Shown here: positions 1 through 47,225 of the stretch, piece by piece | Layout of the letters: the number at the start of each line of letters is the position of its first letter | Position numbering within the stretch: position 1 is the stretch's first letter | Source of the DNA: Stenotrophomonas sp. 278 | GTDB lineage: Bacteria; Pseudomonadota; Gammaproteobacteria; Xanthomonadales; Xanthomonadaceae | DNA: 47,225 nt | Assembly: GCF_003935715.1 (NCBI RefSeq) | Contig: NZ_RHPP01000016.1 | Location: forward strand, 1 to 47,225 | Direction of reading: 5' to 3' | Notes under the pieces: model-generated | The model's database searches: none | What the model was told of the DNA's origin: nothing | What the model saw: the letters and a program-made list of their open reading frames with translations, nothing else | Made by a program: the position numbers and the translations under genes

Positions 1-1784
1 GCACCCGACCGCAGTGCCTGTGCCAGCTGCTGGCCGACGCCGGCGGTCGCGGTGCCGCGCTGGATGAGGACCAGCTGGACGACCTGATGGACGACTGGCG
101 CAGCGCCGCCCGGTCGCTGGCCAAACGCGGCCTGGTCGAGCGCGTGGCCCAGGCCCATGTCGCCCCCGTGCCGATGCTGGGCACCGGCCCGGTGCCCAAT
201 CCCGAGCAGGCCGATGCCGTTGCCGCCATTACCGGAAGCAACGGTTTCGGCACGTTTCTGCTGGACGGGGTCACCGGCAGCGGCAAGACCGAGGTCTACC
301 TGCAGGCCATTGCCGCCTGCCTGGCCCGTGGCCGGCAGGCGCTGGTGCTGGTACCGGAGATCGGGTTGACCCCGCAGACGCTGTCCCGCTTCCGCACCCG
401 CCTGGGCATTCCGGTGCATGTGCTGCACTCGGGACTGAACGACAACGAGCGCGCCCGGGTGTGGGCCGCTGCCGCGCGTGGCGAAGCGCAGGTGATCGTG
501 GGCACACGCTCGGCAATATTCACTCCGCTGCCGAATGCCGGGTTGATCGTGGTCGATGAGGAGCATGACGGCAGTTACAAGCAGCAGGACGGCATCCGTT
601 ACCACGCCCGCGATTTCGCCCTGGTGCGGGCCAAGGCACTGGACGTCCCGGTGGTGCTGGGAAGTGCCACGCCGTCGCTGGAATCACTGCACAATGCGCG
701 CAGCGGACGCTACGTCCACCTGCGGCTGAAGCAGCGTGCCGGCGAGGCTCGCCCGCCGCGCGTGCGCGTGCTGGACGTGCGCAAGCGCCCGCTGCGTGAC
801 GGACTGTCCCCTGAGGTGCTGGAAGGTATTGGCCAGCATCTGCAGCGCGGGCATCAGGTGCTGGTGTTCAAGAACCGGCGCGGATATGCCCCGGTACTGC
901 TGTGCCACGATTGTGGCTGGACCGCGCCGTGCCGGCGCTGCGACGCGCCGATGACGGTGCACGCCGGTGGCCGAAGGCTGCAATGTCACCACTGCGGCGC
1001 GCGCCAACCGGCACCGCTGGCCTGTCCGGATTGCGGCAGCCTGGCCCTGCAGCCACAGGGCATCGGCACCGAGCGGCTGGAAGAGCATCTGGTGGAGGCA
1101 TTCGCCGATTACCCGGTGATCCGGATCGACCGTGGCACCACGAACCGTCGTGATGCGCTGGAACAACAGCTGGCGCGCCTGGGTGACCAGCCCGGCATTC
1201 TGGTCGGCACGCAGATCCTCGCCAAAGGCCACGATCTCCCAAAGCTCACCCTGGTGGTGGTGGTCGGCATTGACGAAGGTCTTTTCTCCGCCGACTTCCG
1301 CGCCAGCGAGAAGCTGGCCCAGCAGTTGATCCAGGTGGCCGGCCGCGCCGGCCGCGCCACCGACCCCGGCGAGGTCTGGCTGCAGACCCACCACCCCGGG
1401 CACCCCCTGCTGGAAACCCTGGTGCACGGCGGCTACCACGCCTTCGCCGATGCCGAACTGCAGCAGCGCGACGCGGCAGGCTTCCCGCCGTTTGCGCACC
1501 TGGCGCTGCTGCGTGCCGAGGCCCAGCAGGTGGAGCATGCCAATGCCATGCTCACTGCCGTGCGCGGCTTGATTGCCGAAGATGCGCCGGTGGAGCGGTT
1601 TGGGCCGATGCCTGCGCCGATGCCGCGCCGGGCGGGGTATCAGCGCACCCAGCTGTTGTTGTCCGCGCCACAGCGACGGCCATTGCATGCCGTTCTGGAT
1701 GCGATGGTGCCCCGGATCCATGGGTTGCCGGAGGCACGCAAGGTGCGGTGGAGTTTGGATGTAGATCCGATGGATCTTTATTGA
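1..1784 (+). CDS. priA: Primosomal protein N' (PriA helicase), 5' end outside the window
   Basis: PriA is a 3'-5' superfamily 2 DNA helicase that recognises stalled forks and reloads the replisome. The frame is open from base 3, so the start lies outside the window; about 594 of the usual ~730 residues are visible. Seen are a Walker A motif GVTGSGKTEVY (near base 267), a DEEH box (near base 555), and a cysteine-rich zinc-binding insertion with paired CxxC motifs (CHDC, CRRC, CHHC, CPDC; bases 900-1040). Helicase motifs V and VI follow (GTQILAKGHD and QVAGRAGR). The missing part is the N-terminal DNA-binding region. The first in-frame ATG (87) is internal and should not be taken as the start. 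The gene is followed by a SMAG repeat pair. Confidence 0.97.
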   Translation, partial: TRPQCLCQLLADAGGRGAALDEDQLDDLMDDWRSAARSLAKRGLVERVAQAHVAPVPMLGTGPVPNPEQADAVAAITGSNGFGTFLLDGVTGSGKTEVYLQAIAACLARGRQALVLVPEIGLTPQTLSRFRTRLGIPVHVLHSGLNDNERARVWAAAARGEAQVIVGTRSAIFTPLPNAGLIVVDEEHDGSYKQQDGIRYHARDFALVRAKALDVPVVLGSATPSLESLHNARSGRYVHLRLKQRAGEARPPRVRVLDVRKRPLRDGLSPEVLEGIGQHLQRGHQVLVFKNRRGYAPVLLCHDCGWTAPCRRCDAPMTVHAGGRRLQCHHCGARQPAPLACPDCGSLALQPQGIGTERLEEHLVEAFADYPVIRIDRGTTNRRDALEQQLARLGDQPGILVGTQILAKGHDLPKLTLVVVVGIDEGLFSADFRASEKLAQQLIQVAGRAGRATDPGEVWLQTHHPGHPLLETLVHGGYHAFADAELQQRDAAGFPPFAHLALLRAEAQQVEHANAMLTAVRGLIAEDAPVERFGPMPAPMPRRAGYQRTQLLLSAPQRRPLHAVLDAMVPRIHGLPEARKVRWSLDVDPMDLY

Positions 1785-1788
1785 AAGC

Positions 1789-1813
1789 GTGCGGACCAAC
1801 GGTCCGCACCTAC
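1789..1813 (-). repeat. SMAG-type palindromic repeat (GTAG on the minus strand)
   Basis: A perfect 9-bp inverted repeat (GTGCGGACC, loop AAC, GGTCCGCAC) is followed by CTAC, so it reads GTAG plus palindrome on the minus strand. It sits 5 bp after the priA stop and faces a second copy, which gives the usual dimer arrangement of these REP-like elements. Confidence 0.85.
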
Positions 1814-1819
1814 CCGGAG

Positions 1820-1844
1820 GTAGGTACCGACCGTTGGTCGGTAC
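1820..1844 (+). repeat. SMAG-type palindromic repeat
   Basis: GTAG is followed by a palindrome (GTACCGACC, loop GTT, GGTCGGTAC). It forms an inverted pair with the copy at 1789-1813, between the convergent priA and glutathione transferase genes. The pair may stabilise or terminate transcripts from both sides. Confidence 0.85.
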
Positions 1845-1862
1845 GCCCATGGCAGGCACCGC

Positions 1863-2483
1863 TCAGGTCAGCGGCGTCATCACCGCTTTGACGTATGCCG
1901 GGCGCTGCTGCAACCGCTCGTACCATGCTTCCAGATGCGGCAGGTCCGGGCGCTGGATCGGCAGGTTGAACCACGCGTACACCAGTGCGCCAAGCGGGAT
2001 GTCGCCCATCCCGAACGCATCGCCCGACAGCCACGGCTGCGTGGCCAGCGTGGCATCGGCCATCGCCAGGTAGCCACCGGCCTTGACTACCGCAGCGTTG
2101 ATGCGGGTTTCGTCGCGGTCGGCCGGCGCGGTGCGCATGATGCCCCAGATCAGCTCGCTGTAAAGCGGAGCCATGCGCGAGGTGCTCCAGTCCATCCACT
2201 TCTCGCACTGCGCACGTGCCATCACGTCTTCGGGATACAACGTGCCCAGCGCATAGCGGGCGCTGAGGTAGCGCACGATGGTGTTGGACTCCCACAGCGG
2301 CAGGCCGTGGTCCTCGATCACCGGTACCAGTCCATTCGGGTTCATCGCCACGTATTCCGGCGTCTGCGTGCCGCCAAAGCTGCCGCCCACCTCGATGGAT
2401 TCGTACGGGATGCCGATCTCTTCGGCGCACCACAACACCTTGCGCACGTTGCTGGAATTGCGCCGGCCCCAGATCTTCAGCAT
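1863..2483 (-). CDS. Glutathione S-transferase family protein
   Basis: A 206-residue cytosolic protein with the two-domain GST layout. The N-terminal thioredoxin-like half starts MLKIWGRRNSSNVRK and has NPNGLVPVIED (cis-Pro) and ESNTIVRYLS (the glutathione-binding Glu-Ser), about residues 1-80. A helical C-terminal half follows, with a GDAFGMGDIPLGAL segment (N-capping box region). I chose the ATG at 2483 because AGGAAG stands 6 bases ahead of it and the fold starts there; a longer reading adds a basic tail with no family match. It lies 25 bp after the NYN gene on the same strand, so the two are probably cotranscribed. The natural substrate cannot be read from sequence. Confidence 0.9.
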   Translation of the reverse strand: MLKIWGRRNSSNVRKVLWCAEEIGIPYESIEVGGSFGGTQTPEYVAMNPNGLVPVIEDHGLPLWESNTIVRYLSARYALGTLYPEDVMARAQCEKWMDWSTSRMAPLYSELIWGIMRTAPADRDETRINAAVVKAGGYLAMADATLATQPWLSGDAFGMGDIPLGALVYAWFNLPIQRPDLPHLEAWYERLQQRPAYVKAVMTPLT

Positions 2484-2508
2484 GTTGGTCTTCCTGGTGG
2501 GAGTGCGC

Positions 2509-3270
2509 CTATTTTGCCGGTTTCGCAGCGCCTTTTTTCGGCAGCGCGCGCACATAGGTCGACTTGCCGTCCTTCTTCATCTCGAACAGGCCAATCGCCG
2601 CCAGCAGTTCGCTGAGTTTGCCGTAACCATAGTTGCGCGAATCAAACGACGCCTGGTTGCCGATCTGGCTGCCCACCGGTCCCAGGTGCGACCAGCCGTC
2701 TTCGGCCTCTGCCGAGGCCACCGCGCGCCTCAGCATCTGCACCAGACGGGTGTCGCTGCGCAGCTCCGCGCCGCTCTTGCGGGGGCGGGTTTCCTCGTTG
2801 TCCTGCTCCACCTCCGGGTCGGTGGCATGGCCCTGGCCCAGTGCTTCCAGATAGGTGAACTTCGAGCACGCATTGACGAACGGCTCGGGCGTTTTCTTCT
2901 CGCCAAATCCGTAGACCTTGACCCCGTCGGTCAGCAGGCGCATCACCAGCGGGGTGAAATCGGCATCGCTGGACACGATCGCAAAGCCGTCCAGATTGCG
3001 GGCGTAGAGCATGTCCATGGCGTCGATCACCATCGCCATGTCCGAGGCGTTCTTGCCACGGCTGTAGGCGAACTGCTGGATGGGGCGGATCGCATATTCG
3101 TGCAGCACCGACTCCCAGCCTTTCAGGCGCGGGCTCTTCCAGTTGCCATAGGCACGCCGCACGTTGGCCACGCCATAGCGCGCCACCTCGGCCAGCACCA
3201 CGTCGATCTTGGACGAAGGCGCGTTGTCGGCATCGATCAACAGGGCGATGCGCTTTTCCGGTTCGGTCAT
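2509..3270 (-). CDS. NYN domain (LabA/limkain-b1 type) protein with C-terminal OST-HTH domain
   Basis: A 253-residue protein. Residues 6-145 match a NYN (PIN-like) nuclease fold: DADN at 13-16, KNASDMAMVIDAM around 73-85 and SSDADF at 100-105 give the conserved acidic cluster expected to bind a metal. A charged linker (about 150-173) leads to an OST-HTH/LOTUS-like domain at about 174-245 (GWSHLGPVGSQIG ... YGYGKLSELLAAIGLFE), a predicted RNA-binding winged helix. Proteins of this kind are thought to act on RNA, but I know of no defined substrate. It is probably cotranscribed with the downstream GST gene. Confidence 0.9.
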   Translation of the reverse strand: MTEPEKRIALLIDADNAPSSKIDVVLAEVARYGVANVRRAYGNWKSPRLKGWESVLHEYAIRPIQQFAYSRGKNASDMAMVIDAMDMLYARNLDGFAIVSSDADFTPLVMRLLTDGVKVYGFGEKKTPEPFVNACSKFTYLEALGQGHATDPEVEQDNEETRPRKSGAELRSDTRLVQMLRRAVASAEAEDGWSHLGPVGSQIGNQASFDSRNYGYGKLSELLAAIGLFEMKKDGKSTYVRALPKKGAAKPAK

Positions 3271-3434
3271 CGGAGCACTCCATCAATGGAACACGGGGCC
3301 GCCGGCAAGCGCGACGGCTGCTGAATCCAGTATCGGCCATGCACGTGAAGTTTGCGCGTCGCATGCGACCATCTGTCGCGACGACAACGTTTCCACGGGG
3401 ACCGGAGCGCCGGCCCCTCCCAAGGAGTGAGTGC

Positions 3435-4709
3435 ATGACCCGCGACACCCTGCCCCATCTGGTCATCATCGGCGGTGGCTTTGCCGGCCTGTGGGCCACC
3501 CGGGCCTTGACCAACAGCGGCATCCGCATCACTCTGGTGGACCGTCGCAACCATCACCTGTTCCAGCCGCTGCTGTACCAGGTCGCCACCGCCGGCCTGT
3601 CCGCACCGGATATCGCCGCGCCACTGCGCCACATCCTCGGCCACCAGCGCAACGTGGAAGTGCGGCTGGGCGAAGTCACCACGATCGACAAGCAGACCCG
3701 GCAGATCACTTTGGCCGACGGCAGCCAGATCGGCTACGACACCCTGCTGCTGTGCACCGGGGCGACCCATGCCTACTTCGGCCACGACGAATGGGCGGCC
3801 GATGCGCCTGGGCTGAAGACGCTGGATGACGCCATCGCGCTGCGCCGCAAGCTGCTCCTGGCCTTCGAGCGCGCCGAGGCCGAGCCCGACCCGGCGCGCA
3901 AGGCGGCATGGCTGAGCTTCGCCGTGGTCGGCGGCGGGCCTACCGGGGTGGAGCTGGCCGGCACCTTGGCCGAAATCGCCCGGCACACCCTGCGCAACGA
4001 GTTCCGCCACATCGACCCGGCCAGTGCCAAGGTGCGGCTGGTCGAGGCCGGTCCGCGCGTCCTGTCCAGCTTCCCCGAAGTGCTGTCACTGAAGGCGCGC
4101 CGGCAGCTGGAGAAGCTGGGCGTGGAGGTGCTTACCGGCACACCGGTAAGCGACATCAATGGCGAAGGCTTCCAGCTGGGCGAGCAGTTCATTCCCGCCC
4201 GCACCGTGGTGTGGGCCGCCGGTGTGGCGGCCTCGCCGCTGGCGCGCACCTTGGACGTACCCCTAGATCGGGCCGGTCGCGTGCCGGTACAGCCCGACCT
4301 GACCTTGGCCGGACACCCGGAGATCTTTGTCGCCGGAGATCTGGCAGCACTGAGCCAGGCCGATGGCAAGCCGGTACCCGGCGTCGCCCCGGCCGCCAAG
4401 CAGATGGGCAAGCACGTGGCCACAACCATCCGCGCGCGGCTGGAGAACAAGCCCGCACCGGGGCCGTTCAAGTACGTGGACTACGGCAACCTGGCCACCA
4501 TCGGCCGCATGGCCGCGATCGTGCACCTGGGCAAGCTGCAGCTGTCTGGCGTGCTGGCCTGGTGGTTCTGGCTGGCCGCCCACGTATTCTTCCTGATCGG
4601 CTTCCGCAACCGCATCGTGGTGCTGCTCAACTGGGCGGTGGCGTACTGGAGCTACCAGCGCAGCGCGCGGATCATCTTCGGTGATGACCAGCAGGATCGA
4701 CGGCCCTGA
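3435..4709 (+). CDS. ndh: Type II NADH dehydrogenase (NADH:quinone oxidoreductase)
   Basis: A 424-residue single-subunit, non-proton-pumping respiratory enzyme that passes electrons from NADH to quinone at the inner face of the membrane. Seen are the N-terminal FAD-binding VIIGGGFAG (residues 10-18), the second Rossmann motif VVGGGPTGVELAG for NADH, the FAD-ribityl motif VFVAGDLA, and a hydrophobic, aromatic-rich C-terminal segment (WWFWLAAHVFFLIG and following) that anchors the protein to the membrane. The ATG at 3435 follows AAGGAG at 3422-3427. The frame extends upstream to 3339, but that part has no family similarity. It is transcribed divergently from the NYN gene. Confidence 0.95.
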   Translation: MTRDTLPHLVIIGGGFAGLWATRALTNSGIRITLVDRRNHHLFQPLLYQVATAGLSAPDIAAPLRHILGHQRNVEVRLGEVTTIDKQTRQITLADGSQIGYDTLLLCTGATHAYFGHDEWAADAPGLKTLDDAIALRRKLLLAFERAEAEPDPARKAAWLSFAVVGGGPTGVELAGTLAEIARHTLRNEFRHIDPASAKVRLVEAGPRVLSSFPEVLSLKARRQLEKLGVEVLTGTPVSDINGEGFQLGEQFIPARTVVWAAGVAASPLARTLDVPLDRAGRVPVQPDLTLAGHPEIFVAGDLAALSQADGKPVPGVAPAAKQMGKHVATTIRARLENKPAPGPFKYVDYGNLATIGRMAAIVHLGKLQLSGVLAWWFWLAAHVFFLIGFRNRIVVLLNWAVAYWSYQRSARIIFGDDQQDRRP

Positions 4710-4724
4710 CGGGGACAGCTTGTC

Positions 4725-4757
4725 GCTCGTGGCTCGTGGCTCGTGGCTCGTGGCTCG
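4725..4757 (+). repeat. Heptanucleotide tandem repeat (GCTCGTG, about 4.7 copies)
   Basis: Four exact copies of GCTCGTG followed by GCTCG, starting 16 bp after the ndh stop. The unit length is not a multiple of three, so a change in copy number would shift any frame read through it. The only start codons (GTG) of the downstream frame lie inside this repeat. Confidence 0.9.
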
Positions 4758-5350
4758 CCGGCGACGTGCTGCGCTTCGAACTGCACAGCAGCTCCTCGGG
4801 CTACGAATGCAGGATGAGTGGAACCACCAGCAAGACCCTGCAATCCACACACGTCGACCCGGCCCCGGGAACAAGCCACTGCCAATTGACCATGCATCGA
4901 ACAGAACGAGGAATCGATCTGGGTACAACTACGCCTGAGACATGCGCTGCATACTGCGGACAAAATGGGTCATTCAAGGGCCTGTATCTTTCCGTTGACC
5001 CGATGTGTACGCAAGGCACCATCCAGGAGACACTCGAGCAGGCCAGCAACGGAGATGCGCGCCCTGGCATCATCAAAACGATCACCGAGAGGTGCATGAA
5101 AACCCTGCCATATTCGTCAATTGCAGCGCTGCGCTTGGAGCTTGCTGCAGCCTATGACCGAGAGGGTGATCAGGCGAACTGCCTGTCGGCCCTTTCCCCC
5201 TATGTTGCTGATGCCGCCAGATCGGATGACGAGATCACCCAGGGAATGACGGGTGCAGCGGCTGACGAGATCACCGGCATCATGGAAGTCGTTCGGAGCA
5301 TGTTGGATCGGTGCGAACGCAGATCGCCTCCTGGTAGCGTCGGTCGATAG
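4736..5350 (+). pseudogene. 5'-truncated gene for a Cys-containing exported-type protein, unknown function
   Basis: The frame stays open for 204 codons. From about residue 24 its composition looks like a real protein: cysteine pairs in GYEC, HCQL, TCAAYCGQNG, DPMCTQG, ERCMK and ANCLSAL, with helical TPR-like stretches in the second half (LRLELAAAYDREGDQANCLSALSPYV). No signal peptide or credible ribosome-binding site is present, and the first codons are translated from the heptamer repeat. I infer that the original 5' end was lost and replaced by the repeat, leaving a remnant or a phase-variable gene. The base composition is less GC-rich than its neighbours. I do not recognise a named family. 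Confidence 0.55.
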
Positions 5351-5479
5351 ACGACGGCCGATAACTTTCGATCAGCTCTTTGACGCATGGAGCCCTACGG
5401 AGAAATGTCTCTGCTTTCTGGTCATGCGTCCCCGGGGCGTTGCCCGCCTATCGGCGGTCGTCTATCGACCGACCCTACC
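5333..5479. repeat. Inverted pair of about 31-bp GTAG-starting repeats (SMAG variant)
   Basis: The left arm (5333-5363) and the right arm (5449-5479) are inverted copies with 2 mismatches in 31 positions. Each starts GGTAG when read from outside inwards. About 85 bp of spacer separates them (5364-5448), without a convincing gene. Each arm also has a small internal stem (CGGTC and GACCG). The pair could fold into one long hairpin between the remnant at 4736-5350 and the convergent gene at 5487. Confidence 0.75.
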
Positions 5480-5486
5480 CCTGCGG

Positions 5487-5816
5487 TCAGACCGCGTCCG
5501 TATCGTCATTGCCCTGTGCCAAATGCACATCCCAGGTGCACAGGTAGTCCGGGTCGGTCACGGTGAATTCGATCGAACGCAACGTGTAGTCGCCCGGCCC
5601 GGCCACCTTGTAATGATCCAGATGCGGCGGCAGGAACAGTTCCTCGCCGTCGATCAGGCTGGCCACTACCACGCCCTCGTCTTCGTTGATGCGCAGGATC
5701 TCGCCAGCGCACTGTTTTTGTTCGAGGGCGTTGCCATCCGCATCCAGATAGGTAATGCCGGCGAGAACGATCTTGCCGAGCATGGTGTTGGCTTTTTCTT
5801 GATCGAGTGTGCTCAT
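5487..5816 (-). CDS. Small hypothetical protein (109 residues)
   Basis: Codes for a soluble, acidic protein of 109 residues with no signal peptide or membrane segment. The middle (LAGITYLDADGNALEQKQCAGEILRINEDEGVV) suggests a small beta-rich fold; the C-terminal part ends with a run of acidic residues (GNDDTDAV). I do not recognise a family. The start is ambiguous: ATG at 5816 or at 5783, neither with a strong ribosome-binding site. The next gene on this strand (143 residues) ends 39 bp upstream of the start, so cotranscription is likely. Confidence 0.7.
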   Translation of the reverse strand: MSTLDQEKANTMLGKIVLAGITYLDADGNALEQKQCAGEILRINEDEGVVVASLIDGEELFLPPHLDHYKVAGPGDYTLRSIEFTVTDPDYLCTWDVHLAQGNDDTDAV

Positions 5817-5855
5817 GGAAGATCAGATTCCAGCTGGGATGCGCGTGGCGCGTCT

Positions 5856-6287
5856 CTACGGTTTGGGTTTGGGGTACCAGAGGGCGTTGACGATGATCCA
5901 GCGCTGCTCGAAGCGGCCCATGTGGAAATAGTCGACGAACCAAGGCGTTTCGAGCCGCACGGAGGCGGTGTTGCCGGTTACATCCAACACGCGGCAACTG
6001 CGGTTCCATTCGGCCCTCGGAGTTTTCAGCGCGCCCTGCTTGGTCAGCGCCACCAGTTCTTCTTTGGACATGCGACGCAGGCCCAACCGCTCGTCCGGTG
6101 TGTCACCAAGAACAGCACGCTTGGCCAGATCCGGGTGCAGTGAGCGTGCCACCCGCGCCGGATCGGCTTCCAACTGACCGTCCACGTAGTCCAGGCAGGT
6201 GGCCTCGATGGCGGCCAAGGTGGCGGGATCTGCCACCGGCGCGGCGGCGGCCGGAGTCAACGCAAGCAGCAGGGAAAGCGTAGACAT
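5856..6287 (-). CDS. Exported NTF2-like / putative lumazine-binding-like protein
   Basis: A 143-residue protein with a short signal peptide (MSTLSLLLALTPAAAA, then PVADP). The mature part has the order of an NTF2-like (SnoaL / lumazine-binding-2 type) fold: an N-terminal helix (AAIEATCLDYVDGQL), a pocket helix region (RSLHPDLAKRAVLGD, MSKEELVALTKQG), and C-terminal strands (ASVRLETPWFVDYFHMGRFEQRWIIVNALWYPK). The function is not known; such proteins are usually periplasmic binding or catalytic domains. I place the start at 6287, where GGAGGAAAC precedes the ATG; an upstream in-frame ATG at 6308 lacks this. It is probably cotranscribed with the 109-residue gene downstream. Confidence 0.8.
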   Translation of the reverse strand: MSTLSLLLALTPAAAAPVADPATLAAIEATCLDYVDGQLEADPARVARSLHPDLAKRAVLGDTPDERLGLRRMSKEELVALTKQGALKTPRAEWNRSCRVLDVTGNTASVRLETPWFVDYFHMGRFEQRWIIVNALWYPKPKP

Positions 6288-6343
6288 CGTTTCCTCCATT
6301 GGCGGCACAACGGTTCAGGCCGATCTTCGCATGCCGATGGGTC

Positions 6344-6763
6344 TCAGCGGAGACTTCGCGGAGCGCGACACGCCCCGCCGAGCCGCGCGGTCTCGGTGAT
6401 CTGCAGCGGCGTCCAATGCCGAACGATCCAGACATGCAGCGCCGCGCTCTGGAAATGCCATCGCAGCATGCTTGTCCGCGGCAACTGCGAGAGATGGCTT
6501 CGCGCTACCCATGAGGCTTCCCAATGCCCAGGCGCAAGGGTGACGCGCCCGATTTCAGATACCCGGACCCTGAACGCATCAACCACCCGCATGCGCGTGA
6601 CGATCTGGTTCCGGCAGCTGAGAGCAGGCCCAGCGTTTGCATGCACGGGCGTTGGGCGACCCTCGATCATGCCCAGTGCTACCACATACCCCAGCACCGG
6701 AATGCCAGCCACCAACGCCCCCAGTAGCAGCATGGCAACGAGCGCTTTCGAGAGGACAGTCAT
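6344..6763 (-). CDS. Hypothetical protein with one N-terminal membrane segment
   Basis: A 139-residue frame. Residues 4-31 are strongly hydrophobic (ALVAMLLLGALVAGIPVLGYVVALG), as expected for a membrane anchor or signal anchor. The rest has a single Cys near residue 50, a GHWEASW motif and an LRWHFQSAALHVWIV stretch that look like beta strands of a folded domain. I do not recognise the family. The ATG at 6763 is preferred over the one at 6772; no clear ribosome-binding site is seen for either. It is kept as real because the hydrophobic N-terminus and residue composition fit a membrane protein better than a shadow frame. Confidence 0.5.
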   Translation of the reverse strand: MTVLSKALVAMLLLGALVAGIPVLGYVVALGMIEGRPTPVHANAGPALSCRNQIVTRMRVVDAFRVRVSEIGRVTLAPGHWEASWVARSHLSQLPRTSMLRWHFQSAALHVWIVRHWTPLQITETARLGGACRAPRSLR

Positions 6764-6793
6764 GGGCAACACCCTGCTGCTGCGCCAACGGAT

Positions 6794-6971
6794 TTACTCC
6801 AATCGATCCAGTTCATCCTGGATATCGTCCCTGAGTGTCATGGGTGGCACGACTGGGCCGCGCCCATCCACAATCGGCAACGCGCTTGATGAAATAGCCG
6901 TACCGAGTCTCGGCATCCGTCGCCAGCACCGCTTCAATCTCGCCGGTACCGAATCGATATCCCGTTTCCAT
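6794..6971 (-). pseudogene. DUF2750-family gene with internal deletion and frameshift
   Basis: From the ATG at 6971 the frame reads METGYRFGTGEIEAVLATDA then ETRYGYFIKRVAD, which fits the start of DUF2750 proteins (RYxYFxKxVADWEEVW). After base 6873 this frame loses similarity. A shifted frame (6871-6794) then gives the family's typical end, GPVVPPMTLRDDIQDELDRL plus Glu. The central ~70 residues of a normal ~125-residue protein are missing. The identification comes from memory of the family pattern; the two-frame structure is seen directly. No intact copy is present in the window. Confidence 0.6.
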
Positions 6972-7017
6972 GGCGTCTGTCCCTGTTCTGCCGTGTTCCG
7001 ATTGTGATGGCGCGGCG

Positions 7018-7314
7018 CTAGGCCAGCAATACCGGCTCCACTGCCAGCAACCAGGCCAGTTTGCGCGCCCGCGGCTGGCGTTTGAGCTGCCATTCGGCTT
7101 TGGAAGCGGTCGCGCGGTCCGGGTAGGCACGGCTGGCCAGCAGCTTTACCGGCGGGTTGGCGCGGGTGTAGCGCGCGCCTTTGCCGGCCAGGTGCGCCTG
7201 GAAGCGGGCCTCCACGTCGTTGCTGATGCCGGCGTAATAGCTGCCGTTGCGGCATTCCAGCAGGTACACGTACCAAGGGGCGGGTTCAGCAACCATGGGG
7301 GGATTATCGGGCAT
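7018..7314 (-). CDS. GIY-YIG nuclease superfamily protein (YhbQ/UPF0213 type)
   Basis: A protein of about 98 residues made almost entirely of one GIY-YIG domain: [18 protein letters not shown] supplies the two motifs (the second reads YAG), followed by [19 protein letters not shown] with the conserved Arg and His, and [16 protein letters not shown] with the catalytic-type Glu. This is the small stand-alone family related to E. coli YhbQ, whose role in DNA metabolism is unclear. The start is uncertain (ATG at 7314 or 7296; no good ribosome-binding site). Its 5' end overlaps the presumed promoter of the divergent glycine riboswitch. Confidence 0.9.
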
Positions 7315-7332
7315 CGGCTGCCCGCTGGCTGC

Positions 7333-7338
7333 TAGAAT
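7333..7338 (+). promoter_or_regulatory. Probable -10 box for the glycine riboswitch transcript
   Basis: TAGAAT lies 7 bases before the first base of the aptamer P1 stem (7346), the right distance for a sigma-70 -10 element. I see no clear -35 hexamer. Confidence 0.5.
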
Positions 7339-7345
7339 CGCCCCC

Positions 7346-7532
7346 GGATGCAGGAGAGAGGTGCCACGCTGGCACCCGCCGAAGGCGCAGGCTCCCATAA
7401 TCGCTCAGGCCGGTGGCTCGATAGGCCGCCAACCATGCATCCAGCACGCCGATCTGGAGAGAGGTCTTCACTGACCCGCCGAAGGGGCACGTGGCCTGGC
7501 CACCGAACTCTCAGGCAAAAGGACAGCGGGAG
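7346..7532 (+). ncRNA. Tandem glycine riboswitch (two aptamers)
   Basis: Aptamer 1 is closed by GGATGCA (7346-7352) pairing perfectly with TGCATCC (7436-7442). It holds the GGAGAGAGG core (7353-7361) and CGCCGAAGGCGC. Aptamer 2 follows directly with a second GGAGAGAGG (7456-7464), CGCCGAAGGGGCA and the very conserved CTCTCAGGCAAAAGGAC (about 7508-7524). This two-aptamer arrangement is the known cooperative glycine sensor. It lies 87 bp before a glycine-transporter-family gene. A GC-rich hairpin follows at about 7561-7576 and may belong to the expression platform; no U-run is present. Confidence 0.92.
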
Positions 7533-7618
7533 CGGCAACCAACGTTGAACCCCACCTGTGCCCGCGCATGGGCGGGGCGCGCGTTCGTGTTCCTGCCTGC
7601 CGTACCGGAACCTCCCCC

Positions 7619-8236
7619 ATGCTGCTCTCCATCATCTATCTCATCGCCATTTCCGCCGAAGCCATGACCGGCGCGCTGTCGGCCGGACGCCGCCGCATGG
7701 ACCTGTTCGGCGTGATCATCATCGCCTGTGTGACCGCGCTCGGGGGTGGTTCGCTGCGCGACATCGTGCTCGGGCACTACCCGCTGGGCTGGGTAAAGCA
7801 TCCGGAGTATCTGGGCTTCACCATCTGTGCGGCGCTGATCGCGACCTGGCTGGCGCGCTGGATGCATCACTTCCGGCGCACGTTCCTGGTGCTGGACGGG
7901 CTGGGACTGGTGGCGTTCACGCTGATTGGCTGCGCGGTGGCGCGCGAGGCCGGCCATGCCGCGCCGATCGTGTTGATTGCGGGGATGTTGACCGGCGCGT
8001 TTGGTGGCGTGCTGCGCGATGTGCTGTGCAACGAGGTGCCGCTGATTTTCCAGAAGGAACTGTATGCCGTGGTGACGTTGCTGACCGGTGCGGCGTATCT
8101 GGGATTGCTGGAGCTGGGGGTGTCGTTGAATGCCGCTACGTTGTGGTGTTTGGGCGGCGGTTTTGCGTTCCGATTGTTGGCGATTCATTTCCGGTGGGAG
8201 ATGCCGAAGTTCGTGTACCGGGATGAGGTGCATTAG
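7619..8236 (+). CDS. Glycine transporter family membrane protein (UPF0126/TRIC type)
   Basis: A 205-residue inner-membrane protein with the two-fold repeat typical of the UPF0126 family: each half holds a helix pair ending in a GGxLRD motif (ALGGGSLRDIVLG near residue 43 and TGAFGGVLRDVLCNE near 128). About six to seven hydrophobic segments are present. The family is structurally related to TRIC cation channels and is annotated as a glycine transporter in part because of its link with glycine riboswitches, as here. I start at ATG 7619; an upstream in-frame ATG at 7568 would begin inside the leader hairpin and code for an unlikely basic tail. Direction of transport cannot be read from sequence. 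Confidence 0.92.
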   Translation: MLLSIIYLIAISAEAMTGALSAGRRRMDLFGVIIIACVTALGGGSLRDIVLGHYPLGWVKHPEYLGFTICAALIATWLARWMHHFRRTFLVLDGLGLVAFTLIGCAVAREAGHAAPIVLIAGMLTGAFGGVLRDVLCNEVPLIFQKELYAVVTLLTGAAYLGLLELGVSLNAATLWCLGGGFAFRLLAIHFRWEMPKFVYRDEVH

Positions 8237-8259
8237 CACCGAATCCCGGTACGCGAACG

Positions 8260-8284
8260 GTAGCAATGGACCGTTGGTCCGTTG
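8260..8284 (+). repeat. SMAG-type palindromic repeat
   Basis: GTAG is followed by CAATGGACC, loop GTT, GGTCCGTTG: a 9-bp stem with one G-T type mismatch. It lies after the glycine-transporter gene and may protect its 3' end. Confidence 0.75.
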
Positions 8285-8290
8285 ACCTTC

Positions 8291-8349
8291 CATGACCATT
8301 GTCATGTGAGACATAAGCGGGCCATCTGTATCATGGGTGGCCCGTTCTT
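8291..8349 (+). promoter_or_regulatory. Perfect CATGAC/GTCATG palindrome and terminator-like hairpin upstream of mdtABC
   Basis: CATGAC-CATT-GTCATG (8291-8306) is a perfect inverted repeat and could be a repressor operator. It is followed by a hairpin (CGGGCCA at 8318-8324, TGGCCCG at 8338-8344) and TTCTT, which resembles a weak intrinsic terminator of the upstream gene. The rest of the 238-bp gap (8237-8474) shows nothing else I can name. Confidence 0.4.
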
Positions 8350-8474
8350 CTGAACGGCATCCAGCCAATGGCCGTGGTTCGCCCGCGGTCTGCCAGACAC
8401 CCTCCCCCGTTGCTCCGATCTGCCGCTTGCGGCCGGTCCCCATGGACGCACTGCTCTGCCCGAGGGTGCGCAGG

Positions 8475-9629
8475 ATGCGTATGTCTTCACCTCGCCTGAC
8501 CAAGCCCCTGCTGATTGTTGCCGCCGTTGGACTTGCCGCCGTTGCTGGCTGGAAGCTGCTCGCGCCCGGCAGCGTCGCTCCCGCCGAACGACCGCCACAG
8601 GCGACCCCGGTACGCGTGGCAACGGCCAGCCAGGAAGACCTGGTGGTGCGGCTGAAGGCGCTTGGCACGGTCACCCCGTTGAACACGGTCAGCCTGCGCA
8701 GCCGCGTGGATGGCGAGCTGCTGCGACTGACATTCGCCGAGGGCCAGCACGTGAAGGCCGGCGACCTGATCGCCGAGATTGACCCGCGTCCGTTCCAGGT
8801 GCAGCTGGCGCGTGCGCTGGGCACCCAGCAGCAGAACCTGGCCGAGCTGGACAACGCCCGCAGCCAGCTCAAGCGCTTCGAGGAACTGCAGCGGCAGAGT
8901 TTCGTCTCGGCGCAGGATCTGAACGACCAGCGCAGCAAGGTGCGCCAGCTGGAAGGCCGCCGCCAGACCGACCAGGCCGCGGTGGATGAAGCCCGCCTGC
9001 AGCTGCAGTACACCCGCATCACCGCACCGGTGGCCGGACGCATGGGCCTGCGCAACGTGGACGTGGGCAACCTGGTCCGCAGTGGTGACACCGAACCGCT
9101 GGCCACCATCACCCAGACCACGCCGATCAGCGTGCTGTTCACCGTGCCCGAACCGGATCTGCCGGCGGTGGTGACCGCTGCGCGCGCCAATCCGCAGCTG
9201 ACCGTGGAAGCTTGGGACCGCGAAGAGCGCCAGGCGCTGGGCAACGGCGTGCTGTCCAGCCTCGACAACCGCATCGACACCGCCACCGGTACGCTGAAGC
9301 TGCGCGCGCAGTTCGCCAATGCCGACGAAGCCCTGTTCCCGAACCAGTTCGTCAACGTGCGTCTGCAGGTCAGCAGCGCCGACAGCGTGGTCATTCCCAA
9401 TGCCGCTGTGCAGTTCGGCAGCAAGGGCAGCTACGTGTATGTGATTGCGCCGGACAACACCTCGCACCTGCGCAACGTGGTGCTCGGCCCGGCCGACGGT
9501 GAACGCGTGGCAGTACGCGAGGGGTTGAAAGCGGGCGAGAACGTGGTGGTGGAAGGTATTGATGGCCTGCGCGACGGTGCCCCCGTGTTGATCGTGACCG
9601 AGGCGGACAGCGCGCGGAAAGGCGCATGA
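8475..9629 (+). CDS. mdtA: RND efflux periplasmic adaptor (MdtA/SmeI type)
   Basis: A 384-residue membrane-fusion protein that links the inner-membrane RND pump to an outer-membrane channel. It has an N-terminal membrane anchor (residues 11-26), a first half-lipoyl segment ([30 protein letters not shown]), an alpha-hairpin coiled coil ([22 protein letters not shown] to VDEARLQLQ), a second half-lipoyl segment ([13 protein letters not shown]) and beta-barrel and membrane-proximal domains. No lipobox Cys is present. ATG at 8475 or 8481 is the start; both have purine-rich sequence ahead. The frame also runs back to 8337 without family similarity. It overlaps mdtB by 4 bp (ATGA), so translation is coupled. 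Confidence 0.93.
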
Positions 9630-12600
9630 ACCTCTCCCGCCCGTTCATCGAGCGCCCGGTTGCGACCACGCTACTGATGGTGGCGCTGCTGCTGTCCGGC
9701 GTGCTGGCGTATCGGCTGCTGCCGGTCGCCGCCCTGCCGCAGGTGGACTACCCGATCATCCAGGTGACCACGCTGTATCCAGGCGCGAGCCCGGGCGTGA
9801 CCACCAGTGCCGTGACCGCGCCGCTGGAGCGCCAGCTGGGGCAGATTCCCGGGCTGAAGCAGATGTCGTCCACCAGCTCCGGGGGTGCGTCGGTGATCAC
9901 CCTGCAGTTCACCCTGGACGTTGCATTGGGCGTGGCTGAGCAGGAAGTGCAGGCAGCGATCAACGCGGCCGGCAGTTTCCTGCCCGACGACCTGCCGGTG
10001 CCGCCGGTGTACCGCAAGGTCAATCCCGCCGACACGCCGATTCTGACTCTGGCCGTAACTTCGCAGAGCCTGGCCCTGCCGCAGGTGTATGACCTGGTCG
10101 ACACGCGCATGGCACAGCGCCTGTCGCAGCTGCCGGGCGTGGGCCTGGTCAGCCTGGCCGGCGGGCAGCGTCCGGCGGTGCGCATCCAGGTCAACCCGAC
10201 CGCGCTGGCCGCCAATGGCCTGAGCATGGCGCATATCCGCGACGCGATTGGGGCCGCCAACGTCAACCTGCCCAAGGGCAGCTTCGATGGCCCCACCCGC
10301 GCGATCATGCTTGATGCCAATGACCAGATGCGCTCGGTGCAGGAGTACCGGCAGCTGATCCTGGCCTACCGCGACGGCGCACCGCTGCGCCTGGGCGACG
10401 TGGCCACGGTGGAAGACGGGGCCGAGAACCGGCAGCTCGCGGCCTGGTCCGGTACCACGCCGGCGGTGCTGATCAACATCCAGCGCCAACCCGGCGCGAA
10501 CGTGATCGCGGTGGTGGACCGCGTGCGCACCCTGCTGCCACAGTTGCAGGCCTCGCTGCCCAAGGGCGTGGACGTGGTGGTGCTGAGCGACCGCACCGAA
10601 TCGATCCGCGCCTCCATCCGCGGCGTGCAGCACGAACTGGTGATCGCCATCGCATTGGTGGTGATGGTCACCTTTGTGTTCCTGCGCAACATTCCGGCCA
10701 CGATCATTCCCAGCATTGCCGTGCCGTTGTCACTGGTGGGCACCTTCGGGGTGATGCTGCTGGCGGGTTTCTCGCTCAACAACCTGACCCTGATGGCGCT
10801 GACCATCGCCACCGGCTTCGTGGTCGACGATGCGATCGTGATGCTGGAGAACATCGCGCGTCACCTGGAGCGCGGTGAGACACCGCGCCAGGCGGCGCTG
10901 AAGGGGGCGAAGCAGATCGGCTTCACCCTGATCTCGCTGACCTTGTCGCTGATTGCGGTGCTGATCCCGCTGCTGTTCATGGCCGACGTGGTCGGCAAGC
11001 TGTTCCATGAGTTCGCGATCACCCTGGCGGTGGCGATCGGCATCTCGCTGCTGGTGTCGCTGACGCTCACGCCGATGATGTGCGCGCGCCTGCTCAGGGC
11101 CGGCCATGCCACCCGGCGCGATCCGGACGGGCAGGAATCGGCCCAGCAGGGCGACCCGTTCGACCGCGTGGTGGCGATGTACGACCGCCAGCTGCACTGG
11201 GTGCTGCAACGCCAGCCGCTGATGCTGGGGGCCACCGTGGCCACGCTGCTGCTGACCGCACTGCTGTACCTGTGGGTGCCGAAGGGCTTCTTCCCGGTGC
11301 AGGACGCTGGTCTGATCCAGGGCATCAGCGAGGCACCGCAGTCGATCTCGTTCCAGGCCATGGCCCATCGCCAGCAGGCGCTGGCCGATGCCCTGCTGCA
11401 GGACGAGGACGTCGCCAGCCTGTCGTCCTACATCGGCGTGGATGCCAGCAATGCCACGCTCAACAGTGGTCGCCTGCTGATCGAGCTCAAGCCCCACGCA
11501 CAACGCGACGCCGGCGCACAGGCCATCATCGAGCGCCTGCAGCAACGTGTTGCACAGGTGCCCGGCATCCGTCTGTACCTGCAGCCGGTGCAGGAGCTGG
11601 GGATCGAGGACCGGATCAGCCGCACCCAGTACCAGTTCACCCTGACCAGCCCGGACAACGCCCAGCTCGCGCAGTGGACACCGAAGCTGTTGGCGCATCT
11701 GCAGCAGCAGGCTGCACTGAAAGACGTGGCCAGCGACCTGCAGGACCGTGGCCTGCAGGCGCACGTGGTGATCGACCGGGTCGCGGCGGCGCGCCTGGGC
11801 ATCAGCGTGGATGCGGTCGCCGATGCGCTGTATGACGCGTTCGGGCAACGCCAGATCTCCACCATCTTCACCCAGGCCAACCAGTATCGCGTGGTGCTGG
11901 AGGCACGGCCGGATGCCGCGTTTGGGCCGGATGCAATCGAGCGCATCCATGTGGCCGGTGTCGATGGCCGACCGGTACCGCTGAGTGGCATCGCCCGCAT
12001 CGAACAGCGCCCGGCGCATCTGCTGATCAATCACGTCGGGCAGTTCCCGGCGGTGACGTTCTCGTTCAACCTCGCGCCGGACGCGTCACTGGGCGAAGCG
12101 GTGGCCAGCATCGAGGGCGCGCGCAACGCCATCGGCCTGCCGGCCAGCGTGGAACTGCGCCTGCAAGGTGCCGCCGACGCCTTCCGCGCCTCGCTTTCCA
12201 GCACGCTGTGGTTGGTACTGGCCGCCGTGGTGGTGATGTATCTGGTCCTGGGTGTGCTGTATGAGAGCTTCATCCATCCGATCACCATTCTGTCCACCCT
12301 GCCCTCGGCGACCGTCGGCGCGCTGCTGGCGCTGCTGCTGAGTGGTCGCAGCCTGGACCTGATCGCGGTGATCGGCATCGTGCTGCTGATCGGGCTGGTG
12401 AAGAAGAACGCGATCATGATGATCGACTTCGCACTGGAGGCCGAACGCGAGCATGGCCTGGCTCCACGCCAGGCGATCCACCAGGCCGCGCTGCTGCGCT
12501 TCCGCCCGATTCTGATGACTACACTGGCGGCACTGTTTGGCGCGATCCCGCTGATGTTTGCCAGCGGCTCCGGCGCGGAGCTGCGCCAGCCGCTGGGCTG

Positions 12601-12730
12601 GGTGATGGTCGGCGGGCTGATCGTCAGCCAGGTGCTCACCTTGTTCACCACGCCGGTGATCTACCTGTTCTTCGATCGCTTCCGCCGCCGCGAAGCGTCT
12701 GATGAAGCTGCGGTCGAGGCCAACGCATGA
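9626..12730 (+). CDS. mdtB: RND multidrug efflux transporter, first subunit (MdtB/SmeJ type)
   Basis: A 1034-residue proton-driven inner-membrane pump with 12 predicted membrane helices and two large periplasmic loops. The N-terminus ([19 protein letters not shown], then [24 protein letters not shown]) and the TM4 proton-relay pair [17 protein letters not shown] match the MdtB family closely, and the length is near the 1040 residues of E. coli MdtB. MdtB and MdtC work as a B2C heterotrimer. Four-base overlaps join it to mdtA upstream and mdtC downstream. No outer-membrane factor gene is in the operon, so a TolC-type channel encoded elsewhere must be used. Confidence 0.96.
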
Positions 12731-15700
12731 CTCCGCTGTCGCGGGTGATCGGCTGGTTCGTGCTGCACCCGGTGGCGACCACGCTGCTGGCGGTGGCGGT
12801 GGTGCTGGCGGGTCTGCTGGGCCTGCGCCTGCTGCCGGTCGCCCCGCTGCCGCAGGTGGACTACCCGGCCATCAACGTGCGCGCCAGCCTGCCCGGGGCC
12901 AGCCCGGAGTCGATGGCTGCCAATGTGGCTACGCCATTGGAGCGCGCGCTCGGCACCCTGCCAGGGCTGACCCGGATTGATTCGGCCAGTACCCAGGGTT
13001 CCACCCAGGTGGAGCTGCAGTTCGAACTCGGCGTGGATGTGGACAGCGCCGCACGCGAAGTGCAGGCGGCAATCAACGCCTCGCGTGCGCAGCTGCCCAG
13101 CGGCATGCCGGGCATGCCGCAGTACCACAAGGTCAATCCATCGCAGGCTCCTATTCTGGCCCTGGCACTCAGTTCGGACAGCCTGTCGCCGGGCCAGGTC
13201 TATGACGTGGCCTCCACGGTGATCGCGCAGAAGCTGGCGCAGATACCGGGGGTGGGTGAGGTCCAGGTCGGCGGCAGTTCGTTGCCAGCCGTGCGCGTGT
13301 CACTCGACCCGAATGCGCTGAACCAATATCGGATCGCACTCGACGACGTTGCGGCCGCCATCCGCAATGCCAACGCGCTCAAACCGCTGGGTAGTGTCGC
13401 CAGCGGATCGCAGCAGTGGCAGCTGGATGCCACTCTGCAGCTGCGCACCGCCGCCGAGTATCGAGACCTCATCGTCGCCCTGCGTGACGGGCGTCCGGTG
13501 TTCCTGCGCGATGTGGCCACGGTCGGCGAAGGCGTGGAGGACCGTTACGCCAGCGGCTTCCACAACGAACGTCCGGCGGTGCTGGTGATTGTCAGTCGCC
13601 AGCCCGACGCCAACATCATCGAAACGGTGGACGCGATCACCGCGCAGATGGACACCTTGCAGGCCCTGCTGCCGGCCAGCGTGGAGATGCACCTGGTGAT
13701 GGACCGCTCGCCGGTGATCCGCGCCACCCTGCGTGAAGCCGAACTCACTCTGGTGCTGGCCATCGCCCTGGTGGTGCTGGTGGTGCTCGGTTTCCTCGGC
13801 CACTGGCGTGCGGCGCTGATCCCCAGCGCGGCGATTCCGGTATCGCTGCTCGGCGCGCTGGCGGTGATCGCGCTGCTGGGCTTCTCGCTCAACACGCTGT
13901 CGCTGATGGCGCTGATCGTGGCCGCCGTGCTGGTGGTGGATGACGCCATCGTGGTGCTGGAAAACATCGCCCGGCATCGCGAACTGGGGGCATCGCCACT
14001 GCAGGCGGCGCTGAAGGGTGCCGGCGAGGTAGGTGCGACCTTGCTGTCGATGAACATCGCACTTGCCATCGTGTTCGTGTCGATTCTGTTCCTGGATGAC
14101 TTCGTCGAACGCCTGTTCCGCGAGTTCTCGCTGACCCTGGTCGCGGCCATGGGCGTGTCGTTGCTGGTGTCACTGAGCCTCACCCCGATGCTGTGTGCCC
14201 GCCTGCTCGGCGCGCCGCGCAGCACGCCCGGCAGCCGGCTCCAGCGCGCCGGCAAGACGCTGTTCGAGCGCCTGCGCGATGCCTATGTGCACAGCCTGGC
14301 CCGGGTGCTCCGCCGGCTGACGATCCCGCTGCTGCTGTTCGTGACAGTCATCGGCTTGAACGTGTGGCTGTTCCAGCAGGTGCCCAAGGGCATCGTGCCC
14401 AAGCAGGACACTGCCCAGCTGCGTGGCTTTGCCCGCGGCGACGATGGCCTCAGCTTCCAGGTGATGCAACCCAAGATCGATGCCTACCGCAAGCTGCTGC
14501 TGGCTGACCCGGCCATCAGCGACATCATCGGGTATGTCGGCGGCCGCAACGGGGTCAACAACGCTTTCATCATGATCAAGATGAAGCCCCTGTCCGAGCG
14601 CCGCGTCTCCAGCCAGCAGGTGATCGACCGGTTGCGCGCCAACCTGCCGAAGATTCCCGGCGGCGGCCTGTTCCTGTGGGTGGACCAGGACATCAAGCTG
14701 GAAGGCGGCGGCGACAGCGGGCAGTACGAGTTCCAGTTGCTGTCGGCCGATCTGCAGCCGCTGCGCGAATGGGCTCCGAAAGTGAGCGAGGCGCTGCGCG
14801 CCCTGCCCGAACTGGTGGATGTGGAATCACAGGGCGACCAGGGCATGCGTCAGGTGGTGCTGGATATCGACCGTGACGCCGCCGCGCGGCTCGGCGTGGA
14901 CATGCGCATGATCGCCTCGGTGCTCAACAACGCCTTCAGCCAGCGCCAGGTGGCCACGTTGTATGACACCCTCAACCAGTACCGGGTGGTGATGGAACTG
15001 GACCCGCGTTACACCCAGGACCCGACCACGCTGGAGCAGATACATGTCATCGGCAGGGATGGCCAGCGCCTGCCGCTGTCGGCGGTGGCGAGTTGGCGCT
15101 ATGGCATGGCCCCGGACCGCATCTATCACAGCCAGCAGTTCGCTTCGATCTGGATCGAGTTCGCGTTGGCCCCGGGGGTCAGCCTGGACCAGGCGGTGCA
15201 GGCGATTGACCGTGCCATGGCGGGCATCATGCTGCCCACGCACGTGCAGGCACGACTGAGCGGCGAAGCCGGCGGGCTGGAGCAGCTGCGCGGCCGTCAG
15301 CTGTGGCTGGTGCTCGGCGCGATGCTGGCGGTGTACCTGGTACTGGGCATTCTGTATGAAAGCGCGGTGCTGCCGCTGGCGATTCTTTCCACGCTGCCTT
15401 CAGCGGGTGTGGGGGCATTGCTCGCGTTGATGGCATTCGGCAACGAACTGAATCTGATCTCGCTGCTCGGCCTGTTCCTGTTGGTCGGCGTTGTCATGAA
15501 GAACACGATTCTGATCATCGACTTCGCATTGTCGGCCGAACGTGGTCGCGGGTTGTCGCCACACGACGCGATCATGGACGCAGCGCGCCTGCGCTTCCGT
15601 CCGATTCTGATGACCAGCGTGGCGGCGCTGCTGGGCTGTCTGCCGCTGATGCTGGCGACGGGCGAAGGCTGGGAGATGCGCCAGCCGCTGGGCATTGCGA

Positions 15701-15792
15701 TCGTCGGCGGGTTGCTGGTCAGCCAGTGGCTGACCTTGTACACCACGCCGGCGATCTATCTGGCGTTGGCGAAGTTGCGTCGGCCGACGTGA
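12727..15792 (+). CDS. mdtC: RND multidrug efflux transporter, second subunit (MdtC/SmeK type)
   Basis: A 1021-residue RND pump paralogous to the preceding gene, starting with [19 protein letters not shown] and [20 protein letters not shown]. The TM4 motif [17 protein letters not shown] keeps the two Asp of the proton relay. E. coli MdtC has 1025 residues. The one-adaptor, two-pump order is that of MdtABC and of the Stenotrophomonas SmeIJK system; I infer orthology with the latter from family and order. The ATG overlaps the mdtB stop (ATGA). It converges with the DAHP synthase gene across a SMAG pair. Confidence 0.96.
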
Positions 15793-15797
15793 ACGGC

Positions 15798-15820
15798 AGC
15801 GGGGCAGAGCCCCGCTCTAC
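15798..15820 (-). repeat. SMAG-type palindromic repeat (minus-strand orientation)
   Basis: AGCGGGGC-AGA-GCCCCGCT followed by CTAC: GTAG plus palindrome on the minus strand, 5 bp after the mdtC stop. Confidence 0.8.
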
Positions 15821-15824
15821 ATAT

Positions 15825-15848
15825 GTAGTGCCGGGCCATGCCCGGCAA
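15825..15848 (+). repeat. SMAG-type palindromic repeat
   Basis: GTAG followed by TGCCGGGC-CAT-GCCCGGCA. It forms an inverted pair with 15798-15820 between the convergent mdtC and DAHP synthase genes. Confidence 0.8.
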
Positions 15849-15862
15849 CGCGCGATCACCAA

Positions 15863-16936
15863 CTACGCCGCCTCACTCAACCGCGCCTCACGGCGCGCGC
15901 GCACGGCCTGCGCCAGCGACTCCAGCACCTCCACCGACGCATCCCAGCCGATGCAGCCATCGGTGATGCTCTGTCCGTAGACCAGCGGCTGCCCGTCCAC
16001 CAGATCCTGGCGGCCCGCGACCAGATGGCTTTCCACCATCACCCCGACAATCCGCTGTTCGCCGGTGGCCAACTGCGCATTGATGTCCGCAATCACCTTG
16101 GGCTGATTCTCCGGATTCTTGCTGCTGTTGGCGTGGCTGGCATCAATCATCAAGCGCGCCGGCAGCTTGGCTTTGCCCAGGACCTGGCTGGCCGCTTCCA
16201 CGTTCTCCGCGTCGAAGTTCGGCACCTTGCCGCCACGCAGGATCACATGGCAGTCCGGATTGCCGGCGGTGGCCACGATGGCGGTGTCGCCCTGCTTTGT
16301 CACCGACAGGAAGTGATGCGGGTTGGACGCCGCGCCCACCGCATCAGCGGCGATCTTGATGTTGCCGTCAGTACCGTTCTTGAAGCCCACCGGGCAGGAC
16401 AGCCCCGAGGCCAGCTCACGGTGCACCTGGCTTTCGGTGGTGCGCGCACCAATCGCGCCCCAGGCCACCAGGTCGGCGATGTACTGCGGCGAGATCACAT
16501 CCAGGAATTCAACGCCGGCTGGCAGGCCGAGCTTGTTGATGTCACGCAGCAGGCCGCGGGCAATGCGCAGGCCCTTGTTGATCTGGAAGCTGCCGTCCAG
16601 GTCCGGGTCGTTGATGAGCCCCTTCCAGCCCACCGTGGTGCGCGGCTTCTCGAAGTACACGCGCATGACGATTTCCAGGTCGTCGGCGTAGGCGTCACGC
16701 AGCGGCTTCAGGCGCTGGGCGTACTCGATGGCGGCCACCGGGTCGTGGATCGAGCAGGGCCCGATCACCACGGCCAGGCGATCGTCACGACCGTGCAGGA
16801 TCTCGTGCAGGCGTGCACGCGAGGCGCTGACCGTGTCAGAAGCTTCATCGTCACAGGGCAGCATGGCGATCAGCTGCGCGGGCGGGGTCAGCGGTTCAAG
16901 TTTGCGGATGCGAAGGTCGTCGGTGTGCGGGGGCAT
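15863..16936 (-). CDS. aroG: 3-Deoxy-7-phosphoheptulonate (DAHP) synthase, class I, AroG-like
   Basis: A 357-residue enzyme condensing phosphoenolpyruvate and erythrose 4-phosphate, the first step of the shikimate pathway. Very close to AroG/AroF/AroH: VVIGPCSIHDPVAAIEYAQR (metal Cys in GPCSIHD), MRVYFEKPRTTVGWKGLIND (PEP-binding KPRT), GAIGARTTESQVHRELASG, GFKNGTDG, SHANSSK and GVMVESHL are all present. The N-terminal LIAML segment resembles AroG, but which aromatic acid inhibits it cannot be decided from sequence. ATG 16936 has AGGAGA 6 bases upstream. The gene is preceded by a leader peptide gene and terminator (16979-17111), so it is almost certainly controlled by transcription attenuation. 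Confidence 0.95.
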   Translation of the reverse strand: MPPHTDDLRIRKLEPLTPPAQLIAMLPCDDEASDTVSASRARLHEILHGRDDRLAVVIGPCSIHDPVAAIEYAQRLKPLRDAYADDLEIVMRVYFEKPRTTVGWKGLINDPDLDGSFQINKGLRIARGLLRDINKLGLPAGVEFLDVISPQYIADLVAWGAIGARTTESQVHRELASGLSCPVGFKNGTDGNIKIAADAVGAASNPHHFLSVTKQGDTAIVATAGNPDCHVILRGGKVPNFDAENVEAASQVLGKAKLPARLMIDASHANSSKNPENQPKVIADINAQLATGEQRIVGVMVESHLVAGRQDLVDGQPLVYGQSITDGCIGWDASVEVLESLAQAVRARREARLSEAA

Positions 16937-16978
16937 GGGGGTCTCCTGGAAGGTGGGGGTCCCCAGCGCGGCGGCAAC

Positions 16979-17008
16979 AAAAAAGCCGCCAGGTGCGCTG
17001 GCGGCTTT
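16979..17008 (-). terminator. Attenuator (rho-independent terminator) in the DAHP synthase leader
   Basis: On the minus strand AAAGCCGCCAG-CGCAC-CTGGCGGCTTTTTT makes an 8-bp GC-rich stem followed by a T run. It lies 23 bp after the leader peptide stop and 43 bp before the DAHP synthase start. The 5' arm (CCGCCAGCG) can also pair with CGCTGGCGG inside the leader peptide gene (17062-17054), giving the competing antiterminator. Confidence 0.9.
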
Positions 17009-17030
17009 CGGGAATGCGTCTGAAGTTTCT

Positions 17031-17111
17031 TCAGGGTGAGCGCAGTCCTTCCTCCGCCAGCGGCTTCGGAAAGTAATACCAAAAGTAAAAGCTGGCGCGG
17101 GCTGCGTTCAT
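17031..17111 (-). CDS. Leader peptide of the DAHP synthase attenuator (26 residues, aromatic run)
   Basis: ATG at 17111, stop TGA at 17033-17031. The peptide begins MNAARAS and continues FYFWYYF, seven aromatic residues in a row (Phe, Tyr, Phe, Trp, Tyr, Tyr, Phe), then PKPLAEEGLRSP. This is the classic sign of ribosome-mediated attenuation: ribosomes stalling at the aromatic codons for lack of charged tRNA leave 17063-17054 free to pair with the terminator's 5' arm and let transcription proceed. All three aromatic amino acids are sensed. I see no strong ribosome-binding site before the ATG. Confidence 0.88.
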   Translation of the reverse strand: MNAARASFYFWYYFPKPLAEEGLRSP

Positions 17112-17278
17112 TGGAGACTATTGATAGCACAGGGTTTCGGGGGCTGCCAACTGTTACATCCGCAACTGCAGCGCGCGGTTCACCCGCATCCCTGCCGGGC
17201 GGCAGGATGACTTCCGGCGCTAGATCGCCGCCGGTCGGCCCCTCAGGATGCGCTTAAACCCTGCCAGGAGTGTCGTGC

Positions 17279-18430
17279 ATGCGCCCGTTCGTCCTGCTGC
17301 TCTCGCTGTTGCTGCCCGGCCCGCTGCTGGCCGCCAATGCCCTTCCCGCTGCCGCAGCTGTTGATGCGGAAATGCAGCGTCTGATGCGCGCCACCCGCGC
17401 GGAGGGTCTCGCACTTGCCGTCATCGACAACGGCAAGGTAGTGCAGGTGCACGCACTGGGCAAACGCAACGCGGCCGGTGATCCGCTCACACCCGACACC
17501 GTGATGTACGCCGCGTCGCTGACCAAAGCCGCATTCGCGTACATGGTGTTGCAGCTGGTCGACGAAGGTATGATCGACCTGGATCGCCCGATCACGGCGT
17601 ATCTGGATCGCCCGCTGCCGGAGTATCCGGACGAGAAGAAATACGCGCCATGGTCCACGCTCAAGGATGACCCGCGCTGGCAGCAGCTGACCGCGCGCAT
17701 GCTGCTCAGCCACCGCAGTGGCTTCTCCAACTTCGCCTTCCTGGAGCCGGAGGGAAAGCTGCGCATCCACTTCGATCCCGGCACGCGTTACGCCTATTCC
17801 GGCGAAGGACTGATCCTGCTGCAGTTCGTGCTCGAACGCGGACTGGGCCTGGATGTCGGTAAAGAAATGCAGCGCCGCGTATTCGACCGCTTTGGCATGA
17901 GCCGCACCAGCATGATGTGGCGCGCGGATTTCGCCGACAACTTGGCCGACGGCTGGACCGCAGACGGCAGCACCGAGCCGCATGACGAGCGCAGCCGAGT
18001 GCGTGCAGCCGGGTCGATGGATACCACCCCGCACGACATCGCGCGATTGGCGGCAGGGTTGGTGCGTGGCGAGGGACTTTCGCCTGCTTCACGCAGTGAA
18101 ATGGTGCGGGCGCAGTGGCCGATCACCACCGCGTCGCAATTCCCGACGCTGCAGGACGAACTACCGCCGGAACGACGCCGCAGGGATCTGGCCGCCGGCC
18201 TGGGTGTGGTGGTGTTCGATGGCCCGCAGGGGCATGGTTTCTACAAGGGCGGCCACGATGATGCGGTGGGCAACACCATGCTGTGTGTCGAGCGCGGACA
18301 ACGCTGCGTGGTGATTCTGGGCAATGACGTGCGAGCCGAAGCCGCGTTCCCGGCACTGGTGCGCTTTGTGCTGGGGGAAACCGGAACCCCATGGACATGG
18401 GAGTACGGGAGCAAGGCCTTCGTCCGGTAA
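17279..18430 (+). CDS. Exported serine hydrolase, class C beta-lactamase / PBP4-like family
   Basis: A 383-residue protein with a signal peptide (MRPFVLLLSLLLPGPLLA, cleavage near residue 19). The penicillin-recognising fold motifs are SLTK at 80-83 (nucleophile Ser and general-base Lys), YSG at 173-175 in place of YxN, and HGFYKGG in place of the KTG box. These substitutions are common in esterase/peptidase-type members, so beta-lactam hydrolysis is not implied. ATG 17279 follows AGGAG at 17266-17270; a GTG at 17270 would overlap that site. It is divergent from the DAHP synthase leader and converges on groEL. Confidence 0.9.
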   Translation: MRPFVLLLSLLLPGPLLAANALPAAAAVDAEMQRLMRATRAEGLALAVIDNGKVVQVHALGKRNAAGDPLTPDTVMYAASLTKAAFAYMVLQLVDEGMIDLDRPITAYLDRPLPEYPDEKKYAPWSTLKDDPRWQQLTARMLLSHRSGFSNFAFLEPEGKLRIHFDPGTRYAYSGEGLILLQFVLERGLGLDVGKEMQRRVFDRFGMSRTSMMWRADFADNLADGWTADGSTEPHDERSRVRAAGSMDTTPHDIARLAAGLVRGEGLSPASRSEMVRAQWPITTASQFPTLQDELPPERRRRDLAAGLGVVVFDGPQGHGFYKGGHDDAVGNTMLCVERGQRCVVILGNDVRAEAAFPALVRFVLGETGTPWTWEYGSKAFVR

Positions 18431-18435
18431 TGCAT

Positions 18436-18459
18436 GGGCCGGCCAACGGCCGGCGCTAC
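18436..18459 (-). repeat. SMAG-type palindromic repeat (minus-strand orientation)
   Basis: GGCCGGCC-AAC-GGCCGGC-GCTAC: GTAG followed by a palindrome when read on the minus strand, just after the serine hydrolase stop. Confidence 0.75.
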
Positions 18460-18485
18460 CGGCGCACTGTGGCGCCCAACAAAAG

Positions 18486-18513
18486 AAAAACCCCGCCTTG
18501 CGGCGGGGTTTTT
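18486..18513. terminator. Bidirectional intrinsic terminator between the serine hydrolase gene and groEL
   Basis: A5-CCCCGCC-TTGC-GGCGGGG-T5: a 7-bp GC stem with an A run on the left and a T run on the right, so it can terminate transcripts from both convergent genes. Confidence 0.93.
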
Positions 18514-18549
18514 CAATGCATCACGACAGGTGTCGCGGGTGCGTGGACC

Positions 18550-20208
<1,659 letters not shown>

Positions 20209-20230
20209 TTATGTGTATTTGGAAACGGGA

Positions 20231-20518
20231 TCAGCCGATGACGGCCAGCACGTCGTCTTCGCGCAGCACCTTGTATTCGATGCCGTCGGCCTTGTAGGTG
20301 CTGCCGGCGTACTGGCCGTAGATCACCTTGTCGCCCACCTTCAGGGCCGGCGCGCGCACGCTGCCATTGTCCAGCGGCTTGCCCGGGCCCACGGCCACGA
20401 CTTCACCCTTGGTGGACTTTTCCTTGGCCGAATCCGGGATCACGATGCCACCGGCCGAAATTTCGTCGGCTTCGATCGGCTTGACCACAACGCGGTCGTG
20501 AAGCGGCTTGATGCTCAT
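20231..20518 (-). CDS. groES: 10 kDa co-chaperonin GroES
   Basis: A 95-residue lid protein for GroEL. The mobile loop segment ([21 protein letters not shown]) and the C-terminal EDDVLAVIG are standard. The ATG at 20518 has AAGAGG about 7 bases ahead. The upstream region holds a CIRCE-like operator (20565-20591) and a sigma-32 promoter (20632-20659), so the operon is under heat-shock control. Confidence 0.99.
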
Positions 20519-20564
20519 GAGTGACCTCTTAAGTTATTGATTGGTCTGAAAAAGTCTGGCGATG

Positions 20565-20591
20565 TTAGCACTCACCCCAAGTGACTGCCAG
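20565..20591 (-). promoter_or_regulatory. CIRCE-like operator (HrcA site) of groES-groEL
   Basis: TTAGCACTC-N9-GACTGCCAG. The first half matches the CIRCE consensus exactly and the second half matches GAGTGCTAA at 6 of 9 positions, with the correct 9-bp spacing. It lies 47 bp upstream of the groES start. HrcA is the expected repressor; its gene is not in the window. Confidence 0.75.
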
Positions 20592-20601
20592 CACCGCTCG
20601 C

Positions 20602-20623
20602 AAAAAAGCCCGGCGTTCCGGGA
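20602..20623 (-). terminator. Terminator-like hairpin between the groES heat-shock promoter and CIRCE
   Basis: On the minus strand CCCGG-AACG-CCGGG is followed by C and six T. It lies just downstream of the expected start of the sigma-32 transcript and before CIRCE. The stem is only 5 bp, so terminator strength is doubtful. Confidence 0.45.
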
Positions 20624-20631
20624 CAGGGCAG

Positions 20632-20659
20632 AGATGGTGCTGCCCCCCACCCTTTCAAG
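20632..20659 (-). promoter_or_regulatory. Sigma-32 (RpoH) promoter of groES-groEL
   Basis: On the minus strand CTTGAAA (20659-20653), 13 bases, then CACCATCT (20639-20632). This fits the heat-shock consensus CTTGAAA-N13 to N15-CCCCATNT. The start would be near 20625, about 107 bp ahead of groES. The rest of the 316-bp gap, 20660-20834, must hold the promoter of the divergent nuclease gene, but I see no clear -35/-10 pair. Confidence 0.75.
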
Positions 20660-20834
20660 GGCCGATTACGAAATTTTTTGTCGCAGTCAGCCCTTCCGGC
20701 TCACTCAGGGGGCCCCCGATCAAATAAACCGCCAATTTCTTGACGCAGGTCGCAGTGTGTAGTGCCGATTGCGACATTCCGTCATCTGTATTGGCTAGAT
20801 TCGCCCGGCACGACCCAATCACAAGGAGCCGTAG

Positions 20835-22631
20835 ATGAGGTTACCCACCCCGCTTTCGCTGGGCTGCCTGCTGGCGCTTTCCGCTGTCAGCCCTGCCCAC
20901 GCCGACGTATTCATCAATGAACTGCACTACGACGACAGCACCCCGTCAGGGGATGTCGGCGAGGCCATCGAGGTAGTCGCGACCGGCGGCGAGGACCTCA
21001 GCACCTACCGGCTGTACCTGTACAACGGCAGCACCCCCTCGGCCGCCACCGTCTACGCCAACAATCCTGTCCCGGCCGGGGCCGCCGCCAGTTGCGGCAG
21101 CGCGCGCATCGCCACGGTGACCTACCCCGCCAACGGCATCCAGAACGGCTCCAACGACGGCATCGCCCTGATCGACGCGAGCGGCAAGGTGGTGCAGTTC
21201 ATCAGCTACGAAGGGACCATCACCGCTTCCGGCGGACCGGCCGCGGGCCTGACCAGCCAGAACATTCCGGTCAGCGAGAGCAACAGCACCGCCCCCGGCA
21301 CCTCGCTGCAGCTCACCGGCAGCGGCAGCCAGTACAGCCACTTCACTTGGGCCCCTTCGGCCGCGCAGACCTTCGGCGCCTGCAACAACGGCCAGACCTT
21401 CAGCGGCAGCGGTGGCGGCACCGGTCCCAATACGCCGCCGTCAGTAAAAACCACCACGCCGGAACAGGGTTCGACCAGCTTCCCGGCGGCCGCTGACCTG
21501 GTGGTGACCTTCAGCGAACCGGTGACCGTGAGCAGCGGTGCGTTCACGCTCAGCTGCGGCACGTCCGGCACGGTGCCGCTCAGCCATGCCACCAGCGGTA
21601 CCACCTTCACGCTGTCCACCAACACCGCGCTGGAAGCGGGCGAAGCCTGCCGCTTCGACATCCGTGCCGCACGCATCAAGGACGCGCAGGGTGCGCGGCC
21701 GGCGGCCGATACCCGGATCGCTTTCAATGTGGCGGCCGGTGGCGGTGGTGGCGACCCGGGCCCCGATCCGGATCCGGGCAGCTACTACTCCAGGGTCAAC
21801 ACCTCCAGTCCGAGCCAGCTGCGCTGCTCGCTGCACGAGACCATCAAGGGCCATACCGCCTACCCGTACAGCGGCTCGGGCACCAGCACCTGGACCATTC
21901 TGGAGATCGCCGACGAGGACCCGAACAACAGCGGCAAGATCCTCGACGTGTACCGCAACCGCAGCTACACCAAGGGCAGCGACCGCGCGGGTACCGGCAG
22001 TGGACTCACCTACAACCGCGAGCACACCTGGCCGAACTCGCTGGGCTTTGCCAGCACCACCGGCGACAAGGGCCTGCCATACGCGCCCTACACCGACACC
22101 CACATGCTGTATCTGAGCGACGCGCAGTGGAACTCGGACCGTGGCAACAAGCCGTTTGCCAAGTGCGACGCCAACTGCGGCGAGCGCGCCACCGAGAACA
22201 ACAACGGTCAGGGCGGTGGCAGTGGCGGCTACCCGGGCAACTCCAACTGGGTGCGCACTCCGGATGGCAACACCGGCACGTTCGAGGTGTGGGGCCAGCG
22301 CAAGGGCGATATGGCGCGTGCGGTGATGTACATGGCGATCCGTTATGAAGGCGGCAAGGACGCGGCCACCGGACAGAGCGAACCGGATCTGGAGCTGACG
22401 GACGACCGCAGCAAGATCGTCAAGACGTCGTCCTCGCCGGCCTACATGGGCCTGCTGTCCACGCTGATCGAATGGCACCTGGCCGATCCGCCCAACGCCG
22501 CCGAAAAGGCTCGAAATGAAGTGATTTTCAGCTTCCAGGGCAACCGAAATCCGTTCATCGACCATCCTGAATGGGCAACGCCTGCGTTGTTCACCTCGGC
22601 CAAGCCGGCGACCTGCCAGCTGGCTGAGTAA
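20835..22631 (+). CDS. Secreted endonuclease I family nuclease with N-terminal beta-domain and Ig-like domain
   Basis: A 598-residue exported protein. The signal peptide ends at SPAHA (residue 23). Residues 24-185 form a beta-rich domain (DVFINELHYDDSTPSGD...), like lamin-tail-type domains seen on secreted nucleases. A linker of Gly, Ser and Thr leads to an SbsA-like Ig domain at about 203-305 (PEQGSTSFPAAADLVVTFSEPV). The catalytic endonuclease I (His-Me finger) domain at about 322-590 includes NREHTWPNS (catalytic His 397) and GNRNPFIDHPEW with the metal Asn. Cysteine pairs suggest disulfides. It should cut DNA or RNA outside the cell for nutrients or biofilm remodelling (inference). AAGGAG stands at 20823-20828 before the ATG. 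Confidence 0.9.
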   Translation: MRLPTPLSLGCLLALSAVSPAHADVFINELHYDDSTPSGDVGEAIEVVATGGEDLSTYRLYLYNGSTPSAATVYANNPVPAGAAASCGSARIATVTYPANGIQNGSNDGIALIDASGKVVQFISYEGTITASGGPAAGLTSQNIPVSESNSTAPGTSLQLTGSGSQYSHFTWAPSAAQTFGACNNGQTFSGSGGGTGPNTPPSVKTTTPEQGSTSFPAAADLVVTFSEPVTVSSGAFTLSCGTSGTVPLSHATSGTTFTLSTNTALEAGEACRFDIRAARIKDAQGARPAADTRIAFNVAAGGGGGDPGPDPDPGSYYSRVNTSSPSQLRCSLHETIKGHTAYPYSGSGTSTWTILEIADEDPNNSGKILDVYRNRSYTKGSDRAGTGSGLTYNREHTWPNSLGFASTTGDKGLPYAPYTDTHMLYLSDAQWNSDRGNKPFAKCDANCGERATENNNGQGGGSGGYPGNSNWVRTPDGNTGTFEVWGQRKGDMARAVMYMAIRYEGGKDAATGQSEPDLELTDDRSKIVKTSSSPAYMGLLSTLIEWHLADPPNAAEKARNEVIFSFQGNRNPFIDHPEWATPALFTSAKPATCQLAE

Positions 22632-22683
22632 GGGTGAGGTGGTGCCGGGCTGCGGCCCGGTGCCATGGGATCACACAGTACCC

Positions 22684-22706
22684 AGCCGGGCATGGCCCGG
22701 CTCTAC
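22684..22706 (-). repeat. SMAG-type palindromic repeat (minus-strand orientation)
   Basis: AGCCGGGC-ATG-GCCCGGCT followed by CTAC. It lies between the nuclease gene and cutA and faces the larger palindrome at 22709-22756. A shorter CCGGGC/GCCCGG stem is also present at about 22643-22665. Confidence 0.75.
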
Positions 22707-22708
22707 GG

Positions 22709-22756
22709 GTAGGCGCAATGCCGGTCGGTGCCGTTGGGACCGACCGGTATCGGCAT
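22709..22756 (+). repeat. SMAG-like repeat with long stem upstream of cutA
   Basis: Starts with GTAG and contains CCGGTCGGT (22721-22729) pairing perfectly with ACCGACCGG (22739-22747). ATGCCG and CGGCAT further out can extend the structure. It ends 15 bp before the cutA start, so it must be in or near the cutA leader. Confidence 0.6.
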
Positions 22757-22770
22757 TACAATCGGCGGTC

Positions 22771-23109
22771 ATGTCGACCGCCGATTCCGTATTCATCCTG
22801 ATGACCACCTGCCCCGACGCGGACTCCGCCGCGCGGCTGGCGACGGCATTGGTGGAGGAACGGCTGGCGGCCTGCGTGACCCGGTTGGACGGGGCGCAGT
22901 CGACCTACCGCTGGCAAGGCGCGGTCACACAGGATCGCGAGATCCAGCTGCTGATCAAGACCACCGGCGGCCGCCTGGAAGCGGCCATCGCGCGCGTATG
23001 CGCGCTGCATCCGTATGAACTCCCCGAGTGCATCGCGGTCGAAAGCCACGCTGGCCTGCCGGCGTACCTGGATTGGATTCGGGCCCAGACCCGAGAGGAC
23101 ACTGATTGA
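22771..23109 (+). CDS. cutA: Divalent cation tolerance protein CutA
   Basis: A 112-residue trimeric cytosolic protein. Family signatures are TTCPDADSAARLATALVEERLAACV at the N-terminus and the C-terminal block HPYELPECIAVESHAGLPAYLDWI. CutA was linked to copper tolerance in E. coli, partly through the neighbouring dsbD; its true role is unsettled. The stop overlaps the dsbD start by one base (TGATG), so the two are coupled. Confidence 0.95.
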   Translation: MSTADSVFILMTTCPDADSAARLATALVEERLAACVTRLDGAQSTYRWQGAVTQDREIQLLIKTTGGRLEAAIARVCALHPYELPECIAVESHAGLPAYLDWIRAQTREDTD

Positions 23110-25481
23110 TGACGCTGTTGGGTCGTTTTGCCGCGCTGTGTGCGTTGGCCATGATGTCGTTGCCTGCCTGGGCAGTAAGCGAGAAAGATCTGTTGCCGGT
23201 GGACCAGGCATTCGCATTGACCGCGCAGGCGCGCGACCGCGACCGCATCGAGGTGCGCTTCGACATCGCCCCGGGCTACTACCTTTACCGGCATCGCACA
23301 TCGGTCAAACCCGATGCGGCTTTCAGCGCGGAAGCACTGCAGATGCCGGCCGGCAAGAAGCACCACGACGACTTTTTCGGCGAGGTGGAAACCTACCGCG
23401 AACGGCTGATTGCGGTGTTGCCGGGCAAAGCCGCCACCAGCGCGGACAGCGTCAATCTGGAGGTCCGCTTCCAGGGCTGCGCGGATGCAGGCGTGTGCTA
23501 TCCGCCGCAGAAGCGCACCGTGCAGGTTCGGTTGCCGGGCGGCGCAGGCAACGGCGAAACCGATGTGAGCCCGATTGCGCCGGCCTTCGGCGGCGGCAAT
23601 GGTCTGCCGCTGGGCAATCCGCTCTCCGGAGGCAGCACCGGCGGCCTGCGCCTGCCCGGTACAACCAACACCCAGGCGCTACCGCTGCCGTCGGAACGTG
23701 CGTTTGGCTTTGAGGCGATTGTCGGCGACGGCAACACCCTGCTGCTTCGTTTCAGTCCGGCCCCCGGCTACTACCTGTACCGCGACCGCACCTCGCTGAA
23801 GCTCGAAGGCACCACCGGCATCGTCGCCGACAAGCCCATGTGGCCGCCGGCCAAGGCGCATCGTGATGAACACTTTGGCGACGTGGCGGTGTACTTCGAC
23901 CAGGTCGACGTGAAGCTGCCGCTGCGTCGTACGCGTGTGGACGCCTCTCCGGCCACCCTGGTGATCACCTTCCAGGGGTGCCAGACCGACGGCATCTGCT
24001 ATCCGCCCATGACCCGCCGGGTGAAGCTGGCGCTGCCGGCCGGCAAGATCAACGCGCGTGCCGACGAAGCGTTGCCGCGCAACGAAGTGATCACCCCGCT
24101 GCCGACCCGTGAGAAGCGCGCACAGGAGCGCGAGGGCAACAACCTGGCGAGCCAGCCGCTGCTGATCCGCCCGAATGAACCGGCCGCATCGGCACCTGCG
24201 GCCGGCACTCCGGATGCCAGCGCCGACAACGCGCAGCGCACACGTCCACCGGTGAACGGCGACAGCACCCCGACCACGCTGGTTGCCGCCCTGCTGCTGG
24301 CGCTGGTGGGGGGCCTGGTACTGAACCTGATGCCGTGCGTGCTGCCCATTCTCTCGCTGAAGGTACTGGGCGTGGCGCAGAGCGGTGAAAGCCGGCAGCG
24401 GGCGCGCGGCCATGCGCTGTGGTACACCGCGGGCGTACTGGTCGCCTTCGCCATCATCGGTGCCCTGGTGCTGGCGCTGCGCGCAGCCGGCCAGGCCGCG
24501 GGCTGGGGCTTCCAGCTGCAGCACCCCTGGTTCATCGCGGCACTGGTCTATCTGATGTTCGCAGTGGGCCTGAGCTTGTCCGGCGTGTTCACGCTCGGCG
24601 GTGGACTGGGCGGCGTAGGCCAGTCGCTGGCCTCGCGCACCGGCCCGATGGGCGACTTCTTCACGGGCGTGCTGGCCTGCGTGGTTGCCAGTCCGTGTGT
24701 GGCACCGTTCATGGGCGCGCCGCTGGCGTACGCGTTCACCGCGCCGCCCGCATCGGCCATGCTGGTCTTCGTCGTGCTGGGCCTCGGCCTCGCGCTGCCG
24801 TTCCTGCTGATTGGTTTTGTGCCGTCGCTGGCCCGGCGCCTGCCGCGTCCAGGCGCATGGATGGAAACCCTCAAGCAGGTGCTGGCGTTCCCGATGTACG
24901 CCACTGCGCTGTGGCTGCTGTGGGTCCTGGGCCAGCAGCGCGGCGTGGATGCGATGGCCTGGGTACTGGGCGGACTGATCGTGGTCGGCCTGGCGCTGTG
25001 GTGGTTCGAGCGCAGCCGCTGGCGCAGCCAGCGCGTGGGAATGGTGCTGGCCCTGGCCTTGCTGCTGGCTGCCCTGGTACCGGTCTGGGCCGTCAACCGG
25101 ATCGATCCCCCCGGCAAGCAGGCCGCCGCCGCCGCCGACAACGTGGTCGACTACTCACCGCAGATGCTGGACCGCCTGCGCCAGGACAACCGCGTGGTGT
25201 TCGTCAACATGACGGCCGACTGGTGCGTCACCTGCAAGGCAAACGAACGCGCGGTGCTGGGCACGCACGCATTCCAGGACACGTTACGTCGGACCAACGC
25301 GGTCTACATGCGGGGTGACTACACCAATGTCGACCCGGAAATCACTGCCTTCCTGGACGAACACAAGGCAGTCGGCGTGCCGCTGTACGTGGTGTACGGC
25401 CCGGGCGCCCCGCCGACGGTGCTGCCGACCGTGCTGACCCAGGCCATCGTTGAAGAAGCGCTGCTGCGCACGGCCCGTTGA
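23109..25481 (+). CDS. dsbD: Thiol:disulfide interchange protein DsbD with duplicated N-terminal domain
   Basis: A 790-residue inner-membrane protein that carries reducing power from cytosolic thioredoxin to the periplasm. After the signal peptide (residues 1-22) there are two nDsbD domains, about 29-140 and 190-310. Each has PGYYLYR and a Cys pair six residues apart (CADAGVC, C124/C130; CQTDGIC, C291/C297). The usual DsbD of ~565 residues has only one. A membrane domain of eight helices (about 390-675) has the redox Cys in NLMPCVLPILSLK and VVASPCVAPFMG. A C-terminal thioredoxin-like domain has WCVTC (C706/C709). ATG 23109 overlaps the cutA stop; GAGAGGA is upstream. Confidence 0.96.
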   Translation: MTLLGRFAALCALAMMSLPAWAVSEKDLLPVDQAFALTAQARDRDRIEVRFDIAPGYYLYRHRTSVKPDAAFSAEALQMPAGKKHHDDFFGEVETYRERLIAVLPGKAATSADSVNLEVRFQGCADAGVCYPPQKRTVQVRLPGGAGNGETDVSPIAPAFGGGNGLPLGNPLSGGSTGGLRLPGTTNTQALPLPSERAFGFEAIVGDGNTLLLRFSPAPGYYLYRDRTSLKLEGTTGIVADKPMWPPAKAHRDEHFGDVAVYFDQVDVKLPLRRTRVDASPATLVITFQGCQTDGICYPPMTRRVKLALPAGKINARADEALPRNEVITPLPTREKRAQEREGNNLASQPLLIRPNEPAASAPAAGTPDASADNAQRTRPPVNGDSTPTTLVAALLLALVGGLVLNLMPCVLPILSLKVLGVAQSGESRQRARGHALWYTAGVLVAFAIIGALVLALRAAGQAAGWGFQLQHPWFIAALVYLMFAVGLSLSGVFTLGGGLGGVGQSLASRTGPMGDFFTGVLACVVASPCVAPFMGAPLAYAFTAPPASAMLVFVVLGLGLALPFLLIGFVPSLARRLPRPGAWMETLKQVLAFPMYATALWLLWVLGQQRGVDAMAWVLGGLIVVGLALWWFERSRWRSQRVGMVLALALLLAALVPVWAVNRIDPPGKQAAAAADNVVDYSPQMLDRLRQDNRVVFVNMTADWCVTCKANERAVLGTHAFQDTLRRTNAVYMRGDYTNVDPEITAFLDEHKAVGVPLYVVYGPGAPPTVLPTVLTQAIVEEALLRTAR

Positions 25482-26044
25482 ACAATCCACCGCCACGTCG
25501 ATCACTGCGGGTGGCTGCAGCCATTGCGGCCATTCTCGGTCTGGTGATCGGATTAAGTTACTTCGGCCCACCCCCTGCGCCGGTGACAACGCCGCCGGCA
25601 CCGGGACGTCCTGCGGTCGTGCCGGCACGTCCGGGTGACCAGCTGCCGGCGATCACCCTGCCCGATCTGGACGGCCATCCGGTGGATCTGGCCACGTTCC
25701 GCGGCCAGCCGTTGCTGATCAATGTATGGGCCAGCTGGTGCGGCCCATGCGTGGAGGAAATGCCGGCACTGCAGGCCTTTGCCGCCGCGCAGCCCGCTGA
25801 GGGCGTGCGGGTGCTGGGAATGGCCATCGACACGCCCGAAGGTGTGCGCGAGTTCCTGTCACGTGTGCCGGTCCACTACCCGATCGTGCTGGAACAACCG
25901 GCACCCGACGATGCCAGCGTGAAGCTGGGCAACGCACAGGGCCTGCTGCCCTACAGCGTGCTGGTGGACGCCAGCGGACGCATCCTCAAGCAGAAGCTCG
26001 GCCCCTTCAGCCACGGCGAAATCGAGCACTGGGCCCAGCCCTGA
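25478..26044 (+). CDS. TlpA-like membrane-anchored thioredoxin
   Basis: A 188-residue periplasmic thiol oxidoreductase with an N-terminal membrane anchor (residues 11-29), a Pro-rich linker, and a thioredoxin fold containing WASWCGPC (C88/C91) and a cis-Pro region (GLLPYSVLVD). It starts with TTG, which overlaps the dsbD stop (TTGA), and is therefore translated with dsbD. The likely role is to receive electrons from DsbD and reduce periplasmic targets such as apocytochrome c; this is inferred from the operon. Confidence 0.92.
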   Translation: MNNPPPRRSLRVAAAIAAILGLVIGLSYFGPPPAPVTTPPAPGRPAVVPARPGDQLPAITLPDLDGHPVDLATFRGQPLLINVWASWCGPCVEEMPALQAFAAAQPAEGVRVLGMAIDTPEGVREFLSRVPVHYPIVLEQPAPDDASVKLGNAQGLLPYSVLVDASGRILKQKLGPFSHGEIEHWAQP

Positions 26045-26114
26045 CCTCGACACGGCAACGCTCCAGCTGCCTCGATCGGGTGTTGACCGTCGTGCCCGCA
26101 GCCTGAACAATGAC

Positions 26115-26133
26115 GATATCCATTCTCATTAGC
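26115..26133 (+). promoter_or_regulatory. Fur box upstream of the TonB receptor gene
   Basis: GATATC-C-ATTCTC-ATTAGC fits the hexamer form of the Fur site (GATAAT-N-ATTATC-ATTATC) at 14 of 18 positions. It ends 44 bp before the GTG start of the receptor gene, a normal place for iron repression. Confidence 0.75.
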
Positions 26134-26177
26134 TTTTGGGCTGGTACCGCCACGTCCAATGCTCCAAGGACGTGCCT

Positions 26178-28277
26178 GTGCGCTTTTCACCGTTGTTCGT
26201 CGCCCTGACCGCGCTGCTGTCAGCCCCTGCCGTTGCCCAGTCCACGGACGCCCGCACCTTGGATGCGGTCACCGTCACCGCGTCACGCACCGGCCAGAGC
26301 GCCGACACCGCGCCGCAGGCGGTGGTGGTGATCGAACGAGAGGCCATCGAACGCCAGCTGCGCATCAGCGGCAACTCCTCCGATGTGCTGGCCAACCTGT
26401 TGCCGTCCTACACGCCCAGCCGCGGCAAGATGAACGGCAGCGGTGAGACCCTGCGCGGGCGCACGCCGTTGATTCTGGTCGACGGCATTCCGCAGTCGAA
26501 CCCGCTGCGCCCGACCGGCCGCGAAACCCACACCATCGACTACGCCATGGTGGAGCGGATTGAAGTGATCCAAGGGGCGAATGCGATGAACGGCCTGGGT
26601 GCAACAGGCGGTACCATCAATCTGATCACCCGCAAGCCAGAGCCCGGCCAGATCAACCAGCACGTGGGCGTGCAGACCACGCTGCCGACCACCGACGTCA
26701 GCGCCGAAACCACCAGCTATCGCGCCGACTACCGCATCAGCGGCAGCAATGGCCGCTGGGATTATCTGTTCGGCGCAGGCTACGAAGACCAGGGGCTGTG
26801 GCTGGACGGCGACGGCACGGCCATCGGCACCGACACCACCCAGGGCGACCTGATGGCCACGCGCGCTTATGACCTGCACGCCAAGCTGGGTTACTGGATC
26901 GACGACAACCAGGAACTGCAGTTTAGCTCCAACCGCTACCGGATCAAATCCAAAGCCGAGTACCTCACCGTGTCCGGCAATCGCACCACCGGCCTGCCGA
27001 CCACTTCGGTGCGCGGTACGCCGCCGGGCACCCCGCCGTGGAACGACGTCTGGACGACCGGCCTGGCCTACACCCATCACGATCTGGCCGGCATGGAACT
27101 GCGCGCCATGGTGTTCAACCAGGAATTCGAGGGCCTGTTCGGCGGCGATCGTTCGTCCACCTTCCAGGACCCGTTGATCGCGCCGGTCGGCACCCTGTAC
27201 GACCAGTCGCGTTCGGTGGCGTCCAAGAGGGGAGCCAAGACCAGCCTGGGGCGCGATGATCTGTTTGACGGCACGCTGAAGCTCACGGGTGGCATCGATC
27301 TGCTGCAGGACAGCGGCAAGCAGGACCTGTACGGCACCCGCCGCACGTATGTGCCGAACTCCGAGTTCCGCAATGCGGCCGGTTTCCTGCAAGCCGAGTA
27401 CAAGCTGCTGCCGACGCTGACCGCACAGGGCGGCATCCGGCGCGAAGAGGCCACGCTGCGCATCGACAGCTACCAGACGCTGTACCGCTACAACCGCGTC
27501 AATGTGCAGGGCGGCAAGCTGCGCTTCGGCGAGACCTTGTACAACGCCGGGCTGGTGTTCGCGCCGACGGAAACCTTCAACGTATTCGGCAGCTATTCCG
27601 AAGGGTTCGGGATGCCGGACGTGGGCCGCGTGCTGCGCTCGATCAACACGCCCGGCACGTCGGTGGCCGACCTCGCTGCACTGGAGCCGGTGCTGACCCG
27701 CAATGCCGAACTGGGCGCGCGCGTGCGCACCGGCGCGTGGCAGGCGGACGTGGCCGTGTTCCAGTCACGCTCGGACCTGGGCACGCGCATCATCTCGGTC
27801 GATGGCGCATTCCAGATGGCGCGTGAAAAAACCCGCATTGAGGGTCTGGACGCCAGCGTGCGCTACCAGCTCAATGAGGCACATGTGCTGGGCCTGTCCT
27901 ATGCGTGGACGCGCGGCCGTTACGACAGCGATGCCGATGGCCGACTGGATGCCCGACTGGATGGGCTGAACATCGCCCCCAACCGTGCCATCGCCACGTG
28001 GTCGGCGCAGTGGACGCCGAAACTGTCCACCTTCGTGCAGGGTCAATACGCGTTCAACCGCACGTTCGATGAAGCCGCCAAGCAGTTCCAGGGCTATGCG
28101 CTGTTTGACCTGGCTGCGGAGTACAAGCTTGCCAAGGGCAGCGTGCAGCTGGGCGTGGCCAATCTGTTTGATCGCCAGTACATCACTTACTACTCGCAGA
28201 GTGCGTTGATCGAGCCGGACCGGTATTTCGCCGGGCGCGGTCGTACCGTGACCGTGGGCTATCAGCTCGATTTCTGA
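26178..28277 (+). CDS. TonB-dependent outer-membrane receptor (ferric siderophore type)
   Basis: A 699-residue outer-membrane receptor. The signal peptide (MRFSPLFVALTALLSAPAVA, then QSTD) is followed by a TonB-box-like LDAVTVTASR. The plug domain has LILVDGIPQ and VERIEVIQGANAMNGLGATGGTINLITRKP. The 22-strand barrel ends in Phe (VTVGYQLDF). I start at GTG 26178, 7 bases after AAGGA. The preceding Fur box and the downstream PepSY-flavin reductase, overlapping by one base, point to uptake of an iron chelate. Which siderophore is bound cannot be told. Confidence 0.92.
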   Translation: MRFSPLFVALTALLSAPAVAQSTDARTLDAVTVTASRTGQSADTAPQAVVVIEREAIERQLRISGNSSDVLANLLPSYTPSRGKMNGSGETLRGRTPLILVDGIPQSNPLRPTGRETHTIDYAMVERIEVIQGANAMNGLGATGGTINLITRKPEPGQINQHVGVQTTLPTTDVSAETTSYRADYRISGSNGRWDYLFGAGYEDQGLWLDGDGTAIGTDTTQGDLMATRAYDLHAKLGYWIDDNQELQFSSNRYRIKSKAEYLTVSGNRTTGLPTTSVRGTPPGTPPWNDVWTTGLAYTHHDLAGMELRAMVFNQEFEGLFGGDRSSTFQDPLIAPVGTLYDQSRSVASKRGAKTSLGRDDLFDGTLKLTGGIDLLQDSGKQDLYGTRRTYVPNSEFRNAAGFLQAEYKLLPTLTAQGGIRREEATLRIDSYQTLYRYNRVNVQGGKLRFGETLYNAGLVFAPTETFNVFGSYSEGFGMPDVGRVLRSINTPGTSVADLAALEPVLTRNAELGARVRTGAWQADVAVFQSRSDLGTRIISVDGAFQMAREKTRIEGLDASVRYQLNEAHVLGLSYAWTRGRYDSDADGRLDARLDGLNIAPNRAIATWSAQWTPKLSTFVQGQYAFNRTFDEAAKQFQGYALFDLAAEYKLAKGSVQLGVANLFDRQYITYYSQSALIEPDRYFAGRGRTVTVGYQLDF

Positions 28278-30634
28278 TGTTCAAGACTGTCCTCTTCCAG
28301 GTGCACTGGCTGCTCGGCATCACGGCCGGGACCGTGCTGGCGGTCATGGGCCTGAGCGGTGCCGCGCTCTCGTTTGAAGACGAGATCGTGCGCGCCCTCA
28401 ACGCGGATGTTGCCGACGTCGCACAACGCCACGCCGCTGGCGAGCAGCCGCTGGCCCTGAGCGAGCTGCTGCCGCGACTGCAGGAAGGCACCGACCGGCC
28501 GCTGCAGCGCCTGCGCGTGGATGCCACCGGTCAACGCCTGTCGGTGGCCCGCTTCGAGGGCGGCAAACAACACTGGCGTTACTTCAACCCCTATACGGGC
28601 CAGAGACTCGATGATCTGCGCGGACTGGCCTTCTTCGATTTCACCGAAGATCTGCACCGGCACCTGGTGGCCGGCGACCGGGGCAAGCTGATCACCGGCG
28701 TCTGCGCCATCACCCTGGTGTTCTTCGCGCTGTCCGGGCTGTATCTGCGCTGGCCAAGGCAGTGGTGGCACTGGCGGACCTGGCTGGCGGTGGAGTGGTC
28801 GCGCAGCGGCCGCAGCTTCCTGTGGAGCCTGCACTCGGTGGTGGGCACCTGGGTGCTGGTGGTCTACCTGCTGCTGGCACTGACCGGCCTGTGGTGGTCA
28901 TTCGACTGGTACCGCACAGGCGCGACCCAGCTGCTGGGCGGGCCCAGCCGCGAGGAACCCGCCCTGCGCGCCAGCAACGGCGCGCCGGACATGAAGCGCG
29001 TCGAGCACACGTTGTACGCCCTGCCCGGCGTTCGCCACGGTTACATCGACCTGCGCTTCCCCAACAAGCCCGGCCGCCCGTTGACCGGACGGGTGCAGTC
29101 CACCGAGGCGGCCCACGACCGCGCCCAGGACAACGTGCAACTGGACCCAGTTACGGGTGACCTGCTGCAGCACGAGCCGTACCGGCAGATGAGCGCTGGA
29201 CGCAAAACCATGACCAGCATGTTCGCCCTCCACTCCGGCAGTTTCTTCGGGCTGCCGGGCCGGGTCATCGTCATGCTTTCGAGTCTGGCGATGCTGCTGT
29301 TCTTCATTACCGGCTGGATGCTGTATCTGGACCGCCGCCGGCGCAAGCGTGAAGTACGCGCCGCCCGGCAGCCGATGACCGCCCGTCACGTCGAGGGACA
29401 GGCTCCGTGGCTGGTCGCCTTTGCCAGCCAGAGCGGGTTCGCCGAGCAGCTGGCGTGGCGCGCTGCCGCCCAGCTGCAGGGGGCCGGCATGCCGGTGCAG
29501 GTGAAGCCATTGGGCCAACTGGATGCGACCAGCCTGCAGAAGGCACAAAATGCCCTGTTCGTGATCAGTACCTTTGGCGACGGCGAAGCACCCGACGCCG
29601 CCCGGGTGTTCGAGCGCCGCCTGCTGCCGCAGAACGTGTCGCTGGCGGATCTGCAGTACGCGGTGCTGGGGCTGGGGGATCACGAGTACGCGCGCTACTG
29701 CGGTTTCTCACGTGCGGTCGACGCATGGCTGGCCGCGCAAGGTGCCCGGCCGTTGTTCTCCACGGTGGAGGTCAACCGCGATGATGCCGCAGCGCTGGCG
29801 CAATGGCAGAACCAGCTGGCCGCACTCACCGGCATAAGCGACCCGGTGCCACTGCCGGCAGCGGAGCCGTTGCAGGACTGGATACTGAAACGCCGCACCC
29901 TGCTCAATCCGGGCAGCGCCGCCGGCGCGATCTGGCAGGTGGAGTTGACCCCGCCCGAACATGCCAGCTGGCAGGCGGGTGACATTCTGGAGATCGTTCC
30001 GGGTCAGCAGACCGGCAACGCCGACGCGGTGCCTGCCCACCGCGAATACTCGATTGCCTCGGTCATGCAGGACGACAGCCTGCAGCTGGTGGTGCGGCTC
30101 ACGTCGCTGCCCGACGGGCGGTCCGGACTCGGTTCCGGCTGGTTGTGCCTGCACGCAGCCGAAGGCACCCCCATCCAGGCGCGGGTCCGTCGCAACAGTG
30201 GGTTCCACCGCTACCCGGAGCACGCGCCGATGCTGTTGATCGGCAATGGCACCGGCATTGCCGGTCTGCGCAGCCTGCTGCGTGAGGCCGCTGCACATGG
30301 CGACGGCGGGCATTGGCTGATATTCGGCGAACGCACCGCAGCGCATGACAGCCTGTATCCCGACGAGATCGAGAGGTGGCAGCAGCAGGGCCATCTGCGC
30401 CGACTGGACCGCGTGTTCTCGCGTGATCTCGACGGCGGTGGCTACGTGCAACACCGACTGCGTGATCAGGCCCAGGCCGTGCACGACTGGGTGGCCATGG
30501 GTGGCAGCATCTATGTCTGCGGTTCACTGCATGGCATGGCCGAAGGCGTGGATCAGGTACTGCGTGAAATCCTGGGTGAAGCCAGCCTGGATACCTTGCT
30601 GGCGGAAGGCCGCTACCGACGGGACGTCTATTGA
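28277..30634 (+). CDS. PepSY membrane protein fused to flavodoxin and FAD/NAD(P)-reductase domains
   Basis: A 785-residue inner-membrane flavoprotein. Residues 1-370 are a PepSY-associated TM module with four membrane helices (VHWLLGITAGTVLAVMGLSG, about 140-160, 195-215, 325-350) and periplasmic PepSY segments. At about 385-525 is a flavodoxin (VAFASQSGFAEQLA, ISTFGDGEAPD, VLGLGDHEYARYCG). At about 545-785 is a CysJ-like reductase (REYSIASVM for FAD, IGNGTGIAGLRSLL and FGER for NAD(P)H, VYVCGS-type end). It should move electrons from NAD(P)H across the membrane, most plausibly to reduce the ferric chelate imported by the receptor (inference). TGATG links it to the receptor gene. Often annotated, wrongly here, as sulfite reductase. 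Confidence 0.9.
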   Translation: MFKTVLFQVHWLLGITAGTVLAVMGLSGAALSFEDEIVRALNADVADVAQRHAAGEQPLALSELLPRLQEGTDRPLQRLRVDATGQRLSVARFEGGKQHWRYFNPYTGQRLDDLRGLAFFDFTEDLHRHLVAGDRGKLITGVCAITLVFFALSGLYLRWPRQWWHWRTWLAVEWSRSGRSFLWSLHSVVGTWVLVVYLLLALTGLWWSFDWYRTGATQLLGGPSREEPALRASNGAPDMKRVEHTLYALPGVRHGYIDLRFPNKPGRPLTGRVQSTEAAHDRAQDNVQLDPVTGDLLQHEPYRQMSAGRKTMTSMFALHSGSFFGLPGRVIVMLSSLAMLLFFITGWMLYLDRRRRKREVRAARQPMTARHVEGQAPWLVAFASQSGFAEQLAWRAAAQLQGAGMPVQVKPLGQLDATSLQKAQNALFVISTFGDGEAPDAARVFERRLLPQNVSLADLQYAVLGLGDHEYARYCGFSRAVDAWLAAQGARPLFSTVEVNRDDAAALAQWQNQLAALTGISDPVPLPAAEPLQDWILKRRTLLNPGSAAGAIWQVELTPPEHASWQAGDILEIVPGQQTGNADAVPAHREYSIASVMQDDSLQLVVRLTSLPDGRSGLGSGWLCLHAAEGTPIQARVRRNSGFHRYPEHAPMLLIGNGTGIAGLRSLLREAAAHGDGGHWLIFGERTAAHDSLYPDEIERWQQQGHLRRLDRVFSRDLDGGGYVQHRLRDQAQAVHDWVAMGGSIYVCGSLHGMAEGVDQVLREILGEASLDTLLAEGRYRRDVY

Positions 30635-31422
30635 AGACGCAAGGGGTCCGGCTGGTTCACATGTGGCAGCTGGCCGGCGGTATGGCGGCCCAGCCAGTCC
30701 GCGAAGCGGGTTGTGCCGATGATGGCCTGGGCCCCGGGCGTCAGGGTCAGCTCCTTGAGTGCCGCGCCGTAGTAACGCGCCTCCCGGTCGCCGACGACCG
30801 GGCGGTCGTCCTGGCGGAAATACATCACCCATTCCACCAGCTCGAACAGGCGATGCCGTTCCGGGCCGCCAATCTCCACCACGCCACCCGGCAATGGCCC
30901 GGTGGCCAGACGGCCCAGGGCCTCGCCAAGGTCATCGGCGGCCAGCGGCTGTACCAGCGCGAGCGGCAGGCGCACCGGCTCACGCTCGGCTCCCGGCGGA
31001 ATCAGCTGCGCCATGAACTCAAAACACTGGGTGGCCCGTACGAGCGTTGCTGGTAGACGGGCGTGCAGGACCAGCTGCTCCTGCACGGCCTTTGCACGGA
31101 AGTAGTCGCTACCTTGCAGATAGGGGGTGCCGACCACCGAAAGCGCAACGAAGTGCCCAACGCCCGCCTGCGCACATGCTGCCAGCAGGTTGGCAGTGCT
31201 GCGCTGGAAAAAGTCACCAACGGCCGGCGCGTCGAAGGACGGTGCATTGGACGCATCCAGCACGACCTCGGCCCCCGCAAGTACTTCCACCAGTCCCGCC
31301 CCGGTCAGGGCATCCACGCCGGTGCGCCGTGACGCCGCCGTTACCTGGTGGCCCGTGTCGCGCAGCCGCTCCACCACCCGGCTTCCAATCAGTCCATGAC
31401 CGCCAATGACGACGATGTTCAT
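30628..31422 (-). CDS. NAD(P)-binding atypical SDR protein (NmrA/epimerase-like), copy 1
   Basis: A 264-residue protein with the N-terminal dinucleotide motif VVIGGHGLIGSRVVERL and conserved blocks FVALSVVGTPYLQGSDYFRAK (Tyr-xxx-Lys like), TLVRATQCFEFMAQLI and VVEIGGPERHRL. These give an atypical short-chain dehydrogenase fold. It is a clear paralogue of the protein at 32997-33752, with the same blocks in the same order. It is the last gene of a four- to six-gene operon and its end overlaps the end of the convergent flavoprotein gene by 7 bp. A GGAG lies 6 bases before ATG 31422. The substrate is unknown. Confidence 0.88.
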   Translation of the reverse strand: MNIVVIGGHGLIGSRVVERLRDTGHQVTAASRRTGVDALTGAGLVEVLAGAEVVLDASNAPSFDAPAVGDFFQRSTANLLAACAQAGVGHFVALSVVGTPYLQGSDYFRAKAVQEQLVLHARLPATLVRATQCFEFMAQLIPPGAEREPVRLPLALVQPLAADDLGEALGRLATGPLPGGVVEIGGPERHRLFELVEWVMYFRQDDRPVVGDREARYYGAALKELTLTPGAQAIIGTTRFADWLGRHTAGQLPHVNQPDPLRLQ

Positions 31423-31442
31423 GTGGATGCTCCGTGGTTGCG

Positions 31443-32465
31443 CTACAGCAGAATGGGACTGGCCGGAACCGGTGCCACCGGCACGTCGCGCTCGTCCAGC
31501 AGCTGACGCAGATCCATCTCGATGGACACGCAGATCTGCGAGATGGGGATGTCGTTGGCCCCGCCCTCAAAGGGATTGGCACTGCTTTCACCCACCTGGT
31601 CCAGCGACGCGTACATCCACGACACCAGCACGCTCAGCGGCACCGCCAGCCACACCATGTGGCCGGCCATGACACCGCCGACCACGTCGTCCAGCGGCGC
31701 GAACAGATCGATCATGCCCAGTGGCAGCAGCACGCACAGAATGCGCACGAAGATGATATTGATGATCGCGTACTGCCGTGGGTAGGGATAATTATTCAGG
31801 CGCTCGCTGCGCGCCTGCTGGTCGTGCAGGTCGCGTAGCACGCGCTGCAGCTCGGCAAAGGCACCGGCACTGATCTGCCCGGCATCCAGCATCTGTTTGA
31901 GATCCGAGCCCTGCAGGTTGAGCACCTCGGTGGCGCGACTGCCTGCACCGAGGATGCGCGCACGCTCCGGCCCGACAACGTATTTGTTCAATTCCATGTC
32001 GAGCGCGCGTGCCTTCTCGGGCACTTCATAGTGTTTGCGGTACTCGACGTTCGGCGCGGCCTGGGTGGTCTCCCACGCCTTGCTGTCACGCATCTGGTAG
32101 CGCAGCACGGTCAACCAGGCCACGTGCCGGTAGGCGAGCCGCCGGGTGAGTTCGGCGTTGCCGACGTAGTCGCGGGTCATCGCGCCCCATACCCGGCTGG
32201 CAGAGTTGATCGATGCCCACACCTGTTGTGCTTCCCACAGGCGGTTGTAAGTCTGGGTGTTCTTGAACCCCACGATCAACGCCACCGTGGTACCCAGCAT
32301 GAAGATCACATTCCAAGGTACTGCCAGCCAATGCCATCCGGCCAGTTGATACAGCGCGACCAGCGCGAGATCGAGCAGGATCAACGCGTACAACGGGCGG
32401 CGGGTCCAGCGCAGGAATTCGAGAAAGGTGTATGAGCGTCCGGCGTGCATGGCCAGGGTCTCCAT
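31443..32465 (-). CDS. Bestrophin-family (UPF0187) anion channel protein
   Basis: A 340-residue membrane protein. Near the N-terminus it has FLEFLRWTRRPLYALILLDLALVALYQ and WNVIFMLGTTVALIVGFKNTQTYNRLWEAQQVW, the bestrophin signature region with N/R/W residues. Two further hydrophobic helices lie at about 225-245 and 260-285. It ends NPFEGGANDIPISQICVSIEMDLRQLL, the acidic cluster region with conserved NPFxG-NDIP. Bacterial bestrophins are pentameric channels. ATG 32465 overlaps the stop of the upstream OsmC gene (TGATG), so expression is coupled. Confidence 0.9.
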   Translation of the reverse strand: METLAMHAGRSYTFLEFLRWTRRPLYALILLDLALVALYQLAGWHWLAVPWNVIFMLGTTVALIVGFKNTQTYNRLWEAQQVWASINSASRVWGAMTRDYVGNAELTRRLAYRHVAWLTVLRYQMRDSKAWETTQAAPNVEYRKHYEVPEKARALDMELNKYVVGPERARILGAGSRATEVLNLQGSDLKQMLDAGQISAGAFAELQRVLRDLHDQQARSERLNNYPYPRQYAIINIIFVRILCVLLPLGMIDLFAPLDDVVGGVMAGHMVWLAVPLSVLVSWMYASLDQVGESSANPFEGGANDIPISQICVSIEMDLRQLLDERDVPVAPVPASPILL

Positions 32466-33004
32466 CAAGAGGATGACGGCGCGGTGGTTGGCACCACCGA
32501 CACCACATGGGTGATGCCGTTGCGGAACATCTTTGCGTAGGGGCAGACGCGTTCGGTGTTGCGGACCAGTTCGGCCGCCACCGCCGCGTCCATGCCGGGC
32601 AGATAGGCCTCCACTTCCGCTGAAAGCAGATACAGCCCGTCGATTGGGTCGCGCGAAAAGGTCACACCGACATCGATGCAGGCATCGACCAGCATCAAGC
32701 CAGCGCGCGCGGCCAGCAGCATCATGGCTCCGTGGAAGCAGGCGGCATAACCGGCGGCCAGCAGCTGTTCGGGATTGCTACCGCCACCAGGTCCACCCAG
32801 CGCCGGCGGCAACCGCAGGTCCAGTGCCAAGGCACCATCGTCGGACACCACGACTCCCGACGCCCGCCCATGACCGGCCGTGCCTCCGCTGACCCGCACG
32901 CGCCCGGTGTAAAGCGGACGCACCTCATCGCCGTGGTACTTGTCGAGCACCCCTGGCGAGGGCGGCTTCAACGTCGGGCCAGCGTCGTCAGGTACGTCAG
33001 GCAT
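32465..33004 (-). CDS. OsmC/Ohr-family organic hydroperoxide reductase
   Basis: A 179-residue protein of the Ohr subgroup. The two catalytic cysteines are C89 in AAGYAACFHGAM and C154 in NTERVCPYAKMF; the Arg/Glu network is represented by R36 and SNPEQLLAAG. Ohr proteins detoxify organic and fatty-acid hydroperoxides using lipoylated partners. An N-terminal extension of about 20 residues is longer than the ~140-residue family norm. ATG 33004 overlaps the end of the upstream SDR gene by 8 bp. It points to an oxidative or lipid-peroxide theme for the operon. Confidence 0.9.
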   Translation of the reverse strand: MPDVPDDAGPTLKPPSPGVLDKYHGDEVRPLYTGRVRVSGGTAGHGRASGVVVSDDGALALDLRLPPALGGPGGGSNPEQLLAAGYAACFHGAMMLLAARAGLMLVDACIDVGVTFSRDPIDGLYLLSAEVEAYLPGMDAAVAAELVRNTERVCPYAKMFRNGITHVVSVVPTTAPSSS

Positions 33005-33752
33005 GGCGCGCGAAATCCGAGCCCTGCAGCCAGCCATCGAAATTCTGCTTGCCCAGCCATGCCTCACCCACCGGTACCAGTGTGTCGTCCTGCAGCTGGG
33101 CACCAAAGTAAGGTGCTTTGGCGTCACCGGTTACCCGGCGCGCGTCCTGGGTTCGGTCCAGGAACCGCTGCGCAAGCTCGGCCATGGGCACCCGCTCCGG
33201 GCCGGCGATTTCAACCACGCCGTTGATGGCGGGCTGCACGCTGATGCGGGCCACCGCATCGGCCACGTCCTCGGCCGCGATCGGTTGCACCAGGGCCGTG
33301 GGCAGATGCAGCGCATCGCCCGCCGACTGGATGATGCCCGGCAGGAACTCGAAGAACTGGGTGGAGTGGATGATGGTGTAGGCGATGCCGGATTCGCGGA
33401 TCAGGCGCTCCTGTGCGATCTTGCCGCGGAAGTAGCCACTCGCGGCCAGCTTGTCGGTGCCCACCACCGACAGCGCCACGTGGTGGCCAACGCCGGCGCG
33501 CGCTTCAGCCGAGAGGATGTTGTGGCCGGCGGTCTGGAAGAATTCCAGCACGGCGGCGTCTTCGAACGAGGGGGAATTGGCCAGATCCACCACCACGTCG
33601 GTGCCTGCCATTGCCGCATCCAGTCCTTCGCCACTGATGATGTCGATACCGGTGGATGGTGCCGCGATGACGATCTCGTGTCCGGCCGCACGCAGGCGGT
33701 CGACGACCTTGCTGCCGATGCGGCCGGTGCCGCCGATGACCAGAATCTTCAT
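32997..33752 (-). CDS. NAD(P)-binding atypical SDR protein (NmrA/epimerase-like), copy 2
   Basis: A 251-residue paralogue of the gene at 30628-31422: VIGGTGRIGSKVVDRL for the cofactor, VALSVVGTDKLAASGYFRGK, TIIHSTQFFEFLPGI and VVEIAGPERVPM. I choose ATG 33752 because GGAG at 33763-33760 lies 7 bases ahead; the ATG at 33758 would be only 1 base from it. It is the first enzyme gene of the run SDR, OsmC, bestrophin, SDR. The 112 bp before it (33753-33864), after the LysR gene, contain no clear terminator, so read-through from the LysR gene is possible. Confidence 0.9.
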   Translation of the reverse strand: MKILVIGGTGRIGSKVVDRLRAAGHEIVIAAPSTGIDIISGEGLDAAMAGTDVVVDLANSPSFEDAAVLEFFQTAGHNILSAEARAGVGHHVALSVVGTDKLAASGYFRGKIAQERLIRESGIAYTIIHSTQFFEFLPGIIQSAGDALHLPTALVQPIAAEDVADAVARISVQPAINGVVEIAGPERVPMAELAQRFLDRTQDARRVTGDAKAPYFGAQLQDDTLVPVGEAWLGKQNFDGWLQGSDFARHA

Positions 33753-33864
33753 GTTCATGCTCCAGAGCTGGGTAGAGGTACAGCACTGATGCTAGGTACC
33801 CGCGGTGTGCCTCAATAGATCCCTGGCAGGACGCGCGTTGTTGCCCGCCACGCACCAATGACCT

Positions 33865-34899
33865 TTATCGCCAGGCGGCCGGATCCGGCAGTGATGCGGA
33901 GGAAGGTGTGCGAAGCGTGTTCTCCCAGTGCGTCACCACGTCCAGGTCCAGCGCGCGCACTTCGGCGGTGATGAAATCGATGAATGCGCGGATGCGTTTG
34001 GGCAGCTGGCGGCGGCTGAGGTAGCACAGGTAGTGCCCCCGGTCATCGGCGGCATAGCGGTCCAGGCAGCGCACCAGCTCGCCGGCATCCAGCGCGGCCC
34101 GCACCTGGTAATTGGGCAGCTGCGCCAGCCCCTGCCCCTGCATCACCGCCTGCAGCGCCAGGTCTGCGTCATTGAAAACCAGCGTCGCGTCCGGCTCGAG
34201 TGCCAGCGCCCGCCCGTCCACACGGAACTCCCAGGGCTGCAGCCGGCCATTGGCCTGACGCAGGCTGATGCAGGCGTGCGCGCCCAGCTCCTCCACCCGC
34301 TCCGGCAGACCGTGCGCTGCCACGTAGCCCGGGGTGGCGCACACCAGCAGTTGCATCGGAATCAGGTGTTTGGCGATCACGTCGCTGTCCTCGAGCACGC
34401 CGTCCCGGAACGCCACGTCAATGCGGTCGGCGGCAAGATCCAGCGCGCGCTCTTCCAGCAGCAACTCCAGGGTGACGTCGGGAAAACGTGCCCGGAAAGG
34501 GGCCAGAAGCGGCGCAATCACCTTACGTCCGAATCCGCCCGTAGCGCTGATCCGCAGGTGACCCCGCGGGGGACCATCACGCAGGTCACGCATCTCTTCC
34601 AGCGCCTGCAGAATGCGATCCACGCCGGGTCGGCAACCCTCATGGAACAGCTCGCCCTCACGGGTGAGCGAGGTGGAGCGCGTTGTGCGCAGGAACAGGC
34701 GCACACCGAGCTGGCCCTCCAGCTTCTGCACGCTGCGGCTCACCGCCGAACGCCCTATGCCCAGCCGGTCGGCCGCGCGCGAGAAGCTGCCCTCATGCGC
34801 GACCGCAATGAACGCCAGCACGCCTGCGTAGCTGGCCGAGAAGCCGGTAGTGAGGGCATCGGTACCCTCGTCGGCAGCCAGTGTATCGGTCAAGGACAT
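33865..34899 (-). CDS. LysR-family transcriptional regulator
   Basis: A 344-residue regulator. The N-terminal winged HTH is at about 27-85 (LAFIAVAHEGSFSRAADRLGIGRSAVSRSVQKLEGQLGVRLFLRTTR), followed by a periplasmic-binding-type effector domain with GHLRISATGGFGRKVIAPLL. The first ~24 residues are an extension not usual for LysR proteins. It overlaps the mini-protein gene at 34890-35153 by 10 bp and precedes the SDR-OsmC-bestrophin operon on the same strand, so it is likely its local regulator. It is not divergent from its presumed targets, which is less usual for the family. Confidence 0.9.
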   Translation of the reverse strand: MSLTDTLAADEGTDALTTGFSASYAGVLAFIAVAHEGSFSRAADRLGIGRSAVSRSVQKLEGQLGVRLFLRTTRSTSLTREGELFHEGCRPGVDRILQALEEMRDLRDGPPRGHLRISATGGFGRKVIAPLLAPFRARFPDVTLELLLEERALDLAADRIDVAFRDGVLEDSDVIAKHLIPMQLLVCATPGYVAAHGLPERVEELGAHACISLRQANGRLQPWEFRVDGRALALEPDATLVFNDADLALQAVMQGQGLAQLPNYQVRAALDAGELVRCLDRYAADDRGHYLCYLSRRQLPKRIRAFIDFITAEVRALDLDVVTHWENTLRTPSSASLPDPAAWR

Positions 34900-35153
34900 G
34901 GTGGGGTCGCTCCAAAATGACGGGCGTGGTCCTGCAGACAGGCGTGGGCCGCTTCCAGGTGCTGCCGACAGCGTTCGGCGGGCAGGCCCAGCAGCGGAAT
35001 CAGCGACTCGAGCGGAATGCCTGCGACGTCATGCAGCAGCAGGGTCAGCCGCACATCGGCGGGCAGGCTGTCCAGCGCGTGCAGAAAGGTCGTCCACACC
35101 TGCTCGGCGGGATGAGGCGGACCTGCATGCGGGGCGGAGTTGTCGGGATTCAT
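34890..35153 (-). CDS. Stand-alone sigma-70 region 4-like mini-protein
   Basis: A frame of 87 residues. Residues 23-75 (FLHALDSLPADVRLTLLLHD, then VAGIPLESLIPLLGLPAERCRQHL) align well with region 4 of ECF sigma factors; the ECF41-type factor at 36324 has LERLAPEARAAFLLHDVFDREY in the matching place. There is no region 2, so it cannot be a sigma factor by itself. It could be a decoy or partner of RNA polymerase or of the ECF41 factor, or a decayed sigma factor. It starts about 9 bases after the -10 part of a predicted ECF41 promoter, which implies a leaderless or almost leaderless mRNA. No ribosome-binding site is seen. Confidence 0.6.
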   Translation of the reverse strand: MNPDNSAPHAGPPHPAEQVWTTFLHALDSLPADVRLTLLLHDVAGIPLESLIPLLGLPAERCRQHLEAAHACLQDHARHFGATPPCP

Positions 35154-35161
35154 GCAAGGCA

Positions 35162-35188
35162 GACGGCCCAGCATCCGGCCCTGTGACA
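35162..35188 (-). promoter_or_regulatory. Predicted ECF41-type promoter (TGTCACA-N16-CGTC)
   Basis: Read on the minus strand, TGTCACA is at 35188-35182 and CGTC at 35165-35162, separated by exactly 16 bases. This is the promoter pattern I know for ECF41 sigma factors, and an ECF41-type gene lies 1.1 kb away. It points toward the mini-protein and LysR genes. The only other TGTCACA I noticed (40675-40669, minus strand) has no CGTC at the right distance. Confidence 0.7.
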
Positions 35189-35328
35189 CCCCGGGAGAAA
35201 AAGATTGGTGCCGGGTGATCAACACGGTGTGGACGCGCGACGGGCTACTGCGCCGGCCTGTGCCCACCTAGCCTGCAGGCTCGGGCAATCGCCCGAATCC
35301 TTTCCCCTTTTCTGACAGGACTCCCGCC

Positions 35329-35808
35329 ATGACCGAACGTCTCGACTACCAGAAACAGGCACCCGCGCTGTTCAAGAAGCTGCTCGACTACAGCATGGCC
35401 GCGCACGCGACCACCATCGATGAGAGCATCCAGGACCTGGTGTCCATCCGCGCCTCGCAGATCAACGGCTGCGGCTTCTGCGTGGACATGCATGTGAAGC
35501 AGGCCACGATCCACGGCGAACGCCCGCTGCGCCTGCACCACCTGGCGGTCTGGCGTGAGTCGACGCTGTTCAGCCCGCGCGAACGCGCCAGCCTGGCGTG
35601 GACCGAAGTGCTGACCCAGCTTCCGCCGCAGGGCGTCCCGGACGACCTGTATGAGCGCGTGCGTGGCCAGCTGTCCGAGCAGGAACTCGTGGACCTCACC
35701 CACGCGGTAATGGCCATCAATGCGTGGAACCGCATCAATATCGCCTTCCGCAGCGAGCCGGGCTCGCGCGACAAGGCATTCGGCATCGACAAGTCCAATC
35801 TGTCCTGA
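35329..35808 (+). CDS. AhpD-like carboxymuconolactone decarboxylase-family protein
   Basis: A 159-residue all-helical protein of the AhpD/CMD family. The active-site motif is INGCGFCVDMH (C48, C51, H55), the CxxC-xxx-H pattern of alkylhydroperoxidases, with an upstream Glu in the DLVSIRAS helix region. Such proteins usually reduce peroxides or disulfides. Carboxymuconolactone decarboxylase-like genes are one of the three gene types commonly linked to ECF41 sigma factors, and here the sigma gene lies two genes downstream. AGGA lies 10 bases before ATG 35329. The 175-bp gap before it (35154-35328) is shared with the divergent mini-protein operon. Confidence 0.92.
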   Translation: MTERLDYQKQAPALFKKLLDYSMAAHATTIDESIQDLVSIRASQINGCGFCVDMHVKQATIHGERPLRLHHLAVWRESTLFSPRERASLAWTEVLTQLPPQGVPDDLYERVRGQLSEQELVDLTHAVMAINAWNRINIAFRSEPGSRDKAFGIDKSNLS

Positions 35809-35814
35809 GTAACC

Positions 35815-35835
35815 GGGTGCCGGCACACGGCACCC
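35815..35835 (+). promoter_or_regulatory. Hairpin between the AhpD-like gene and the cupin gene
   Basis: GGGTGCCG-GCACA-CGGCACCC is a perfect 8-bp stem with a 5-base loop, 6 bp after one stop codon and 9 bp before the GGAGGA of the next gene. No T run follows, so it is more likely an RNA stability or processing element than a terminator. Confidence 0.5.
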
Positions 35836-35855
35836 CACCCACTGGAGGAATTGCC

Positions 35856-36260
35856 ATGCGCGTCATGTTGTCATCCCTGATGCTGCTGCTTGGCGGTGCG
35901 GCGAGCGCCGCCCCTGCCCCCAGCTCGCCACCTGAACCGGTCGTCACCTCTGTGATGACCCAGCCCCTGCCTGAATACCCCGGCAAGGAAGCGTTGATCC
36001 TGACCGTGGAGTACCCACCCGGCGGAGCCGACCCGGTGCACCGGCACGACGCGCACGGCTTTGTGTATGTGCTGGAAGGCAGGATCGTGATGGGTGTCGC
36101 GGGGGGGCGGGAGGTGACGCTCGGGCCGGGCGAAGCCTTCCACGAAGGTCCCGCTGACCTGCACACGGTGGGGCGAAATGCCAGCCAGACCGAACCGGCG
36201 CGGTTCGTGGTGTTCCTGCTCAAGGACGCCGGCAAGCCCGCCGTGCTGCCGCCGCATTGA
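35856..36260 (+). CDS. Exported cupin-domain protein
   Basis: A 134-residue protein with a signal peptide (MRVMLSSLMLLLGGAASAAP, cleavage near residue 19). One cupin barrel is visible: ADPVHRHDAHGFVYVLEGRIVMG (motif 1 with H, H and E) and GEAFHEGPADLHTVGRN (motif 2 with H). The His and Glu residues are those that bind a metal in the family. The catalytic role is unknown. ATG 35856 has GGAGGA 6 bases ahead. It lies between the AhpD-like gene and the ECF41 sigma gene in one apparent operon. Confidence 0.9.
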   Translation: MRVMLSSLMLLLGGAASAAPAPSSPPEPVVTSVMTQPLPEYPGKEALILTVEYPPGGADPVHRHDAHGFVYVLEGRIVMGVAGGREVTLGPGEAFHEGPADLHTVGRNASQTEPARFVVFLLKDAGKPAVLPPH

Positions 36261-36323
36261 ATCTTCTTGCGGTAATCGCGGCTGGCACTTCCCGCGCCGG
36301 CCGCTGTCGTGTTGAATGCCGCG

Positions 36324-37211
36324 ATGGATGACGCCACCGCCCGCTTTCAACAGTGCCGCCCGCGCGTGATCGGAGTGGCCTATCGCATGCTCGGCTCACT
36401 GGCCGAGGCCGAGGACATCGCCCAGGAAACGTGGCTGCGCTGGAACGGCACTGATCGTGACGTCATCGAGAACGACGAGGCGTGGCTGGTCGCCACCGCG
36501 ACCCGCCTGGCCATCGACGAACTGCGCCTGGCGCGGCGTACGCGCGAACAGTACGTCGGCATCTGGTTGCCCGAGCCGGTGCTCACCGAGGAAGCGGGCA
36601 CTCCGGAACAGCTGCACGAAATGGCCAGCGATCTTTCGGTGGCGTTTCTGGCGGTGCTGGAGCGGCTCGCGCCCGAGGCGCGTGCCGCCTTCCTTCTGCA
36701 CGACGTGTTCGACCGCGAGTATCCGGAGATCGCCCGCATCCTGGAAAAGAGCGAGGCCAGCTGCCGGCAGATCGTGCACCGCGCGCGGCAGCGCCTGCGC
36801 GAAGAGCGAACGCTGCACGAGGTGCCGCATGAGACCCATCGCCGCCTGCTGGCGTCCTTTACTTTGGCCCTGGAGCGTGGCGACCTGAAGGCGATGATGG
36901 CGCTGATGGACAGCGACGCGCAGCTGATGGGCGATGGCGGTGGCATCGTCTCCAGCTTCCCGAAACCGATGCTGGGTGGCGCACGTATCGCCCAGCTGCT
37001 GTTCGCGCCGACGCTGCGCCGACGCGCGGAGCTGCGCATGGTGCCGGCCGTGTTCAATGGTCGCATCGGATTGCTGCGGTACTTTGGCACGCAGCTGGAA
37101 TCGGCGATGGCGTTCGACACCGACGGCGAACGCATCGTGCAGATTCTGGTGCAGCGCAATCCGCACAAGCTGGCACAGATCGAGGCGCGGCAGGCGTTAC
37201 CGCTGCGCTGA
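36324..37211 (+). CDS. ECF41-type RNA polymerase sigma factor with fused C-terminal NTF2-like domain
   Basis: A 295-residue sigma factor. Region 2 (about 7-75) includes AYRMLGSLAEAEDIAQETWLRW and region 4 (about 107-160) LERLAPEARAAFLLHDVFDR. The remaining ~120 residues are a SnoaL/NTF2-like domain with DGGG (204-207) and NGRIG (245-249), the hallmarks of ECF41, whose C-terminal domain replaces an anti-sigma factor. ECF41 genes typically sit beside carboxymuconolactone decarboxylase, oxidoreductase or epimerase genes, as here. GTG 36309 is an alternative start. Its tail overlaps the convergent M23 gene by 15 bp. Confidence 0.92.
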   Translation: MDDATARFQQCRPRVIGVAYRMLGSLAEAEDIAQETWLRWNGTDRDVIENDEAWLVATATRLAIDELRLARRTREQYVGIWLPEPVLTEEAGTPEQLHEMASDLSVAFLAVLERLAPEARAAFLLHDVFDREYPEIARILEKSEASCRQIVHRARQRLREERTLHEVPHETHRRLLASFTLALERGDLKAMMALMDSDAQLMGDGGGIVSSFPKPMLGGARIAQLLFAPTLRRRAELRMVPAVFNGRIGLLRYFGTQLESAMAFDTDGERIVQILVQRNPHKLAQIEARQALPLR

Positions 37212-37814
37212 GTCAGCTGGCGGCTTCCAGGCCCTGAGCAGTGGAAGCGGATCATACGCGCCGTCTGCCCCATAGATTCCCCAGTGCAGATGCGGCGGGG
37301 TACCGGCGGCGTTGCCGGTCGTACCTACATATCCCAGCACGTCGCCCTCGGCGACCACCTCGCCCTCGCGCAGACCGGCGCGCCAGTCTTCCAGGTGCGC
37401 GTAGTAGTAGCGTTCGCGCGCCGGTCCAGCCACCCACACCTGGCGTCCGCCGAGGCCGGTATCGCGTACTGCCACGATCACCCCGGCGGTGGCGCTGCGC
37501 ACCGGTGTCCCGCGCTTGGCGAAGATGTCCACACCCGCATGGGTACGGTCGCGACCGCGTGGCGCACCAAAGGTATCGGCGATGCGCCGCGCCGCCACCC
37601 CTTCCACCGGTACCGGCAAAGCAACCGGCGGCGGCATGCGTGACAGCTCCCACAGCGCACGCGGTGCCTTGAGCCATTCGCTGTTCCACACGCTCATGGC
37701 CGTCACGGCAAGCATCGCCAGCAGGAGCAGCCCCACCAGCCAACCGCGCAGCCGCCAGGCCACTGATCGTTTCGGTATCGCATGCTGGATGCCAGTGGGT
37801 CGTGGATCATTCAT
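37197..37814 (-). CDS. M23-family (LytM-type) peptidase, membrane-anchored
   Basis: A 205-residue protein with one membrane anchor (about 23-43) and a LytM domain outside the inner membrane. Zinc ligands are visible: H92 and D96 in THAGVDIF, and H175 and H177 in PPHLHWG. It should cleave peptidoglycan cross-bridges or control such cleavage. The start is uncertain: ATG 37814 is chosen because the basic cytoplasmic tail and anchor follow; ATG 37856 is in frame too. It is divergent from the decayed mipA gene. Confidence 0.9.
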   Translation of the reverse strand: MNDPRPTGIQHAIPKRSVAWRLRGWLVGLLLLAMLAVTAMSVWNSEWLKAPRALWELSRMPPPVALPVPVEGVAARRIADTFGAPRGRDRTHAGVDIFAKRGTPVRSATAGVIVAVRDTGLGGRQVWVAGPARERYYYAHLEDWRAGLREGEVVAEGDVLGYVGTTGNAAGTPPHLHWGIYGADGAYDPLPLLRAWKPPADSAQR

Positions 37815-37909
37815 ATCTGCAGCTTCGCAGATGAGGTGTCCACGAGGCGTGCCCATTTACGGTTCAACCACGGGACCTGGCTGAATCAACGCACACAGGC
37901 CAGGCGGCC

Positions 37910-37927
37910 GTAAGTCGCGTGTAAGTC
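37910..37927 (+). promoter_or_regulatory. Direct repeat GTAAGTC x2, 11-bp period, upstream of the mipA remnant
   Basis: GTAAGTC occurs at 37910-37916 and 37921-37927, one helical turn apart, 43 bp before the mipA start. This is the usual form of a binding site for an OmpR-type response regulator. The neighbouring regulator gene has lost its DNA-binding domain. Confidence 0.5.
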
Positions 37928-37969
37928 CGCCGCCGCAAGACTTGCCCGGTCCTCCCCCGGAAGTCCTGC

Positions 37970-38496
37970 ATGTTCAAGTACCTCGCTTCCCTCTCCTTCC
38001 TGATGCCCTGCCTTGCCCTGGCGCAGACCAGCAGCACCGGTGATCTGCTTGCCAAGGCAGACGACGACCGCTGGTCGGTAGGTGTGGCGGCATCGGCGCG
38101 CCAGAGCCCCTATGCCGGCGAAGGCGCCCGGATACGCCCGGTGCCGTTGGTCACTTACGAAGGCGAGCGCGTGTTCTGGCGCGGACTGGGCGGTGGCGTG
38201 CATCTGGTCGACGGCGAACGCTTCCGGCTCGACGCGGTATTGTCCGGGCGTTTCGATGGCTTCGACATCAAGGACCTGGGGCGGCGCGAACTTCGCGCCA
38301 ATGGCGTCGATCCCAGCCTGCTGGAGGACCGCGATGATGCGCTGGACGCGGGTCTGACCGCCAGCTGGAGTGGCCGCGACTGCTGGGTGCGGTGGATTAC
38401 CGGTTCCTGCCCAGCGAGATCACCGACAGTCCGCTGAGTGAACCCGATACCGACGGCTCCGCTGGACTGCGCGTCGGCATCACTCGCAGCTTCTAA
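37970..38496 (+). pseudogene. MipA/OmpV-family outer-membrane protein gene with internal deletion and frameshift
   Basis: The first frame gives a signal peptide (MFKYLASLSFLMPCLALA) and a MipA/OmpV start (WSVGVAASARQSPYAGEGAR, VPLVTYEGERVFWRGLGGG). After about residue 136, near base 38378, similarity stops and the frame ends at 38437. A second frame then gives the family's C-terminal end (AVDYRFLPSEITDSPLSE ... GLRVGITRSF, stop 38494-38496) with the terminal Phe needed for insertion in the outer membrane. About 80-100 residues of a ~260-residue barrel are missing. MipA-type genes often sit next to a two-component system; here the adjacent one is broken too. Confidence 0.75.
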
Positions 38497-38521
38497 ACCT
38501 CCCTTCTGCCTCGGGTTTCGC

Positions 38522-39608
38522 ATGTTTCCACCGACTTCATCCCCGCTGAGCAATCGCATCGCCCTGGTCGAAGACCATGCGCGCCTGGCCAGCCTGGTGG
38601 AGCGTGGCTTGTCAGCCGCTGGTATCGCCGTGGATACATTCACCACTCTGGAGTCCGCCTGGCATGGCATTGCCAGACAGAGCCATGCACTGGTGGTCAT
38701 TGACCGTGGTCTGCCGGACGACGACGGGCTTGAGCTGGTGCGGCGCATGCGTGCGGCCGGCAACCAGGTGCCATGTCTGATGCTGACCGCGCGTGACGCG
38801 CTGCATGATCGGGTGGACGGTGGTCCGCCCGCTGCGCCAGGTCTCCCAGGCGGCCGCCCAGGTGGGACCACGCCGCCTCGGAACCCGTCTGCGCAGCGAT
38901 CAGCTGCCGTCGGAGGTGGAGCCTCTGATCAATGCCTTCAATGCGGCACTGGAACGGCCGGAGCAGGGCTATCGTGTGCAGCAGGAATTCCTGGCCGCGG
39001 CCGCGCATGAGCTGAAGACCCCGCTGGCATTGCTGCAGGCAGAGATCGAACTCAGTGGTGCACCCAACACGCAGGTACTGCTGCGCGATACGGCGCAGAT
39101 GGCGCGCCAGGTGCATCAGCTGCTGCACCTGGCCGAAGTCAGCGAAGGCCACAACTACGCGTTTGCGCCGGTCCAGCTGGTGACCGTCGTCGATGACGCG
39201 ACGGACTATCTTCGGCGCCTGGCGGACCAGCGCGCCGTTCATCTCGTCGTGGAGGATACCGACGCCGCTTCGTCGCGGGTCGACGCGGATGCCTCAGCTG
39301 TGTTCGTGCTGGTGAAGAACCTGCTGGAGAACGCCATCCATCATGCACCACCGGGCAGCAGCGTACGGGTGAGAGTAAGGGGCGACGGTTTCAGCGTTTG
39401 CGATGCGGGGCCCGGCGTACCACCGGCCCAGCGTCCGATGTTGTTCAAACGCTTCTGGCGTGGCACGAAGGAAGGTGAGGGGGCCGGCCTGGGCCTGGCG
39501 ATCTGCCTGGAGATCTGCCACTCGCACGGCTGGACCATCGGGCTGGATGGGGAGGCGGCGGGCGCGGGCGCGCGTTTCGTGGTGTGCACCACGCCCGCGC
39601 TCAACTGA
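38522..39608 (+). pseudogene. Two-component system remnant: response regulator receiver joined out of frame to a histidine kinase core
   Basis: ATG 38522 starts an OmpR-type receiver domain (IALVEDHARLASLVERGL; phosphate acceptor D61 in VVIDRGLPDDD; LTARDALHDRVDG to residue 100). At about 38820 the receiver ends and, in another frame, a kinase continues with VVRPLRQVSQAAAQ (HAMP end). It then has AHELKTPLAL (phospho-acceptor His), NLLENAIHHAPPG, DAGPGVPP and GAGLGLAI ATP-binding boxes, ending at 39608. The regulator's DNA-binding domain and the kinase's sensor and membrane helices are gone. One internal deletion across two adjacent genes explains this. The kinase part could still be translated from 38793 as a soluble fragment. 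Confidence 0.8.
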
Positions 39609-40503
39609 GCCGGGCCGTGAACGCTCCCACAACCCATTCCACGAACACCCGCAGCCGGTGCGTCATCTGCCGCGTCTGCGGGTAAACCAGCAGCAGCGGC
39701 AGTGCAGCGGGCCGCCATTCGGGCAGCACTTCCACCAGCTCACCCGACTGCAGCGCCGGACGGGCGGTGTGCAGGAACGTCTGGATCACGCCCAGACCGG
39801 CGACAGCAGCGGCCAGATGCGCGTTGCTCTCGTTGATGCCCAGCTGGTTCTCCGAAATGATCTCCTCGCGGTCTTCGCCCTGTTCAAAGCGGAACGGGAA
39901 CGGCCGCCCGCTCATCGGCGAGAGAAAGTTCAGCAGACGGTGTCCTTGACGCAGGGCATCCGGGTGCTCCGGCGTGCCGTGCCACTGCAGGTAGGTCGGA
40001 CTTGCGCAGGTCACTGCGGTCGCATAACCCAGCAGGTGGGTGACCATGGAGGCGTCCGCCAGCGCGCCGATGCGGATCACACAGTCCACGTGCTCGCTGA
40101 TCTGGCTGAGTGGGCGATCGGATACGCCCAGTTCCAGGCGGATGTCGGGGAAGCGGTCGAGGAAGTCCGGCAATGCAGGCACCAGCACGTCGCGCGCGGT
40201 TGCGCCGCCTACGTCCACACGCAGCAGGCCGCGGGGCGCGTCACTTACCGCACCGAAGGAGGCATCGATGTCCTCCAGGTCATGCAGGATGCGCCCGGCT
40301 TTCTCGTAGTACAGCACCCCCTCGGCGGTGACCGATACGCGCCGGGTGGTGCGTTCAAGCAGCCTTACCCCCAGGTGCGCCTCCAGTTCGCGCACCGTCT
40401 TGCTGAGCGTGGCGGCCGGCATGTCCAGCGCCTCGGCGGCGCGCGTGAAACTGCCCGTCTCCACAACGCGGGTGAACGCCCGGATGGCGATCAACTGATT
40501 CAC
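39601..40503 (-). CDS. LysR-family transcriptional regulator
   Basis: A 300-residue regulator with the standard winged HTH at residues 1-60 (IRAFTRVVETGSFTRAAEAL, then DMPAATLSKTVRELEAHLGVRLLERTTR) and a type 2 periplasmic-binding effector domain (RGLLRVDVGGATARDVLVPALPDFL). It starts with GTG (40503), with AAGGAAGAG upstream at good distance. The end overlaps the kinase remnant by 8 bp. It belongs to the CrgA-like subgroup often found next to oxidoreductase genes, but no such target is adjacent. Confidence 0.93.
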   Translation of the reverse strand: MNQLIAIRAFTRVVETGSFTRAAEALDMPAATLSKTVRELEAHLGVRLLERTTRRVSVTAEGVLYYEKAGRILHDLEDIDASFGAVSDAPRGLLRVDVGGATARDVLVPALPDFLDRFPDIRLELGVSDRPLSQISEHVDCVIRIGALADASMVTHLLGYATAVTCASPTYLQWHGTPEHPDALRQGHRLLNFLSPMSGRPFPFRFEQGEDREEIISENQLGINESNAHLAAAVAGLGVIQTFLHTARPALQSGELVEVLPEWRPAALPLLLVYPQTRQMTHRLRVFVEWVVGAFTARLS

Positions 40504-40647
40504 GTGGTCTCTTCCTTACCGGCGAGTCCGCCAGACGGTCGGGGGAGTGGACCTTCGTCCACGGCGTCCTGCGCGATACCGACGCACAGGAGCGTAGCAA
40601 GCTGACTTGTTCAGCAATACCGTATTTCTACTGCAGAAGGCATGCGG

Positions 40648-41565
40648 TTACAGTGCGCGCGCCCACAGTTGTGACACCTGGGGCATGCCAAACAGTTGTT
40701 CATGCTGCTCGGTCAGCAACTCAAAGCCGGCGCGTTCGTATAGTCGTCGCGCGTCAATGAGCGCTGCATTGGTCCACAGCACCATGCGCTTGTAGCCCAC
40801 GGCACGCGCGAACGCCATTGCTTCTTCAACCAGCCGCTGGCCTATGCCCAGCCCACGTGCGCTGGCATCGACGTGCAACAAACGCAGCTTGGCGTTCTGC
40901 GCGTCGTGGCGGACCACGAACACCGATCCCACCGGGGTGCCGTCGAGTTCGGCAATCCAGCAGCGCTCGGTCTGTGGATCATGCTCGCGCAGGTAGCGCG
41001 TGACGATGTCGGCCACCAGCGCCTCGAACTCGGCGTTCCAACCGAACTCGCGTGCATACAGCGCGCCGTGTTTGTGAATCACCCAGCCCATGTCGCCGGG
41101 ACGAGGGTCGCGCAGCAGGTAGTTGGCCGGAGCGCCGCCCAGCAGGGTCTGGATCTGTGTCATGGCCTCGACCAGCCGCTGCTGCCCCGGTTCACTCAGG
41201 GCACGCACCATCATCCCGATGCTGTCATTGGACGCGGCATCGAGCTGCGCGAATGCCACGCGCCCGGCGTCGGTCAGCATCAGCCGGTTGGCGCGCCCGT
41301 CCATCGCCGAGGGCTCCCGGCGCAGCAGTCCGCGGGCCTGCAGGCTGCTCAGCAGCCGGCTCAGATAGCCGGCGTCGAGACCCAGTCGCTGTCCCAGCTG
41401 CGCGGCGCTCACGCCCTGCCCTTCGGCGAGTTCGAACAAGACACGTACTTCGGTGAGCGTGAAGTCGCTGCGCAGCAGGTGCTCTTCCAGCACGCCGATC
41501 TGCCGGGTGTAGAAGCGGTTGAAGGCCCGGACCTGCGCGATTGGCGCACTATGCAGCTCGGACAT
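40648..41565 (-). CDS. MarR-family regulator fused to a GNAT acetyltransferase
   Basis: A 305-residue two-domain protein. Residues 1-145 are a MarR winged helix (LTEVRVLFELAEGQGVSAAQ, LGLDAGYLSRLLSSLQARGLLRRE, DGRANRLMLTDAGR). Residues 150-305 are a GNAT N-acetyltransferase with the acetyl-CoA loop ASARGLGIGQRLVEEAMAFAR and LYERAGFELLTE. Proteins of this build are known; the target metabolite is unclear. ATG 41565 is chosen; GGAA lies upstream. Two operator-like repeats overlap the region just before it (41580-41612), suggesting autoregulation and perhaps control of the divergent TonB receptor. Confidence 0.9.
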   Translation of the reverse strand: MSELHSAPIAQVRAFNRFYTRQIGVLEEHLLRSDFTLTEVRVLFELAEGQGVSAAQLGQRLGLDAGYLSRLLSSLQARGLLRREPSAMDGRANRLMLTDAGRVAFAQLDAASNDSIGMMVRALSEPGQQRLVEAMTQIQTLLGGAPANYLLRDPRPGDMGWVIHKHGALYAREFGWNAEFEALVADIVTRYLREHDPQTERCWIAELDGTPVGSVFVVRHDAQNAKLRLLHVDASARGLGIGQRLVEEAMAFARAVGYKRMVLWTNAALIDARRLYERAGFELLTEQHEQLFGMPQVSQLWARAL

Positions 41566-41579
41566 GCCCTGTTCCAAAG

Positions 41580-41612
41580 TTGCCTGAAGCAAGTATTACA
41601 TGCCTGAAGCAC
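41580..41612. promoter_or_regulatory. Two operator-like repeats (TGCCTGAAGCA) between the MarR-GNAT and TonB receptor genes
   Basis: TGCCTGAAGCA occurs exactly at 41581-41591 and 41601-41611, a 20-bp period (two helical turns). Each copy is itself an inverted repeat (TTGC-CTGAA-GCAA for the first), the shape of MarR-type sites. They lie 16-46 bp before the MarR-GNAT start. Confidence 0.65.
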
Positions 41613-41795
41613 ATATATCGCGGGGTTATGTGATCCATTTCTCGACTTATATGGCTTAAACGAAAGATTCGTTGCAGTACGGTTTACGTTCTGTTAATTC
41701 TGCGTTTAGCGACCAGGGCCCTGGCCGCAAGGAGAACCAATTAGATGAAGCACTGACATAACGACCACCCAAAAAACTGACTGCAAGGTGCATGC

Positions 41796-44399
41796 ATGAA
41801 CTACCGTATTGGCAGTAGTGTTCAGGCTCCAAAAGCGATAACGCCATTGGCATCTGCAGTGATGGTGGCCTTGACCACCGCGCTGCTGGCCGCCAGCCCG
41901 ACGGCGGCGGCGCAGGACAGCAGCACACAGGGAAGCTCGGCCACCACACTGGACACCGTTTCAGTGCTCGGCAGCCGTACCAAACCCCGTACCGTCTCGT
42001 CGTCGGCCGTGCCGATCGACATCATCAGCGGCGAAGAATTCCGCAACCAGGGTGCCACCGATGCACTCGACCAGCTGAAAGTGCTGGTGCCCTCCTTCAA
42101 CGTCAGCACCATTCCCATCGATGACGCCGCCAGCCTGGTGCGCCCGGCCAACCTGCGTGGCCTGCCGCCGGACAACACCCTGCTGCTGGTCAATGGCAAA
42201 CGCTTCCATCGCTCCGCGGTGATCACCTTCCTGGGCCACGGTCTGTCTGACGGTGCACAGGGGCCGGATCTCTCGGTGTTCCCGTCACTGGCGCTGGAAC
42301 AGGTGGATGTGCTGCGTGATGGCGCGGCGGCGCAGTACGGTTCGGACGCCATCGCCGGCGTGCTCAATTTCGGCCTCAAGAAGCTGCGCGAAGGTGGCAC
42401 TGCTGAAGTCTTCACCGGCAAGTATTACGAAGGTGACGGCCTGACCACCCAGTACTCGGCACAGATCGGCCTGCCCCTGACCGAGCATGGCTTTGCCACC
42501 TTTACGGCCGAATGGCGCAAGGCCGACGACACCTCGCGCAGTGTGCAGCGTGACGACGCAGCGGCAGCAGCCGCGGCAGGCTATCCGGGCGTACAGGACC
42601 CGGCCCAGATATGGGGCTCGCCCAAGGTCGACGATGATTTCAAGTTCGTCGCCAACCTCGGCCTGACCACCGAGAACGTGGACTTCTACCTGTTCGGCAA
42701 CTACGCCAAACGCGAAGTCGATGGCGGTTTCTATTACCGTGACCCCACCTCGCGCTCGGGCGTGTACTCCAACGACGGCGGCGAGACGCTGCTGGTCGGC
42801 AACCTGACCGGCGCAGGCACCTGCCGCGGCATCGCCCTGCGCGATCCCTCCGGAAACCTGCTGCCCTATGCGGGCGTGGCGGCGGCGGTAGGGGCACTGC
42901 CGGCGAACTGCTTTACCTTCCTGTCCAGCCTGCCGGGCGGGTTTACCCCGCGCTTTGGTGGCGAGCTGGAGGATTCCTCGGTGTTTGCCGGGGCGAAGGG
43001 CACGCTGGGTGAGTGGTACTGGGATGTCAGCGGATCGTACGGCCGCAACGACATCGAGTTCACCATCTACAACACGGTCAACGCCTCACTGGGTCCCGAC
43101 CAGCCCGCCAACCTGTACTTCCGGCCGGGCGGCAATACCCAGACGGAAAAAAACTTCAACGTTGATGTGAGCCGCGACATCCCGGTGACGTTCAGCAGCC
43201 AGCCGCTACGCCTGGCGCTGGGCGCTGAATGGCGCGAGGAGAGCTTCAAGATCAGCCAGGGCGATGGCCCGTCCACCGCGATCGGCCCGCTCACCGAGCA
43301 GGGCTTCGCACTGGGTTCGAACGGCTTCAATGGCTTCAGCCCGCGCACCTCCGGCACCTTCGACCGTCGCAACTGGGCCGCCTACGCCGACCTGGAAGCA
43401 CAGCTGACCGAGAAGTTCCTGCTGGCCGGTGCACTACGCTTCGAGGATTACGACTCGTTCGGCAGCACCACCACGGGCAAGCTGACCGGGCGTTTTGACT
43501 TCACCCCGACCTTCGCCATCCGTGGTGCCTACAACACCGGCTTCCGCGCGCCGACGCCGGGCCAGGCCAACATCAGCCAGATCAGCACCGTGTTCGGCGG
43601 CACTGCACTGGAAGACATCGCCACCCTGCCGCCAACCAATCCGATCGCACAGATCAAGGGCGCACAGCCCCTGACTCCGGAAGAGTCCAAGAACTTCTCA
43701 CTCGGCGCGGTATGGACCGAGGGCGACTGGCTGGTCACCCTGGATGGGTATCGCATCGAGGTGGAAGACCGCATTGCGCTCAGCACCAGCTTCACCATCA
43801 CCGACGAGGAGCGCGCCGCGCTTGTCGCTGGCGGCAATGCCGAAGCCGCCTCGATTTCGCAGGTGACCTACTTCGGCAATGCGTTCGACACCACCACCAC
43901 CGGTGTGGACCTGGTCACCAGCTACAAGAGTGACCACTTTGGCGGTGACACCACCTATTCGCTGGCCGCGAACTGGAACAAGACCAAGGTGGACCGCTTC
44001 GACACCGACTTCATCGACGAAGCGCGCGTGTACAAGCTGGAGAAGTCGCTGCCCAAGACCAAGGGCTATTTCAGCATCCATCACCAGCGCCAGATCTTCC
44101 ACTCCAACCTGCGCTTCAACTACTACAGCTCGTGGTACGAAGATCACCTGGACAGCGGCGTGATCTCCGCTGAGGACGGCGGCCTGCCGATCTACGGCGG
44201 CAGTGCCGTGATCGTGGACGCCGAAGTGGGCTGGAAGTTCGACTCGGGCCTGTACTTCAGCCTGGGCGCGCAGAACCTGTTCGACCGAACCCCGGCGAAG
44301 AATCCCTGGGGCGGCGTGGCCGGTGCCGAGTACCCGGTGCACTCGCCGTATGGCTTCAACGGCGGGTTCTATTACGCGCGGGTGGGCTGGAAGTTCTGA
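41796..44399 (+). CDS. TonB-dependent receptor, large type
   Basis: An 867-residue outer-membrane receptor. A long signal peptide ends at TAAAQ (about residue 40). A TonB-box-like TLDTVSVLGSR follows, then the plug (NTLLLVNGKRFHRSAVI, LEQVDVLRDGAAAQYGSDAIAGVLNF) and a barrel ending in WKF. The plug wording RDGAAAQYGSDAIAGV is typical of the Xanthomonas-type receptors for plant- or polymer-derived substrates and iron compounds; the ligand cannot be assigned. ATG 41796 has AAGGTG upstream. In the leader are a 12-bp palindrome CCAGGGCCCTGG (41713-41724) and a three-codon frame ATG AAG CAC TGA (41744-41755) after AAGGAG, perhaps a minimal upstream ORF. Confidence 0.92.
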   Translation: MNYRIGSSVQAPKAITPLASAVMVALTTALLAASPTAAAQDSSTQGSSATTLDTVSVLGSRTKPRTVSSSAVPIDIISGEEFRNQGATDALDQLKVLVPSFNVSTIPIDDAASLVRPANLRGLPPDNTLLLVNGKRFHRSAVITFLGHGLSDGAQGPDLSVFPSLALEQVDVLRDGAAAQYGSDAIAGVLNFGLKKLREGGTAEVFTGKYYEGDGLTTQYSAQIGLPLTEHGFATFTAEWRKADDTSRSVQRDDAAAAAAAGYPGVQDPAQIWGSPKVDDDFKFVANLGLTTENVDFYLFGNYAKREVDGGFYYRDPTSRSGVYSNDGGETLLVGNLTGAGTCRGIALRDPSGNLLPYAGVAAAVGALPANCFTFLSSLPGGFTPRFGGELEDSSVFAGAKGTLGEWYWDVSGSYGRNDIEFTIYNTVNASLGPDQPANLYFRPGGNTQTEKNFNVDVSRDIPVTFSSQPLRLALGAEWREESFKISQGDGPSTAIGPLTEQGFALGSNGFNGFSPRTSGTFDRRNWAAYADLEAQLTEKFLLAGALRFEDYDSFGSTTTGKLTGRFDFTPTFAIRGAYNTGFRAPTPGQANISQISTVFGGTALEDIATLPPTNPIAQIKGAQPLTPEESKNFSLGAVWTEGDWLVTLDGYRIEVEDRIALSTSFTITDEERAALVAGGNAEAASISQVTYFGNAFDTTTTGVDLVTSYKSDHFGGDTTYSLAANWNKTKVDRFDTDFIDEARVYKLEKSLPKTKGYFSIHHQRQIFHSNLRFNYYSSWYEDHLDSGVISAEDGGLPIYGGSAVIVDAEVGWKFDSGLYFSLGAQNLFDRTPAKNPWGGVAGAEYPVHSPYGFNGGFYYARVGWKF

Positions 44400-44418
44400 G
44401 GAAGCGTACTTCCAGGAA

Positions 44419-44442
44419 TGCCGGGCCATGGACGGCCCGGCA
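44419..44442. terminator. Hairpin between the convergent TonB receptor and fic genes
   Basis: TGCCGGGCC-ATGGAC-GGCCCGGCA is a perfect 9-bp stem. No T run follows on either strand, so its role as a terminator is only probable. A smaller GGAAG-CGTA-CTTCC stem precedes it at 44400-44413. Confidence 0.45.
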
Positions 44443-44450
44443 GTTACGCA

Positions 44451-45578
44451 TCAGATGTTGATCTCGTAGCGCACGCTTCGCCCGCTCCCTGGCAATCGGC
44501 GTAGGCAGCCCTTCTCCAGCAACTCGACCAGATGACGCGTCGCCGTCGCCTTGGATACCTTGGCCACCGCCTGATACTGACGCGCACTGATTCCTTGCTC
44601 GAAGCCCCGCTCGCCGCCATCCAGCAGACGGTTGAGAACCTTGATCTGCTCGGCCGACAGATCATCCATGCGGTGCTGTTGCCAGAAGCGTGCCTTGGCA
44701 AGCACCGTATCGATGCGCTTCATCGCCTGAAGCAGACTCTTATGCAGTGTCTCCAGAAACCATTGCAACCACGCTGTGATGTCCAGATCTGCCTTCTGAC
44801 TGCTTTCCAGTACACGGTAGTAGCCCGCCCGATCTTCCAGGATGCTGGCCGACATGGCGTGGAAGCGGATTGCCTGGGGTTGGCCTTGCGCCAGCGCCAG
44901 GTCAGTGAGCGCACGGGTCAAGCGACCATTGCCATCGTCAAACGGGTGCAGGGTAACGAACCAGAAGTGTGCGATGCCTGCGCGCAGCAGCGGGTCCAGC
45001 GTTGCATCCTCACGGGAGGCGGCAAACCAGGTCAGGAACGCATCCACCTGAAGTTCGAGTCCATCCCTGGGCGGAGCCTCGAAGTGAACTGTGGGGCGGT
45101 CAATCCGGCCCGACACCACCTGCATCGGCTCTTCGCCACGCAGCCCTCCCCCCCTGATGCGCAGCGGTAGCAGATCGTCCTGCGCGGCAAACAGCCACCG
45201 ATGCCACTGCATCAACCGTGCATTGTCCAAGGCGCGTTCCGGATGTCCGGTGGCATCGAGCATGAGCTCAGCCAGCCCTTCACTGCGTGCGCTGGTGCGC
45301 GTGATCGCCTCCGATTCGATACCCAGGAGACGAGCCAGCGAGGACCGAACCGAACCCACGTTCAACTCTTCCCCTTCGATGGCAGAGGAAGTAACGATGT
45401 TGGCCAGGAGCGTGTCCAAGGCATCTTCGGCCTGTCCCACCGGGTCGGCTGCACCTGCCATGCCCAGCAGTTGTCCCTGGGCTTCCACGCACTGGCGGAG
45501 AAGCGGGGCCAACACATCGGACTCCCAGCGGAAGGCGGGCCAGTCAGGGCGCTCCCAGATCCACAGCGGACCAGACAT
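44451..45578 (-). CDS. Fic-domain AMP-transferase with N-terminal inhibitory motif and C-terminal winged helix
   Basis: A 375-residue cytosolic protein. The Fic core motif is complete, HPFDDGNGRLTR (residues 211-222), with catalytic H211. The class II inhibitory helix motif SxxxEG is present as SSAIEG (residues 64-69), so activity is self-restrained by E68. The C-terminus (about 310-375; ISARQYQAVAKVSKATATRHLVELLEKG) is a winged HTH. Family members transfer AMP from ATP to Ser, Thr or Tyr of proteins. ATG 45578 has GGAG 5 bases ahead. Two perfect 29-bp palindromes lie 21-83 bp upstream, which with the HTH suggests self-regulation. Confidence 0.93.
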   Translation of the reverse strand: MSGPLWIWERPDWPAFRWESDVLAPLLRQCVEAQGQLLGMAGAADPVGQAEDALDTLLANIVTSSAIEGEELNVGSVRSSLARLLGIESEAITRTSARSEGLAELMLDATGHPERALDNARLMQWHRWLFAAQDDLLPLRIRGGGLRGEEPMQVVSGRIDRPTVHFEAPPRDGLELQVDAFLTWFAASREDATLDPLLRAGIAHFWFVTLHPFDDGNGRLTRALTDLALAQGQPQAIRFHAMSASILEDRAGYYRVLESSQKADLDITAWLQWFLETLHKSLLQAMKRIDTVLAKARFWQQHRMDDLSAEQIKVLNRLLDGGERGFEQGISARQYQAVAKVSKATATRHLVELLEKGCLRRLPGSGRSVRYEINI

Positions 45579-45598
45579 GAACACTCCATTCAGGTGAG

Positions 45599-45627
45599 TG
45601 AGCCGATTAGACGGGCTAATCGGCTCA
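45599..45627. promoter_or_regulatory. Perfect palindrome 1 upstream of fic
   Basis: TGAGCCGATTA-N7-TAATCGGCTCA, 11-bp arms without mismatch. Together with the copy at 45633-45661 it puts four identical half-sites in 63 bp, overlapping the expected fic promoter. It lacks the GTAG end of SMAG repeats. Confidence 0.85.
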
Positions 45628-45632
45628 TTTTG

Positions 45633-45661
45633 TGAGCCGATTATGCCCCCTAATCGGCTCA
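45633..45661. promoter_or_regulatory. Perfect palindrome 2 upstream of fic
   Basis: The same 11-bp arms and 7-bp spacing as palindrome 1, with a different spacer; the centres are 34 bp apart. It lies 26 bp from the end of the DJ-1-like gene upstream. Confidence 0.85.
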
Positions 45662-45686
45662 TCCGCCATCCGGAGCACCTGCTGCG

Positions 45687-46367
45687 TCAGCGCGCGGCCA
45701 CCCGCAGCAATTCCCGGGCGGCTTCCTCCGAGCTGGCGGGGTTCTGACCGGTGATCAGCTTGCCGTCCGTGACCACGTACTGGCCCCAGTCGGCCCCCTT
45801 CTCATAGCGAGCGCCGAGCCGGGCCAGTTCGTCTTCCACCAGGAAGGGCACGATGTCAGTCAGCTCGACCGCAGCCTCTTCACTGTTGCTGAAGCCGGTG
45901 ACATGTCGGCCCTTCACCAGTGGCGACCCATGCGCGCCGTTGACATGACGCAGCACGCCAGGGGCGTGGCAGACAAAGCCGATCGGCTTGCCGGCCCGAT
46001 CAAAGGCTTCAATGAGCGCAATGGAATCGCGCGATTCGGCCAGGTCCCAGAGCGGTCCGTGACCTCCCGGGTAGAAAACGGCGTCGAAGTCCGCCGGGTC
46101 CACATGCGAGAGCTGCACCGTGTTGCCCAACGCCCTCTGCGCGGCAGGGTCCTGTTTGAAGCGGGCGGTCAACGCGGTCTGTGAATCCGGCTCGTCGCTC
46201 TTCGGGTCCAGGGGCGGCTGGCCGCCCGCAGGCGATGCCAGCGTGACCTGCACGCCGGCGTCGGTGAATACGTAATAGGGGGCGGCAAACTCTTCCAGCC
46301 AGAAGCCGGTCTTCTTGCCGGTGTTGCCGAGCTGGTCGTGCGAGGTGAGCACCATCAGGACCTTCAT
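45687..46367 (-). CDS. DJ-1/PfpI-superfamily protein, Hsp31-like (type 1 glutamine amidotransferase fold)
   Basis: A 226-residue protein. The nucleophile elbow is FVCHAPG with C133, next to His134; the acid is in the FWLEEF segment (E25 or E26), and FYPGGHGPLWDL forms the oxyanion loop. The length and the N-terminal TGFWLEEFAAPYYVF resemble the Hsp31/YDR533C class, whose members act as glutathione-independent glyoxalases or chaperones that repair carbonyl stress. ATG 46367 starts the fold directly; GGAG is upstream within GGAGCCCGCC. It is on the same strand as fic, with 108 bp between them containing the palindromes. Confidence 0.92.
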   Translation of the reverse strand: MKVLMVLTSHDQLGNTGKKTGFWLEEFAAPYYVFTDAGVQVTLASPAGGQPPLDPKSDEPDSQTALTARFKQDPAAQRALGNTVQLSHVDPADFDAVFYPGGHGPLWDLAESRDSIALIEAFDRAGKPIGFVCHAPGVLRHVNGAHGSPLVKGRHVTGFSNSEEAAVELTDIVPFLVEDELARLGARYEKGADWGQYVVTDGKLITGQNPASSEEAARELLRVAAR

Positions 46368-46444
46368 GGCGGGCTCCGTTTGTAGGGGAGCATCAGCATG
46401 CAGATGCGAAGGTAAAGGCAGTGTTCAATCCGTCGTGTTGGGCG

Positions 46445-47225
<781 letters not shown>

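Follow-up and report, generated by a model that had tools for sequence, protein, structure and literature searches.

A predicted two-step ECF41 module in Stenotrophomonas with a LysR-type relay and a sigma region 4-like mini-protein

ECF41 sigma factors are widespread and, in the passages of Wecke et al. (2012) considered here, are described as having no obvious anti-sigma genes and as generally controlling one target gene or operon (PMC3426412). According to the same passages, this target is a CMD/oxidoreductase/epimerase gene, plus the ECF gene, a rule that is usual but not universal, and no other conserved ECF41 target was found there (PMC3426412). The factors of that work are Ecf41Bli and Ecf41Rsp, and the two mapped ECF41 promoters are followed by a 22/23-nt leader with an RBS (PMC3426412). 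Here, a Stenotrophomonas locus in a window of 47,225 nucleotides (the whole stretch of DNA analysed) shares with these systems, as far as the passages describe them, the fused C-terminal domain, the TGTCACA-16±1-CGTC promoter and neighbouring CMD and epimerase-like genes, sometimes with a cupin gene in between (PMC3426412).

The gene at 36324..37211 (plus strand) encodes an ECF41 sigma factor of the SigJ/SigX4 type, consisting of sigma2, a WLPEP linker, sigma4 and a fused C-terminal domain. Its product matches two models over nearly their full length, TIGR02957 SigX4 with 337.7 bits (cut-off 323.25) and the SigJ model NF007214 with 294.6 (cut-off 271), and its best solved relative is SigJ 5xe7 (profile positions 6-284). 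The protein carries the linker YVGIWLPEP, the C-terminal motifs DGGG and NPHKL, and NGRIG; taken alone, the C-terminal domain receives no Pfam call. The preliminary description of this DNA had named an ECF41 factor on the strength of a fused NTF2-like domain and of DGGG and NGRIG, an assignment that both models bear out. The start codon, ATG 36324, is the one used by autoregulated ECF41 orthologues. In sister clades the ECF41 motif also lies before the ECF41 gene itself; in the window's own clade none precedes it, so that feedback on the sigma gene would be indirect there.

The ECF41-type promoter motif is located on the minus strand at 35162..35188, with the -35 element TGTCACA at 35188-35182, a spacer of N16 and the -10 element CGTC at 35165-35162. 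It is the sole exact match to TGTCACA-N16-CGTC in the window, where 0.03 are expected after dinucleotide shuffling (3 of 100 shuffles contain at least one), and the sole one in the 4.67 Mb genome. As the reversed control pattern also occurs once in this genome, a single genome is insufficient to settle the motif, and it is conservation that settles it. Motif, exact spacing and a downstream mini gene are found together in 46 of 48 loci from five genera, window included, and in all nine loci fetched from a second family. The two uncounted loci, L083 (mini frame running on) and L089 (mini in another frame than the ATG that follows the motif), both carry TGTCACA-N16-CGAC. Across 91 genomes, all 29 mini genes found in the genus are preceded by the exact motif, as is one remnant, and the motif extended by N8/9-ATG yields 67 matches versus one for its reversed control. 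Thirty-seven of the 67 precede neither a mini gene nor a remnant: 17 lie before cassette ECF41 genes and 18 before other ECF41 genes (assigned by position or translation, five being translated, with the G113 match left out), and a match in G094:C16 precedes an unrelated ORF. The per-column motif score is partly a matter of construction, 50 of the 58 loci used having been picked by the motif pattern; eight of the 58 were left out of it for reasons of frame or Trp anchor, and all eight show the motif. A chance match is ruled out by the conservation together with the reversed-pattern control. The position and exact spacing of the motif, and its direction away from the sigma gene, stand as first described, and the proposed survey of syntenic relatives, in which absence of the motif would have spoken against the reading, did not refute it: the motif is there in the mini-bearing loci examined.

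The first gene behind this promoter (34890..35153, minus strand) encodes an 87-aa mini-protein whose sequence match covers sigma region 4 only. A profile built from 31 minis reaches E 3e-8 against SigJ 5xe7, within the region-4 family; the single mini-protein of the window falls below the Pfam and NCBIfam cut-offs. The ORF had been listed before as a mini-protein, its sigma-4-only identity and leaderless spacing having been missed, as had the autoregulated ECF41 genes of sister clades. Its ATG lies 8 nt after CGTC, and the message is therefore probably leaderless. The same distance after CGTC or CGAC is kept in 44 of 46 loci; at cassette ECF41 genes, the ATG usually follows their ECF41 motif by 9 nt, in some by 8 or 10. 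A longer ORF of 125 aa (GTG 35267) with the motif inside is not favoured, given that homologues start at the ATG 8 nt past CGTC. A sigma-70 promoter scan, a weak tool for G+C-rich DNA, found none in 30400-37900, with 1.0 expected in shuffles. In a tree of 46 minis (near-copies merged, 64 columns, midpoint root), the minis form a group separate from the sigma-4 domains of ECF41, divided from them by a branch with support 100/92, a placement that does not support the mini being a recently truncated form of the ECF41 gene at its locus. This tree leaves out six second-family minis (L130-L135) for which the anchor pattern failed, and it carries a program warning that long branches meet (the L128 mini with the ECF41 side), SigJ being a long branch as well. 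Trp is present in 53 of 56 minis at a position that holds Ser in 45/45 ECF41 proteins; the anchor for the tree and for the residue and charge comparisons demanded this Trp, which was recounted without the anchor over the 56 minis. The median dN/dS of 0.42 (375 usable of 405 pairs), with all values below 1, is moderate constraint only.

The mini gene ends within the start of a LysR-family regulator gene (33865..34899, minus strand), in whose product HTH_1 and LysR_substrate domains were found. On either side of lysR, at the only two exact matches in the genome, stands the operator-like element ATTGGTG-N9-CAACA, once before CMD (35204..35224, plus strand) and once before SDR1 (33839..33859, minus strand). 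A T-N11-A box is the rule for LysR-type operators, and one is present here, formed by T6 and A18. Both copies are followed with equal geometry by promoter-like sequences, CTACTG-N16-CCTAGC before CMD (35245..35272, plus strand) and CTATTG-N16-CCTAGC before SDR1 (33791..33818, minus strand). When up to one mismatch is allowed, the genome holds 9 matches versus 13 for the control, so only exact matches are informative. Among 28 LysR-bearing loci, a relaxed pattern found at least one site in 25, two in 15 and none in three, and the exact sites family-wide number 72, not all at the cassette, versus 12 for the reversed control; the operator is assigned to the neighbouring LysR by position. One terminator-like match (35225-35208) overlaps the operator. 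The plus-strand genes encode a CMD/AhpD-like protein with a CxxC motif, CGFC (35329..35808), and a cupin protein (35856..36260). On the minus strand, lysR is followed by genes for NmrA/NAD-binding SDR 1 (32997..33758), an Ohr/OsmC peroxiredoxin (32465..33127), a bestrophin (31443..32468) and NmrA/NAD-binding SDR 2 (30628..31422). Many Ohr/OsmC relatives match only from residue 53, and the listed start is hence probably too far upstream. Domain searches agree with the gene content given earlier for this strand, namely LysR, SDR, OsmC, bestrophin and a second SDR. The CMD gene beside the sigma gene had been noted as lacking the motif, and indeed no ECF41 motif was found before the CMD and cupin genes of the window or before CMD in the mini-bearing loci listed, where CMD does not appear as a direct ECF41 target.

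We consider it probable that these elements form a two-step module, with wiring that is supported by comparison and a mini-protein role that we infer. Active ECF41 holoenzyme would transcribe the leaderless mini-lysR message from TGTCACA-N16-CGTC and, in sister clades, also its own gene. LysR would then bind ATTGGTG-N9-CAACA between the divergent genes and before SDR1 and drive CMD-cupin(-ECF41) and SDR-Ohr-(bestrophin-SDR), as the paired sites and gene content suggest; the latter points to a defence set of the organic-hydroperoxide/electrophile type. The mini-protein, which keeps sigma-4 core residues and not those reading the -35 element, may contact ECF41 or RNA polymerase. In its simplest form it would be a decoy that limits ECF41 once active; with the opposite sign, it would free ECF41 from its own C-terminal domain.

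The earlier reading, in which the regulon is the whole facing operon and ECF41 directly drives one long mini-LysR-SDR-Ohr-bestrophin-SDR unit, is rather unlikely. The genes do share one strand, SDR1 to SDR2 are closely spaced and transcription reading through from mini-lysR is possible, but the 106 bp between LysR and SDR1 hold the conserved operator/promoter-like element that also precedes CMD in the same geometry. For this reason ECF41 most likely drives the mini gene and LysR alone, and SDR-Ohr, judging from the element it shares with CMD, is probably reached only indirectly. A different possibility, also unlikely, is that the mini ORF serves mainly translation, as a leaderless first cistron where ribosomes enter before restarting at lysR, its sigma-4 sequence being a relic under relaxed constraint. 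In favour, the ORF overlaps the beginning of lysR and contains a GGAG-like stretch in its last part, and ORFs of 7, 23, 21 and 30 aa occupy this place in G558, G581, G549 and G002. However, a sigma-4-like protein of 73-94 aa is retained in two families (56 minis), pN is 0.22 in the core against 0.40 in the tails, the new Trp is near-invariant, and G575 and G587 keep LysR with no such ORF 8 nt past the motif, or no motif.

Alternatively, the mini-protein might have kept DNA binding but changed its specificity, serving as a small repressor or co-activator that acts on the ECF41 -35 element or on other sites. Although it belongs to a helix-turn-helix family and 89% of 46 minis retain Arg after Cys, this appears improbable: the recognition-helix residues of the partner ECF41 are not retained. 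An equivalent of ECF41 His152 survives in just 1 and of Arg153 in just 3 of 56 minis, 34/56 have Asp/Glu at one of the two positions, and the median charge of this helix is +1 versus +3 in cassette ECF41. Net charge over the whole of sigma-4 displays no mini-specific shift (medians of -2 in minis, 0 in cassette ECF41 and -2 in other ECF41). As a stand-alone sigma-4-like protein, the mini could finally be thought to supply sigma-4 to a sigma-2 partner in a two-subunit sigma factor resembling SigO/RsoA. With a complete sigma factor adjoining, the recognition residues of the mini lost and a scan of ten locus proteins yielding no sigma-2-only gene, this is highly improbable.

Under the favoured two-step module, ECF41 would control a relay that varies between lineages. 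Among 25 genomes of the order with a close ECF41, 18 have the relay with the mini gene and seven lack the mini gene, six of which keep LysR. Judging from these seven and from G002, in which the sigma-4 core is gone and a 30-aa remnant is left, the mini-protein is dispensable. G559 has neither LysR nor the operator element and carries the ECF41 motif directly before CMD, and G558 has the relay without the mini; together with the mini-bearing form, these lineages may represent a series from a one-gene regulon to a cascade. More tentatively, and with somewhat less than even confidence, a sigma-4 mimic that does not read DNA and is made only when ECF41 is active could be a dedicated external ECF41 regulator, either a decoy or a partner switch on the fused C-terminal domain, and so a one-domain counterpart of PhyR combined with a leaderless ECF41 promoter and a coupled LysR relay. 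The recurrence of the arrangement in related species suggests an undescribed way to control the ECF41 family; in the open-licence full text searched, no account of an ECF41-mini-LysR module was recognised. A concrete second control layer for ECF41 would result from such a conserved relay to LysR in which a sigma-4 mimic is made alongside, and the constant N8-ATG spacing leads us to predict that Stenotrophomonas and relatives make leaderless, sigma-dependent messages.

Several known systems resemble parts of this arrangement. In the ECF56 system SigG1-RsfG, too, an ECF factor fused to SnoaL has an additional regulator encoded alongside; RsfG, however, is an anti-sigma protein whose gene shares a transcript with the sigma gene, and the passages considered describe no sigma-4 mimic (PMC7730460). 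SigO also has sigma-4 on a separate protein, yet it works with the sigma2 protein RsoA, whereas the window has a full ECF41, the mini has lost its DNA-reading residues and no separate sigma2 partner gene was found among the ten locus proteins. PhyR of the alphaproteobacterial general stress response is described in the available passages as a sigma mimic with degenerate promoter-binding parts, whose divergently encoded gene has a promoter of the type that the sigma factor itself uses (PMC8103513). PhyR joins an ECF-like (sigma2-sigma4-like) domain to a receiver and titrates NepR (PMC8103513), in contrast to the 87-aa mini-protein with region 4 only, and no separate anti-sigma is known at the window's ECF41 system. 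Compared with the ECF41 systems of Wecke et al. as described in those passages (PMC3426412), the window leaves no room for a 22/23-nt leader, and the predicted target is a sigma-4-only gene together with LysR, placing CMD one step removed from the sigma factor.

The product of the ECF41 gene (36324-37211, plus strand) scores above the cut-offs of the SigX4 and SigJ models and also matches SigJ 5xe7. TGTCACA-N16-CGTC is found once in the window, on the minus strand at 35188-35162, versus 0.03 matches expected. The 4.67 Mb genome has no further match, and the control pattern read backwards likewise occurs in it once. In nine loci including the window, the exact motif stands ahead of an ORF termed mini (34890-35153, minus strand in the window; 87 aa, sigma region 4 match), which is a remnant in one. 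Among 48 mini loci from the genus and family searches, a set that takes in the window and seven of these nine, 46 have [T/C/G]GT[C/A]ACA-N16-CG[T/A]C before the ATG, at a gap of 8 nt in 44, 9 nt in one and 10 nt in one; in the remaining two the motif is there and the mini frame does not fit. All nine loci fetched from a second family (f12) agree on motif and spacing. Motif columns carry a mean of 1.90 bits versus 0.22 in the upstream flank, calculated from 46 distinct sequences selected by the motif itself. An extended pattern gave 67 matches in 44 of the 91 genus genomes versus one reversed-control match; these precede mini or its remnant (30), cassette ECF41 genes (17), other ECF41 genes (18) and one unrelated ORF, with one left unassigned. 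The ECF41 factor and matching promoter noted in the preliminary description are real, and their support exceeds what could be known at that stage. The unrelated ORF, of 127 aa, follows an extended leaderless motif at G094:C16:37260-37297 (locus L176), which may be chance or an additional target. A second ECF41 type (L011-L031), with 44-49% identity to the window's ECF41, often carries TGTCAC[A/G]-N16-CGT ahead of its own start and a second time close to the gene end, and a CMD gene comes next in all four larger loci examined (L041-L044).

The mini-to-CMD (or divergent gene) gap contains (G/C)TGTTG or TGTTG, nine bases and CACCAAT in 50 of 59 loci; CACCAGT replaces CACCAAT in one locus, and nine bases were found every time in a search permitting spacers of 4 to 14. 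In reverse reading this element is ATTGGTG-N9-CAACA, located in the window at 35204-35224 (plus strand) on the side of CMD (35329-35808) and a second time at 33839-33859 (minus strand), between LysR (33865-34899) and SDR1 (32997-33758). Given this second copy, the earlier proposal that ECF41 controls the whole facing operon (mini, LysR, SDR, OsmC, bestrophin and SDR genes) is probably wrong in extent. Searching the window with up to one mismatch yields only these two matches, both exact (0.12 expected), each followed at equal distance by CTA[C/T]TG-N16-CCTAGC. They are also the only exact matches in the genome, where permitting one mismatch gives nine versus 13 for the control. Under the relaxed form ATTGGT[G/T]-N9-N3-CA, LysR-bearing loci have at least one site in 25 of 28 cases and two in 15. 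For the exact form, the family search gave 72 sites, at and away from the cassette, spread over 45 of its 297 genomes, versus 12 for the reversed control. Where cassettes are without CMD and cupin, the element lies directly before ECF41 in L058, L061 and L068 and is absent from L052 and from L040, which keeps both ECF41 motifs. In G559 (L203, 4684-4765), the ECF41 motif lies immediately upstream of CMD, some 54 nt from where that gene starts, and LysR, mini and the element are all absent within the stretch fetched; set against the loci with a probable relay, this suggests that ECF41 may act on CMD either directly or through a relay. Exact element pairs also occur off the cassette (G327:C1:1701206 and 1702794; G338:C1:1156628 and 1158216), perhaps as additional LysR targets.

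Judging from family membership, the AhpD-like CMD with CxxC, the cupin (35856-36260, plus strand), the Ohr peroxiredoxin and the NmrA-like SDRs would serve organic peroxide or electrophile defence. The listed Ohr ORF (32465-33127) overlaps SDR1, and since the match to many relatives begins only at residue 53, its true start is probably near 32971. A tandem pair of cupin matches stands beside CMD in L081, L089 and L091.

The best models for mini, SigJ (E 3.1e-5) and SigI (E 6.5e-5), are both far below model cut-offs; a profile of 31 relatives, run against PDB, hit SigJ at E 3e-8 along with further ECF sigma-4 domains. The genus search (91 genomes, E below 1e-30) found 29 copies in 28 genomes, the family search (297 genomes) added copies in genera g35, g48, g58 and g64, and nine more were fetched from genus g91 of f12. 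Named records that carry mini include Stenotrophomonas tumulicola, S. daejeonensis, S. maltophilia and one labelled Xanthomonas chitinilytica. One genome (G026) has two cassette copies (L038, L040), one without the intervening CMD and cupin.

In a region 4 tree of 64 columns, subject to a long-branch warning, 46 minis fall together on one side of a branch (support 100/92), opposite 28 cassette ECF41, 17 other ECF41 and SigJ. Core positions are retained, minis and other ECF41 are not distinguished by the charge of the whole stretch, and a Ser present in 45/45 ECF41 is Trp in 53/56 minis. The recognition-helix Arg (28/28 cassette ECF41 versus 3/56 minis) and His (27/28 versus 1/56), which we take to be -35 readers by analogy with E. 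coli sigma-E, are mostly lost, with an acidic residue at either position in 34/56 minis. With these residues lost, mini is unlikely to read the -35 element directly, and action through protein contact seems the likelier option; that mini is a sigma-4 mimic acting as a dedicated external regulator of ECF41 is put forward tentatively, at slightly under even chances. Over the 375 pairs of 405 that were usable, the median dN/dS is 0.42; pN is lower in the core (0.22) than in the tails (0.40). In G002 (L034, 9578-9702), the sigma-4 core is deleted, leaving a 30-aa remnant that retains promoter, start, stop and lysR overlap. Of the 25 genomes at order level that have a close ECF41, 18 contain a mini match, including G175, where the frame runs on, and seven contain none. 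The ORFs in its place measure 7 aa (G558), 23 aa (G581) and 21 aa (G549); G560 has a frame that extends over lysR and gives no sigma-4 match, G575 has no ATG at 8 nt past the motif, in G587 the motif is absent, and the seventh, G559, lacks LysR. The G002 deletion and the mini-less genomes weigh against an essential role.

Taken together, sequence comparisons favour, with reasonable probability, a circuit in which ECF41 would activate mini-LysR and LysR would in turn act on the enzyme operons, joined by the putative sigma-4 mimic, its most interesting part; confidence in this circuit and in the regulator role of mini was slightly lowered after a recount, since a few minis lack the Trp and a relaxed pattern underlies the operator counts. 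The two mapped ECF41 starts in the literature have leaders of 22 and 23 nt with an RBS (PMC3426412), for which an ATG 8 nt past the -10 element leaves no space.
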